Shown: positions 1 through 45,029 of the stretch, in pieces | Position numbering within the stretch: the first letter of the stretch is position 1 | Layout: every line of letters begins with the position of its first letter | DNA from: a virus | Length of the DNA: 45,029 nucleotides | IMG/VR virus record: IMGVR_UViG_3300023106_000015 | Location: 1 to 45,029 of that record | Strand: one strand, 5' to 3' | The notes under the pieces: model-generated | The model's database searches: none | What the model was told of the DNA's origin: nothing | What the model saw: the letters and a program-made list of their open reading frames with translations, nothing else | Translations under genes and position numbers: made by a program

Positions 1-174
1 TCATATGGATTGTCATATCATAATGTGATATATGTCCATAACCTATATGCATACACAGTATCTATAGCCTATATGCAGTATGCATGTATACAATATATCC
101 TATGCTATATACAATCTACCAATATATGGGAGGGTATAGGGGCCTTTTTATGATCTTATCCTGGCTCTATCCTA
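1..174. repeat. Terminal direct repeat, left copy
   Basis: These bases recur at 44856-45029. The first 127 positions are identical, position 128 differs (G here, A at 44983), and the last 46 are identical. Inside are AT-rich short repeats: CCTATATGCA occurs twice, and ATGCATAC/GTATGCAT form a separated inverted pair. No gene is present. It can be a true terminal redundancy or the overlap left when a circular genome was cut open; the sequence alone does not decide. Confidence 0.9.
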
Positions 175-314
175 AAGACACTTCCTAATTTTTCTAAACT
201 TTTTCAGACTTTGTAGCTGGCTTTGTCAGTCCTATCTCTATAGCATCCCCAGATAGATAAAACATCTCCACAAACTATATTATCTCTTATTGGCGCCAAG
301 GCTCTCAGAATATT
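175..314. other. Noncoding leader upstream of the late genes
   Basis: There is no open frame of note between the terminal repeat and the small terminase start. The stretch is rich in pyrimidine runs. The late promoter should lie here or in the terminal repeat, but I find no convincing sigma70 pair of -35 and -10 boxes; a TATATT near 284 lacks a good -35. Late transcription may need a phage-specific factor that I could not identify. The terminase start at 315 also lacks a well-spaced Shine-Dalgarno sequence. Confidence 0.4.
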
Positions 315-920
315 ATGTCCACATCACTAGCAACAACATCAGATTCTCGCTTCTCCGCTATGGATGAATCTATCCTAAAGCTCTTAGGACAAGGAGTCGC
401 CGCATCCCAGGTAGCATTAGCTGTCGGAGTATCTGAGTCTCGTATATCTCAATTAGTTTCAGAAGATAAATTCGCCTCTAGATTGGCGGAAATTCGTCTT
501 GGGTCTCTTACAAAACATAATGCAAGAGATGATAGATATGACTCTCTAGAAGACAGAGTCCTAACACAGCTTGAATCATCTATTCCTATGGTTATGGATC
601 CAATGAAGCAGGTGCTAATTCTGACACGCTTAAATAATATGAAACGAAGAGGCGCTTCTTCTTCAGAACATATCCCGCAAAAAGCACAGGTAATATCTCT
701 CCAATTACCAGTTAATATTATCAATCGCTTCTCTGTCAATGGAGCACAACAAGTCACAACCATTGATACCCCAGAAGGATCACAATCAATGGTTACTATA
801 CAATCAGGCCAAATTAAGAAGCTAGCACAAGATGCTGCTATCAAAAGGGATGAAATAAGAAATGAAAAACAATCTATACGAAACCCCGATCCAAACTCAG
901 GTGAAAGATTCGGTCTCTAA
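315..920 (+). CDS. Terminase small subunit (probable)
   Basis: This 201-residue protein is first in the late operon and lies directly before the large terminase, the usual place of the small subunit, which binds phage DNA and presents it to the packaging motor. Residues about 25-50 read as a helix-turn-helix (GVAASQVALAVGVSESRISQ), as expected of a DNA-recognition domain. The middle (65-115) is predicted helical and could form the oligomerisation core. The C-terminus is charged. The next gene starts inside its last 59 bases. The call rests on position plus the helix-turn-helix; a general DNA-binding regulator is the alternative. Confidence 0.7.
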   Translation: MSTSLATTSDSRFSAMDESILKLLGQGVAASQVALAVGVSESRISQLVSEDKFASRLAEIRLGSLTKHNARDDRYDSLEDRVLTQLESSIPMVMDPMKQVLILTRLNNMKRRGASSSEHIPQKAQVISLQLPVNIINRFSVNGAQQVTTIDTPEGSQSMVTIQSGQIKKLAQDAAIKRDEIRNEKQSIRNPDPNSGERFGL

Positions 921-1131
921 TCGAGCTATGTCTGGACTAAAAGCTCCACCTGGAGTAACTCTCGCTTCTGATGCAGCTAAAGTATCTTCTCAGCTATCTC
1001 AATTAGCTGCAGATCAAGCTCGTGCTCGGAAACTGTTACTTCGTATTCTTGATAGTCAAGTGGTATATACACAGGCTACGCCTGCATCTAGAGTAGATAT
1101 TATCAATACAAAAGGCGAGTCTAATGGCTGA
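862..1131 (+). CDS. Hypothetical protein between the terminase genes
   Basis: An 89-residue reading frame overlaps the end of the small terminase by 59 bases and the start of the large terminase by 8. An AAAAGGGAT stretch at 843-851 serves as a ribosome site for the 862 start. A second in-frame ATG at 928 would give 67 residues and nearly remove the first overlap. The core (about 38-70) is an alanine/glutamine/leucine-rich helix. I recognise no domain. Its position suggests a packaging accessory protein, but that is only context. Confidence 0.6.
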   Translation: MKNNLYETPIQTQVKDSVSNRAMSGLKAPPGVTLASDAAKVSSQLSQLAADQARARKLLLRILDSQVVYTQATPASRVDIINTKGESNG

Positions 1132-2605
1132 AATCCATACCTCAGATGTAGATGTAGAAGTTACAGAAGTAATTAATCTTGCTCGTGCAGATCTAGATTT
1201 CCTAGCTGCACTCTCTCTTCCAGAAGTATATAAATATGCATTCCCTCCAATATTCAGGGCAATGTGGACTTGGCTATGTGAACAGATAGCATTGAAGCGA
1301 GATTTCTCACAACTAGCAATTGGCTTACCTCGTGGATTCGGAAAGACTCTCCTAATTAAACTATTTGTAGTCTATACAATCCTGTTCACTCGCCGCCAAT
1401 TTATCATAGTATTCTCAGAGAATGAAGCCAAATCTATATCCATTCTCAATGACGTCTTTTCTATTCTAGATGAGCCTAATATTAAGAAAGTATTTGGCGA
1501 CTGGAATCTAGGAAAAGAATCAGATACTCAGACGAAAAAAGTATTCGGATTTAGAGGCAGGAATATTATTGTCAAAGGTGTAGGTGCATCTTCTGGTGTT
1601 CGAGGAATTACAGAAAAGAATGTCCGACCAGATCTTATGATCTTTGATGACATCCAATCTCGTGAATCATCTGAGTCTATTCTAGTCTCATCCGAGCTAG
1701 AGAAGTGGCTCTATGCAACAGCTATGAAAGCTAAGTCTCCAGAAGGATGTTTATTCGTATTTATTGCGAATATGTATCCAACTAAAGGATCTCTCCTTCG
1801 TAAGCTTAAATCTAATGATAACTGGGTTAAATTCATTGTAGGCGGAATTACAGAGACAGGTGAATCTCTCTGGGAAGAATTACAGCCTATTGAGCAGCTC
1901 TTGAAGGAATTTCAGAATGACCTCGCTTCTGGCCATCCTGAGATCTTTTATGCAGAAGTTCTCAATGATGAAAATGCATCAGTCAATAACATCATTGATC
2001 TATCTGCTCTTCCTGACTATCGCTTTCAGCCTAATGATATTCATCAGGGCTCTTTCTTAATCATTGATCCATCTAATGATAAGCAGGGATCTGATCTGGT
2101 GTCAATAGGCTATTTTGAAGTATGGGATGGTTATCCTTATCTTCGTCATCTTCTAGAAGCTAAACTGTCCCCAGCTGACACAATACGAGAAGCAATTAAG
2201 ATGTGCCTTAATTATGGCGCAAGCATCGTAGGAATTGAATCGAATGCTTATCAATATTCTCTGAATTATTGGTTTGCATTTATCTGTGAGCAAATGGGCA
2301 TATTAGGTCTCTCTCCAGTTGAACTCTACTCTGGTCAGACTTCTAAAAATGCACGGATATTATCTATGTTTCGCGCCCTCGCTAAAGGTGAAATAGGACT
2401 ACATCCTGAAGTGCGTCCTGCTTCATTCATGCAGATTACTCAATTCAATCCTTTAAGAAAAGATAACACAGATGGTGTATTAGATCTTTTAACCTATGCG
2501 CCTAAAATGTTAGAACTCTATGGAACTGAGATTCTTAACGCCACAATCGTAGCAGAGCAAGAAGCTAATGCTATGGAAGTAATTGAATATAATTCTCCTT
2601 TCTGA
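1124..2605 (+). CDS. terL: Terminase large subunit (ATPase and nuclease)
   Basis: This 493-residue protein is the DNA-packaging motor, docking on the portal. The N-terminal ATPase has a Walker A at 67-75 (GLPRGFGKT) and a Walker B at 171-176 (LMIFDD), followed by a conserved-looking FIANMYP segment. The C-terminal RNase H-like nuclease that cuts the concatemer shows its acidic residues in IIDPS (D315), GIES (E372) and TDGVLD (D450, D454). All key residues are present, so it should be active. The start is preceded by AAGGCGAG and overlaps the previous gene. A small hairpin (GATGC-TTC-GCATC, 2604-2616) begins in its stop codon. Confidence 0.95.
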   Translation: MAEIHTSDVDVEVTEVINLARADLDFLAALSLPEVYKYAFPPIFRAMWTWLCEQIALKRDFSQLAIGLPRGFGKTLLIKLFVVYTILFTRRQFIIVFSENEAKSISILNDVFSILDEPNIKKVFGDWNLGKESDTQTKKVFGFRGRNIIVKGVGASSGVRGITEKNVRPDLMIFDDIQSRESSESILVSSELEKWLYATAMKAKSPEGCLFVFIANMYPTKGSLLRKLKSNDNWVKFIVGGITETGESLWEELQPIEQLLKEFQNDLASGHPEIFYAEVLNDENASVNNIIDLSALPDYRFQPNDIHQGSFLIIDPSNDKQGSDLVSIGYFEVWDGYPYLRHLLEAKLSPADTIREAIKMCLNYGASIVGIESNAYQYSLNYWFAFICEQMGILGLSPVELYSGQTSKNARILSMFRALAKGEIGLHPEVRPASFMQITQFNPLRKDNTDGVLDLLTYAPKMLELYGTEILNATIVAEQEANAMEVIEYNSPF

Positions 2606-2650
2606 TGCTTCGCATCTTCTCCTTTCTAGACCTCTAGATACAAACTAAAT

Positions 2651-4759
2651 ATGGCAACCTCAACTAAAACTGCCGGTCGTGCACAACTTAATCTCATCAC
2701 GCTCTCTGAGAACTCTCAAAAGCGTCTAGTAGATTATCTTAAGCAATGCCAAATGCTGTCGTATCAGAATTGGAATATTCGCGAAACAATGCGTAATATC
2801 GATCTCGCATATGCACGAGAAGAAGATCTGACAGAAGAGAATATCAAGGCGCGCCGAGCTAATCGCTATGGTAATTCTAATAAGCTTCAGAATATTACTG
2901 TCCCAGTAGTTCTTCCAGCGGTAGAAGCTGCAGTCACTTATCAATCTTCCGTATTTCTTACAGGTGTCCCACTCTTTGGAGTTGTATCTTCTCCAGATTA
3001 CATGTCTCAGTCTAAACAACTAGAGGCACTAATTGATACTCAAGCTATCAAAGGTGGATGGAATCGTCATCTTATGATGAATTTCCGTGATGGATTTAAA
3101 TATAACTTCTCTATCACAGAATGTTCTTGGGATCGCTTTCTCATTCCAGATTTCACAACTAATGTCGCATCCACTAATCCTAACTCCATCGATATCTCTC
3201 AAGTAGCTTGGGAAGGTAATGTAGTTAGGCGTTGGGATCCATATAATTCTTTCTGGGATATTCGCTACGGTGTTACAGAAGTCTCGGAGCGTGGTGAGTT
3301 CGCAGGAAATAATGATCTCATTTCTCGTGTGGAGCTTAAAAAGCTAGTAGCATCTTCGCCATTCATTATTCGAAATAATATCAAGCCTGCCTTTGAAGCA
3401 CCTCAGGTAGGTATTTCTTTCGGATATGATTTCTCGCAACTATCTTATTACATCCCACAGATCTCACAATTCCAGACTGTCAATCCAACTCTTGCTAATC
3501 AATTCAATTGGATGGCTTGGGCAGGACTAGATGAAGGTCCAGGAAATAAGAAGATTGAATATAAGAATATCTATCAAAAGACTACTCTTTACGCTCGCAT
3601 CATTCCATCTGATTTCGGCATCAATGTTCCAGCTGCTAATACGCCTCAAATCTGGAAACTAATCTATATCAATAATGATGTAGTTATCTATGCACAACCT
3701 TGCTCTCTCGCATATGATAATCTCCCAGTTCTATTTACCCAGCCTAATGAAGATGGCCTGAAATATCAGACTAAATCTCTAGCTGAGAACTCTGTACCAT
3801 TCCAGCAAGTTGCCTCTGGAATGATGAATTCTGTCATTGCAGCTAGACGTCGTGCTATTTCAGATCGTACTCTCTATGATCCATCTCGTGTAGCAGAAGC
3901 ACAAATTAACTCAGATAATCCGTCTGCTAAAATTCCAGTGCGTCCTGCAGCTTATGGTAAGCCAATCTCTGAAGCAGTCTATCAATTCCCATATCGAGAT
4001 GATCAATCTGGTCTTGTGATGCAAGAAATACCACAACTGATTGAAATGTCTAATCAGCTTAATGGACAGAATCGTGCTAAGCAAGGTCAGTTTGTTAAGG
4101 GCAATAAGACTCGGAAAGAATTTGATTCTGTGATGGCTAATGCTAATGGTCGTGATCAGATGATAGCTATGGGATTTGAAGCACAACTGTTTACACCTCT
4201 TAAACAGATGCTTAAGATTAATATCTTGCAATTCCAGACTCCGGCTACAGTATATTCTCGTGAGCTTCAGACTGCTGTGAATGTAGATCCAGTAGCATTA
4301 CGACAAGCAGCATTAGAATTTAAAATCTCTGATGGCCTAATTCCAGCTGAGAAGCTTATTAATGGCGACTCTCTAGGCGCAGCTCTAAATGCAATTGGAA
4401 CTACACCATCTATTCAAGCTGGATATAATATGGCTCCTATGTTCTCATATCTCATGAAAACTCAAGGTGCTGATCTTACTCCATTTGAGAAGTCTCCACA
4501 GCAACAAGCTTATGAATCTGCTGCAGGTCGATGGCAACAACTTGTGATGCAGCTCTCTGAGATGGCTATTAAAGCAGGAATGACTCCAGATCCTAAATCA
4601 TTTCCACCTCAGCCTACTCCTGAACAATTTGGATATGTTCCTGGTGCTCCTTCTCCATCTGTATCCCTAGCTACTTCTGGTGCGCCAATTGTCTCACAAT
4701 ACTCTCAGATCACAGAAGCTAAGAATACACCACCTGCTGCGCCACAAGGAGCACAATAA
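2651..4759 (+). CDS. Portal protein
   Basis: This 702-residue protein lies directly downstream of the large terminase and upstream of the scaffold and capsid genes, where the portal is expected, and its length suits podovirus portals. The portal forms the dodecameric channel at one capsid vertex through which DNA enters and leaves. The first 150 residues are helical with charged patches, and the C-terminus (from about 640) is rich in proline, alanine and glutamine, as in many portals. There is no single catalytic motif, so the call rests on length, position and overall character. No Shine-Dalgarno sequence precedes the ATG; the 45-base leader is pyrimidine-rich. Confidence 0.85.
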   Translation: MATSTKTAGRAQLNLITLSENSQKRLVDYLKQCQMLSYQNWNIRETMRNIDLAYAREEDLTEENIKARRANRYGNSNKLQNITVPVVLPAVEAAVTYQSSVFLTGVPLFGVVSSPDYMSQSKQLEALIDTQAIKGGWNRHLMMNFRDGFKYNFSITECSWDRFLIPDFTTNVASTNPNSIDISQVAWEGNVVRRWDPYNSFWDIRYGVTEVSERGEFAGNNDLISRVELKKLVASSPFIIRNNIKPAFEAPQVGISFGYDFSQLSYYIPQISQFQTVNPTLANQFNWMAWAGLDEGPGNKKIEYKNIYQKTTLYARIIPSDFGINVPAANTPQIWKLIYINNDVVIYAQPCSLAYDNLPVLFTQPNEDGLKYQTKSLAENSVPFQQVASGMMNSVIAARRRAISDRTLYDPSRVAEAQINSDNPSAKIPVRPAAYGKPISEAVYQFPYRDDQSGLVMQEIPQLIEMSNQLNGQNRAKQGQFVKGNKTRKEFDSVMANANGRDQMIAMGFEAQLFTPLKQMLKINILQFQTPATVYSRELQTAVNVDPVALRQAALEFKISDGLIPAEKLINGDSLGAALNAIGTTPSIQAGYNMAPMFSYLMKTQGADLTPFEKSPQQQAYESAAGRWQQLVMQLSEMAIKAGMTPDPKSFPPQPTPEQFGYVPGAPSPSVSLATSGAPIVSQYSQITEAKNTPPAAPQGAQ

Positions 4760-5037
4760 TGGCAAGACTTATTCCTAACGACTTTCAAGAATACGCATTT
4801 GATACAGAAGCTGAACTTCGTTCTGCAATGCTTCTTACTGAATCGAATATTCAATTTATTAAAACTCAACTGGCTTCCGTAATGACAGAAAGGGCTAATC
4901 TAGAATATGACGTAATGACACCAATCACATCATTTGTCCAACAAGAGGCCGCCCTCAAAGGACAAATTAATGCATATCAATTTCTTCTAGATTCGCATAA
5001 AGCTGCGACTGACCTTAATTCTTCTGTCTCTAATTAA
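4759..5037 (+). CDS. Hypothetical small virion-assembly protein
   Basis: This 92-residue protein starts in a TAATG overlap with the portal stop and has AAGGAG just upstream, so it is translationally coupled. It is almost wholly helical with heptad-like spacing (residues 15-80) and looks like a short coiled coil. I recognise no family. Its position between portal and scaffold suggests a head-assembly role, which is inference only. Confidence 0.7.
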   Translation: MARLIPNDFQEYAFDTEAELRSAMLLTESNIQFIKTQLASVMTERANLEYDVMTPITSFVQQEAALKGQINAYQFLLDSHKAATDLNSSVSN

Positions 5038-5049
5038 TAGGAACCTATC

Positions 5050-5811
5050 ATGTCTATCATGGATACCTTTCGTAACGCATTCTCTGGTCCATCGGCTGTG
5101 CCAAACAATATGAATCAGGCACCTGGTAATATTCCTAATCAGCCAGGTAATTTGCCAGCAATCCAGAATCCAATTGCAGCTAACTCTCCTGATGGTCAGC
5201 TTCCTGGTACCGCTCCACAAGCTCAGACTGACCCTATGGCAGAATTCCAGAAATTGTGGGAACCTGCTAAACCAGTAGATGGTGCTTATGTAGACTCTCC
5301 GGTCAAATTCACTATTGATCCAGCTAAAGTAAACCAATCTGTTAAAGCAATTGACTTTACTAAAATGGTAACTCCAGCTTTGATGGAAAAGATTAATGCT
5401 GGCGGTGAAGGAGCTATGCAAGCAACCATTCAAGCAATGAATGAGATGGCTCAAAATGTCATGGCACAAACCATGATGGCTAATACTAAAGTTTTGGAGA
5501 ATGGACTCGAACTCGGACATAAGCGTGTTGAAGCTAGTTTGCCTGGAACAATCCGTAAGCAAACTGTTTCTGCTGCGCTCCGTGAAGATAATCCACTCTT
5601 CAATAATCCGGCGACTGCGCCAATGTTGCAAATGTTGGAAACACAATTGCTTCAACAATTCCCTCACGCAACCACTGCGGAAATTAAGGAACACGCTAAG
5701 ACTTATCTGGCTGGCTTCGCGAATACGATTAAAGGACAAGAACCTGTCCCACAAGCTATTCAAGATGCACGAGGCCGTGAAGTTGATTGGTCTGCTATTC
5801 CTATCCAATAG
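5050..5811 (+). CDS. Scaffolding protein (candidate)
   Basis: This 253-residue protein lies between portal and major capsid genes. It has a low-complexity N-terminus (residues 12-60) rich in Pro, Asn, Gln and Gly, then a methionine- and glutamine-rich helical centre (100-160) and a helical C-terminal half. This composition is typical of phage scaffolds, which line the procapsid and are then removed. The ribosome site is AGGAACC. I see no protease motif. The call rests on position and composition, without a signature sequence. Confidence 0.55.
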   Translation: MSIMDTFRNAFSGPSAVPNNMNQAPGNIPNQPGNLPAIQNPIAANSPDGQLPGTAPQAQTDPMAEFQKLWEPAKPVDGAYVDSPVKFTIDPAKVNQSVKAIDFTKMVTPALMEKINAGGEGAMQATIQAMNEMAQNVMAQTMMANTKVLENGLELGHKRVEASLPGTIRKQTVSAALREDNPLFNNPATAPMLQMLETQLLQQFPHATTAEIKEHAKTYLAGFANTIKGQEPVPQAIQDARGREVDWSAIPIQ

Positions 5812-5844
5812 CCTCCGGTTTAATCTAATCTAAGGAAACATATT

Positions 5845-6510
5845 ATGTCTCTCGTTCGTCCAATGGTCCTCGATAATGGCGTAGCTCGAACTACTGCGCT
5901 TGGTGACATGGTTGCTAATTCTGAAGCAGTCTTGACTCTCACAAATGCAGCAGCTCAGCAACTTACTGCAGCTCAACTAGCTTCTGGTATTCTGCGTCGT
6001 GCAGGTCCTGTTGCTGGTTATGCTGATACGTTTCCAACTGCATCTGATCTGATTGCAGCTCTGTATAACGCACCATATATTGGTGGTGGTGCATATAGTA
6101 TTAATGGTCTCGCTACTGGACTCTCGTTCCGGTTCCGATTCATTAATGGTGTTGCATTTGCTAATACTGTTGTCGCTGGTACTGGTGTTACTCTCGTAGG
6201 TACTACTGCTATTCCATCTTCTTCGTGGAAAGATTATCTTATCACGATTACGAATGGTACGCCTCCACACACCATCACAGTTACGACTACTAATGCGTCC
6301 AATACGCTCACCAGTATTTCAGTCGCTGATATGCTTGATGCTACTGTTGGCGCTATTGTGACTGGTACTGGTATTCCAGCTGGCACGACTATCATCGGTG
6401 TTACCACTAACACCATTGTTCTGTCTGCTAATGCTACTGCAACTGGCACCGTCTCTGTTGTCATTGCTCCTGCATATACCGTTGAAGGTATTGGCGGCGG
6501 CTTGAACTAA
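5845..6510 (+). CDS. Possible capsid decoration or head protein
   Basis: This 221-residue protein is encoded immediately before the major capsid protein with a strong AAGGAAA ribosome site. The N-terminal 75 residues are alanine-rich and helical. The remainder is dominated by Thr, Val, Ile and Gly in beta-strand patterns: TNASNTLTSISVADMLDATV and GIPAGTTIIGVTTNTIVLS resemble a repeating beta-sandwich found in phage surface proteins. Codons are mostly the GGT/GCT/ACT type seen in the capsid gene, which suggests high expression. A decoration or head-fibre role fits position and composition but is not proven. Confidence 0.5.
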   Translation: MSLVRPMVLDNGVARTTALGDMVANSEAVLTLTNAAAQQLTAAQLASGILRRAGPVAGYADTFPTASDLIAALYNAPYIGGGAYSINGLATGLSFRFRFINGVAFANTVVAGTGVTLVGTTAIPSSSWKDYLITITNGTPPHTITVTTTNASNTLTSISVADMLDATVGAIVTGTGIPAGTTIIGVTTNTIVLSANATATGTVSVVIAPAYTVEGIGGGLN

Positions 6511-6545
6511 TTAGTATTTCACAAATCACAATCTAAGGAATTATT

Positions 6546-7766
6546 ATGTCTTCTGGTATCTTTACAACTGCCGCCCTTACGCAAGATCTCGCACGTAAGA
6601 GCTTTGCAGCTTACATTACTCGTCTGATGCCTAATGGCTCAGCTCCGATGTTCGGTCTGACTTCTATGATGAAGACTGAAACTGCTGTTGCTCCAGAACA
6701 TGGTTTCTTCACGAAAACTATGCTCTTTCCTCAGCTCACACTGACTACCAGTGCACTCTCTACTGATACGATTCTTAACGTCTCGTCTAGTATCAATGTG
6801 CTTCCTGGCATTCTGATGCGTGTAGATAGTACTGGTGAGAATGTTATTATCAATAGCGTCCTCTCTGCTACGCAAGTCTCGGTACAGCGTGCAGTTGGTA
6901 CTGTTCCAGCAGCAGCTATCTCGTCTGCAGTTAATCTGTATTCGATTGGTAACGCTTACGAAGAAGCTTCGCTTCGTCCACCAGCACTGATTATCAATCC
7001 AGTTCGTATTACCAATTTGACGCAGATTTTCCGTAATACTTGGGCTGTCTCTGACACTCTCCGTGTTACGCAAATGATTGCTGGTGATTCGAATGATGCA
7101 GAAAGCAAACAAGATTGCTCGATGTTCCATGCAGTAGATATTGAAAAGAATATCTTCTTTGGCCAGAAGTCGCAAGGTTCGCGTAATGGTATGCCTTTCC
7201 GCACCATGGATGGTATTATCTCCATCATTGGTAATCTGGCATATTATCCATCGTCGTATTCGTCTGCTAATATCTTTACTGCTGGTGGTACGACGAACTA
7301 CACGCAACTCCAGAACTTCCTAGAACCTCTGCTGAATCAAGCAACTGATCCTAAGTCTGCTGGCGAACGTGTTATGTTTGTTGGCGGTACTGCTAAACGA
7401 GTTATCAATGATATTGGTCGCTTGAATGGTACGTATTATCTGCAAAATGGTAATACCTCTTATGGTCTGCAATTCAGCACTTTCATGACTGCTCGTGGTA
7501 CGTTCCGTATGATTGAGCATCCACTGTTTAATAGCAACCCATCTTGGGCTAAGCTTGCAGTTGTTGTTGATCTCTCGTCTTTTAGTCTTGCTTATCTTGG
7601 TGATCGTAAGACTCAATCGCGTGACTTTAACTCCAAGGGTCAAGATGCTGCAGATAATGGTATCGATGCAGTCGGCGGTACTCTGACTACTGAGCTCACG
7701 GTTCTCGTGAAGAATCCTCCTGCAAATGGTGTGATCTATAACTTGACTGCTGCAGCACAGGGTTAA
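6546..7766 (+). CDS. Major capsid protein, SU10/DUF5309 type
   Basis: This 406-residue protein builds the capsid shell. The sequence has the character of the SU10-like (DUF5309) HK97-fold capsid family: an N-terminal arm, a region ending in EEASLRPP (around residue 140), a threonine/asparagine-rich middle domain, MFVGGTAKRVINDI in the expected core helix, and a final WAKLAVVVDLSSFSLAYLGDR segment before the end. It has one of the strongest ribosome sites of the genome (CTAAGGAATTATT), strongly biased codon choice, and a hairpin terminator right after its stop, all expected of the most abundant virion protein. Confidence 0.85.
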   Translation: MSSGIFTTAALTQDLARKSFAAYITRLMPNGSAPMFGLTSMMKTETAVAPEHGFFTKTMLFPQLTLTTSALSTDTILNVSSSINVLPGILMRVDSTGENVIINSVLSATQVSVQRAVGTVPAAAISSAVNLYSIGNAYEEASLRPPALIINPVRITNLTQIFRNTWAVSDTLRVTQMIAGDSNDAESKQDCSMFHAVDIEKNIFFGQKSQGSRNGMPFRTMDGIISIIGNLAYYPSSYSSANIFTAGGTTNYTQLQNFLEPLLNQATDPKSAGERVMFVGGTAKRVINDIGRLNGTYYLQNGNTSYGLQFSTFMTARGTFRMIEHPLFNSNPSWAKLAVVVDLSSFSLAYLGDRKTQSRDFNSKGQDAADNGIDAVGGTLTTELTVLVKNPPANGVIYNLTAAAQG

Positions 7767-7773
7767 TATAAGA

Positions 7774-7793
7774 TGGGCTTGAAATATAGCCCA
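7774..7793 (+). terminator. Hairpin after the major capsid gene
   Basis: A 6-bp stem TGGGCT/AGCCCA with an 8-base loop sits eight bases after the capsid stop codon and is followed by a pyrimidine-rich stretch (CTTCTTCCCTTC) rather than a clean T run. It could be a partial terminator or a 3' stabilising hairpin that sets capsid mRNA levels above those of downstream genes. Confidence 0.5.
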
Positions 7794-7837
7794 CTTCTTC
7801 CCTTCATATTCCAACCAACCACTAACCGAGATATATC

Positions 7838-8467
7838 ATGACAATCAAACGCGTATTTAAGAACACGATGCCTGGCACCCAATACCTGTTTAAAAATGGT
7901 AAGAGTGCAGTCTTTACTAATGGCCGATATGAGACTGATATCGACTGGGAAATTGCAGAACTGGACGAAGAAATTCGCCAAGGTATTCCACATATCTATA
8001 TCGATCCTAAAGATACGACTGTAGATACTGGTCAAATTGATTTCATTCGTCAGCGTCAGATTGAAGCTACGAAACAAGCCATTCGTGACTATGAAGAGGC
8101 TAAGAATAAAGGTGAAGCTCCAGCTGTCAATGAAGTTCCTACTGGCGCTATTTCTCGTGCAGACATTCCAGGTACTGTAGATGCCACTGGTTACGCTAAA
8201 GAACCAGATGGTACGCTTGTTAAACCTGGCGCTGATGAAGCTCAACGAGTCCAATTGGACCGTAATGATGTACCAGTTCCTGACATTGGTGCAGCTAAAG
8301 AAATTAAGACTTCCGAGCATGACGTGACTATTGTCAATGCACCTCCTACGAACATGGCTAAATTGCTTGCCTTGAAACAAGCTGCGGCTACTGAAGTCAA
8401 GCCAACTAATACTGGCATTGCAACCTCTGCCAATAACGGCGGTGCTAACAGCAACTCCGCTAGCTAA
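7838..8467 (+). CDS. Hypothetical structural protein downstream of capsid
   Basis: This 209-residue protein opens with a compact beta-rich domain (residues 1-70: GTQYLFKNGKSAVFTNGRYETD, then EIAELDEEI and PHIYIDP), a pattern I associate with uncharacterised podovirus and siphovirus proteins found next to capsid genes. Residues 75-95 form a charged helix, and the rest is disordered, rich in Ala, Pro, Asn and Thr. The ribosome site is weak (GAGATATATC). Position between capsid and adaptor genes suggests a minor head or neck component. Confidence 0.6.
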   Translation: MTIKRVFKNTMPGTQYLFKNGKSAVFTNGRYETDIDWEIAELDEEIRQGIPHIYIDPKDTTVDTGQIDFIRQRQIEATKQAIRDYEEAKNKGEAPAVNEVPTGAISRADIPGTVDATGYAKEPDGTLVKPGADEAQRVQLDRNDVPVPDIGAAKEIKTSEHDVTIVNAPPTNMAKLLALKQAAATEVKPTNTGIATSANNGGANSNSAS

Positions 8468-8508
8468 TTTCTAGCTCTTCTAATTAGTTTTAACCTGCGC
8501 ATTCTAAT

Positions 8509-9099
8509 ATGGCTGCTACTCTCGCCTCCCTCACAGCTGATGTTATTTCTATCACAAAGCGTCCAGATATCACTGCGACTCCTTTGCATATTAAGAATGC
8601 GCTTCTTAAAGCTCATACTGCAGACTATTTTCTGAAAGATATCTATGAGACTAATTTCCAATTCGGAGCTGCAGCTTCTATATATCAGTTAGATTATAAG
8701 CTCTTGATTCCACGATTTAGGACTATTAAATACCTCACTGTAATCGATCCTATTTCTCTCCAGATGGTGAGGAGATTCGAGCCAGTTGAGATTGATAAAG
8801 TCATGGATGGTTATGGATATATTCGCACTGATGTATATTATCTAGCTGGCAACCAACTCCAGATTCGTTCTGCAGATACTGCAAAAGTATTTGGTATTGG
8901 TTGTTATCTATATCCAGATACGACACTTGTCGCACCATCCTGGATTGCAGATGAGTTTCCATTTGCTATTGTTTATGAAGCAGCTAGGACACTATTTAAA
9001 ACTATCGGATATGACGAACAATCAGCTTCTATGGAACGTCTTGTAGCTGAAGCTATGGCAGAAGTTAAACAAACTGGTATTACCACACGTGGAGAATAA
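8509..9099 (+). CDS. Head-tail adaptor / tail tubular protein A-like
   Basis: This 196-residue protein has the helix-rich start and beta insertion seen in adaptors that attach below the portal (T7 gp11-like size and place). Residues 8-50 read as helices (ADVISITKRPDI...IKNALLKAHTADYF), followed by LIPRFRTIKYL and ending with long helices (FAIVYEAARTLFKTIGYDEQ...). It precedes a tail fibre and the nozzle-like gene. No Shine-Dalgarno sequence is visible at this ATG. The function is inferred from position and predicted secondary structure. Confidence 0.6.
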   Translation: MAATLASLTADVISITKRPDITATPLHIKNALLKAHTADYFLKDIYETNFQFGAAASIYQLDYKLLIPRFRTIKYLTVIDPISLQMVRRFEPVEIDKVMDGYGYIRTDVYYLAGNQLQIRSADTAKVFGIGCYLYPDTTLVAPSWIADEFPFAIVYEAARTLFKTIGYDEQSASMERLVAEAMAEVKQTGITTRGE

Positions 9100-9107
9100 G
9101 ATATATT

Positions 9108-10547
9108 ATGAGTAACGCGTCTATTTATGAAGGTCAGACTTCTCTAATTCCAGTTGTTAATGCACTTGGAAATGTCTTCGAAGAGTGGCAAATAGCAACA
9201 GCCGCTCAGACGATTTTTAACATCGTATCCTTCCAATATACTCCAGGCACAAATACCCTTCTTGTTTTTAAGAATGGTATTTTTCTTCGTCGTGGGTTTG
9301 ATTTTACTGAGTCCTCATCCTCACAAATTATTCTATCTTCTGGTGCTACTCTTAATGATAGGATTGCGTTCTTTGCTTGGGCTACAGAAGGTGTAGCTAT
9401 TCCTAATGGCGGAGGTGTTCCTGCAGGAGGTGTTACTGGCCAAGCTCTGATTAAGACTTCTAATAATGACTATGCTACTTCTTGGCAAAGTCTGTCAGCG
9501 CTTGCATCTCTTCTAGACGCTCCTAAAGCTAATGTGGCTGCAGCTAATACAATTAATCTAGCAGCTATCTCGGCCACTACTAGAAACATTGCTATTAATG
9601 GTACAACAACTATTGCTGGATTCCAGATCGCTAATGGCCAACTTTGGGCAGTTACGTTTAATCAGGCGTGCACATTAGCTTATTCTGCATCTCTGATTAC
9701 TCAGACCATAGAAGACATTAATGTAGTTCCTGGATCTAGTTGCTTTATTCGAGCTATTGCAGATAATGTGGTAGAAATTCTATCCTATGTTGCTCCATAT
9801 AATCCAGCTAATAGTTTTAAAAATAAACTTATTAATCCTAAGCTCCTAATAAATCAAAGAGGTTATATCTCTGGATCTGCTGTTGGTGCTGGAACATATA
9901 CATATGATCGCTGGAGGATTGTTTTTGCTGGACAGAGTTTAGTTACTTCTGTCATCGGTAATGCCCTTCGTTGCGCTCCACCTTCTAGTGGCGTAGAGCA
10001 GATTATTGAAGGATCTAATATTGAAGGAGGATTATATTCTCTTTCTTGGATTGGCGATGCGTCAGCTACTGTGAATGGTAATCCTATTCTTAGCGGCGGC
10101 ACTATTGTATTACCTGCTAATATTGATGTATCTATTAAATTCTTTAATGGTACAATGCTTAAACCACAATTTGAGCGTGGTAGGAGCACTGTGTTTGAAG
10201 AGCGTCCTGATGCTATTGAAACCCTGCTTTGCCAAAGGTATTTCTATTCTTTTAATGGCACCTCTACTTATGGAATGGGGCAGGCTTATTCAACCACAGC
10301 ATTAGCTTGGGTTGTACATTTTCCAGTTACCATGCGAATTAATCCTACAGCTACGTTTAATTCCATCACTGTGACTAATGCAGCACTAGCAGCTGCTACT
10401 GCAACTACTGCAGCTATTTCTAATGGCGGAACTAAAACTGTAGCTGTAGGAATTACTATCGCAGCGCCTACATTTGTTGCAGGTAATGTGAGTATCATTT
10501 CAGGTAACTCAGCTGGTTCTTACGCATTCTTCTCTGCTGAACTCTAA
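9108..10547 (+). CDS. Tail fibre / receptor-binding protein
   Basis: This 479-residue protein has an N-terminal attachment-type domain (about 1-105; TPGTNTLLVFKNGIFLRRGFDFTES, then ILSSGATLNDRIAFFAWA), like domains that fix fibres to podovirus tails. A repetitive Ala/Thr/Asn-rich shaft follows (130-230). A C-terminal module starts with NKLINPKLLINQRG and YTYDRWRI (about 245-275), a common carbohydrate-binding-type module of phage fibres, followed by CQRYFYSF and a threonine/alanine-rich tip. It probably recognises the host surface. It sits, unusually for a fibre, between the adaptor and nozzle genes. Confidence 0.75.
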   Translation: MSNASIYEGQTSLIPVVNALGNVFEEWQIATAAQTIFNIVSFQYTPGTNTLLVFKNGIFLRRGFDFTESSSSQIILSSGATLNDRIAFFAWATEGVAIPNGGGVPAGGVTGQALIKTSNNDYATSWQSLSALASLLDAPKANVAAANTINLAAISATTRNIAINGTTTIAGFQIANGQLWAVTFNQACTLAYSASLITQTIEDINVVPGSSCFIRAIADNVVEILSYVAPYNPANSFKNKLINPKLLINQRGYISGSAVGAGTYTYDRWRIVFAGQSLVTSVIGNALRCAPPSSGVEQIIEGSNIEGGLYSLSWIGDASATVNGNPILSGGTIVLPANIDVSIKFFNGTMLKPQFERGRSTVFEERPDAIETLLCQRYFYSFNGTSTYGMGQAYSTTALAWVVHFPVTMRINPTATFNSITVTNAALAAATATTAAISNGGTKTVAVGITIAAPTFVAGNVSIISGNSAGSYAFFSAEL

Positions 10548-10558
10548 GAGAAAACACT

Positions 10559-12127
10559 ATGTCTCAAGTAGTTTATAGAGGTAACCTCTCTTCTGCTTTC
10601 TTTCCATTTATATCCGAATATCAAGGTCGGACTGTAATTGTTCCTGCACAAGATAATAATTTTAACAGGCAACTTCAGTCTAGTGCAGATCTGGATAAAG
10701 ACATTGGTATTCCGCAATTATATTATTGCCACAATGTCTTACCTAATGGTAATGGATTACAATCTGTAGGATATGAACAAAGAATTGGTGCAGCCTTTTC
10801 TGGTGTTCCTATGCGGCAAGCTTTCTCAGTACGAGATGACTCTATTGGGAGAAAAGCTTACATGATATATTCTGGAGAAGCTTTTTTCTTTGTTGAAAAT
10901 GAAGTCATGGGTTATGGTCCAGGACAATTAGCATTCTGGAATGGGTCTGGAATGCAAGGCTTTCCTCCAGATCTAGCTACTAGACAAGTTACTACAGCGC
11001 ATGTGGCTGGTATTACTTATATCTATATCGCAGGGTTATATTGTCTAAGGTATGATTTTATCAACGCACGTCTCACAGGCGTAAGTCTTGCAGGGCTTTC
11101 TCCTGCTGCTATCATTGCGATTACTGAATCTAATGGATATCTCATTGCACTGTCTTCTAATGCGGCTGCCTGGAGTTCTACACTAGATCCTACAGACTTT
11201 GTTCCATCTCTTCAGACTGGTGCAGGAGGTGGTTTAGTCGAGGGTATTAAAGGTAATATTACTTGCGCCTCTCCTACATCTAATGGTTTCACCATCTTCA
11301 CAGAAGTTAATGCCGTATCTGTACTATATACAGGTAACTCTCGCTATCCATTTCAATTCTCAGAATGCACTGGATCTGGTGGTGTAGCTAGTCTCGAGCG
11401 CGTCACATATGAAGCAGATTCTGGATATAATTATATCTATTCCTCTAAAGGCTTTCAGATCATTCAATCTAAATCAGCACAGACTGTATTCGCTGATCTG
11501 ACAGATTATCTTGCTGGACAATATTTCGAAGATTTCAATGATACCACAGGATTGTTTGAATATCAGACACTGTCTACGCCATTGCAAAAGAAGCTATCTT
11601 ATATTGCTGCAAGATACCTAGTAATCTCATATGGTATTTCATCTCTTACTCATGCGCTTGTTTATGACACAGTGCAGAAAAGATTTGGTAAGCTTAAATT
11701 CGCGCATGTGGATGTATTTGAATATGAGCTTCTGACAGAAGATGTTTCTGATATTCCTAAGAAAGCCATTGGATTCTTACTTCCTTCTGGTCAAGTGTAT
11801 GTAGTTAATTTCGCCGTTAGCTTCTCTAATAGATATGGTGTATTATTGCTTGGGAAATATCAATACACTCGCTCTAGGCATCTCCAGATGCAAAAGGTCG
11901 AATTTGAGAATGTAACTGCTGGATCAGGTTTTGGTGTAACTTGCTATTCATCTTTTGATGGAAAGAATTTTGACCAAACAACTCCAGGAGTATTGCTAGA
12001 GTCAGGGAAGAATGTAGCTACTTATGGATTTGATTCTCCAGCTGCACTAAATCATTCTCTTCTTATCTATGGCACATTTAATATGACAACAGTGGAATTA
12101 GCATTTAATATCCACGGGAGAATGTAA
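10559..12127 (+). CDS. Tail nozzle-like protein
   Basis: This 522-residue protein is almost all beta-strand and contains repeated short motifs of a propeller-like fold (for example VAGITYIYIAGLYCLRYDF, GYLIALSSNAAAWSS, GYNYIYSSKGFQII). Length and gene order after the adaptor match the nozzle that closes the short tail in podoviruses (P22 gp10 or T7 gp12 role). It has an AAGAGAAAA ribosome site and its stop overlaps the next start. I see no enzymatic signature, and the assignment rests on fold character and order. Confidence 0.55.
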   Translation: MSQVVYRGNLSSAFFPFISEYQGRTVIVPAQDNNFNRQLQSSADLDKDIGIPQLYYCHNVLPNGNGLQSVGYEQRIGAAFSGVPMRQAFSVRDDSIGRKAYMIYSGEAFFFVENEVMGYGPGQLAFWNGSGMQGFPPDLATRQVTTAHVAGITYIYIAGLYCLRYDFINARLTGVSLAGLSPAAIIAITESNGYLIALSSNAAAWSSTLDPTDFVPSLQTGAGGGLVEGIKGNITCASPTSNGFTIFTEVNAVSVLYTGNSRYPFQFSECTGSGGVASLERVTYEADSGYNYIYSSKGFQIIQSKSAQTVFADLTDYLAGQYFEDFNDTTGLFEYQTLSTPLQKKLSYIAARYLVISYGISSLTHALVYDTVQKRFGKLKFAHVDVFEYELLTEDVSDIPKKAIGFLLPSGQVYVVNFAVSFSNRYGVLLLGKYQYTRSRHLQMQKVEFENVTAGSGFGVTCYSSFDGKNFDQTTPGVLLESGKNVATYGFDSPAALNHSLLIYGTFNMTTVELAFNIHGRM

Positions 12128-12705
12128 TGGCAGGATTTAGATATTCCACTAACCTCGTTATTCCAGATACATCTTCTGTAAAGGATGTTATTGCGAATGA
12201 AGAGCTGACGTATATCTTAAATGCATTACGTACTCTCGCGACACGGATAGATGAAACTACTGGATCTCTTTCCGTACCTCAAGAAGATTGGCCTAATACT
12301 TCTCCTGCTATTTCTAATCTCGGAAATAACATATACAAGTTCTATGCATATTGTGACGTGGCAATTGCATATGGAATGTTTGTTAATTTCCATAACCTAG
12401 ATCCTGTGTCTGTAGCAGCTAGGCCAGCTCAAGCTAATGGATTTGCTAATGCAGCTGGTGGATATTGTGTAGAACCTACTGGTGTAGCTGCAGGAACTTG
12501 GGGTGAATTCCAATCAGGGCCTGGACTTAATTATGGTATTTCTGGCCTAGTTCCAGGTAACTGGTATTTCCTCTCACCTACCTCTCCAGGCCTTATTACA
12601 GCTACACAACCTACTACGCCTGGACAGATTATTCAACTTGTAGGCCAAGCATTCACAGATAGAATTCTGAATGTTGGTGCATTTAATAATTGGCTCCTGA
12701 TATAA
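12127..12705 (+). CDS. Putative tail or virion surface protein
   Basis: This 192-residue protein overlaps the nozzle stop (TAATG) and has GGGAG upstream. Residues 1-45 are helical, the rest beta-rich. The final third contains GLVPGNWYFLSPTSPGLIT and PTTPGQIIQLVGQAFTD, a pattern seen in the C-terminal parts of many phage fibre and base proteins. It is most likely a small virion appendage. No catalytic motif is seen. Confidence 0.55.
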   Translation: MAGFRYSTNLVIPDTSSVKDVIANEELTYILNALRTLATRIDETTGSLSVPQEDWPNTSPAISNLGNNIYKFYAYCDVAIAYGMFVNFHNLDPVSVAARPAQANGFANAAGGYCVEPTGVAAGTWGEFQSGPGLNYGISGLVPGNWYFLSPTSPGLITATQPTTPGQIIQLVGQAFTDRILNVGAFNNWLLI

Positions 12706-12717
12706 TATGGTCTCGTT

Positions 12718-13323
12718 ATGGCTCCTACTCCTGATATTGGAATTTACATGTCTAAACCACGTCTCGAAGAAATTGATTATGCATTTGCAGCAGGTATCTT
12801 AGGTATCTCTCCTAGGCTTATTAAAACTGTAGCATTGGTAGAATCTAAAGGTGCTGGTTTTGATCCAGAAGGATTTCCTAAAACTCTATTTGAAGCCCAT
12901 ATATTTCATAAAGAGACAGATGGAAAATATGATAAGTCTCATCCAGGTCTTTCGTCTCTTAAATGGGATAGAACTCTTTATGGAAAAGGATGGCAAGCAG
13001 AGAAAGCTAGACTAGCTGAAGCTATAAAGCTAGATCGCATAGCTGCCTTTAAATCCGCTTCTTGGGGTGTATTCCAAATCATGGGATTTAATTATGAAGA
13101 ATGTGGATGTGTCAGTGTTCAAGAATTTGTAAATTCTAATTGTCATTCGGAGCGCTCACAGCTCCTTTTATTTTGTGCGTATATTCAAAATAGAGGCCTC
13201 TTGCCCTATCTAGCTTCTCAGAATTGGGCGGCCTTTGCTAAGAAATATAATGGTCCTGGTTATGCTGAAAATAAGTATGATATAAAACTTAGGGACGCAT
13301 ATGCCTCATTCTCCAATCCCTGA
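12718..13323 (+). CDS. Endolysin, N-acetylmuramidase (DUF3380 family)
   Basis: This 201-residue enzyme should cut the glycan chain of peptidoglycan at lysis. The DUF3380-type muramidase signature is present: the catalytic glutamate in TVALVESKG (E42), TLFEAHIFHK (56-65), and SASWGVFQIMGFNY (112-125). It has no signal peptide, so export would depend on the downstream membrane proteins. No ribosome site precedes 12718. An in-frame ATG at 12748 has TTGGAATT upstream and would remove ten residues (MAPTPDIGIY), making it a serious alternative start. Its end overlaps the next gene by 23 bases. Confidence 0.85.
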   Translation: MAPTPDIGIYMSKPRLEEIDYAFAAGILGISPRLIKTVALVESKGAGFDPEGFPKTLFEAHIFHKETDGKYDKSHPGLSSLKWDRTLYGKGWQAEKARLAEAIKLDRIAAFKSASWGVFQIMGFNYEECGCVSVQEFVNSNCHSERSQLLLFCAYIQNRGLLPYLASQNWAAFAKKYNGPGYAENKYDIKLRDAYASFSNP

Positions 13324-13675
13324 CAGAGCAATTAGTGATCCATCGATATTATCATCTCCTATGACTTCAGATGAATTCTTAGAGATGAAAGCAAAAGTTA
13401 AGGTATTAGAAGCTCAGATGGTTGAGAATACTGCCCTGACGAAAAAGAGTTTAGATGTCTCAGAACAGAGTCTTAAAATATCTAAAGAAGTAAAAGATTC
13501 TACGAATGAGTTAGTCGAACTAGGGCGGAAAGTATCTGGGACTATAGACCTTTTTAATATGGTAGGTAAGGTGCTAAAACCTATAGCTTGGTTAGGCATT
13601 GCAGCAGCTACTATGTATGGAATGGCAGGTGTAGTAAAGATGTGGGTAATTACAGCTCTTGGAAAAGGAATTTAA
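13301..13675 (+). CDS. Single-span membrane protein, holin or lysis accessory
   Basis: This 124-residue protein starts inside the endolysin gene with GGGAC upstream. Residues 22-85 form a long charged helix with heptad spacing (coiled coil), and residues 93-117 are one hydrophobic membrane segment near the C-terminus. A coiled coil plus terminal membrane anchor resembles XhlA-type lysis proteins. Placement between endolysin and a 3TM holin supports a lysis role. It could be a second holin, an antiholin or a spanin substitute; the sequence does not choose between these. Confidence 0.6.
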   Translation: MPHSPIPDRAISDPSILSSPMTSDEFLEMKAKVKVLEAQMVENTALTKKSLDVSEQSLKISKEVKDSTNELVELGRKVSGTIDLFNMVGKVLKPIAWLGIAAATMYGMAGVVKMWVITALGKGI

Positions 13676-13678
13676 ATA

Positions 13679-14197
13679 ATGGATCCTATCACAATCCTAT
13701 CTGCGCTCGCTACATTTGCTCCTATGCTAGGCAAATGGATGGGAGCTTCAGATAAAGTACAAGATATTGCTGAGAAAGCATCTGGTATTGCAGCTGTTGT
13801 TACAGGCAAGACGAATCTAGAAGAGCAAAAAGAAGCTCTTGCAGCAGATCCTGCATTACGGTATCAATTTGAACAAGCTCTAGTTGCACAAGAATCTGAG
13901 TTTGAAGCTTTGTATATCTCAGATAAAGCTGATGCACGGAAGCGAGACATTGCGCTATCTGCTAGTCCTGCTGGAAATGTCAGAGCTAATTACCTAGTAG
14001 CCTTTGCAATGTTTATGATTGTAGCTATCCTTGCTATTATCATTTTCCGAGATGTGCTAGATGAGTATGTTAAGACTACCATCACTTTGATTGTAGGTAT
14101 GTTTCTTAATGAATTGAAAAATATCTATAGTTTCGAATTCGGCACTACTCGTAGGTCTAGAGAAAAGACTGACGTATTGAATAACTTGGAGAAATGA
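13679..14197 (+). CDS. Holin, 3TM / GTA-release type (probable)
   Basis: This 172-residue protein has an N-terminal hydrophobic/amphipathic segment (3-20), a soluble helical region including DKADARKRD (82-90), and membrane spans at about 104-123 and 131-147 with a basic, charged C-terminus. This is the layout of the GTA_holin_3TM family, which permeabilises the inner membrane to release endolysin. It follows the previous lysis gene by three bases with an AAGGAATTT ribosome site. Confidence 0.75.
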   Translation: MDPITILSALATFAPMLGKWMGASDKVQDIAEKASGIAAVVTGKTNLEEQKEALAADPALRYQFEQALVAQESEFEALYISDKADARKRDIALSASPAGNVRANYLVAFAMFMIVAILAIIIFRDVLDEYVKTTITLIVGMFLNELKNIYSFEFGTTRRSREKTDVLNNLEK

Positions 14198-14198
14198 T

Positions 14199-16313
14199 AT
14201 GGCAGATCAAATTGCAGCCACAGGTGGCCTAGGAAATACAATTGCTGGAGTAGCTAATCTAGCCCAGCTATTTCTAGGTACTACTCAAAATACGACTGAT
14301 AACCGTGGTACCACTACTACAGATTCAGGTGGCACAACCACTACAACTAACAGCGGCGGTACGACTACTACTGTTAATAAAACTGAAGCCGCTCCTGGTG
14401 CTGTAGATGCACTTATCCAATCTATTCTCTCTGGCGCTTCTGGCCTAGCTGCTGTTGCAGGAGGTCAGAGGACTGCTGGTCTTTATAATTCTTCTACTAA
14501 TCAGCTTCTGGTGAATGATCTAGCTGCTCGTGCTGCTGCAGAAGGAGCTAAGCTTACGAGTCAGACTACTCAAACTACCACTACTGCACCCACTACTCAA
14601 ACCTCTGTTAAAGCTCCACAAACTCAGACTACTCAGAATACTGGAGGAACTAGCACAGTTAAACCTGCTGCTATCAATCCTCTTATTCCTGCAGGTATTA
14701 TTGGTGCATTGCAATTAACTCCACAGTCTGCTAAAGATACTATTAAGAATGCATTAGGTCTTGGCGTTAAGACTGCAGGAGCTGCTGCGGCTGCTAATGC
14801 TGCATCTGATCCTGTTAATCCAGATATTGAAGCTATTTATAATGATCCTTCTCGCGCACTTGATGTAGCTCAAGGCGCGTCTACTGCATTGGACGGAGCA
14901 CAGAATGTTTCTGGGATTGGCGATTCTAATTTCTTTGCTGGTAATAGTTTGGCTGACTTTGGCCTATCAGCTGATACAGGCGAACAAGCTATCTCATCTT
15001 TCACAACAGCCTCAGATTTCACAGGAGACGCAGATGCAGGGTCTGCTTTCGATAGTGTAGGTATTGATGCTGGTGGCTTTGATTTCTCTGGAGTTGGTGA
15101 ATCTATTACTGATGCACTTGGTGGATTCATAGGTGGGATTGGTGATCTTGCTAGTGATACAGCGTCTTCAGTAGCTGATGGAATTGGATCATTCTTTAGT
15201 GATTTCGATTTTGGCTTTGCTGATGGCGGTATTGTCTCTGGTAAAGATTTTAAAAAAAAGATAAGTGATCATGGCGCTAAGCGGAAACATTTCGCTAATG
15301 GTGGCGTTGCTATTTCTGATCTAGATAACGCAGGTTATATTACCAATACTGGACTTAGGAGAGAAGCTCCATCTCTTTATGATTCCACTGGTTCTGGTGG
15401 AAATAACCAGGATATTCAGAAAGCAGTACGAGATGCTGTTATTGGTGCTGTAGTTACTAAGCCTGTAAATACTCCTGGTAAACCAGTAAGTGTTGCTCCA
15501 GGAGGTACTGGCTATAATTCATCTGCTCCAGTTAATAATTACTCTGATGGTGCTGAATCTGGCTCTGCTAGTACAGGTCCAGTAGGAGATCCTGATGCTG
15601 CAGTCTCTGGTATCGGTGGTGCATTAGGTTCTGGTGTCAGAGGTGGTGCTAGCGCAGTTGGTAGCGCATTAGGTATTTCTGGCTTAGGTACTATTGCAGG
15701 GCTTGCTACAGCTACTAACCGAGGTGAAGCATTGGCTGCATTAGCTCCAGCTGCTCTTGGTATTGTTAGTCCTCCATTAGGTCTTGCACTTGCACTAGGT
15801 ATTAAAGCTGTTAATGCTCTTAGTCCTTCTGATAGTGGTTTAGGCGGCGCTGGTGATGCTGCTAATTCTGGAGCTGCTGCAGGATTAGGAGCTGGCATGG
15901 GATTAGGCATGGGTGCTGGTATGGGATTAGGTGGTGTAGATATGGGATTTGGTGCTGGCATTAGTGCAGCTGCAGCTGGCATGGCCGCTAATGCAGCTTC
16001 TGACATGGCTGACGCAGCTGATGCTGATGCTGATTCTGATAGTTCTAGCTCTGATAGTTCATCTTCTAGCTCATCTTCTAGTTCTGATACCGGATCTGGA
16101 ACTGGTGGAGGTAATGATGGCCAAGGTGGTGACTCATCTTCTTATAAATCTGGCGGCAAAGTAAAAGGTCCAGGTACTGGAACATCAGACTCTATTCCAG
16201 CAATGCTATCTGACGGTGAGTATGTAATTCCTGCAGACGTAGTTGAAGCATTAGGTATTCCATTCTTTGATTCGCTTCGTCAACAATTTCACACTCCAGT
16301 AAGGAGCGCATAA
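14199..16313 (+). CDS. Internal virion protein, low complexity
   Basis: This 704-residue protein begins the ejection-protein block. It is rich in Thr, Gly, Ala, Ser and Asp with almost no aromatic residues over long stretches. A Gly/Met/Ala-rich hydrophobic tract lies at about 560-600 and a serine/aspartate run at about 605-635. The C-terminus carries GGKVKGPGTGTSDSIPAML followed by SDGEYVIPADVVEALG, a motif I know from uncharacterised internal or tail proteins of many podoviruses. A shorter related element (FADGGIVSGKDFKKK) occurs near residue 340. It probably leaves the capsid with the DNA. Confidence 0.65.
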   Translation: MADQIAATGGLGNTIAGVANLAQLFLGTTQNTTDNRGTTTTDSGGTTTTTNSGGTTTTVNKTEAAPGAVDALIQSILSGASGLAAVAGGQRTAGLYNSSTNQLLVNDLAARAAAEGAKLTSQTTQTTTTAPTTQTSVKAPQTQTTQNTGGTSTVKPAAINPLIPAGIIGALQLTPQSAKDTIKNALGLGVKTAGAAAAANAASDPVNPDIEAIYNDPSRALDVAQGASTALDGAQNVSGIGDSNFFAGNSLADFGLSADTGEQAISSFTTASDFTGDADAGSAFDSVGIDAGGFDFSGVGESITDALGGFIGGIGDLASDTASSVADGIGSFFSDFDFGFADGGIVSGKDFKKKISDHGAKRKHFANGGVAISDLDNAGYITNTGLRREAPSLYDSTGSGGNNQDIQKAVRDAVIGAVVTKPVNTPGKPVSVAPGGTGYNSSAPVNNYSDGAESGSASTGPVGDPDAAVSGIGGALGSGVRGGASAVGSALGISGLGTIAGLATATNRGEALAALAPAALGIVSPPLGLALALGIKAVNALSPSDSGLGGAGDAANSGAAAGLGAGMGLGMGAGMGLGGVDMGFGAGISAAAAGMAANAASDMADAADADADSDSSSSDSSSSSSSSSSDTGSGTGGGNDGQGGDSSSYKSGGKVKGPGTGTSDSIPAMLSDGEYVIPADVVEALGIPFFDSLRQQFHTPVRSA

Positions 16314-17947
16314 TGGCTGGCTTTGATCTATCCTCTATTCTGCAAGATGCTATCCAAGGTGCTGAAGCCTTTGGCAATCTTGCAGAAGCTACTACAACTA
16401 ACACTGCTGCTCAGATGGACCTTACAGGAGTTATGGTCTCTGAGGCACGTAATGCTCAAAAAGCAGCAACTGATATTGCTATCACTCAAGGTCAGGCTAA
16501 GCTCCAAACTCAAAAGAACGTGCTTAAAGTAGCTAATACTATGGGCACTAATGCTGGTGATACTGGCTGGCTTATTGGTGATATGGGTAAGAGAGTTATT
16601 TCTGCAGATCAAGAAGCACAAGCTGCGCTAGGTGTAATCCAGCAGAAACGATCTATTGATTTTATTGATAATCCTATCGGATATCTATACGCTCAAGCTA
16701 CAATTGATACGGATATTAATGCATTTAATATGGCAAGGCAGAAGTCTGATCTTGCAAAAGATACGGCTAGTAAGCTAGAGTCTATGGGACAAGCTTCTTT
16801 CCTGACTCAGAATGCAATTGAACAATCTGTGACAGAATCTACAGTTAAGCAGAATGCTATTCTCCAAGGATATAAATATTCTAAAGAAGCTAATGATGCA
16901 GCAAAAGATGGATTACGGACTAATCTAGATGGTATGACTCGTGCTGCTCAAGCTAATGCCCAAGCTATTGATTTTAAATTCAAAGGATTAAACGCTGTCA
17001 ATCAAGAGCGTGCGTATCAGACTTCTCTAGAACATCTTCGCCTTTCTCAAGCATCCTTTAATCTTCAAGCTGAAGCTAAGAAAGCTAAGCTAGATGAGGA
17101 TTCTCTTATTGGGAAATTCGTAGCTAAAGGATTCTTTAATCATTCTGGACAAGATCTAGATCCAGTTCGTGCTAAAGAGATGGTAGCTTTGTATAAAGCA
17201 GGGCAGCCTGAGATTAGGAACTTCTTTAATTCTGGTATGCAGAGTTATATGATTTCTGCAGATGGTAAGCAAAGTGTTATCTCTACCTCTCCATATGATG
17301 CAGCTACTTCTTTTGGATCTGGAATGGTGCAGAATCTTCCACAAGCTCAGAAGGATGTAGGAGATTGGCTCGTTACGAAGCGCAGAGAATTTAATAACCA
17401 AGCAGTGCAATCTAAGCTTAATATTGATCCTAAAGATAAGACAGGACAAGAGAGAGCATTTAATGAATTCATTAGGAATACTGCTGGCTCTGCTGCTAGG
17501 ACAGGGGCTGATATCTATACTCCAGCATCTCTTGTCACAGTCGCAAATAGTACTCCTGAATTGGCTAAGCTTCCTGTGTGGAAAGATGTTTTGGCTCCTA
17601 TGGTTACTGCAGGTGCTAAGCTTGATGATCCTAATCTGGTACTAGGTGCTGTTACTTCTGCCATCCAAAAAGGAACTCTTTCATATAATGATGCATTAGG
17701 TCTGGCTACATTATATGGTCAGGGTGTGAATCTGAATAACATGTCTCGCAATTGGATCTCCACTGGAATGCCGAACGGTACGGGTTATATTGCTTCTGTA
17801 GGCGCATACGGTAAAATGGGTAAGGTATCTGTTGATCTGACAAGACAAGAACAACTAGCTACCTTGCTAAATAAATCTTCAGCGTCTGCTGCTGCTATGC
17901 GTATGAGGCAGCAAATGTTTAATAATCTTCCAGGCACTGGAAACTAA
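16313..17947 (+). CDS. Internal virion protein (ejection protein)
   Basis: This 544-residue protein is coupled to the previous gene by TAATG overlap with AAGGAG upstream. It is nearly all helical, rich in Ala, Gln, Lys and Asn with few cysteines, the usual composition of podovirus core proteins (T7 gp15 role). Long helices run through 30-300, and there are no membrane segments or enzyme motifs. Placement between two other internal protein candidates supports the call. Confidence 0.6.
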   Translation: MAGFDLSSILQDAIQGAEAFGNLAEATTTNTAAQMDLTGVMVSEARNAQKAATDIAITQGQAKLQTQKNVLKVANTMGTNAGDTGWLIGDMGKRVISADQEAQAALGVIQQKRSIDFIDNPIGYLYAQATIDTDINAFNMARQKSDLAKDTASKLESMGQASFLTQNAIEQSVTESTVKQNAILQGYKYSKEANDAAKDGLRTNLDGMTRAAQANAQAIDFKFKGLNAVNQERAYQTSLEHLRLSQASFNLQAEAKKAKLDEDSLIGKFVAKGFFNHSGQDLDPVRAKEMVALYKAGQPEIRNFFNSGMQSYMISADGKQSVISTSPYDAATSFGSGMVQNLPQAQKDVGDWLVTKRREFNNQAVQSKLNIDPKDKTGQERAFNEFIRNTAGSAARTGADIYTPASLVTVANSTPELAKLPVWKDVLAPMVTAGAKLDDPNLVLGAVTSAIQKGTLSYNDALGLATLYGQGVNLNNMSRNWISTGMPNGTGYIASVGAYGKMGKVSVDLTRQEQLATLLNKSSASAAAMRMRQQMFNNLPGTGN

Positions 17948-17956
17948 GGATAATAT

Positions 17957-20900
17957 ATGGCATACGAAGAACAGATCCCATCTGCACTAGGTGATTTGTC
18001 TGGAACATCTATCAATCCAGGCTATGCTCAAACTGCATTTCCAGGATATCTTACTGGTGCAGACTATCATAATGTAGGTAATACTGCTGGTGCTAGCTGG
18101 TTCGACCCATCTACTTGGGGCGATTCGATTGCTAATATTCCTAAGTTTGCAGCCGTATCTGCTCTCTCAGGCGCTGCGTCTATCTATGATAGTGCGGTTA
18201 CGGTAGGTAACTGGTTTGGTGCAGATGTTAAGATTCGAGATAACCAAGAATGGATCGCATCTCTGGATCAGGATCTGGGACAATATTATTCTGAGAATCG
18301 CCAGTCAGCTGATCTTGCTGGCTTTATCGCTACGAGTATTATTCCTGGCATGGGTGGAGTTAAGATTCTTAATGCCGGACAAGCAGCACTTAAAGCGGCT
18401 AAGAATGCAGGAACACTAGGCGCTAATATGTCTCGTGTGACAGGCATTCTTGCTCCATCTACAGAGAACTTCGTTAAGCTTGCAGCTGCTGATATTAAAG
18501 CATCTCAGACAGTATTCTCTACTCTCAATGGTAATACACTTAAAGCTCTTGCATCTGGAGTACAGCAAAATGTTCTTGAAGGAGCGGCTTTTGAAACCTT
18601 TGTACAGGCGACTATGTTTAAGTCTCCGATACTTGATTCACAAGATAATTGGGATATTGCTAAGAATATTGCAATCGGTGGTGTTCTTGGAGGCGTTGTT
18701 GGAGGAGCATTCGAAGCAGCAAAAACGTTAGGCACTATTAAGTCTGCACGCTATGCTGAAGATTTCAGAATGAAAGACTTTAGCTCAAGGGAAATAGTTC
18801 AACCTGGAACGTCTCCTGCAGATCGTATTATTCTTGGTGCTGAGAATCGTGAACTTACTCCTCTCGCTAAAGCTCCTGAGTTACCTCCTAATCCAACTGC
18901 TGCAGATAAAGCTTTGTATGACGCACAACTAGCTAATGCGCAAGCAGCAATTAATAAGAAAGCTAAACAGATTGATCTAGACGCACGTAAGGCTATGCAT
19001 GAAATGAATGCAGGCGCATCTGATGATCTTATTAATGCTGTTGCTGATACTCAGATTGGTATGACTACTGAGAGAGCTTTATCTAATTGGCATGGTGCTG
19101 TTGAGATTACTCATCCTACAGTTGTAGGGAAGCTAGAAGCAGAAGCTGCTAAGAATGGTACAGGAGATATCTCATCTCGCTGGATTAATCTAGCTGGAGA
19201 GAATTCTGGTATGGTATCTTATGAGATGCCTGCAGTATTGTCTCTTGCAGATAGATTAGGAAAGCGATCTGGATCTATTGCTGAAGCAGTATTGAGTGAA
19301 GTTAAAGGATTTAAATTCAAGCCAGATTCTGTGTGGGATCCACTGCCGTCTTCGACGCAGAAGACTTCCTGGAAAGAAGCTGAAGCTAGGCATATTTGGG
19401 CTGATACAGTAGACGCTAAAAAGCTCTTACCTGATATGTCTATTGGGCAAAATGATATTCCTCTTCTGGAGAGAATGGTTAAAGATGGTCGTACTGATTT
19501 CCGTCTCCAAGGCCGGGGTGGTAAAGAGTATGTATTCGATTCTCCATCTGATGTATTAGTTTATGTAGAACAACGGAAGGATCACATTGCAAATGAGATA
19601 TTGCGCCGTCGTCTTGGTAAAGAAGGTTTGGAAGATCCTGTTGAAACTACTACTGCCGCAATCGCAAAGATTGTGAATGTGGAGCAAGGTTATCTTGAGG
19701 GAACTCGTGATGCTCTCAATTCTAAAAAGGGTCTATTTGCTTGGCAAGATCAAACTGCCGCACATCAAGCAGATCTTATTAACCGCGGTTTGCTGGGTGC
19801 TAATGATCCCGTTACTCCTATTTATCTTAAGCCTAAAGTTGCTAAGGTAAATTATAAGATTGATTCAGATATTAATTCTGATGGTCATGTGCTAGATGGA
19901 ATGACTTGGATTAAATCTCAACAGAAGATTGCACACGAAGATGCAAAGAGAGTATTTGCTAAACAAGCCGGTGAAGATATCTCAGATCGTGTAGGAGATA
20001 TTAAGCTTGAACAACTTCTTCGTGCTAATTCTGGTGGTGCCGGTGCTGGCTTATTTACTTTTGCAAAATCTAAGTATGGCGCCCTAGAATCTGAGATGCA
20101 AAAGCTAGGTGGCGTATCTAAAGATTTGCAAATTACTGCTAGGCGTGAAGTAGATAATAAGATGCAAGCAAGCTTGTATGCCTTAGAATCTAATAAGGAA
20201 GCTGCTATTGAGTGGTCTAGTGTGAATCAGCTTCTCTCTAAAACATCTGAGGATTATGTATTTGATACGAATAATATTCTAGGTCTTGGTAAAGATACTC
20301 TGATTCCTAAGAAGGTCAGAGATGCTGCAGCTAAGCAAACTGATGATATGGAATTTGATGCAGCTAATATTGCATTACAAGAAGGCGCCCCAGAATATAT
20401 TAAATTCCAGAATTGGGAAACAGCTCAAGCATTCAAAGCACATACAGATCTAAATAGTGCTAAGCAAGTTAATCGTACTGAGAGAAACGCCGCACAAGGT
20501 AAGCAAGATACTCGTGATCCTGAGATTGTCCGGAGTGTGAATCCATCTCCTAAAGACTTCCCGTATTTCGCATTCGTAAAAGATCCACGTGTGACTGGAG
20601 CTGGACACACGACTATGCTTTTTGGGAATACTGAGAAGGAACTACAAGCTCTTATTACTAAAACTAACAGAGAGTTTCCTGAGTACGAAGTGCTAACGAA
20701 AAAGGATACTAAAGACTGGTATGAGGCGCATCAAGGTTACGAATATGAGCGCGGCCTTAATGAGAATTATATTGATGCCTCTATGAAGAGAGAAGGTATT
20801 TATAGCAATTTCTATACTCAGACTGATCCAAAGAAAATTGTCAATGATATTCTTGGATATCACTATCGTGCTGCAGACATGGAAGCTGCTGATCTAATGC

Positions 20901-22861
20901 GCTTGCGGCATGGAGAAGTATTTGATTGGCTAGAGAATCAAGCACAAGGACATTCAGCATTGGAAAGTTCTAAGTTCCAGGGAGGTAAGCTGGAGACGAT
21001 TGCACAAAATGAAAAGAATCCTTATATCTCTTATATTAAAACTGCACTTAATCTCCCTTCGACTCCGACAAGTAATCCGTGGTGGTCGCTGAATAAGTTC
21101 ATTGACACACAAGGATCTAAGGTGGTTGGTCAAGTGAGACAAGCATTTGATTCGGCTGTGTCTCCTGCTGATCTTGCTAATACGAATGCAATCCTACAAA
21201 AATATGGATCACAGACTGCATTGAATTCCGGGAGCGAGGCAGCTCTTATTAATCATACAGCTCCTAAAGCTGAGATATCTAAATTCGTTCGAGGCGCTAA
21301 TGCAATCATGTCCCGATTCACTCTCGGCCTCGATCCTCTTAACGCACTTAACAATGCGATCGGAGCGAATGTCTTGCGTGGAACAGAGCTTGCTCAAATT
21401 ACAAGAGCAATTGGAAAAGGAGACTCTGAGATTGCAGGAGAACTCGCTCAGCTTGCCAAAGTTAAAATTCCAGGAGTAGAAGATTATGTCCTCTCGCCGG
21501 CAAAGCTTATTGGTAGGTCGCTCCAAAGATTTAGCAATGCAGAGACAAGAGCGGCTCTATTGCAAGAATATAAGGGGCAAGGATTTATCCGATCAAGGCT
21601 TGAGCAATTCGCGTCTATACAAGACGACCTCGCATTACATGGAACAGAATCAGTCGGTGAACTCTCTGAAAGACTTGGATCTGCTTTTTCAAAAGCGAAA
21701 GCATTAGCTGGGAAAGGTCTAGACGCAGGTGAGAAATATACTGGCAATAATTTTGCAGAAGAGTTTAATCGCTTTATCTCTGCAGATGTTATGCGTCAGG
21801 TGACAGACTTAGGTCAGAAGCACGGATTGCTTTCAAAGTCTGAATCTCTTTCATACATTAATAATTTCGTCAATCGTGTCGAAGGTAATGTAATTGCTTC
21901 TCAGAGGCCTGGTCTTTTCCAAGGTCCTCTTGGACAGGCTATTGGTTTATTCCAATCATATCAATTCAACATGCTTCAGAACATATTCCGATATGTAGCT
22001 GAAGGTGAGAAGAAAGATCTTGGAATGCTCTTGGGATTACAGGGTACATTTTATGGTCTGCAAGGTACGCCTGGATTTAAATTCCTTAATGACCATGTGG
22101 TAGGAACTCTCTCAGGGAATCAAGAGCATCGAGATATCTATGATATCACACGAGGTATAGCTGGTAAGACTGGTGGAGACTGGTTATTGTATGGTGCTGC
22201 ATCTAATATTATGCAGACTAATCTTTATTCCAGAGGTGATATCAATCCACGAACTCTCACCATTGTTCCAACTAGTCTTGCCGAAGTACCATTCGTTGGT
22301 GGCATGGGTAAAGTATTTGGAACACTGTATGAAACTGCTCAGAAGATTGGTCAAGGTGGAAATGTTTGGGAAACTATTCGCCAAGGTATTGAGCACAATG
22401 GAGTGTCGCGTCCTCTGGCTGGACTAGCTCAAGTGTCTAGAGGTATTACTGGACCAGAAGTATTCTCCACATCTGGAAAAGGAAGTATCTTAGGATCTAA
22501 TGATCTCATGAGTTTGGCGAGTCTCTCACGTCTAGCTGGTGGGCGCCCTCTAGATGAAGCTATTCAGAATGACACTATGTTCTCTATTAATTCCTATGAG
22601 GCAGTAGATAGGAAAAAGAAACAGATGCTAGCTGAGACAATTAAGACAACTCAAGTCCCAGGTCAAGAAGCTTCTGGTGATCAGATAGTTAAATTTGCAG
22701 AACGGTATGCAGAATTAGGTGGTAAACAATCTGGCTTTGCTAAATATATGATGGAGAATTATACAAAAGCAAATACAACTCAAGCAGCAATCATGGCAGC
22801 TAAGCTGTCTAATCCACTAAGCTATAAAATTCAAGCCCTTATGGGCGGAGAGGAAATGTAA
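17957..22861 (+). CDS. Very large internal virion / DNA ejection protein
   Basis: At 1634 residues this is the largest gene. Size and position match the large ejection protein of podoviruses (T7 gp16 role), which forms part of the channel for DNA entry. The N-terminal 270 residues contain short hydrophobic, glycine-rich stretches (FIATSIIPGMGG about 124-135; IAIGGVLGGVVGGAFE about 235-250) that could enter a membrane. The middle is long charged helices, and the C-terminal quarter is more hydrophobic (GPLGQAIGLFQSYQFNMLQ). I looked for a transglycosylase active site and did not find one. Confidence 0.7.
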   Translation: MAYEEQIPSALGDLSGTSINPGYAQTAFPGYLTGADYHNVGNTAGASWFDPSTWGDSIANIPKFAAVSALSGAASIYDSAVTVGNWFGADVKIRDNQEWIASLDQDLGQYYSENRQSADLAGFIATSIIPGMGGVKILNAGQAALKAAKNAGTLGANMSRVTGILAPSTENFVKLAAADIKASQTVFSTLNGNTLKALASGVQQNVLEGAAFETFVQATMFKSPILDSQDNWDIAKNIAIGGVLGGVVGGAFEAAKTLGTIKSARYAEDFRMKDFSSREIVQPGTSPADRIILGAENRELTPLAKAPELPPNPTAADKALYDAQLANAQAAINKKAKQIDLDARKAMHEMNAGASDDLINAVADTQIGMTTERALSNWHGAVEITHPTVVGKLEAEAAKNGTGDISSRWINLAGENSGMVSYEMPAVLSLADRLGKRSGSIAEAVLSEVKGFKFKPDSVWDPLPSSTQKTSWKEAEARHIWADTVDAKKLLPDMSIGQNDIPLLERMVKDGRTDFRLQGRGGKEYVFDSPSDVLVYVEQRKDHIANEILRRRLGKEGLEDPVETTTAAIAKIVNVEQGYLEGTRDALNSKKGLFAWQDQTAAHQADLINRGLLGANDPVTPIYLKPKVAKVNYKIDSDINSDGHVLDGMTWIKSQQKIAHEDAKRVFAKQAGEDISDRVGDIKLEQLLRANSGGAGAGLFTFAKSKYGALESEMQKLGGVSKDLQITARREVDNKMQASLYALESNKEAAIEWSSVNQLLSKTSEDYVFDTNNILGLGKDTLIPKKVRDAAAKQTDDMEFDAANIALQEGAPEYIKFQNWETAQAFKAHTDLNSAKQVNRTERNAAQGKQDTRDPEIVRSVNPSPKDFPYFAFVKDPRVTGAGHTTMLFGNTEKELQALITKTNREFPEYEVLTKKDTKDWYEAHQGYEYERGLNENYIDASMKREGIYSNFYTQTDPKKIVNDILGYHYRAADMEAADLMRLRHGEVFDWLENQAQGHSALESSKFQGGKLETIAQNEKNPYISYIKTALNLPSTPTSNPWWSLNKFIDTQGSKVVGQVRQAFDSAVSPADLANTNAILQKYGSQTALNSGSEAALINHTAPKAEISKFVRGANAIMSRFTLGLDPLNALNNAIGANVLRGTELAQITRAIGKGDSEIAGELAQLAKVKIPGVEDYVLSPAKLIGRSLQRFSNAETRAALLQEYKGQGFIRSRLEQFASIQDDLALHGTESVGELSERLGSAFSKAKALAGKGLDAGEKYTGNNFAEEFNRFISADVMRQVTDLGQKHGLLSKSESLSYINNFVNRVEGNVIASQRPGLFQGPLGQAIGLFQSYQFNMLQNIFRYVAEGEKKDLGMLLGLQGTFYGLQGTPGFKFLNDHVVGTLSGNQEHRDIYDITRGIAGKTGGDWLLYGAASNIMQTNLYSRGDINPRTLTIVPTSLAEVPFVGGMGKVFGTLYETAQKIGQGGNVWETIRQGIEHNGVSRPLAGLAQVSRGITGPEVFSTSGKGSILGSNDLMSLASLSRLAGGRPLDEAIQNDTMFSINSYEAVDRKKKQMLAETIKTTQVPGQEASGDQIVKFAERYAELGGKQSGFAKYMMENYTKANTTQAAIMAAKLSNPLSYKIQALMGGEEM

Positions 22862-22863
22862 TC

Positions 22864-24324
22864 ATGGCAATTAATGATCGTCCAAGTGACTCGTTAGGTT
22901 TCTCATATATTGATCAATTGCAATATAACTCTGCAGGTATTCCACCACTTAGGAATTTTACTGCTTATCGCTTACGCGGTGAAGTAGGCGAAGGTAAAAG
23001 AGCATTTGTTTTAATTCATACTGGGTATGACAGGACTGGTAACTGGACCAGAGATGGAGCTAATATTGGTGGGCAAACTAATCCTGATGGATATGTTGGT
23101 ACTTCTGCAGATGTAATTGGAACTAAGATTACTTGGGTGCCTACTAATGCAGGAGGCTATGTTATTCCTCCGATGGTAGTTCCTATTGTTTTACCTGCGC
23201 CAGTTCCTAGTACACCTCTGGCTAATACTTATTATAACAACTCTCCTGATACACTAGCTTTCCGGAATATGCTTTCTGGTGTCCTTGCTGGAACATCTCG
23301 AACTTTTGTTATGGAAGGTGATTCTACCACAGCAGGCGTAGGCGCAGGCACAAGTGGAATTATTGGTGCTTACGCTAATACTTATGCCAGTAAGCTAGCT
23401 ACTGAACTTGTTGCTGCAGGATATAATGCTAACAATGATGCTATTTTCGGTAGCCAGTTCGTATCAGGAACTGCTACTCCGTACTCTCAATACAATCCAA
23501 AGCTACAACTTACGGGTGCTTGGGTTGTTAATACGGCCCTGGTACCAGGTTATCAACCTTGGACTGTTGGGGCTGCTGGAGCTAAGTTCACTGGTGCGTG
23601 GGGAAGTCGTATTTATAATGCAGTGGATGTGTATTATATTCAGTTTGCTTCTAACGGCACAGTAAACGCTAGTGTCGATGGTGGTGCTACTATTCAGAAT
23701 ATTGATATGTCTGGTACGTCAGGCCCTGTACGAAAAGTTACAGTTCCTGTTCCTCGTGGAGCACATGCGTCTTTTGATCTTACAACTACTTCAACGTCAC
23801 CGGTATATATTATTGGCATTGTTCCACGTGATACCACAGTGGGTGAAATTAATATTATTCAGTGGGGCTTCTCTGGTGCATTGACTGCTAGTCAGGCTAC
23901 TACCACTAACCAGTATAGTCCGTCTAATGCTGCAATGCTTGCGCTGGTTGCTGCTGATATGGTAATCTTTCAGTCTACTATTAATGATGCAAGGACTGCT
24001 AATAATACTCCGGACGCTACTTATAAGGCTAACCTTAACACGATTACGGCAGCCTGGATTACCTCTGGTGCTAGGATTATGTTGATGAGTGGTATTCCAT
24101 CTAGTCTTGCAGATACTACTCTGGCTAAACGCAATTCGATTAAACAACAAGTTGCCGATGTTGCTAGTGAGAAGTCTTTGGTGTATATTGATTTCGATGC
24201 TAGGTGTGTAAGTTACGATGCGTTGACTGCTAAAGGTTGGACAGCAGGCGATGGCTTGCACGGTAACATTCCTTGCTATGCTGATGAAGCCCAGTGGCTG
24301 GGTCAAATCATTCGTAACATGTAA
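22864..24324 (+). CDS. Tail protein with SGNH/GDSL hydrolase domain
   Basis: This 486-residue protein has an N-terminal beta-rich region (1-125) and a C-terminal SGNH hydrolase. Block I is VMEGDSTTAG with the nucleophile S154, the block III asparagine is in STIND (N374), and the catalytic Asp/His pair is in GDGLHGN (D463, H466). A carbohydrate-binding-like beta insertion lies between blocks I and III (about 215-335). In phage tails such domains deacetylate surface polysaccharides. Here it probably trims O-acetyl groups of the host capsule or O-antigen; the substrate is inferred. Confidence 0.75.
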   Translation: MAINDRPSDSLGFSYIDQLQYNSAGIPPLRNFTAYRLRGEVGEGKRAFVLIHTGYDRTGNWTRDGANIGGQTNPDGYVGTSADVIGTKITWVPTNAGGYVIPPMVVPIVLPAPVPSTPLANTYYNNSPDTLAFRNMLSGVLAGTSRTFVMEGDSTTAGVGAGTSGIIGAYANTYASKLATELVAAGYNANNDAIFGSQFVSGTATPYSQYNPKLQLTGAWVVNTALVPGYQPWTVGAAGAKFTGAWGSRIYNAVDVYYIQFASNGTVNASVDGGATIQNIDMSGTSGPVRKVTVPVPRGAHASFDLTTTSTSPVYIIGIVPRDTTVGEINIIQWGFSGALTASQATTTNQYSPSNAAMLALVAADMVIFQSTINDARTANNTPDATYKANLNTITAAWITSGARIMLMSGIPSSLADTTLAKRNSIKQQVADVASEKSLVYIDFDARCVSYDALTAKGWTAGDGLHGNIPCYADEAQWLGQIIRNM

Positions 24325-24346
24325 GATGTAATATAAGGAATATATA

Positions 24347-24712
24347 ATGCCTAGCTCATTTCAATTAGGTGCGTTCCAGCAAACAGGTATGGGAGGTCCA
24401 GGAATTGCGCCTCCTAATATTACCACTCTTGCTGGTGCGGCAAGGACTGTAACTGGTACTGATAATATTGGTGCAAATGATTTCACTATTCTAGCTGATG
24501 CATCTGGAGGTGCGTTTACTGAGACACTTCCTGCTGCAGTATCATATCCAAATAGGATTTTCAATATTAAAAAGATTGATGCATCAGCAAATGTGGTTAC
24601 AGTAGGTGTGACAGGAGGTAATACTATTGATGGCGTAGGGAGTAAGACTCTTACCGTGCAATATCAGAGTATCATGGTGCAATCTAATGGGGCCAATTGG
24701 TTTGTGATATGA
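24347..24712 (+). CDS. Small tail/virion protein with beta-rich C-terminus
   Basis: This 121-residue protein has an AAGGAATAT ribosome site. After a glycine/proline-rich start, residues 38-121 form a beta-rich unit (FNIKKIDASANVVTVGV, TIDGVGSKTLTVQYQSIMV, NGANWFVI) that recurs as the C-terminal module of many phage fibres and capsid-attached proteins. Standing alone, it may cap or decorate the neighbouring tail protein. Confidence 0.6.
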   Translation: MPSSFQLGAFQQTGMGGPGIAPPNITTLAGAARTVTGTDNIGANDFTILADASGGAFTETLPAAVSYPNRIFNIKKIDASANVVTVGVTGGNTIDGVGSKTLTVQYQSIMVQSNGANWFVI

Positions 24713-24725
24713 CAGGAAACATAAT

Positions 24726-25043
24726 ATGACATACCTAGTACCTAGAACAGCATTCGTTTCCAAGATGGTTCCATCTACTGGAAGCACTATTAGTATTCCT
24801 GCACAAGATACTCCTAGCATTATTGCTATGATTAATAATGTAGGATTGTTGCTTGCGCTTACTATTAATTTGCCTGTAGGTGCTAGTCCTGGTCAAATAT
24901 TGCGAGTGACATTTAATGGCGCTATCACTGCCGTTATCTGGGGCGGTGCTGCTAACAATGGTGGATTGACTGCAGCATTAGGCGGAGGTTATGTTGTGTT
25001 TGTTTGGGATGACACAAATAATATCTGGCGTAGATGTGGATAA
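24726..25043 (+). CDS. Small tail-tip-like protein
   Basis: This 105-residue protein follows with an AGGAAACAT ribosome site. It is beta-rich, with a glycine-rich centre (WGGAANNGGLTAALGGGYV) and a final FVWDDTNNIWRRCG, again resembling fibre-tip modules. It appears to be a second short partner of the SGNH tail protein. No enzymatic residues are evident. Confidence 0.55.
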   Translation: MTYLVPRTAFVSKMVPSTGSTISIPAQDTPSIIAMINNVGLLLALTINLPVGASPGQILRVTFNGAITAVIWGGAANNGGLTAALGGGYVVFVWDDTNNIWRRCG

Positions 25044-25046
25044 GAT

Positions 25047-25121
25047 ATGATTACATTTATCTTTGGATTCATTCTAGGTGCTGTGATAGGAATAGCACTC
25101 TGGACATTAGCAGGTAAATAG
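25047..25121 (+). CDS. 24-residue membrane peptide (candidate small gene)
   Basis: The frame ATG...TAG encodes MITFIFGFILGAVIGIALWT followed by LAGK, a single membrane span with small-residue (GxxxG-like) spacing and a lysine at its cytoplasmic-type end. It has GGATAAG just upstream of its ATG and is the last gene before the late terminator. Tiny hydrophobic genes of this kind recur in phages and may aid lysis or membrane modification, but the role is unknown. The good ribosome site and clean hydrophobicity argue against chance. Confidence 0.55.
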   Translation: MITFIFGFILGAVIGIALWTLAGK

Positions 25122-25133
25122 TATAGACGTAAA

Positions 25134-25167
25134 AAAGCCCTCTTGGATATTACTCCTTGAGGGCTTT
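25134..25167. terminator. Bidirectional terminator between late and early modules
   Basis: The stem AAAGCCCTC/GAGGGCTTT (9 bp) is preceded by an A run and followed by TATTTATT, so it can stop plus-strand late transcripts and, read the other way, minus-strand early transcripts that end at 25170. Three further pairs (GGA/TCC) can form inside the 16-base loop. The stop codon of the last minus-strand gene lies beside its outer edge. Confidence 0.9.
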
Positions 25168-25169
25168 AT

Positions 25170-25367
25170 TTATTCTGGAAGCTTTGTAAATGCTGGCAAG
25201 ACATTATTTGCTAACCATTTCTGTCCTTCTTCAGTCAGTAACTTAGCTGCCTCTTCTCTGTTCTCTATTACAAAAGATGTGATTCGTAATCCAACAAGAA
25301 GCTGACCTACTCTAACTTGTCTTAATTGAATCTCTCTTGTTCGTGGACTGTAAAGATTGATAAGCAT
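25170..25367 (-). CDS. Hypothetical protein, last gene of the early strand
   Basis: This 65-residue protein is mixed beta then helix (RVGQLLVGLRITSFVIENRE, then EEAAKLLTEEGQKWLANNVL). I recognise no family. The ribosome site is poor. It abuts the shared terminator and starts seven bases after the preceding stop, consistent with the end of a polycistronic message. Confidence 0.5.
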   Translation of the reverse strand: MLINLYSPRTREIQLRQVRVGQLLVGLRITSFVIENREEAAKLLTEEGQKWLANNVLPAFTKLPE

Positions 25368-25373
25368 ATATTT

Positions 25374-25598
25374 CTAGCACGAGATTACAAAGTGCATTTT
25401 ATTTGGATCATCTGCACATTGAACTGGATTAGCTTCAGGGCGCTTTTCATCACAGCGATGCACGTGACTCCAACCATTTGTAGTTCCACACGGTTCAATT
25501 TCATTAGCTCGTTTAACAAGCTCTTCGTCCGTGATATCTTTAGGTGCACAGAAGATAGCATTGAAGAGGCGTACCTTGGTACAAATTACATCTGACAT
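25374..25598 (-). CDS. Hypothetical cysteine-rich small protein
   Basis: I chose the ATG at 25598 because AAGGAG lies six bases before it, giving 74 residues; a longer frame to 25721 would run over the neighbouring gene. Six cysteines (6, 17, 37, 49, 61, 74) and two histidines suggest metal binding, though no standard zinc-finger spacing is seen. The motif ITDEELVKRANEIEPCGTTN is distinctive. Function unknown. Confidence 0.6.
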   Translation of the reverse strand: MSDVICTKVRLFNAIFCAPKDITDEELVKRANEIEPCGTTNGWSHVHRCDEKRPEANPVQCADDPNKMHFVISC

Positions 25599-25608
25599 TT
25601 CTAACTCC

Positions 25609-25887
25609 TTATTGTAACGGCAAAATCTTCTGAGCTTCTGGCATAATACGCTTATTCTTCTCAAGCCTCTTCTGTAATTCTCCACAAATTTTTGCAATAT
25701 CTTCTGGCATATATTCTCCATCCAGAATCAGATCACAGTATGCAGCGATGTGTCCAATACGTTCTGCGAAAGAAGTATCAGTTGGAAGATCATGTAAGAT
25801 CTTTCGTAGCGGTTCGTGAAGTCCATTAGCAAGTTCTCGATTAAGAGCGATTACTTCTTCTGGATAAAAATCCATTGACCAAGGCAT
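25609..25887 (-). CDS. Hypothetical helical protein
   Basis: This 92-residue protein has an AAAGGAGAA ribosome site. It is mostly helical and acidic in the first two thirds (FYPEEVIALNRELANGL, DTSFAERIGHIAAYCDLIL) and basic in the final helix (GELQKRLEKNKRI). No domain recognised. It is closely spaced with both neighbours in the early operon. Confidence 0.65.
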   Translation of the reverse strand: MPWSMDFYPEEVIALNRELANGLHEPLRKILHDLPTDTSFAERIGHIAAYCDLILDGEYMPEDIAKICGELQKRLEKNKRIMPEAQKILPLQ

Positions 25888-25890
25888 AGT

Positions 25891-26082
25891 TTATTCTCCT
25901 TTCATATTCTTAATAACTAAAGACCTAGGCTCACAGAACAATGCACCTTCTCCAGGTTCTTCTAGTTCAATCATAACCATAGGTCCATGGAGTTCAATTT
26001 TAGCTACGTAACGAAATACGTGATAAGCGCCGTCTGAAGATACTACAGTACATTCAGTCTTTTTGTTTTTAATTTCGATCAT
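25891..26082 (-). CDS. Hypothetical small beta-rich protein
   Basis: This 63-residue protein follows the exonuclease by two bases and uses AAGGAATAATT as ribosome site, overlapping the exonuclease stop. It is a compact series of strands (ECTVVSSDGAYHVFRYVAKI, PMVMIELEE). No family recognised. Confidence 0.65.
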   Translation of the reverse strand: MIEIKNKKTECTVVSSDGAYHVFRYVAKIELHGPMVMIELEEPGEGALFCEPRSLVIKNMKGE

Positions 26083-26084
26083 AA

Positions 26085-26738
26085 TTATTCCTTTACGTTT
26101 GTCGATTGGTTAATATCAAGATTACGAATATTCTTTAAACTAATATTCCCGTGACTTGCTTCTACTTGCATTTCATCTAGCCTATCCAAAATCCATTCAA
26201 TCCGTTTCCCCTGGCTAATTGCATCTTCCAGTGCGTCATGCTTAACAAGTGGTGCATATTTAGGATATTCAATATCCAAATACTTACACACATCATTTAG
26301 TGTCCGTGTATTCTGACCTACATAATACTTAAATGGATATGATCCATGGGCTGCATAGTATGCATTCTTAAGCCATGTGATATCTTGTTCACCTTTAGTA
26401 TAAATCTTAAGATCATTTAGATTTCCATCTCCACATACTTCTAGGCACCAGATATGGAAAGAAGAGAGAGCAGAAGATAGATCAATGACTCCACCAAATA
26501 CAATAGATCGAGTTGATTCATCTTGTGTACTCCACCATTCCATAGTTCCTTTATCTACATGAAGACCAAATGCTTCAGAAGATTTAGGATTGATATGGAT
26601 ATTAAAAGGTTTATGTGCTAGAATTGGATCAGAATGGTTATTGATAACACATGCTCCGATCTGAATGATTGCTGCATTATCTTCTAAAGACATTGTTTCT
26701 AGATCTAGAGAGATACGTGTGATTTTAGACTTATGCAT
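26085..26738 (-). CDS. DEDDh 3'-5' exonuclease (Rv2179c/RNase T-like)
   Basis: This 217-residue protein has all five residues of a DnaQ-fold DEDDh exonuclease: D12 and E14 in ISLDLETMS, D119 in GEQDITWLK, and H167 and D172 in VKHDALEDA. The AIIQIGACVI strand after the first motif and NTRTLNDVCKYL before the last are typical of the group that includes the Rv2179c-like exoribonucleases. It may recycle nucleotides from RNA or DNA or process ends. It overlaps the MazG-like gene by 8 bases, so the two are probably co-translated. Confidence 0.85.
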   Translation of the reverse strand: MHKSKITRISLDLETMSLEDNAAIIQIGACVINNHSDPILAHKPFNIHINPKSSEAFGLHVDKGTMEWWSTQDESTRSIVFGGVIDLSSALSSFHIWCLEVCGDGNLNDLKIYTKGEQDITWLKNAYYAAHGSYPFKYYVGQNTRTLNDVCKYLDIEYPKYAPLVKHDALEDAISQGKRIEWILDRLDEMQVEASHGNISLKNIRNLDINQSTNVKE

Positions 26739-27138
26739 TTTTATCTTCTCGTGCGATTGCAGCTTGGTCAGAATAGCTTCCGTCTTTATATCGCACTTTC
26801 AATTTAGCGATATTAGCTTTAATGCATTCTTCTCGTGTGATTTGAAGCATCTGACGCAAACCTGCCATATAGAATTCTAAATCTCCTAGCTCTTCAATCA
26901 CATTAGTTACATCTAACACTTTACCATAACAAGTGTATTTCTTAATTGCATCAATCAATTCACCTGTTTCACCGCCACATCCGAGAAGCATGTGGTCTAG
27001 ATTACTCTGAATAGAGCCACGATCTTTAACTAGATTACAAACAAACTCTTCATATGTAATCCACTTAGCTGACTCGCCATCACGAATCATTGGGAAGACT
27101 TGAGTTTCTGCGATGAGACCATTGTATGGGATAGACAT
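26731..27138 (-). CDS. MazG-like nucleotide pyrophosphohydrolase
   Basis: This 135-residue protein has the all-alpha NTP-pyrophosphatase signature: GGETGELID (E57, E60) and VIEELGDLEFY (E83, D86) supply the metal ligands, and the end shows the KLKVRYKDGSYSD motif common in this phage group. Such enzymes hydrolyse NTPs or dNTPs to monophosphates, and phage versions are proposed to alter (p)ppGpp or nucleotide pools. The ribosome site is TAGGAATAT. Coupling to the exonuclease downstream suggests nucleotide turnover. Confidence 0.85.
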   Translation of the reverse strand: MSIPYNGLIAETQVFPMIRDGESAKWITYEEFVCNLVKDRGSIQSNLDHMLLGCGGETGELIDAIKKYTCYGKVLDVTNVIEELGDLEFYMAGLRQMLQITREECIKANIAKLKVRYKDGSYSDQAAIAREDKNA

Positions 27139-27150
27139 TTATATTCCTAA

Positions 27151-28410
27151 TTAAGCTGATACATCCAATTCCTCTGAAGTGAGGAAATCTCTAAATGAAA
27201 CCAGGCCATCTGGTTCCTCCTTCTTCTCGACAATCAGAGTTCTGACTGGTAAGAATCCTGCACCAACAGCTTGAATCTTATCAGCGAAGAGAAGCTTTCG
27301 GAGAATTGCTCCTAGCTCATCTGGCTTTTCCAATTCAGACTGCACTTGTTTCCATATATCTTTTAGTGTGACAACACCTTCTGCTTCATAAATATAAGAT
27401 ACTACTTTATGCGCCACATCTGCTGACTTAGCTTTACCGAATTCTCCTAATGCTTTAGGCATGAGACGTTCGATATATGTGAGATATGTATTCGCTTGAA
27501 TGACTGTTGTTTCTGAAATATCTTTTTCTAATCTTGCTGCTGCTATAACTAGACAGAGTTTTAAAAGATGTATAGTCCTGCGGTTAGAGTATGACTCGAA
27601 CTTAGGATCGTCGATAGGGACGTAGGTCTGATAGATCGCATCAAACAGACTGTATGCTCCTGGTCTAAATTGGTAAGCACCCGTGCTATTCGTTCTAATT
27701 GCTTGCAACAATCCAACAATGTGAGATGTTTCGGAAGAGTCAGGACGGCGAGGTATTGTGATTCTCTTCCCATTTGGCTCTCCATATATAAGTAACAGCC
27801 TGGAAAAAAATCCTTGTCCGATGATTTCAGAAGGAAAGGCTCTAGCGAAGTTTGATGGTGTATTACCAGATAACACTGTGATGGTGGGATTGGGAATCCA
27901 GTCGGAAGTTCCGGTCTTAATTCTATTTTCATATTTACCTTGCCAATCCCACATAGATCCTAGCATCGATAAGAAGTCTACATTGTTAACACCAAAGAAG
28001 TCATTAGCTTCATCGGCTGCAATTAAGTTCGGAGTGCAAGCATGCATATTCATTTCTGCTGCATCACCAAATAGGTTTGAATCTAATACATCTGACTCTT
28101 CTGGAGCTGTCTGCTTAGCAAGATCATGAAGATATTTTTCTTTAGACGTTCTCTCTGCAGCGATAGTTGTATATCCTGCTTGAATGAGAAGCTTCTTCAT
28201 TAATCGAATTGCAGATGATTTACGAGTTCCTGCATTTCCAATAAGCATCGTATACATATTAGGATATATATCTTGATGCCCAAATTCTACCCAAGCATTG
28301 CGTTCCAGAAGAGCTGCTATTCCTACAATACTAGACCAGCGGTTAAAGCACACAGGCACCTCACCCCCGGATGTATAAGAAAGATAGTGTGAGAAAAAGT
28401 CTTCTGACAT
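27151..28410 (-). CDS. DUF3987-like helicase/ATPase, replication
   Basis: This 419-residue P-loop ATPase has Walker A GNAGTRKS (58-65), Walker B-like LIAADEAND (129-137) and a later GFFSRLLLIYGE segment with a candidate arginine finger. The opening (FFSHYLSYTSGGEVP...NRWSSIVGIAALLERNAW) is typical of DUF3987 and related phage replicative ATPases, and the C-terminal 120 residues look like a winged helix (VTLKDIWKQVQSELEK). It probably acts as the replicative helicase or its loader. No primase motifs are visible in it. Its leader has no Shine-Dalgarno sequence. Confidence 0.75.
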   Translation of the reverse strand: MSEDFFSHYLSYTSGGEVPVCFNRWSSIVGIAALLERNAWVEFGHQDIYPNMYTMLIGNAGTRKSSAIRLMKKLLIQAGYTTIAAERTSKEKYLHDLAKQTAPEESDVLDSNLFGDAAEMNMHACTPNLIAADEANDFFGVNNVDFLSMLGSMWDWQGKYENRIKTGTSDWIPNPTITVLSGNTPSNFARAFPSEIIGQGFFSRLLLIYGEPNGKRITIPRRPDSSETSHIVGLLQAIRTNSTGAYQFRPGAYSLFDAIYQTYVPIDDPKFESYSNRRTIHLLKLCLVIAAARLEKDISETTVIQANTYLTYIERLMPKALGEFGKAKSADVAHKVVSYIYEAEGVVTLKDIWKQVQSELEKPDELGAILRKLLFADKIQAVGAGFLPVRTLIVEKKEEPDGLVSFRDFLTSEELDVSA

Positions 28411-28431
28411 TTGGAAGTGAGGTATATTAGA

Positions 28432-28665
28432 TTATTCTTGTGCGTCTGTATCAGCTGGCTGAGATTCAGAACTCATAGTTGCATATGGTTGTAATGCATG
28501 ACCGGTAGTAATGATGTCAGCGAACTCTTTAATTGACGGAGGTGCATCTGCCCAAGTGGCTACGCCTCTTTGAATAAGAGTTTTAAATAAATTCATCTCA
28601 CCTACGCCACGAACTGTGATTAGAACTTCGTTCTTTACGCCTTTGAATTTTGTGACTGTAATCAT
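28432..28665 (-). CDS. Hypothetical protein
   Basis: I start this 77-residue protein at the ATG one base after the stop of the zinc-ribbon gene; a longer frame from 28803 would run through that gene. The first 30 residues are beta-strand (MITVTKFKGVKNEVLITVRG), and the end is acidic and disordered (SESQPADTDAQE). No family recognised. Confidence 0.6.
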   Translation of the reverse strand: MITVTKFKGVKNEVLITVRGVGEMNLFKTLIQRGVATWADAPPSIKEFADIITTGHALQPYATMSSESQPADTDAQE

Positions 28666-28666
28666 G

Positions 28667-28849
28667 CTAGCCCCTTGCGAATTTAACCATACCACAATTA
28701 TTGCAGCCGTAATGTAGATTGTCATCCCAAAGATTATCAGATCCACATTGATAGCAGCGTCCAGTAAAGTCTCCGGTAGGCTGGTTACTTGGATTGGTTT
28801 CACGAGGAGGAAGATTAGGATACTTGTGAGGAACTTGATTCTTATTCAT
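28667..28849 (-). CDS. Zinc-ribbon protein
   Basis: This 60-residue protein has a disordered N-terminus rich in Pro and Asn and a classic two-knuckle zinc ribbon: CYQC (C32, C35) and CNNC (C49, C52), thirteen residues apart. Such ribbons bind nucleic acid or mediate contacts in transcription and replication complexes. The start overlaps the preceding stop (ATGA), so translation is coupled. It lies between polymerase and helicase genes. Confidence 0.75.
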   Translation of the reverse strand: MNKNQVPHKYPNLPPRETNPSNQPTGDFTGRCYQCGSDNLWDDNLHYGCNNCGMVKFARG

Positions 28850-29085
28850 AGGTGGCTTTCAGAGAGTTTACGAAATGGTGGACGACCAGACTTAGCTAGT
28901 TCGAAATCATATACAAGATAGTCTTTCTCAGGAGTATCTGTGTAATCATGTCCCCAGAGTTTGATGTAAGAAAGAGTTTTACCATCAATCATTCCTGAGT
29001 TTAGGATTGTGATATATTCATCTACTGTGACTAGTGTAGAATATTCTCGTGTGCCGGAGGTATGTTTAAATGTGAGATCGATCAT
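28846..29085 (-). CDS. Hypothetical protein downstream of DNA polymerase
   Basis: This 79-residue mixed alpha/beta protein (LTFKHTSGTREYSTLVTVDE, IDGKTLSYIKLWGHDY) follows the polymerase after 66 noncoding bases. The ribosome site AGGT is weak. No known family, but compact and tightly linked to the zinc-ribbon gene. Confidence 0.6.
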   Translation of the reverse strand: MIDLTFKHTSGTREYSTLVTVDEYITILNSGMIDGKTLSYIKLWGHDYTDTPEKDYLVYDFELAKSGRPPFRKLSESHL

Positions 29086-29151
29086 TGGATATATTACCTA
29101 TTAAATTCTTTGGCTTCTGTATCTGCAAGCATGATATCATCCATAATAGCT

Positions 29152-31446
29152 CTATTCAGTTTCACTCCAATACTTTGCACCGATACCTTCGACTCCAATT
29201 TTAGATGCTGCAGGTACGGTGAAACGTCGTAACTTCCCGTCAGCACCGATAACTGATACCGGAATTTCCATTCTTTTTCTAACCTCTTCAACAAGGTAGG
29301 TGTGTCCAACTCTGTACTGGAAAAGTATGCTATCGTGAATCTGCGCGCAGAGCTTAAAGTTTTTGGAATGCTCAGGGTGTATAGCCAGGTCATAGAATAC
29401 TTTCATATATGCTTGGTTAAGGACCATAGCATTTAATGATTGAGATGGATGTGCGACGTACGAGTTAAGAGCTGGCTTAGACTTAGTAGGATCTGAGAAG
29501 CAGTAACGAGTCCAGCCTGTTGCACCAGTAAGTTTTTTGTGTACTTTAATTTGTTCTATGAGATAGTTGTGATAGCGTCCTCTAATGACTGGGTATGTTT
29601 TATCGAATCGATCAAGGAGAAAGACTGCGATTTCTCGTGCGGTCCATTTAGGGTTAAGACCGAGCAATCTACCAGCTTCGTAGATTGCTTTTTCTCCCAT
29701 GGTGTCGACAAGAACGTCAGGTCCCATGTTGTAATTAGCTCCGTGATTGACCCGTTTGGCAAGGTTCCTAAGCTTCTTATCCTTGGTGACTTTTCTAACA
29801 GAGTCATAAATAGATTCGTATGGAACACCGAAGAATGCTGAAGCATTAACAGAATGGAAATCTCTTTCTCCCGATACGGCGGATATGAGTGCTTCATCTC
29901 CAGCAATGTGCGCGACGTCTCTTGCCTCAGCTTGTTCCAGATCGCACTCGCCGAATAAGAATCCTTCATCAGCAATAATTGTCTGCTTAACTGTATTCCC
30001 GACAGGAATATTTTGTATATTGAATCCACACCAGAAATGGTGTTCCTTAGATGCAAGACGTCCTGTATCTGTTGCATGTGGATTGAGTGCGTATAGGACT
30101 CTACCTCTGAAGTCTTTACTTCCTTTATCATCTCCTTCTTTTGCTGAGTCATCTTCTGTCCTTAGGTATGTTGATTTAACTTTTCTCAGTGCACGAATAC
30201 CCATGAGTTCTAGATCATCAGTCTTAGGTACACCACGAATAAGATCAATGACACGAGAATTAATTGGATGACGATAGGCTGCTTTAGCCATATGCTTATC
30301 ATCTCTAGATGGCATGTCTTGGCATCCGAGAACTGCGAAGAGAGCTTTCATCTGGATAGGAGAGTTGACATTGAAATTCTGGACATTAAGAATTTTATCT
30401 AATGATGCAGATCTTTTCTCTACCATCTTTTCGATGCCAGCTCTTGCACCTTCAAGTCTAGATTCGTCTCTTTTAACTCCAAGCATTTCAGATAAATGAC
30501 ACGGGAATTGCACTGGGAATTCGAGAGTGTAGTTTTTATACGCCCAGTTAGGCGCCTCTTTAATCCAAGCGAGGAATACGTGTGCAGTGGCCCAAGTGTC
30601 CTTGGCGTTATACAGGTAATATTGTTCAAGGTCTTGTGTATCTGCCAGATCTTTCCAGTACGCCGCTTCACGAACAAAGAATGATTGAAGGAATGCAAGA
30701 TCTTTTGGTAACTCAGAATACCAGCAATGAAAGAGCGCGGCTGTATCCCAAAGATAGTTATATATAGGCGCATGGTATCGCGCGAGGTAAGATAGATCAT
30801 ATTTTCCATTCTGAAATATCTTCTGTGCTGGATTGGAATTGATAGTTCTCATTGTTTGCACTGAGGACATATCTGTCATAGGAATCACATAAGAGAATGA
30901 TTCGTAATGTGTCCCACAATCTTTGAGTCCGGTGTAACCGATACAGCGTATAGCTGCGTTCTGCTTAAATGTCTCAATGTCGCAGGCAATGATTCCACAA
31001 TCGTTAAGAAACTGAATTGCTTCCTGTTGCTTCGCATAGGTATCAGCGATACGCCATTGAAATTTCGTCGTAGTAAGCCATCCCTCAGGAGCGACCAATT
31101 TACTTGCCCACCGCTGAACGAGAAAAGATCCATACGGGACTGTGTACATCTGTTCGAGTGGATCACAAAATACATATTCAATCCCATCTTTTAAGAACAA
31201 GCTGCCTGCATAATTATCTAGAGTCGCATTAGACTTACCTGTAATTTTTGCAAGTAACGCCTGTGATGTAGATAATACTCCAGTGATATTTCTAGTATTA
31301 TGCTTACAATACATAGAGACTTCAGATACTGTGGAGACAGGACGAGTATCTACAAATACTTTCTTGCCTCCCATAAGAGGCTTAAGTCTTGCGAGATGTG
31401 GTTTGTCATCCTCAGTTCCTAGAAATAGAAGATTGTCGTGATTCAT
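29152..31446 (-). CDS. Family A DNA polymerase with 3'-5' exonuclease
   Basis: This 764-residue replicative polymerase has a proofreading domain with D156/E158 in ACDIETF, D217 in NGKYDLSYL and Y279/D283 in YNAKD, all intact. The polymerase domain shows TDTGRLAS (459-466), motif A GECDLEQAEAR (D502, E507), motif B LRNLAKRVNHGANYNMG (R560, K564, Y572) and motif C AQIHDSILF (H704, D705). Two positions are unusual: histidine 568 where Pol I has Phe762, and serine 706 where Pol I has Glu883. No 5' nuclease domain is present. The start overlaps the previous stop (ATGA). Confidence 0.93.
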   Translation of the reverse strand: MNHDNLLFLGTEDDKPHLARLKPLMGGKKVFVDTRPVSTVSEVSMYCKHNTRNITGVLSTSQALLAKITGKSNATLDNYAGSLFLKDGIEYVFCDPLEQMYTVPYGSFLVQRWASKLVAPEGWLTTTKFQWRIADTYAKQQEAIQFLNDCGIIACDIETFKQNAAIRCIGYTGLKDCGTHYESFSYVIPMTDMSSVQTMRTINSNPAQKIFQNGKYDLSYLARYHAPIYNYLWDTAALFHCWYSELPKDLAFLQSFFVREAAYWKDLADTQDLEQYYLYNAKDTWATAHVFLAWIKEAPNWAYKNYTLEFPVQFPCHLSEMLGVKRDESRLEGARAGIEKMVEKRSASLDKILNVQNFNVNSPIQMKALFAVLGCQDMPSRDDKHMAKAAYRHPINSRVIDLIRGVPKTDDLELMGIRALRKVKSTYLRTEDDSAKEGDDKGSKDFRGRVLYALNPHATDTGRLASKEHHFWCGFNIQNIPVGNTVKQTIIADEGFLFGECDLEQAEARDVAHIAGDEALISAVSGERDFHSVNASAFFGVPYESIYDSVRKVTKDKKLRNLAKRVNHGANYNMGPDVLVDTMGEKAIYEAGRLLGLNPKWTAREIAVFLLDRFDKTYPVIRGRYHNYLIEQIKVHKKLTGATGWTRYCFSDPTKSKPALNSYVAHPSQSLNAMVLNQAYMKVFYDLAIHPEHSKNFKLCAQIHDSILFQYRVGHTYLVEEVRKRMEIPVSVIGADGKLRRFTVPAASKIGVEGIGAKYWSETE

Positions 31447-31670
31447 AATGGTGTTGGACTAGAATCTTTATGAGAGAGAATCTCTTTAATTTCAATCTCA
31501 AAATATCTTACATCTGCATCGCCTGGAATTACTGTGAATACTTGTGTTTTAATATTCATTGCGAACACATCACCACGAGTAGTCACTTCGTAGATAAGAG
31601 ATGATTTGAAAAGAGACTTAGCTGGTGCCATAACAATAAATGCCTGGCCATTATAGAGAAGTGCTTTCAT
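31443..31670 (-). CDS. Hypothetical protein before DNA polymerase
   Basis: I start this 75-residue protein at 31670, which has a strong AAAAGGAG upstream; an earlier in-frame ATG at 31700 lies inside the preceding small gene. It is beta-rich (MKALLYNGQAFIVMAPAKSL, RYFEIEIKEIL). Starts and stops overlap on both sides, so it is coupled to the 53-residue gene and to the polymerase. No family recognised. Confidence 0.65.
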   Translation of the reverse strand: MKALLYNGQAFIVMAPAKSLFKSSLIYEVTTRGDVFAMNIKTQVFTVIPGDADVRYFEIEIKEILSHKDSSPTPL

Positions 31671-31828
31671 GGGTAGCTCCTTTTTTCTAGCTCTGCCCAT
31701 TGTTCATTAGCTAGATGTTTAAGTTCTTGGATCTCAATGTCTTTAGCAAGTTGTAGCCTATGTTGATAGTCCATATAAATAGACCAACATAGGTATTTAA
31801 CAGCTTGAGTAATCGCGGTTGGTCTCAT
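31667..31828 (-). CDS. Hypothetical 53-residue protein
   Basis: A short open frame fills what would otherwise be a 166-base gap. It starts with ATG seven bases after AGGA and ends in ATGA overlap with the next gene. The product is a basic N-terminus then a long helix (residues 16-50, including MDYQHRLQLAKDIEIQELKH) ending in RSYP. The clean ribosome site and overlapping stop argue that it is a real gene. Function unknown. Confidence 0.6.
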   Translation of the reverse strand: MRPTAITQAVKYLCWSIYMDYQHRLQLAKDIEIQELKHLANEQWAELEKRSYP

Positions 31829-31836
31829 ATCATTTC

Positions 31837-32193
31837 CTAGAATGGAATGTCATCATCCATATCGTCATATGAATCAAACAGATCTTTAGCTCGTACTACT
31901 TGCCTATTAGGATCTGGATAGATTTCATCTCTTGGATCACGAGAGCGAATAGCAGGTTGTGCTTGTCCTTTAGGAGGAAAGATACCTTCTTCTTTAATTG
32001 CATCATAGAGTTCTCTAGAACAAGTATCTTTATTCTGCACTTCGGGGAATGCCCACAAGAGATAAGACCTACCATCTTTTGTGCAAGCTAATTCATTTGG
32101 TGTCTGTCCTTTATACTTACCAAATGTTAGCGGTGTGTCATCAATAGGTTCATCACCTTCTTCATGACGAGAATCTTCTAGCATGTTATCCAT
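31837..32193 (-). CDS. DUF3820-like protein with SSB-type C-terminal tail
   Basis: This 118-residue protein has LTFGKYKGQTPNEL (22-35) followed by SYLLWAFP (43-50), a pattern of the short DUF3820-like motif often found near exonuclease domains. Its last ten residues, YDDMDDDIPF, copy the acidic tip of bacterial SSB proteins, which recruits replication and repair enzymes. The region between is charged and probably disordered. There is no OB-fold in the sequence. It may compete with or mimic SSB at the fork; this is inference. The ribosome site is GAGGTAT. Confidence 0.7.
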   Translation of the reverse strand: MDNMLEDSRHEEGDEPIDDTPLTFGKYKGQTPNELACTKDGRSYLLWAFPEVQNKDTCSRELYDAIKEEGIFPPKGQAQPAIRSRDPRDEIYPDPNRQVVRAKDLFDSYDDMDDDIPF

Positions 32194-32247
32194 AGTTTAT
32201 ACCTCATGGTTAGTTGCTCGGATGAGCAGGGAAATATAAATTATGAA

Positions 32248-32263
32248 TCCCTCCGAAGAGGGA
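32248..32263 (-). terminator. UUCG-capped hairpin, early-strand terminator or processing site
   Basis: On the minus strand the RNA is UCCCUC-UUCG-GAGGGA, a perfect 6-bp stem closed by the extra-stable C(UUCG)G tetraloop, followed by AU-rich sequence without a long U run. A second hairpin (TGCTC/GAGCA, 32215-32228) follows. Together they separate the 147-residue gene from the SSB-tailed gene and could attenuate transcription or protect mRNA ends. Confidence 0.6.
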
Positions 32264-32277
32264 CCAGATACTAGACC

Positions 32278-32721
32278 TTATGCGTCAATATCAATCTTCT
32301 TCAAGAGCATAGGCTTCTCACCATTGTACTCATTACCAAGTGCAGTAACAATAGTAACGGCAACTCCTGGCTTAGTAGCTTCAATCAGCTCACGAGTATT
32401 ACCATCCAGACCTGCTTCTTTCAGAGGTTTCAGAAGCATCTTCAACTGACCTTCACCGAATTCATTACGCGATCCATCTTTCTTATAGATGCTAATGAAA
32501 ATAGTTGCTTCATCACCTTCGTTAGGAGCAGCTGCAGTAGCATCAGAGAGTTCGATAGCTGCTTTGTATTTGAATTTAGCAATGATCTGTTGACGCTTAC
32601 CAGCTTTAGGTACTGGTGCAGTCAAGAACATATCTGCAGAATGCACACCTGGAGGGAATGCTTTCGTTTCTGGGAGGTCAGCCAAGTCATCAAGGGTAGC
32701 GTCAAGGAGAGAGTCGTTCAT
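32278..32721 (-). CDS. Hypothetical protein, possible ssDNA-binding role
   Basis: This 147-residue protein has an acidic N-terminus (LLDATLDDLADLPETKAF) and then a strand-rich core (QQIIAKFKYKAAIELSDATA, EATIFISIYKKDGS, GVAVTIVTALGNEYNG) compatible with a small beta-barrel. Its position between the Sak4-like ATPase and the SSB-tailed protein suggests a DNA-binding partner, but no family signature is visible. Codon use resembles highly expressed genes, consistent with an abundant binding protein. Confidence 0.55.
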   Translation of the reverse strand: MNDSLLDATLDDLADLPETKAFPPGVHSADMFLTAPVPKAGKRQQIIAKFKYKAAIELSDATAAAPNEGDEATIFISIYKKDGSRNEFGEGQLKMLLKPLKEAGLDGNTRELIEATKPGVAVTIVTALGNEYNGEKPMLLKKIDIDA

Positions 32722-32744
32722 GATAAGTAATTCCGGAAATGTAT

Positions 32745-32776
32745 GTTAGGTTATGGTTACGAATGGTTAGGTTATG
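32745..32776. repeat. Tandem 10-11 base repeat upstream of the 147-residue gene
   Basis: GTTAGGTTATG (32745-32755), GTTACGAATG (32756-32765) and GTTAGGTTATG (32766-32776) lie head to tail, the outer two identical. They fill most of the 70-base gap before the gene starting at 32721. One-turn spacing suits a protein bound on one face of the helix; an operator is possible. Confidence 0.6.
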
Positions 32777-32791
32777 CATGCATTTATTTTT

Positions 32792-33184
32792 TCATTTAAT
32801 TTCCTTCTGTTGAATTAGTACTCGATGAGAGAAGAAGACTGCTTTCTCTGCATCGTAGATTGGATTGTTTCCTTTTTTCTTCTTACCTAACCTAGCTGCT
32901 GCAATGCGCCAGATCGCTTTGAATGTATTAGCTTCAGCATAATTCATATTGAGAGCTTCGATAATATCATTACACTCAACATCATATGGATCAAATTGAG
33001 AAGTAGGATGCTGGATACGAATCTTATAATAGTTTACTGAACCACCAGTATGTTCGCCGTCGTCATTATCCTGCTGCTTCTTTTCGTTTGGCTGCGAGTC
33101 TTGCTGCGAGTCCAACGAGATTGCTTGCCGCGATTGATCCTGGAGTTGCATTGCTGCTTGTTTGCGCGCTTGAATTGGATTCAT
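32792..33184 (-). CDS. Hypothetical protein with Gln-rich N-terminus
   Basis: I start this 130-residue protein at 33184, where AGGAGAAAC precedes the ATG; upstream in-frame starts at 33253 and 33328 lack good ribosome sites. The first 50 residues are disordered and rich in Gln, Asp and Ser. The C-terminal domain (NYYKIRIQHPTSQFDPYDVE, then ECNDIIEALNMNYAEANTFK and IWRIAAARLGKKKKG) resembles a phage family of unknown function often near recombination genes. Its first 119 bases also encode the end of the upstream ATPase in another frame. Confidence 0.7.
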   Translation of the reverse strand: MNPIQARKQAAMQLQDQSRQAISLDSQQDSQPNEKKQQDNDDGEHTGGSVNYYKIRIQHPTSQFDPYDVECNDIIEALNMNYAEANTFKAIWRIAAARLGKKKKGNNPIYDAEKAVFFSHRVLIQQKEIK

Positions 33185-34070
33185 CTTTTGTTTCTCCTGC
33201 ACTTGTTTGTGCATCTGTTGTTTCGGTGTTAGTGGTGGGATTGATTGGTTCATTTTGCTTACTAGGTTGTTCTTTGAAAAGAATATTATTTCCGCCTCCG
33301 GCAAAGATACTTTCGAGGGATGGTTCATTCATTTTCTCCAGTGTCACATCAGTCCTAGAACCTACCATGATATTCATAGTGCTAGTTGTACCCGAGGTGA
33401 ATTTATGTTTCAGATTCGATACTTGTGCATAGATACAATGGCCGAAATATTTAGCAGTGTTACGAGAAAAATTCTTAGTACCTGCTGTTGGAACTAGCTT
33501 AACTTTCCCGTCTTCTAATTCCACTTCTGTCTCATGAGAGATACAGACTACATTGAACTTAGCTTGCTGCACATGGGATAGAAAAACATCCATAAGCTTA
33601 CCAAGGTTACCCCAATCTGTAAAGTCAAGCTTATAGTCATCAGGCTTATCTTTAGTGATGTGGGAGATGGCACTATTAGTAAGCTGAGTAAGGGAATCGA
33701 ACACAACAACGCTGTTAGAGTCAAGTGCGTTAAGTTCGACATTTGTAAAAGGTGCTCCAGATTTTTTGCATATTCCACAATCAATCTTACCGTGTGCTTC
33801 ACAGATAGCGCACTTACCTCCTTTGATTACTTTCAAGCATGTCTCAATTGCAATCGGATAAGAGCGAGTATCTGCTAGAGAGATAAGTTCTACATTCTCT
33901 TGTGCTTCTGGAGGAAGTTTGAATAATGTAGCGTGTCCATTCTCAAGATCGAACCAGATAAGTTTATGCTTAGCTGCGAGAAGAGATACGATCTGAGTTT
34001 TACCAGTCTTAGGAGGACCGAATACTAATACAGATTGTCGCGCTCCTCGTGGTGCATTAGTTAGTTTCAT
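33066..34070 (-). CDS. Sak4-like RecA-core ATPase
   Basis: This 334-residue ATPase has Walker A FGPPKTGKT (17-25) and Walker B VVVFDSLTQL (121-130), in the style of phage Sak4/AAA_24 proteins, single-domain RecA relatives that promote strand annealing and recombination with an SSB. A zinc-knuckle insertion (CAIC...CGIC, C87, C90, C98, C101) precedes Walker B. KNFSRNTAKYFGHCIYAQVS is a family-like segment after the core. The C-terminal 70 residues are Thr/Ser/Asn-rich and disordered. The start overlaps the nuclease stop (ATGA) with GGAG upstream. Confidence 0.8.
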   Translation of the reverse strand: MKLTNAPRGARQSVLVFGPPKTGKTQIVSLLAAKHKLIWFDLENGHATLFKLPPEAQENVELISLADTRSYPIAIETCLKVIKGGKCAICEAHGKIDCGICKKSGAPFTNVELNALDSNSVVVFDSLTQLTNSAISHITKDKPDDYKLDFTDWGNLGKLMDVFLSHVQQAKFNVVCISHETEVELEDGKVKLVPTAGTKNFSRNTAKYFGHCIYAQVSNLKHKFTSGTTSTMNIMVGSRTDVTLEKMNEPSLESIFAGGGNNILFKEQPSKQNEPINPTTNTETTDAQTSAGETKDESNSSAQTSSNATPGSIAASNLVGLAARLAAKRKEAAG

Positions 34071-35083
34071 AGAATGTAATCTCCATTAGTGTCTGCTGTA
34101 ATCACAGCTGGAATTTCTTCTTTAGCAAGCTGAGAAAGAATTAAGTCTTCCATCGTGACCCTGACTTGGAATTTTTCAAGTTCCTTTTCCATTCGGTCTT
34201 CCTGTTCGGAAGATAGTTTTGTTGTGAGATGCTTGGTTGAGAGAGTGCATGTCCGGAAATACTCGCATTCACGGAAGTAGCTATAACAAGATTCGCCATG
34301 CATAGGATAAGTTTCGTGTGCTTCATACATTTTAATCTGTTCAATATCCAGAAGCAATTCTTGAATCCATAGTGCACGAGAGTGATATGATTTCTCAAAT
34401 GGAAGCTGGATATATTCTTCAGACTTAGATTGATATACTAGATAGATGACTTTATAAGACGATAATGCAGGGAAAATCGCATCAAGCACAATTGAATAAC
34501 CAATCGCTTGCGCTGAGTTTTTATACTGAGCAGGATTAATATTGGTCGCACTGGAAGTTTTGCATTCCAATACCACGACCTCACCTGTTGTCTCATGCTG
34601 TAAGACGGCGTCAACAAAGCCGCGATATATGAATCCGTCTGGTAAGCTGATACTGAATGACAATTCATTTGCAGGCTTACCTTGATACCAAACAAGTTTA
34701 TATCCATCTAGATACCCATTTTCTCTCATTGAAATGAATTGCCTGATTGCAAGCCATGCTGTGAAGAATGACTTATTTTGCTTATCATTCTTATCGAATA
34801 GGTCACATGGCCAGGAGAGAAATGCATTCTTAAGACATTCTTCTTCTGATTTATCTTCTAGTGCATCTTGAATTCCAGTACCTACCATGTGTCCATAAGC
34901 AAAGGTTAGACTAGAGCTTAAGTCTTCAGCCGATTCCGAATCTGGTTTAGCCGAGAGCTTATAGAGCTGGAATCTTCGTGGACATTCGTGGAGTTTGAGG
35001 AGACTTGAGTAGCTGAGATTGAGGATTCTTTTGTCGATTGGATTAGAGTCCATAGTATCTGTTGCTCCTGGTATGTGAGACAT
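34067..35083 (-). CDS. PD-(D/E)XK nuclease with Fe-S cysteines (RecB/Cas4-like)
   Basis: This 338-residue nuclease has FAYGHMVGTG (H65), GFVDAV (D158), VLECKTSS (E173, K175) and AQAIGYSIVL (Q192, Y196), the PD-(D/E)XK motifs in order. Four cysteines, C34 in LHECPRRF and C266, C273, C279 near the C-terminus, are placed as in AddB/Cas4-type enzymes that close the fold with a 4Fe-4S cluster. It probably resects DNA ends for the adjacent Sak4-like ATPase. No ribosome site precedes 35083; the ATG at 35053 has AGGAG 11 bases upstream and is a good alternative. Confidence 0.85.
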   Translation of the reverse strand: MSHIPGATDTMDSNPIDKRILNLSYSSLLKLHECPRRFQLYKLSAKPDSESAEDLSSSLTFAYGHMVGTGIQDALEDKSEEECLKNAFLSWPCDLFDKNDKQNKSFFTAWLAIRQFISMRENGYLDGYKLVWYQGKPANELSFSISLPDGFIYRGFVDAVLQHETTGEVVVLECKTSSATNINPAQYKNSAQAIGYSIVLDAIFPALSSYKVIYLVYQSKSEEYIQLPFEKSYHSRALWIQELLLDIEQIKMYEAHETYPMHGESCYSYFRECEYFRTCTLSTKHLTTKLSSEQEDRMEKELEKFQVRVTMEDLILSQLAKEEIPAVITADTNGDYIL

Positions 35084-35310
35084 GTTTCGATATCGCGTAA
35101 CCAGAGATATATTTTAAATACTTCTGATAGGATATCTTGTGTGTTAGTTAATAGAGTTGTTTCTATTAATGGGATATAGACCTTGCGCTCCGCGGGAAGG
35201 ATATATTGGTATACATCTAACCACTCAGCTAGTAGCTTGTATTTTGGGAATGGCCACATTCGTGCAGCCAATCGTGTTCTTAGCTCAGCCTCCTTAGAAT
35301 CCCAGATCAT
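34918..35310 (-). CDS. Hypothetical protein overlapping the nuclease start
   Basis: This 130-residue frame fills the gap between the 95-residue gene and the nuclease and runs about 166 bases into the nuclease in another frame. The core is helical and aromatic (MWPFPKYKLLAEWLDVYQYI, EVFKIYLWLRDIETCL), while the overlapping tail is serine-rich and disordered (TQVSSNSTNVHEDSSSISSR). The likely ATG at 35310 lies in the previous gene and lacks a clear ribosome site, so coupling is likely. Function unknown. Confidence 0.55.
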   Translation of the reverse strand: MIWDSKEAELRTRLAARMWPFPKYKLLAEWLDVYQYILPAERKVYIPLIETTLLTNTQDILSEVFKIYLWLRDIETCLTYQEQQILWTLIQSTKESSISATQVSSNSTNVHEDSSSISSRLNQIRNRLKT

Positions 35311-35581
35311 CTGTAGACACTTTCGAGAGTGCTTTCTTAGCCGCTGCGGATGTAGGTTTAGAGATCTTAGTTGCAATCTCTGTCTGAGTCTGAGCTTTTA
35401 AACCTGAGATAACAATTGCGAATTCTTCTTCAGCTAGGAGTGTGACAACAGCTGGATCATTCTTAAGGTAGCGATGAATCTCTTGGAGAAGAGAAGGCAT
35501 GCGAGGATTATTTTCTAGGAGTGCAGATTGAAGATTTAAGATCTTCTCTTTGATCTGTTCGTGTGATGTCATTTCAGCCAT
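35294..35581 (-). CDS. Hypothetical helical protein
   Basis: This 95-residue protein has a GGAGCGATC ribosome site and overlaps the previous gene by 8 bases. It is nearly all helical (SHEQIKEKILNLQSALLE, MPSLLQEIHRYLKND) with a basic, Ala/Lys-rich end before STDDLGF. No family recognised. Short LGF-type C-termini also end the products at 36318 and 43334. Confidence 0.6.
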   Translation of the reverse strand: MAEMTSHEQIKEKILNLQSALLENNPRMPSLLQEIHRYLKNDPAVVTLLAEEEFAIVISGLKAQTQTEIATKISKPTSAAAKKALSKVSTDDLGF

Positions 35582-35777
35582 TTGATCGCTCCATTTTAAT
35601 ATACTTCCAAGGGTAGGTAGCAGAATAATCTTGTCCAGGACGTCCGAATGGATTCTGTTTATTAGTGGTGAATACTACTAATGGCTTATTACCTGGAAGA
35701 CTTTCTGTATTGTCTAGATAATGCATGTAGACTACTTTGGGTAGAAGAGATTCTATAGGAGTAGTTCGATATTTCAT
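35574..35777 (-). CDS. Hypothetical small protein
   Basis: This 67-residue protein shares ATGA with the preceding stop. It is beta-rich with PLVVFTTNKQNPFGRPGQDY and an aromatic YPWKYIKME end. No domain recognised; translation is probably coupled on both sides. Confidence 0.55.
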   Translation of the reverse strand: MKYRTTPIESLLPKVVYMHYLDNTESLPGNKPLVVFTTNKQNPFGRPGQDYSATYPWKYIKMERSNG

Positions 35778-36013
35778 ACTAAATCACTAAGTCCTATACT
35801 GTGTTTAAGATAAATGATAAGCTCTGCCCCATTATGCTTATGAGATATAAGAGCTCTCTTACAATCATCTGCCATCTGATGCTTATAAAGAGTGTCCATA
35901 TCTTTTTCTTTAATTACTGCTTTTAATATGCGAGCATGTACCCTCGGATTAGCCGAAATCTTTACGACAAGATCTTTTTTTAATTTATTCCAAGCTGGCT
36001 GATAGGTACGCAT
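35774..36013 (-). CDS. Hypothetical basic helical protein
   Basis: This 79-residue protein is first after the terminator and palindrome at 36027-36131. It is basic and helical (WNKLKKDLVVKI, HARILKAVIKEKDMDTLYKH). The leader before its ATG is CCTCTCTCCTAAT, pyrimidine-rich with no Shine-Dalgarno sequence, so it must be initiated unusually or poorly. Function unknown. Confidence 0.55.
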   Translation of the reverse strand: MRTYQPAWNKLKKDLVVKISANPRVHARILKAVIKEKDMDTLYKHQMADDCKRALISHKHNGAELIIYLKHSIGLSDLV

Positions 36014-36026
36014 ATTAGGAGAGAGG

Positions 36027-36068
36027 ATATAGATAAAGATTTAGATCTGGAAATATCTTTATCTATAT
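36027..36068. repeat. 14-bp perfect inverted repeat upstream of the 79-residue gene
   Basis: ATATAGATAAAGAT (36027-36040) and its exact complement ATCTTTATCTATAT (36055-36068) flank a 14-base spacer containing AGATCT. It sits between a terminator and the first gene beyond it. It may be an operator or an RNA hairpin in the leader; no T run follows, so it is not a standard terminator. Confidence 0.75.
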
Positions 36069-36101
36069 TCTTGCTACTGTAGAGCAGATAGATTAGGCAA
36101 T

Positions 36102-36131
36102 AAAAAGCCCCGGACCTTGTGAGTCCAGAGC
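36102..36131 (-). terminator. Rho-independent terminator, minus strand
   Basis: Read on the minus strand, GCTCTGGAC and GTCCGGGGC pair (9 bp with two G-U pairs) around a seven-base loop and are followed by TTTTTATT. It ends the transcript carrying the genes at 36149-37013 and divides the early region into two transcription blocks. Confidence 0.85.
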
Positions 36132-36148
36132 ATTTATATTCTAGCTAA

Positions 36149-36316
36149 TTACAGTCGGGTGAACTTTAGCTGAAAGTCTGCCAAGCTACGAGAGTAGTAA
36201 CCTTGATCGTTATAATAAAAGGCTGCATCAACCCATTCATCATTAACTTTCATTTTACCGTGTGCAAGGAAGATGTATTCAGTTCCTGTTGCATTATGCT
36301 TGTAGCGTTCGGCCAT
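36149..36316 (-). CDS. DUF1653-like small protein
   Basis: I use the ATG at 36316, two bases after the preceding stop; an upstream TTG start is less likely. The 55-residue product (MAERYKHNATGTEYIFLAHG, then EWVDAAFYYNDQGYYSRSLADF) has the size and strand pattern of DUF1653-like proteins, small beta-barrels of unknown role common in phages. It directly precedes the terminator. Confidence 0.6.
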   Translation of the reverse strand: MAERYKHNATGTEYIFLAHGKMKVNDEWVDAAFYYNDQGYYSRSLADFQLKFTRL

Positions 36317-36317
36317 C

Positions 36318-37013
36318 TTAGAAGCCCAGATTTTCAGCAAGATTCGTATTCTTCTCTTGAGTCAGAAGCGAGTCTGCTTTCTTCATCAGGAAGTCAACAC
36401 ATTCACCGAAGTTCTCTGCTTGCTTAGAACCATTCAGATAGATGGTAAGCTGATCCTTGAACTTAGGCAGGAGAGTGTCCTTATCTTCATGATTCTTCAG
36501 AGGATTAAGCTTCTGTGCCAGAACTGCAGCTTGCTTCTCAACTTGCTTAGCAGTCTTACCAGTGAGTGCAGGCATAGATGCAATGTAATCCTTGAAGAAA
36601 TCTTCCCAGACTTCCTTAGCAATACCACGACCACGACGTTCAGATTCTGGCTGATTAGCAATAGCTTCCCAGGTGAAATCTGCATAAGGGAAGTTGTCAG
36701 AGGTAATAGAAGTATCTTCCGAGAGACGAGACTTAACTGCATCTTCGATAGTATTCTGAACAGCTTGTTGCAGAAGTTCCAGTTGCTTACCACCAGCTTC
36801 GAGAATAGCGATGATACCTTCAACAGATGGAACTGGGAGCTTAGTTTCAACAGTTGGACGCTTTGTTTCTACGCCAGTTTCTTCATCTTTGATTTTACGG
36901 AAACCAAATTTAACTTCCTTGATATCGATCTTAGGATCGCTATTTGCAGTAATAGTGCGAGTAGCTTCTTGCGTTTGACCTTCGACGTTTTCCAGAACTG
37001 CTTCGTTTGACAT
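36318..37013 (-). CDS. Hypothetical early protein, probably abundant
   Basis: This 231-residue protein is the first gene behind the strong promoter at 37082-37110 and has a TAGGAAATATT ribosome site. Residues 1-30 are disordered. A strand region (DIKEVKFGFRKIKDEE, VETKLPVPS) and long helices (GIIAILEAGGKQLELLQQAV, TAKQVEKQAAVLAQKLN) follow, ending in LGF. Strong promoter, strong ribosome site and biased codons suggest high expression. I do not recognise the family; a DNA-binding or host-takeover role is possible but unproven. Confidence 0.65.
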   Translation of the reverse strand: MSNEAVLENVEGQTQEATRTITANSDPKIDIKEVKFGFRKIKDEETGVETKRPTVETKLPVPSVEGIIAILEAGGKQLELLQQAVQNTIEDAVKSRLSEDTSITSDNFPYADFTWEAIANQPESERRGRGIAKEVWEDFFKDYIASMPALTGKTAKQVEKQAAVLAQKLNPLKNHEDKDTLLPKFKDQLTIYLNGSKQAENFGECVDFLMKKADSLLTQEKNTNLAENLGF

Positions 37014-37081
37014 AATATTTCCTAGTTAAAAAGATTAGAGAGATAGGTTGTGAGATGACTTTTCTTCTCAACCTGGAATGG

Positions 37082-37110
37082 AGTATGGCATGTGCATGGG
37101 CATGTGTCAA
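37082..37110 (-). promoter_or_regulatory. Sigma70-like promoter with GCATG repeats
   Basis: On the minus strand, TTGACA (37105-37110) is a perfect -35 box, 17 bases from CATACT (37082-37087) as -10. The spacer contains CATGCCCATGCACATGC, so the plus strand reads GCATG three times at 6-base steps, a likely operator in the promoter. It drives the 231-residue gene at 36318-37013. The spacing suits host RNA polymerase. Confidence 0.8.
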
Positions 37111-37144
37111 CCCCTCCCCAGGTAGAAGAAACTAATTAGTGATT

Positions 37145-37393
37145 TTAGTTTTGGATAGAGGTATGATCTATTTCTTTCATAATATCTACACCTTCTGCAC
37201 ATAGGACTAGAAGAAGGAAAGTCGCAGTATTTTCCCAGTGATTTACACCTTCTTCTCTAATAGCTAGACTATCAATTGGAATGTAATGTTTTTTATATAC
37301 TAGATTCCAAATAGTGTCATCTACTGGAAGAGAAGGATATCTAAAAGATAGCTGGGAGTAGATTGCATCTTTTTGTGAGGGAAGTATTTGCAT
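37145..37393 (-). CDS. Hypothetical protein
   Basis: This 82-residue protein is helical with an aromatic core (IYSQLSFRYPSLPVDDTIWN, HWENTATFLLLVLCAEG). No domain recognised. It is the last gene before the promoter at 37110, which implies that it ends a transcript or is read through. Confidence 0.6.
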   Translation of the reverse strand: MQILPSQKDAIYSQLSFRYPSLPVDDTIWNLVYKKHYIPIDSLAIREEGVNHWENTATFLLLVLCAEGVDIMKEIDHTSIQN

Positions 37394-37404
37394 ATTAATC
37401 TTTC

Positions 37405-37596
37405 TTAATAATCAAAATCATCATAAGATGGTCTATCTTCTGGACCTGCTTGTTTAGTATCTCCACAGATACAGCATTCTAACCAGCAAAAAGAATGTGT
37501 ACCATTTGGAATACTTGGATCACCTTCATAATCTTCTTTGTATTCGTATTCATGATCACATTCTTCTAACTCAGGAGGTTTATTTGCAGATATCAT
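37405..37596 (-). CDS. Putative zinc-binding acidic small protein
   Basis: This 63-residue protein shares ATGA with the helicase stop. It is very acidic, with CDHEYEY (C13, H15) and CWLECCICGDTK (C37, C41, C42, C44), giving the paired ligands of a small zinc ribbon. The end (PSYDDFDY) is acidic. It may be a helicase partner by coupling; function unknown. Confidence 0.6.
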   Translation of the reverse strand: MISANKPPELEECDHEYEYKEDYEGDPSIPNGTHSFCWLECCICGDTKQAGPEDRPSYDDFDY

Positions 37597-39323
37597 GATT
37601 GTAATTCATTCCTATCAAGCTTACCCTTAAAAAACTCAGCTTTCTCTGCAAGAGTATTACCTTTAATTCTTTGATTCTCAATTCCTTTTGTGAATGTGTC
37701 TTCTTCGCAGATAACAAAGAGTTCTTTCTTAGGGCGCGTTACTGCTGTATATAGAAGTTCACGAGAGAGCATAGTGTTATGAGAATGATGGAGACATAGA
37801 AATACTTTCTCCCATTCTGAACCTTGAGATTTATGCACTGTGATTGCGTAACCCAGGATGAGATTATTTAATGCTCCTGCATCTTTGATTCGGATAGTTT
37901 TCTCTGAATCAATTAGCGTGAGTTCAATGACATGAGAAGCTGCACGAACACGATCGTCGTCTCCTGAAGATACTGTAACCTGCTGTAGAAGGAAGTCGAT
38001 ATCTCCTTCGCCGTCGCTCTTTTGTAAGCTAGCTGATTCTTTATTTTTAGCTTTATGTCCCCAATAATCAAGGTCACAAGATTCAGATTGTGCAGATGCC
38101 CCAGTATATTCTGGATTGGCATAGATGTTTGTAATGATAGCATCTTCACGATCATACAAGCATTTGTCTCCAACTGAATAATATGATTTTCTAAATCCGT
38201 GAATGATCTCCCAGACAATTCGCTGATCTCTTTTCGCAATCGCACCAGCGATGTATTTATTAAGTTCGTCTGTACCACAAGACTTGTTAAATGGGATGAG
38301 GATTGCGTCTGTTTCAGGATTATAAGTGCCATCTGATATTGCCATTAGAAAGAATTTAGAGAGTGTAATTACTGCAGAATCAGCTGAGATACGTTTTTTC
38401 CATGGATGGATAGTTAGTTGGGAGGGTACTTTCCATTCTGGATATTCGCTAGAGGGAATTGCCTGTCCAGACAAAATACGATGTGCAAGCCGAATAATCG
38501 GACTCTCCAAAGCTTGGCGGTACACCTCTGTAAGTTCAACCACTGGTAATTCGAGCATTTTATAGCCAAGAATTGCGGAACCGAATACTGGCGGTAATTG
38601 CTGAATATCACCGAGAAAGATATATTGGACCCCATGTTCCATCGCATCATTAATTTCTCCAAACAATTCTACTGATATCATTGATGATTCTTCGAGAACG
38701 CAAACACGAATATCCTGAGGGAGAGGATTAGATGCATTTCGTGCTGGCATGAAAGACATTGTAGTCTTTTCTTTACCTGTCTCTTCATTTAAGACTGTAT
38801 CATAGACTGGCTCATATTCGAGAAGCTTATGAATTGTTAGTGCATTGTTTTGTAAGTCTGAGGATAGATTCTTACGGATATTATTAGTAGCTCGTCGAGT
38901 ATAGGCTGATATAGATACACCTGGAGTTGCAGATGGTAGATATTTATGGCCATGATTAGACATAGGAGGAAGCATTCCTGCATCAATCATGGCTTGAATC
39001 ATTCCTTTTTGGCAAGTTGTTTTACCTGTTCCAGCAGCGCCAATTAGGATGCAAGATTTACCTGATAGAGCTAGATTGATAAATTCTTGTTGCTTTGCGT
39101 TATAAGTAATGAGATTTCCGTGTTTGTCAGCAATGACCATGCCGGACTGTTTCCCATCATTCTGCGCCATTTCAGGTACCACTGAAGTCGTTTCTTTGCT
39201 GGAGTTAGACGAGACTTCTGTTTGCGAGGTTGATTGTGTTTGGACATGATTTGTATGAGATGGATTCTTTAGCGCATCAAGACGAGACTTATGTGCAGCT
39301 AGGATTTCTTTAATAGTTGGCAT
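37593..39323 (-). CDS. SF1 DNA helicase, RecD2/Dda-like
   Basis: This 576-residue helicase has a disordered 65-residue start and then motif I IGAAGTGKTT (94-103), motif II VLEESSM (209-215), motif III FLGDIQQLPPV (236-246), motif IV TEVYRQ (265-270), and C-terminal GYAITVHKSQGSEWEKV and LYTAVTRPKKEL motifs V and VI. This is the RecD2/Dda 5'-3' group. The usual DE of motif II is EE here (E211, E212). It may unwind origins, remove blocks or aid recombination. No Shine-Dalgarno sequence precedes its ATG. Confidence 0.9.
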   Translation of the reverse strand: MPTIKEILAAHKSRLDALKNPSHTNHVQTQSTSQTEVSSNSSKETTSVVPEMAQNDGKQSGMVIADKHGNLITYNAKQQEFINLALSGKSCILIGAAGTGKTTCQKGMIQAMIDAGMLPPMSNHGHKYLPSATPGVSISAYTRRATNNIRKNLSSDLQNNALTIHKLLEYEPVYDTVLNEETGKEKTTMSFMPARNASNPLPQDIRVCVLEESSMISVELFGEINDAMEHGVQYIFLGDIQQLPPVFGSAILGYKMLELPVVELTEVYRQALESPIIRLAHRILSGQAIPSSEYPEWKVPSQLTIHPWKKRISADSAVITLSKFFLMAISDGTYNPETDAILIPFNKSCGTDELNKYIAGAIAKRDQRIVWEIIHGFRKSYYSVGDKCLYDREDAIITNIYANPEYTGASAQSESCDLDYWGHKAKNKESASLQKSDGEGDIDFLLQQVTVSSGDDDRVRAASHVIELTLIDSEKTIRIKDAGALNNLILGYAITVHKSQGSEWEKVFLCLHHSHNTMLSRELLYTAVTRPKKELFVICEEDTFTKGIENQRIKGNTLAEKAEFFKGKLDRNELQS

Positions 39324-39344
39324 AATATGTATAGGATGATATAT

Positions 39345-39602
39345 TTATGTGTTAGGCCAGGATTCTGAGTCTGGTTTAGTTTGTGGTAATTCTTCTGGCA
39401 TGATAGCTTTAGCTAATTTCATAACAGTAACTGATCCTGATGATGCAGTACATACTTCTTTATGAGCCGCCCTAAATACGCCATCAGTATCTACGTATGT
39501 ACGAGGATAATTAGCATCTTCTCCTTCTGGAATAAGAGCTACCCATTTTGTTCCAGTATTACCCCAAGCGAATGGAGTATTGCAATATTTGCATAGTGGC
39601 AT
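39345..39602 (-). CDS. Zinc-finger-like small protein
   Basis: The ATG at 39602 follows TAGGAAATATATC, so I use it rather than an ATG 33 bases upstream. The 85-residue product has CKYC (C4, C7) and HKEVC (H48, C51), likely zinc ligands, around KWVALIPEG. Similar short CxxC...HxxxC proteins are common in phages of Gram-negative hosts. Function unknown. Confidence 0.65.
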   Translation of the reverse strand: MPLCKYCNTPFAWGNTGTKWVALIPEGEDANYPRTYVDTDGVFRAAHKEVCTASSGSVTVMKLAKAIMPEELPQTKPDSESWPNT

Positions 39603-39612
39603 GATATATTTC

Positions 39613-39975
39613 CTAGGATCTAGATATAGACTCACGAATTAGCACATAAGGAGGAATATTAAATTCTTTCTTAGGTGCACGAAAAGAGAGTTTAAGCTCT
39701 AGCTGTTTCCAGTATTTCTTTCTGAGATAATCTGGACAGATGACAATATATGATGTATCTTGATGAGTAATTACACCTTCTGAATACCAATCGAATTCAG
39801 GACACATTTGAGATTTTAGATATTCTCCTGTCCAATGATGGATGTAATATTTATCTAGAGAAGATCGTTCTGAATGAGAGAGGTAAAAATCATTGATTAG
39901 AACTGAGTGTAAGACTAGCTCTTTAGGATGTTTAAGAGTATGAATTTGATCTAGAGGAATATGAAGCTGTGTCAT
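39613..39975 (-). CDS. Hypothetical protein
   Basis: This 120-residue protein has TAGGAAATATATC upstream. It is rich in His, Tyr and Ser (SLDKYYIHHWTGEYL, SEGVITHQDTSYIVICPDYL) with a basic helix KKYWKQLELK. No family recognised; it is one of a chain of small early genes spaced about 10 bases apart. Confidence 0.6.
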   Translation of the reverse strand: MTQLHIPLDQIHTLKHPKELVLHSVLINDFYLSHSERSSLDKYYIHHWTGEYLKSQMCPEFDWYSEGVITHQDTSYIVICPDYLRKKYWKQLELKLSFRAPKKEFNIPPYVLIRESISRS

Positions 39976-39985
39976 GATATATTTC

Positions 39986-40186
39986 CTAATGTCCTGTCCA
40001 ATATCCGAGAATGTTTTTATGACTCATACCACCTAGAGATGAGAAACGTATTTCTGTCACTGGGAGATGTGTGATATGAATACATTCTGCGAATGCATGT
40101 AAGACTTGAGATCTGATTAGATGGAGAGAAGTTATTTGAGAGCGAGAGATTGGAATGCCATAAGAGTATGATTCAGTAATTCTCAT
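39986..40186 (-). CDS. Hypothetical small protein
   Basis: This 66-residue protein starts four bases inside the previous gene, behind GGGAGAAAAGAA. It is rich in His, Ser and Ile. The junction sequence in front of it is repeated before the gene at 41529-41936. No domain recognised. Confidence 0.55.
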   Translation of the reverse strand: MRITESYSYGIPISRSQITSLHLIRSQVLHAFAECIHITHLPVTEIRFSSLGGMSHKNILGYWTGH

Positions 40187-40371
40187 TTCTTTTCTCCCAT
40201 ACGATATAGAGTCCCATTAACTTCTTTATACAGATTTAGACGTGAGTCATACTGAATATTTGTATAAGGTAATCTGTGACTCCAGATATTAGCCATGGTA
40301 GCTTTTTGAACTTTGGATCTAATATCTAAGCACTTAAGATAGAAATTCCAGTCTGTAATAGTGAGAGACAT
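40183..40371 (-). CDS. Hypothetical small protein
   Basis: This 62-residue protein is coupled by TAATG to the 340-residue gene with GGAGAGAAG upstream. Its last five residues, MGEKK, are encoded by the ribosome site of the next gene. It is mixed helix and strand (NFYLKCLDIRSKVQKATMAN). Function unknown. Confidence 0.55.
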   Translation of the reverse strand: MSLTITDWNFYLKCLDIRSKVQKATMANIWSHRLPYTNIQYDSRLNLYKEVNGTLYRMGEKK

Positions 40372-41393
40372 TATAACTTCTCTCCATTTTCTTTATACCT
40401 TCTTGCCATATCCCAATTAGCTTTAGCTTTTAGATATGAGAATTTATTAGGATAATTCTTAGCTAGAGGTTCCAGTTCTGGTGCTGCATTAATAGCAGCG
40501 ATTTTATTCGCATCTTCACTGGAACTCTCCGAGTCCAGAATTGTGAATGATGTAGCTTGTTTACCACCTAGATCTATGTCTGAGAATCCAAGGTAATCTG
40601 CATGTCGTTTCTGACCGTTGCGAAGCAACTTCATCAGAGAATGAGATTGGATATTACCATGGATAATATTATCTTCACAATGATGAATTAGTTCAGATAT
40701 GTCTCCAGATGGAAAACGCCAGATAGCATCATCATTTGCACATGCACGAATTATTTGTTTCCAATATTCATTAATAGGAATAGGACGGCGTGTGATTGGA
40801 TGAGAAGTTAGGAATTCAGGGAAATTACCTGCTACTTCTGCCCATGATGCTAAGACGATAGATAGATCTTCGACTGATGTATCTGCAGTTTTAATAAGAC
40901 GAGATAGAGATGTTTCTCGTGATTCTAGCCGAGACTTATATTCTTCTCTCTCTGATGCAGATTTAAGACCATCATACCATTCATTGTAATTAGCTATCCA
41001 TGCTTGAATCCAATGATATGAGTTTTCGAGATTACATGTATCTGATGATATTGCAAAATGTGGGAGGACAAAAGATGGATGCTGAATTACATCTACTTTG
41101 CCGATGATATGGATAAGAGCTTCCATATTATTAGCTACGATAGATGCTGTTTTAGCTGTGTATTGTGCAGGAACTCGCCAAATAATTAGCTCTGTAGAAT
41201 TTAAGAGAGCTAAATATAGGAGATATGATTCAGTGGGAGATAGTTTTCCGATATGCCATTGTCCAGCAAGAGAGATAAGTTTCTTTTTGGATATGGAGAA
41301 TATAGGATGTGATACTTCTCTAGATGAGAGAGATAGAGGCATATGCTCACAAGCGAATATGACGCTTGATTTAGCACAAACGATTGATGCCAT
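40371..41393 (-). CDS. Conserved-looking early protein, function unknown
   Basis: This 340-residue protein is the first gene downstream of the promoter at 41497-41525, with a TAGGACAATC ribosome site. It is helical with repeated motifs such as HPIFSISKKKLISLAG, LSPTESYLLYLALLNSTELI, IVANNMEALIHIIGKV and HPSFVLPHFAIS. I associate these with an uncharacterised podovirus early protein family. There is no P-loop or nuclease motif. It may have a replication or host-takeover role, without direct evidence. Confidence 0.65.
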   Translation of the reverse strand: MASIVCAKSSVIFACEHMPLSLSSREVSHPIFSISKKKLISLAGQWHIGKLSPTESYLLYLALLNSTELIIWRVPAQYTAKTASIVANNMEALIHIIGKVDVIQHPSFVLPHFAISSDTCNLENSYHWIQAWIANYNEWYDGLKSASEREEYKSRLESRETSLSRLIKTADTSVEDLSIVLASWAEVAGNFPEFLTSHPITRRPIPINEYWKQIIRACANDDAIWRFPSGDISELIHHCEDNIIHGNIQSHSLMKLLRNGQKRHADYLGFSDIDLGGKQATSFTILDSESSSEDANKIAAINAAPELEPLAKNYPNKFSYLKAKANWDMARRYKENGEKL

Positions 41394-41454
41394 AGGATTG
41401 TCCTAGTTAGAATCTATTAGAATCTCTGGCAAAGCCAGTATGTTGAGACAGAAT

Positions 41455-41497
41455 TATCTCTATATGTAGCCTATGAATTAAGCCACATATAGAGATA
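41455..41497. repeat. 13-bp perfect inverted repeat at an early promoter start site
   Basis: TATCTCTATATGT (41455-41467) and ACATATAGAGATA (41485-41497) are exact complements around a 17-base spacer. The outer arm abuts the -10 box, so the predicted transcription start lies inside the repeat. A protein bound here would occlude the promoter. Alternatively it forms a hairpin in read-through mRNA. Confidence 0.75.
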
Positions 41498-41525
41498 GGG
41501 TAGCATAAATCTACCCATATGTCAA
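41497..41525 (-). promoter_or_regulatory. Sigma70-like promoter with palindrome over -10
   Basis: TTGACA (41520-41525 on the minus strand) and TACCCT (41497-41502) are 17 bases apart, the same boxes as at 42502-42530. A palindrome GGGTAG-N7-CTACCC covers the spacer and most of the -10. It would drive the 340-residue gene and those after it. Confidence 0.75.
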
Positions 41526-41528
41526 GAG

Positions 41529-41936
41529 CTATTTACTAGAAGAGATTAATGAGTTCTGATACTCTTGTTCTTGTGATTCTGTCATAAGATCATTAGTCCA
41601 CATATATGCTTGAGCTGATTTAATTTGTTCTAAGTTACATGCACTTGGGTCATGAATATATCTTAAATAGTCTGCATACTGTTTCTTATCTCTGGATAAT
41701 GTTTCACTGTTTAGCCTAGCATCTATATCTTCATCCATACCCATAGCTTCAGATAGTCCTATCTTAGGAATTAGGCGATATGATGGAGAAATAGATCCAT
41801 TTTGGATTTTATATTCAAACGGTGCTAGGATAGATATGCATAGAAGTGATTCAGATGAGAGATCTTTTTTGCATAGAGAGATTAGATGAGATATTTGAGA
41901 TGCAGTTAAGACTGGTCGATATTTCTCTTTACTCAT
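41529..41936 (-). CDS. Hypothetical early protein
   Basis: The ATG at 41936 follows GGGAGAAAAGAA and overlaps the previous stop; the product is 135 residues. It starts KYRPVLTASQISHLISLCKK, then SSESLLCISILAPFEYKIQN, like an uncharacterised phage family with a conserved RPVLT/ASQI helix, and ends acidic. It ends just before the promoter at 41525. Function unknown. Confidence 0.65.
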   Translation of the reverse strand: MSKEKYRPVLTASQISHLISLCKKDLSSESLLCISILAPFEYKIQNGSISPSYRLIPKIGLSEAMGMDEDIDARLNSETLSRDKKQYADYLRYIHDPSACNLEQIKSAQAYMWTNDLMTESQEQEYQNSLISSSK

Positions 41937-42229
41937 TTCTTTTCTCCCATACTTGCAATGTGCCAATCAGATTTATTAAGAATCATATCTTTTTCATCAT
42001 CTGAGAGAATTAGACTAGACGCGAATAGATTAGATGCAGAACCTTTTGTCTCCAATCTAGAGATTCTATCTGCATACATCTTAGCTTGATTTTCTAAATG
42101 CATAGCTTCTAGCTTATGACTCTCAGCGAGAGTTAGGCATTTTAGACGATTTAATTTAGCTTCTGATAGTTGAGTCTGGACTAGCTTCTCAGGTGTGAGA
42201 GTAAAGAGATTACAGAGTTTTGTAAACAT
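41933..42229 (-). CDS. Hypothetical coiled-coil protein
   Basis: The ATG at 42229 follows CGGAGAAATC and comes one base after the previous stop. The 98-residue product begins MFTKLCNLFTLTPEKLVQTQ and continues as one long heptad helix (LSEAKLNRLKCLTLAESHKL...MYADRISRLE). Short phage proteins of this form are common and uncharacterised. It ends in GEKK, encoded by the next ribosome site. Confidence 0.65.
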   Translation of the reverse strand: MFTKLCNLFTLTPEKLVQTQLSEAKLNRLKCLTLAESHKLEAMHLENQAKMYADRISRLETKGSASNLFASSLILSDDEKDMILNKSDWHIASMGEKK

Positions 42230-42230
42230 A

Positions 42231-42434
42231 TTAGATTTCTCCGTGAATTGCGGCCATGATAAGAACAAAATAGATCTGAGATTCTAGATCTAGCATAGAT
42301 GGAGATTGGTCTAGATTCATATATTCATCTAGCATAATGCTGAATATATGCTGTGAACAGAAATGGATCGTATTAGTTTTAGCATCTAATATCTCTGCTA
42401 GTGCTAGGAATGTTTGTGGTACTTGAGAATACAT
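42231..42434 (-). CDS. Hypothetical small protein, first gene after promoter
   Basis: I start this 67-residue protein at 42434, behind GGAAAATTC; the longer frame to 42530 would cross the promoter. It is helical and acidic (QTFLALAEILDAKTNTIHFC, LDEYMNLDQSPSMLDLE). Function unknown. It leads the transcript from the 42502-42530 promoter. Confidence 0.6.
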   Translation of the reverse strand: MYSQVPQTFLALAEILDAKTNTIHFCSQHIFSIMLDEYMNLDQSPSMLDLESQIYFVLIMAAIHGEI

Positions 42435-42461
42435 TTTTAAGAATTTTCCATTTGTGTTAGG

Positions 42462-42814
42462 AATTTGGCACGATATGACACAGTGCCAAGATGCCAGAGG
42501 CAGGGTACCTCCTTGTCTCCTGCGTGTCAAGCCCGGAGGTGATAAGAGTATTGTGAGGTATTGAGAGGATAGATAGTGCTATTTGATATCGTATTGCATA
42601 GTATATTAGGGGGTTCAAAAAATGGAATTTAATATTTAAATACCCCTCCTATATTAGCTTATATCTATATCTATACCCCATATAATATACATGTGTGCGA
42701 GAGAGATAGGAATATAGATATAGGTGCGAGAATGAGGGGCGAGAGAGACATGTACACCCCCCATCTGGCATTCTGGCATTCTGGTTGTTTTTGCCATATC
42801 GTGCCAAATTGCCA
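42462..42814. promoter_or_regulatory. Paired operator-like clusters
   Basis: AATTTGGCACGATATG (42462-42477) has its exact reverse complement at 42795-42810. Around each copy are TGGCA/TGCCA pentamers: 42466, 42484 and 42492 in one cluster; 42766, 42774, 42792, 42802 and 42810 in the other. TCTGGCAT is repeated in tandem at 42765-42780. The clusters face each other across about 300 bases, an arrangement suited to DNA looping by one regulator. Confidence 0.7.
42502..42530 (-). promoter_or_regulatory. Sigma70-like early promoter
   Basis: TTGACA (42525-42530 on the minus strand) and TACCCT (42502-42507) with a 17-base spacer match the 41497-41525 promoter box for box. The TGCCA elements at 42484-42496 and the 16-base element at 42462-42477 lie just downstream, where a bound protein could block transcription. 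It drives the genes from 42434 downward. Confidence 0.75.
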
Positions 42815-42828
42815 GAATGAATGGAATA
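42531..42828. other. Structured noncoding region, possible replication origin
   Basis: No supportable gene lies here. It contains an AT-rich core (42616-42641) between GGGGT (42610-42614) and ACCCC (42642-42646). An 11-bp inverted repeat TATATCTATAT/ATATAGATATA lies at 42660-42670 and 42712-42722, and GAGAGAGA tracts sit near 42700 and 42741. A 105-residue frame through part of it has no ribosome site. Such structure is compatible with an origin or complex promoter region. Confidence 0.5.
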
Positions 42829-43074
42829 TTAAGAACAATTAAAACAAATGCGATTCTTAATAAGCCATTGGATTTTATCCATAGCAGAATCAGACCTAGA
42901 ACCAATATCAAACCATGCAGATTCATGTTCAGAATCTGTAGAGAAATGATAGAGCTTATGATTATGCACAATGATGTAATAGTCTAAACCATCATCATCG
43001 ATACATTCAAAGTCTTTAGTAACTGCCACATCAGATGGAATATCTGATACATTGAAATGACATTGCATACCCAT
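42829..43074 (-). CDS. Hypothetical acidic protein
   Basis: This 81-residue protein starts behind TAGGAGAAAC. It is acidic with many Asp, His and Tyr residues (DFECIDDDGLDYYIIVHNHK, YHFSTDSEHESAWFDIG) and ends CFNCS. Small acidic early proteins often bind host enzymes or mimic DNA, but I have no specific evidence. It borders the structured noncoding region. Confidence 0.6.
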   Translation of the reverse strand: MGMQCHFNVSDIPSDVAVTKDFECIDDDGLDYYIIVHNHKLYHFSTDSEHESAWFDIGSRSDSAMDKIQWLIKNRICFNCS

Positions 43075-43102
43075 AGGTTTCTCCTAGTATCTAGACCCTA
43101 AT

Positions 43103-43157
43103 TAGAATCTATTCCATATCCCACAATATTACATATGGGATACAGAATAAGATTCTA
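43103..43157. repeat. Long imperfect inverted repeat between early genes
   Basis: The arms 43103-43123 and 43136-43157 pair through TATCCCA/TGGGATA, a two-base mismatch, five pairs, one bulge and seven more pairs (TAGAATC/GATTCTA), with a 12-base loop. The outer edge touches the stop of the 54-residue gene. No T run follows on the minus strand, so this looks like a processing or stability hairpin. Confidence 0.65.
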
Positions 43158-43319
43158 TTTAGACTTAGGTTCGTCCTCTACGTACATTTTACGTGCGATA
43201 CGAATGATTTCATGCATATCGTCAGCATCTATATTATTATCTTCAGCAAACCTTTCTACTGTCAGATAATCATTTAGATATGTGAGATACATTGTTTTAA
43301 GTGTTTCACGCATATTCAT
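43155..43319 (-). CDS. Hypothetical 54-residue protein
   Basis: A short frame with an excellent AGGAG ribosome site six bases before the ATG fills the gap between two early genes. The product is helical (MRETLKTMYLTYLNDYLTVE, FAEDNNIDADDMHEIIRIAR) and resembles small uncharacterised phage proteins with a YLTVxxFAEDN motif, possibly a degenerate helix-turn-helix. Function unknown. Confidence 0.7.
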   Translation of the reverse strand: MNMRETLKTMYLTYLNDYLTVERFAEDNNIDADDMHEIIRIARKMYVEDEPKSK

Positions 43320-43333
43320 GTTAATCTCCTAGC

Positions 43334-44017
43334 CTAGAATCCAAGTGCATCAGAAGAGAGTTCCAATTCTTTAGCTTCTAGAATCTTTTTAGCTTTTCCG
43401 AGATAAATACTCATCCTGGAATCAATTGCATCCTCTGGCAAGAATTCACCAAATTTAAGCATAGCTTTACACTTAGGAATCTCAGGAGAATATTTACCCG
43501 ATGCGAAACCAGAGAACATCCCAGACAATACATTGATTTTATTCTCTACAACTTGTAGCTGTTCAGGAGACAAATCCTCCAATTCTACGCCCCACTTACA
43601 TGCGACAATAATGAATTCTGCAGCTTGAACAGAATATGTCTCTTTAAACCACTCACTCAAATACTCAGATGTGACACGCGATCCTTTTGCAGATGATTCT
43701 AGAAATGCAATGCAAGATGCGATAGAAATATCATCATCAGAAATCTCAGTACATCCGGATTCTTTTCTCTTCTCTGAGATAATTGCATCCCGTGTATCTT
43801 CAATCATTGCGAGGATATGTGGCGTAAGCTGGACGATATTCTCAGAGATAACAGATGATTCTAAGAATGGAATAGATACGCAAAGAGATTCAGGCAAATT
43901 AGGGCTATATCCGCCATCCTTAGAAGCTTTTGCAATGACACGAGACAAGCGTTGTCCAGAGAGAGGTTTAGACGATTTTGTGAGTGGTGCGAATTGGTGA
44001 CGATTAGAGTGAGACAT
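43334..44017 (-). CDS. Hypothetical early protein
   Basis: This 227-residue protein starts behind TAGGAATATATTATC. It has a basic, serine-rich N-terminus (residues 1-40), then helices, with IASCIAFLESSAKGSRVTSE, FIIVACKWGVELEDLSPEQL and VLSGMFSGFASG as distinctive segments, ending in LGF. I recognise no fold or active site. It is one of the largest genes near the start of the early region and may act on the host. Confidence 0.6.
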   Translation of the reverse strand: MSHSNRHQFAPLTKSSKPLSGQRLSRVIAKASKDGGYSPNLPESLCVSIPFLESSVISENIVQLTPHILAMIEDTRDAIISEKRKESGCTEISDDDISIASCIAFLESSAKGSRVTSEYLSEWFKETYSVQAAEFIIVACKWGVELEDLSPEQLQVVENKINVLSGMFSGFASGKYSPEIPKCKAMLKFGEFLPEDAIDSRMSIYLGKAKKILEAKELELSSDALGF

Positions 44018-44095
44018 GATAATATATTCCTAGTATCTGATGCGATATTGCATCCATTAGCTCACTAGATAACTAATAAGCTAATAGCAGAAATA
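44018..44095. other. Intergenic hairpins
   Basis: This short gap holds GATGC-GATATT-GCATC and ATTAGCT/AGCTAAT pairs that can form two small hairpins on the early transcript. There is no T run. They repeat the pattern of structured intercistronic gaps seen elsewhere on this strand. Confidence 0.4.
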
Positions 44096-44383
44096 TCATC
44101 TAATGGTATCAAACACTGAACTATCCCATGCATATGAGCCAATCTCAGATACAGAATCCAATTGTGCCATATCTGCACCACTCATAACAATCCTCTCTCT
44201 CACAATCTTACCCCAAAATCTATCTACGACAATCATCCTCTCAGAGCAATATGGAATCCAAGAATCAGCCTCTGCGAGAGACCAGCAAAAGATTCGAGTC
44301 TTATATGTATCACATACTTCATAAGGCGCAATTGCTCTCTTAACACCAATGGCAATAGAATCAATAATCTTACGCATTTTCAT
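44096..44383 (-). CDS. Hypothetical early protein
   Basis: I use the ATG at 44383, behind AGGAGATTC, giving 95 residues. It has a basic N-terminus (MKMRKIIDSIAIGVKRAIAP) and a mixed core (RIFCWSLAEADSWIPYCSER, MIVVDRFWGKIVRERIVMSG). No family recognised. It is second in the early transcript. Confidence 0.6.
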   Translation of the reverse strand: MKMRKIIDSIAIGVKRAIAPYEVCDTYKTRIFCWSLAEADSWIPYCSERMIVVDRFWGKIVRERIVMSGADMAQLDSVSEIGSYAWDSSVFDTIR

Positions 44384-44433
44384 TTTAGAATCTCCTGTTG
44401 ATGGAATATAGGATGATGACACATATTTTAGAA

Positions 44434-44470
44434 TGTATCCAATAGCTTGTAATGCAGGCTATTGGATACA
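44434..44470. repeat. 13-bp perfect inverted repeat
   Basis: TGTATCCAATAGC (44434-44446) is exactly complementary to GCTATTGGATACA (44458-44470) across an 11-base loop. It lies right behind the stop of the first early gene, with no T run on the minus strand. It could be a processing or stabilising hairpin. Confidence 0.75.
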
Positions 44471-44472
44471 AT

Positions 44473-44661
44473 CTATGCGAATAATTGATTAAGCATAACT
44501 AATGCAGTCCTAAACGCATCGGCTTTGTCATCAGTGTAATACTCAGCGATACAGAGTTTGCTTTGTGTACCATACAGATAGAGAACATATTCTTTATATT
44601 CTGTATTCCAGTACACATTAACAATTGCACCTTCTAGTGTGTATACCGCTACATTACGCAT
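44473..44661 (-). CDS. Hypothetical protein, first early gene
   Basis: The likely start is the second of two tandem ATGs (44661), seven bases after GGAG; 44664 and 44691 are alternatives. The 62-residue product is beta-rich and aromatic (VAVYTLEGAIVNVYWNTEYK, EYVLYLYGTQSKLCIAEYYT) with a C-terminal helix. Being nearest the divergent control region, it is probably among the first proteins made. Function unknown. Confidence 0.6.
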   Translation of the reverse strand: MRNVAVYTLEGAIVNVYWNTEYKEYVLYLYGTQSKLCIAEYYTDDKADAFRTALVMLNQLFA

Positions 44662-44855
44662 CATCAATCTCCAATCTATGTGACCTAACAAATCAACCGG
44701 ACCGATAATCTATAAGCAATTCATGTGCCAACCTTAAAAACAGACCTATGTGGCGTTATTTGTCTTAGATATCCAATCTCAGCCCCATATTCTGACATTA
44801 TTGTCACATCATACCTAACAAAATTGTCATACAGGGTGACATATATGTCATATCA
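44662..44855. promoter_or_regulatory. Divergent control region with TGACA-N4-TGTCA dyads
   Basis: Between the first early gene and the right terminal repeat are two dyads of the same form: TGACATTATTGTCA (44793-44806) and the perfect palindrome TGACATATATGTCA (44837-44850). A single TGTCA lies at 44825-44829 and another in the repeat at 44866-44870. No consensus promoter is clear in either direction. A dimeric regulator of early/late switching is a reasonable guess. Confidence 0.65.
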
Positions 44856-45029
44856 TCATATGGATTGTCATATCATAATGTGATATATGTCCATAACCTA
44901 TATGCATACACAGTATCTATAGCCTATATGCAGTATGCATGTATACAATATATCCTATGCTATATACAATCTACCAATATATAGGAGGGTATAGGGGCCT
45001 TTTTATGATCTTATCCTGGCTCTATCCTA
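44856..45029. repeat. Terminal direct repeat, right copy
   Basis: This is the second copy of the first 174 bases of the window, with A at 44983 in place of G at 128. It continues the noncoding region between divergent early and late genes, so joining the ends gives one intergenic region of about 500 bases. Confidence 0.9.

Follow-up and report, generated by a model that had tools for sequence, protein, structure and literature searches.

A 118-residue protein encoded in the virus record analysed here (the window, 45,029 nucleotides) ends in an SSB-type C-terminal tip and has no detectable OB-fold of its own. The tip stands at the very end of the protein and is selectively conserved among its relatives, and the adjoining gene encodes a predicted OB-fold protein without such a tail. 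The standard signal by which bacteria recruit replication and repair enzymes is the SSB tail. We propose, with a probability of about one half, that the small protein is an adaptor which presents an SSB tail in trans and so recruits tail-binding proteins, of host or phage, to phage ssDNA.

Results

The open reading frame is read on the minus strand (32193 to 31837) and starts with ATG; the plus strand at these positions is interrupted by stops. The C-terminal end of the product is RAKDLFDSYDDMDDDIPF, closing with SYDDMDDDIPF, and the final six residues are identical to the E. coli SSB tip as quoted in PMC5928155. The acidic end in Pro-Phe of bacterial SSBs stands here directly before the stop, and the first-pass annotation had read this tip (YDDMDDDIPF) correctly. 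The DNA pattern for DDDIPF followed by a stop occurs once in the window versus 0.00 times in 100 dinucleotide shuffles. Coordinates are collected in Table 1.

Table 1. Features of the 118-residue protein and of its genomic surroundings
Feature	Position	Strand	Basis
118-aa protein: ExoX-like_C-type domain, linker and SSB-type C-terminal tip	31837..32193	-	ORF translation, AlphaFold model, Pfam profiles
Predicted folded part, residues 20-68, motif LTFGKYKG..YLLWAF, helices 32-37, 39-51, 60-68	31990..32136	-	AlphaFold pLDDT 78-90 over residues 21-70; ExoX-like_C in family members
Low-confidence linker, residues 69-112, little conservation among relatives	31858..31989	-	AlphaFold model and pairwise identities
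C-terminal tip DDDIPF, residues 113-118	31840..31857	-	Translation; equals E. coli SSB tip
GAGG, Shine-Dalgarno-like, 8 nt 5' of ATG	32202..32205	-	Sequence
Predicted OB-fold, DUF669-like candidate ssDNA-binding protein, 147 aa, end LLKKIDIDA, no acidic tip	32278..32721	-	pLDDT 89.8; PrgE fold match; DUF669 viral models
Sak4-like recombinase, possible tail partner by HK620 analogy	33066..34070	-	phrog_124 E 4.6e-19
Phage DNA polymerase, PolA type; served to find syntenic relatives	29152..31446	-	phrog_17 E 3.2e-63
Stand-alone 3'-5' exonuclease without ExoX-like_C; possible partner of the detached domain	26085..26738	-	PF16473 E 4.5e-28, PF00929 E 2.4e-6

The AlphaFold model (mean pLDDT 71, from a shallow alignment of 16 sequences) contains three short helices and no strands; the linker and the tail are modelled with low confidence. 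No SSB family match was found for the protein in Pfam and PHROGs, and PF00436 is absent from the whole window. Structure prediction had been suggested beforehand as a check, since an OB-fold would have made this an ordinary SSB; it returned a small helical domain with a disordered linker and tail. The absence of an OB-fold that had been claimed from the sequence thus holds, and an ordinary SSB was rejected.

The motif LTFGKYKGQTPNEL, which the first-pass annotation had called DUF3820-like, is really present in the protein. Of 16 relatives, 6 gave weak matches to DUF3820/QSregVF_b (PF12843), with a best E of 0.02, and the protein itself gave none. The best Pfam relative of the motif is ExoX-like_C (PF20600), matched at E<=1 by 15 of 16 family members with a best E of 1e-12; the protein reaches 14.5 bits against a cut-off of 26.5, and the curated cut-off is exceeded by fusion proteins and by one stand-alone copy of a Rhizobium phage. 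The conserved F-G-K...W core of ExoX-like_C is retained in the family, with F24, G25 and W47 invariant and K26 in at least 90% (alignments A5 and A6). From these profile comparisons, LTFGKYKG appears closer to ExoX-like_C than to DUF3820. A search of the PDB for sequence or fold relatives of the domain returned none that were usable, which proves nothing as the query model is of low confidence, and no plasmid relatives of the protein were found.

ExoX-like_C usually forms the C-terminus of DnaQ-type exonucleases, and such fusions occur in phages Y11 and Y8A as well as in genomes of Campylobacterota. The domain is also fused to an HD protein and to proteins which we call SSAP-like by inference from sequence, phrog_10048 and phrog_19042 carrying no assigned function. 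These SSAP-like proteins themselves terminate in DDDLPF, ENELPF or similar; ExoX-like_C and an SSB-type end are therefore combined on more than one kind of protein. The one case in which a tail could be compared with that of the host is an SSAP-like relative in Anaerosalibacter: the host SSB ends in DDDDIPF, whereas the ends of the relatives are ENELPF and ENELLF, and an exact match of tail and host SSB found no support there.

A chance origin of the tip was rejected by the shuffles mentioned above and by two further comparisons. At least 120 stretches of the viral collection contain DDDIPF with a TAA stop, the single stop codon considered, versus 3 in the whole collection for the reversed peptide FPIDDD with the same codons and stop. 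At polymerase-related loci, an SSB-type tip is carried by 6 of the 10 genes of the family versus 2 of 1,453 other genes (Fisher p 4e-13, a descriptive value only, because the rows are related and the search profile was built mainly from tipped members and may overstate their share). Among the six tipped members, mean pairwise identity is 68% in the tip, 39% in the domain and 27% in the linker, and the tips use differing synonymous codons. These members belong to two separated polymerase clades and occupy two gene positions, one on either side of the polymerase. In the set of 26 related phage records, the in-frame tip is found on the ExoX-like_C protein family only; one extra match in record G008 (L223) was discarded as out of frame.

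The first-pass annotation had proposed looking for tail conservation in homologues and had named homologues without the acidic tip as evidence against its reading. Here the outcome is divided: the tip recurs in the six of ten genes given above, but about half of the stand-alone relatives do not have it (L001, L012, L015, L017, L085, L216, L217, L220 and L003), which speaks in part against that reading. Vibrio and Rhizobium phage isolates carry tip-less stand-alone relatives as well. Judged from the alignments, the tip is optional, yet looks maintained wherever it is present. In two of the tip-less relatives (L216, 4875-5186; L017, 7718-7978) a similar acidic stretch (DLFDSYDQDPDDAPF and DLFDDDNLP) lies at the N-terminus and not at the C-terminus.

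SSB-type ends were also met outside the family. Small proteins of related phages end in GDDIPF (L039, 3442-3819) and DDDDIPF (L047, 2326-2661); the GKYKG domain is absent from both, and they gave no PHROG matches. DUF669 proteins of other phages bear DDDIPF in cis, and a primase/helicase has it too. In unrelated phages (L129, L200, L110, L130, L146 and L186), proteins resembling processivity factors, DEAD/ResIII helicases, a DnaB-like protein and an AEP primase carry DDDIPF tips. In the open PMC literature, we found no description of SSB-type tips on non-SSB phage proteins.

The gene lies between those for the Sak4-like recombinase and the DNA polymerase, and its location in a replication cluster, as claimed earlier, was confirmed by the neighbours in Table 1. 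What had been overlooked is the predicted OB-fold protein encoded directly upstream. The best solved match to its model is PrgE (E 3.5e-4, Z 8.6), an OB-fold SSB-like protein of plasmid pCF10 (PMC11137577), and many DUF669 proteins are among its best viral model matches. PF05037 (DUF669) is matched by 2 of 45 relatives (best E 9e-4), the window copy giving no match. Judging from its predicted structure, this product is likely a phage SSB candidate, and it is tail-less: none of the 81 homologues found carries a tip, and a tip is likewise missing from the proteins encoded at the corresponding position in Polaromonas phage Tiera and Pseudomonas phage PaP2. A gene of the small protein's family is present in 10 of 81 related loci, and the remaining 71 lack the family gene and have a tip-less OB protein. 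It follows that replication with such machinery does not require the tail, and a strict split SSB, which would need the tail gene in every locus, was ruled out.

Further terminal motifs were seen in the cluster. The conserved 95-residue protein at 35294-35581 (minus strand) ends in ...STDDLGF, and its relatives in DDLGF, DDL, DAF or DDI; it is a second short acidic-hydrophobic C-terminus in the cluster. In Sak4 and its relatives the linker looks disordered and the C-terminal end is basic and conserved; in 67 of 73 cases this end fits a loose L..L..K/R pattern, and it might contact the tail-less OB protein. An acidic motif DD[LI]xDxP (e.g. LDDLADLPEF) is common to the N-termini of 71 of the 81 OB protein homologues, where it might serve as a recruitment motif at the opposite end.

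Discussion

With bacterial SSB, the protein described here shares the final six residues, their terminal placement and a preceding disordered linker; it differs by having no OB-fold and an ExoX-like_C-type domain as its body. In T7 gp2.5 and T4 gp32 an acidic tail recruits replisome partners. There, unlike here, the tail is in cis on an OB-fold protein. The FGK[YH]KG...YL.W core is shared with ExoX-like_C proteins, but these are often fused to a nuclease or an SSAP-like protein, whereas our protein is stand-alone and tipped. Hutinet et al. 2018 (PMC5928155) showed that in phage HK620 the SSB encoded beside sak4 belongs to DUF669, and that Sak4 cannot bind SSB-covered ssDNA without the six C-terminal residues of this SSB, NDYPPF. 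Both systems have a DUF669-like OB protein in a sak4 module and an SSB-type tail in the cluster; in HK620, however, the OB protein bears its own tail, whereas here the tail belongs to a separate protein encoded alongside. This difference, together with the occurrence of DDDIPF on other phage replication proteins, favours an adaptor acting in trans. A warning against this reading comes from DdrB of Deinococcus (PMC3834827). It too lacks an OB-fold and acts in ssDNA metabolism, but radioresistance does not depend on its purported SSB-like C-terminus; the difference is that DdrB itself binds and anneals ssDNA.

According to the adaptor reading, the small ExoX-like_C-type domain would dock on the phage replication or recombination machinery or on its DNA, and the flexible linker would present the free C-terminal DDDIPF. 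The tip could then be bound by proteins with an SSB-tail pocket, such as PriA, RecO, chi, DnaG and ExoI of the host, or by the phage Sak4, and these partners would be brought to phage ssDNA. In this way the adaptor would provide the tail that is missing from the adjoining SSB candidate. From established SSB biology, host proteins could plausibly be recruited or titrated.

Other explanations were considered. The tail may touch phage proteins alone, mainly Sak4, as the HK620 tail does, and no host proteins. The HK620 pair of DUF669 SSB and Sak4 is a precedent (PMC5928155), and sak4 is found a short way upstream of the OB gene. We nevertheless regard this as doubtful, as Sak4 occurs in almost all related loci without a tip, and Sak4 in this group of phages has its own basic C-terminal tail that might contact the OB protein instead. 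A free tail could also titrate or block host SSB-interacting proteins (e.g. RecQ, ExoI, RecJ and RecO) and thereby spare the phage DNA attack or recombination, with the domain merely stabilising or localising the tail. One low-affinity tail per molecule would, on general grounds, have to outcompete an abundant tetrameric host SSB, and the position of the gene among core replication genes rather suggests recruitment, as does the recurrence of this tip in other phages, where helicases, a primase and processivity factors carry it. Titration is therefore unlikely in our view, even though the E. coli-type tip and the lack of an own ssDNA-binding fold agree with it, and phage inhibitors of host recombination enzymes are known, e.g. 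against RecBCD (PMC9836394).

The domain itself, and not the tail, could be decisive if it is the detached C-terminal part of a DnaQ/ExoX-type exonuclease and pairs with the separate exonuclease encoded in the window, the tail being secondary. The fusions to DnaQ-type exonucleases agree with such an accessory role; about 5 kb lie between the two genes, however, and in other phages ExoX-like_C is carried by SSAP-like or HD proteins, which renders it improbable. Finally, the acidic tail might be self-regulatory, mimicking DNA by folding onto a basic surface, or it might be a neutral leftover of domain shuffling. Many relatives have no tail, L216, L017 and L015 have acidic stretches at the opposite end, and the DdrB tail is dispensable. 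But the tip, including the terminal Pro-Phe, is the best conserved part of the tipped members, which plain acidity would not need, and we give this last explanation very little credit.

Returning to the adaptor in trans, a bolder version, which we put forward only tentatively, would be a two-gene SSB, in which the OB-fold ssDNA binder and the recruitment tail are separate cooperating proteins and DDDIPF is a portable recruitment tag on many unrelated phage replication proteins. If this is true, the tail could be regulated, swapped or lost independently. The separation of the tail from the ssDNA-binding fold, beside a tail-less phage SSB candidate, makes supply in trans directly testable. From the wider census, such tips appear to recur on phage proteins other than SSBs; if so, they would offer a sequence handle for phage proteins that hijack host replication factors.

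Follow-up and report, generated by a model that had tools for sequence, protein, structure and literature searches.

A 394-bp noncoding gap in the early module of a podovirus genome carries two mirror-image arrays of a short repeat word, which flank a central A/T-rich tract and one of which abuts a conserved promoter. The anatomy, position, word pattern, promoter and A/T tract of this element were established directly. As to function, we give about even probability to an iteron-type replication origin, present once in the genome and joined to a promoter through which the leftward early/replication operon is autoregulated.

Given its direct terminal repeats of 174 bp (1-174 and 44856-45029, one mismatch), the window, by which we mean the whole stretch of 45,029 bases analysed here, is a complete phage genome, encoding a terminase, portal, PolA-type polymerase, primase, Sak4-like protein, nuclease and Dda-like helicase. 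By portal and helicase, its distant kin are the Pseudomonas phages PaP2/119X (Fredfastierviridae), Polaromonas phage Tiera and EBPR podovirus 3, all at 30-40% protein identity, and closer relatives, whose helicases reach 62% identity, are numerous in IMG/VR. Megablast of the element region against cultured phages gave no match. After single-protein scans with the early proteins had recovered nothing, the relatives were obtained with a helicase alignment, yielding a comparison set of 24 whole relatives and further contigs. A scan of bacterial genomes matched only contigs in metagenome-assembled genomes, so that no reliable host could be assigned.

Anatomy of the element

Two minus-strand ORFs, 42231-42434 and 42829-43074, border the element, which fills the space between them (Table 1). 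The exact 16-base inverted pair reported in the initial annotation, with copies 317 bases apart, was located as described; no third copy of AATTTGGCACGATATG was found at up to 3 mismatches, and under relaxed matching the arms reach 48 nt with 75% complementarity. Of 200 shuffled sequences, 57 also contained an exact inverted pair of 16 bases within some 400 bp. The pair alone is unremarkable; the weight is carried by the word cluster and, above all, by its conservation. TGGCA/TGCCA occurs 90 times in the whole window, no more than expected, and the eight pentamers previously noticed here were recovered within the 349 bases from 42466 to 42814, against 0.64 expected (Poisson P 4e-7); eight in any 353-bp stretch were reached in 0/300 dinucleotide shuffles, for which the mean maximum was 4.2. 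The 8-base steps claimed for several of these words were likewise observed (42484/42492, 42766/42774 and 42802/42810), as was the tandem arrangement of TCTGGCAT at 42764-42779, and the right arm contains a third, degenerate unit, TGGTT, at 42782.

Table 1 Features of the element and of its neighbourhood in the window
Feature	Position	Strand	Basis or detail
Noncoding element, twin inverted iteron arrays and central A/T-rich tract	42435..42828	.	Sequence, ORFs, counterparts in relatives
16-base inverted pair, left copy, AATTTGGCACGATATG	42462-42477	+	
16-base inverted pair, right copy	42795-42810	-	Exact reverse complement of AATTTGGCACGATATG
Left iteron arm	42466..42496	.	TGGCA 42466-42470; TGCCA 42484-42488, 42492-42496 (8-bp step)
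Left-arm variant word TGACA	42476-42480		
Right iteron arm	42764..42814	.	TGGCA 42766-42770, 42774-42778; TGCCA 42792-42796, 42802-42806, 42810-42814
Leftward promoter	42502..42530	-	-35 TTGACA 42530-42525, 17-bp spacer, -10 TACCCT 42507-42502
Central motif GGGGGTTCAAAAAA, candidate unwinding region	42609..42646	.	A/T-rich tract, then CCCC
340-aa conserved protein, candidate initiator or loader	40371..41393	-	Downstream of element, leftward operon
227-aa conserved protein, candidate binder	43334..44017	-	First conserved gene right of element

The strong promoter that had been placed at one arm corresponds to TTGACA-17-TACCCT on the minus strand and is conserved in relatives. A minus-strand TTGAC(A) -35 element was found at the inner edge of the left arm in 18/22 relatives listed as well as in the window, counting TTGAC within 48 bp of the corresponding array, and in the relatives it is followed by a -10-like hexamer at 16-18 bp. 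Where phages belong to the TGCCA class, the -10 opens with the CA of an iteron (CATTGT, CATAGT, CAAAAT); in other relatives, as in the window, TACCCT or TAGGGT stands directly before the array. The TTGAC element persists even where the iteron word is a different one, which identifies it as a promoter rather than a stray iteron.

Within the core between the arms, the A/T-richest 40 bp lies at 0.59 +/- 0.09 of core length, compared with a spread of 0.28 in shuffles (0/1000), and in relatives it adjoins a run of G or C. Iteron origins characteristically have an A/T-rich region whose place with respect to the iterons is constant, as is the case here; the tract is a candidate for unwinding. Furthermore, a GGGGTATCAAAA-like sequence occurs at the core in about ten genomes, from the clade of the window to PaP2, and is rare elsewhere, with 16 matches in the 2.5-kb zone (some sites counted twice) against 9 in all the rest. 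On the minus strand, the consensus of the centre (42609-42646 and counterparts) runs from an A/T-rich stretch through a TTTTGA-like sequence and 3-7 C (or G) to TAAWATAnAC. As a general sigma-70 promoter, the central tract was unsupported (mean z 0.16). An inner inverted repeat with arms of 14-28 bp was seen in the cores of G006, G008, G013, G018, G019 and G028, where it beats all 40 shuffles; it is absent in other relatives and is therefore not claimed as a universal part.

The cumulative GC skew of the window reaches its maximum within the element, at 42747. Across genomes, the local skew on the left minus that on the right was positive in 20/22, with values near zero or reversed in G013, G014, G015 and G032. 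Since the flanking genes in the window lie on the same strand, gene direction does not explain the change. In sign, the plus strand is G-rich on the left, the opposite of a classical bidirectional origin. We count the skew switch as evidence that replication is organised around the element, not as proof of an origin. In addition, the minus strand of the element folds better than shuffles (z -6.0), and Rfam gave no match for the element. Long A/T-rich, terminator-like hairpins were noted on the minus strand on either side of the region, at 43109-43150 and 41455-41497.

Conservation of place and change of word

In nearly all relatives, twin inverted arrays are found 2.0-4.3 kb upstream of the gene for the large terminase, and almost nowhere else in each genome. 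The initial annotation had named the pentamers of close relatives as the point on which its proposal would stand or fall, and the closest relatives (G006, G028, G011, G017, L014, L015, L016, L032, L042 and L076) keep TGCCA arrays at the same place, while distant relatives keep the architecture with other words. Scanning for 8-bp-stepped inverted word pairs gave candidates in 44/66 helicase-bearing loci, against about 2 expected from shuffles; matches with at least five copies look genuine, and those with four copies include chance. The strict five-copy signal was present at terL-2.0 to -3.7 kb in 11/25 whole genomes and elsewhere only twice. Moreover, in a word-free test, in which all inverted repeats with arms 120-600 bp apart were ranked within each genome, the top-scoring repeat fell in this gap in 16/25 genomes and the second in several others. 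With a chance of about 7% per genome, the nominal binomial P is 4e-13, uncorrected for relatedness and overstating independence, the relatives being phylogenetically linked. These periodicity and inverted-repeat tests were used instead of a search for over-represented 5-mers, which was swamped by low-complexity genes.

Five contigs fetched by their terminase and standing outside the set from which the rule was drawn (L006 and, from bacterial-genome bins, L164, L165, L166 and L167) all obeyed it: the highest-ranking inverted repeat of each lay at terL-2 to -4 kb, that of L165 including TGCCATTATGCCAGAATGCCAGAAGGGTGTCAACCC. When read by eye, AGACT arrays were also apparent in G012 and G016. In PaP2 and 20Aug470, CAAGGT repeats on one side and their inverse on the other flank GGGGGTTAAAAAATTC. 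The latter phage, a cultured Pseudomonas phage of the PaP2 group (OQ319931.1, L168), shows the same plan at 741-1126 with GGGGGTTAAAAAATTC at 924, and in the PaP2 record the element is divided by the record ends. Tiera has an inverted repeat at the corresponding place, but no clear iterons were found in it. In G015, G025 and G026, the gene family of the 227-aa protein lies on the opposite strand, so that the element is situated between divergent genes, unlike in the window.

The repeat word is common to both arms within a phage and differs between phages: TGCCA in the clade of the window and in G009, G013, G014, G020 and G021; TGACA in G015, G018 and G005; AGACT/AGACC in G007, G008, G010, G012, G016, G030 and L006; GTGCTA at 10-bp steps in G025 and G026; ATCATA at 6-bp steps in L057; TGGCT at 8/9 bp in L062; and CAAGGT in the cultured phages PaP2 and 20Aug470. 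A word that is shared within and changed between phages is the mark of a single, putative co-evolving binding protein. Across relatives the array period is mostly exactly 8 bp, and in the TGCCA phages exact 8-bp neighbour spacing was counted for 35/53 neighbours inside the arrays against 2/70 elsewhere. Because the strict 8-bp array is almost unique in each genome and this spacing is nearly confined to the arrays, the putative binder would act at one place. On the plus strand of the window, the usual order is one outward copy, 2-4 inward copies, the core, 2-4 inward copies and 1-3 outward copies, and the arms of L071 are unequal, with 13 and 2 copies. Tandem repeats of one word at one genomic place, a feature expected of an iteron origin, are present.

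Origin, operator and other readings

In the mechanism that we propose, a putative phage-encoded protein would bind the words that recur every 8 bp in both arms. At the left arm, it would cover the start region of the TTGACA promoter and so limit transcription of the operon that carries the helicase, nuclease, Sak4-like protein, polymerase and primase genes. The two bound arms, facing each other across about 300 bp, could be brought together and help the central A/T tract to melt, whereupon the helicase and primase may be loaded. We thus infer a binder, repression, melting and replication at the element. Counting against the origin, the overlap with the promoter is equally what a plain operator would show. 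Also counted against it are the sign of the skew inflection, the failure to recognise an initiator among the early proteins scanned, the lack of a clear binder from co-variation, and the inverted repeat of Tiera with no clear iterons.

Such a purely transcriptional two-site operator is the main rival and a serious possibility, although we place its probability clearly below even. A repressor occupying both arms would loop the DNA and close down the leftward early promoter, and the element would have no role in replication. The repressor would perhaps be an immunity or pseudolysogeny switch, and different repeat words would define different immunity groups. As in looping operators, the presumed operator overlaps a promoter, the left-arm iterons lying on or beside the -10 of the conserved TTGACA promoter, and a second, distant site is conserved. 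For Shea, a PaP2-like phage, an unintegrated episomal state with resistance to superinfection is reported (PMC13348215), which needs repressor-like control, and the diversity of words between relatives would suit heteroimmunity. The proposal in the initial annotation of a looping regulator or an origin with initiator sites is partly supported, by the conservation of the element and by the promoter on the arm. Helical phasing of the arms, which strict looping would predict, is a weak, borderline trend (distance modulo 10.5 bp, R 0.37, p 0.05, n 21, several periods tried). Against the operator, the arm distance ranges from 202 to 444 bp. An operator leaves unexplained both the skew inflection and the fixed position of the central A/T tract with its flanking G/C run, a tract that is unsupported as a general sigma-70 promoter; moreover, no conserved repressor-like or regulator gene adjoins the element.

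It is improbable that the arrays form a centromere-like partition site that also regulates the promoter and keeps a pseudolysogenic episome, in the manner of the RHH-bound tandem repeats of pSM19035 parS. Tandem 7-8-bp direct and inverted repeats beside promoters do resemble omega heptad arrays (compare PMC9499535), and a distant relative, Shea, has been reported as an episome (PMC13348215), but none of the early proteins scanned was recognised as an NTPase of the ParA, ParM or TubZ type, and the central A/T tract would be superfluous. Slightly less probable still is pairing of the complementary arms into a cruciform or a long-range RNA stem, with the differences between phages as compensatory changes. 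The folding of the minus strand and the persistence of complementarity as the arms diverge between phages would agree with a stem. A plain stem, however, would need no tandem 8-bp units, mixed orientation or unequal arms, whereas here the arms repeat short words every 8 bp with spacers that differ, both orientations occur in one arm, the copy numbers can be as uneven as in L071, and Rfam recognises nothing. A chance cluster without function, for which the ease of finding the 16-base pair in shuffles might speak, has a negligible probability and is refuted by conservation, since the arrays recur at one genomic place in nearly all relatives.

Known systems and candidate binding proteins

Comparisons with lambda ori, herpes oriS, MetJ and omega describe how the element may work, not a membership. 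With iteron-type theta origins, such as lambda ori (O protein) and those of iteron plasmids, it shares tandem short repeats in a single genomic copy beside an A/T-rich tract, a word that is common within a genome and changed between relatives, and overlap with promoter control. It differs from these origins in that its A/T tract lies between two inverted arrays, which point towards one another over a distance of about 300 bp, in having no recognised initiator, and in its units of 5-6 bp at 8-bp steps, the iterons of those origins being about 18-22 bp. Inverted initiator sites flanking a central A/T-rich spacer beside promoters are also seen in herpes simplex oriS/oriL; that virus is unrelated, and our element has no UL9-type protein and many short words rather than few boxes. 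RHH tandem operators likewise set 7-8-bp tandem units, direct and inverted, on promoters (MetJ met boxes are 8 bp and the omega heptads of pSM19035 are 7 bp), but no RHH gene was recognised here, twin arrays surround an A/T tract, and some lineages step at 6, 8/9 or 10 bp. As in lambda OL/OR and the gal looping operators, two clusters flank a promoter-bearing region and one of them lies on the promoter; here, in contrast, the variable arm distance lacks clear helical phasing and the clusters are tandem 8-bp arrays. A T7-type promoter origin would share the early-module location in a podovirus with terminal repeats, but the A/T tract here is upstream of the promoter instead of downstream. All early proteins of >300 aa were scanned (primase, PolA, Sak4-like protein, nuclease, helicase and the 340-aa protein) and no phage single-subunit RNA polymerase was found among them, which makes such an origin unexpected.

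Searches of open-access papers turned up no description of such an origin or operator in the group. Iteron origins as such are known, and so are multi-site operators; mirror-image 8-bp arrays that enclose an A/T tract and bear a promoter on one arm are a new form of them. That the element represents an undescribed class of phage origin and control switch, built of mirror-image short-iteron arrays whose specificity diversifies fast between related phages, is a tentative idea that we think rather doubtful. If it holds, each phage type would have its own initiator/operator code, giving rise to incompatibility or immunity groups, and the element could explain why PaP2-like phages are reported to persist as episomes (pseudolysogeny). 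The comparison points to a single short control element, present once per genome, in a large, mostly uncultured podovirus group and in the cultured Pseudomonas phages PaP2 and 20Aug470. As an origin, it would make replication initiation in the group directly testable; as an operator, it would be the probable switch of the group's episomal carrier state. The different iteron words that relatives carry at this homologous locus form a natural series, and with it a ready data set for identifying the binding protein and the code by which it recognises its sites.

No HTH or RHH family was detected in the early proteins scanned against Pfam and PHROGs, and no initiator fold or family was recognised in the conserved proteins near the element. 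Comparing TGCCA with AGACT phages for co-variation between repeat word and residues, we obtained no convincing binder from the separating columns. The 340-aa protein, a candidate initiator or loader, is conserved in 27/28 IMG/VR relatives searched; its AlphaFold model (pLDDT 89.5) had no homologue in the PDB and one clear viral structural match only. The 227-aa protein, a candidate binder, was found in 20/25 genomes, and its model (pLDDT 85.5) likewise had no homologue in the PDB. Adjacent to the element, on its right side, a 54-aa protein (43155-43319) has weak matches to PHROG 26669 and 4907, which are families of unknown function. By eye, the 227-aa protein and a conserved 231-aa protein (36318-37013) look like paralogues.
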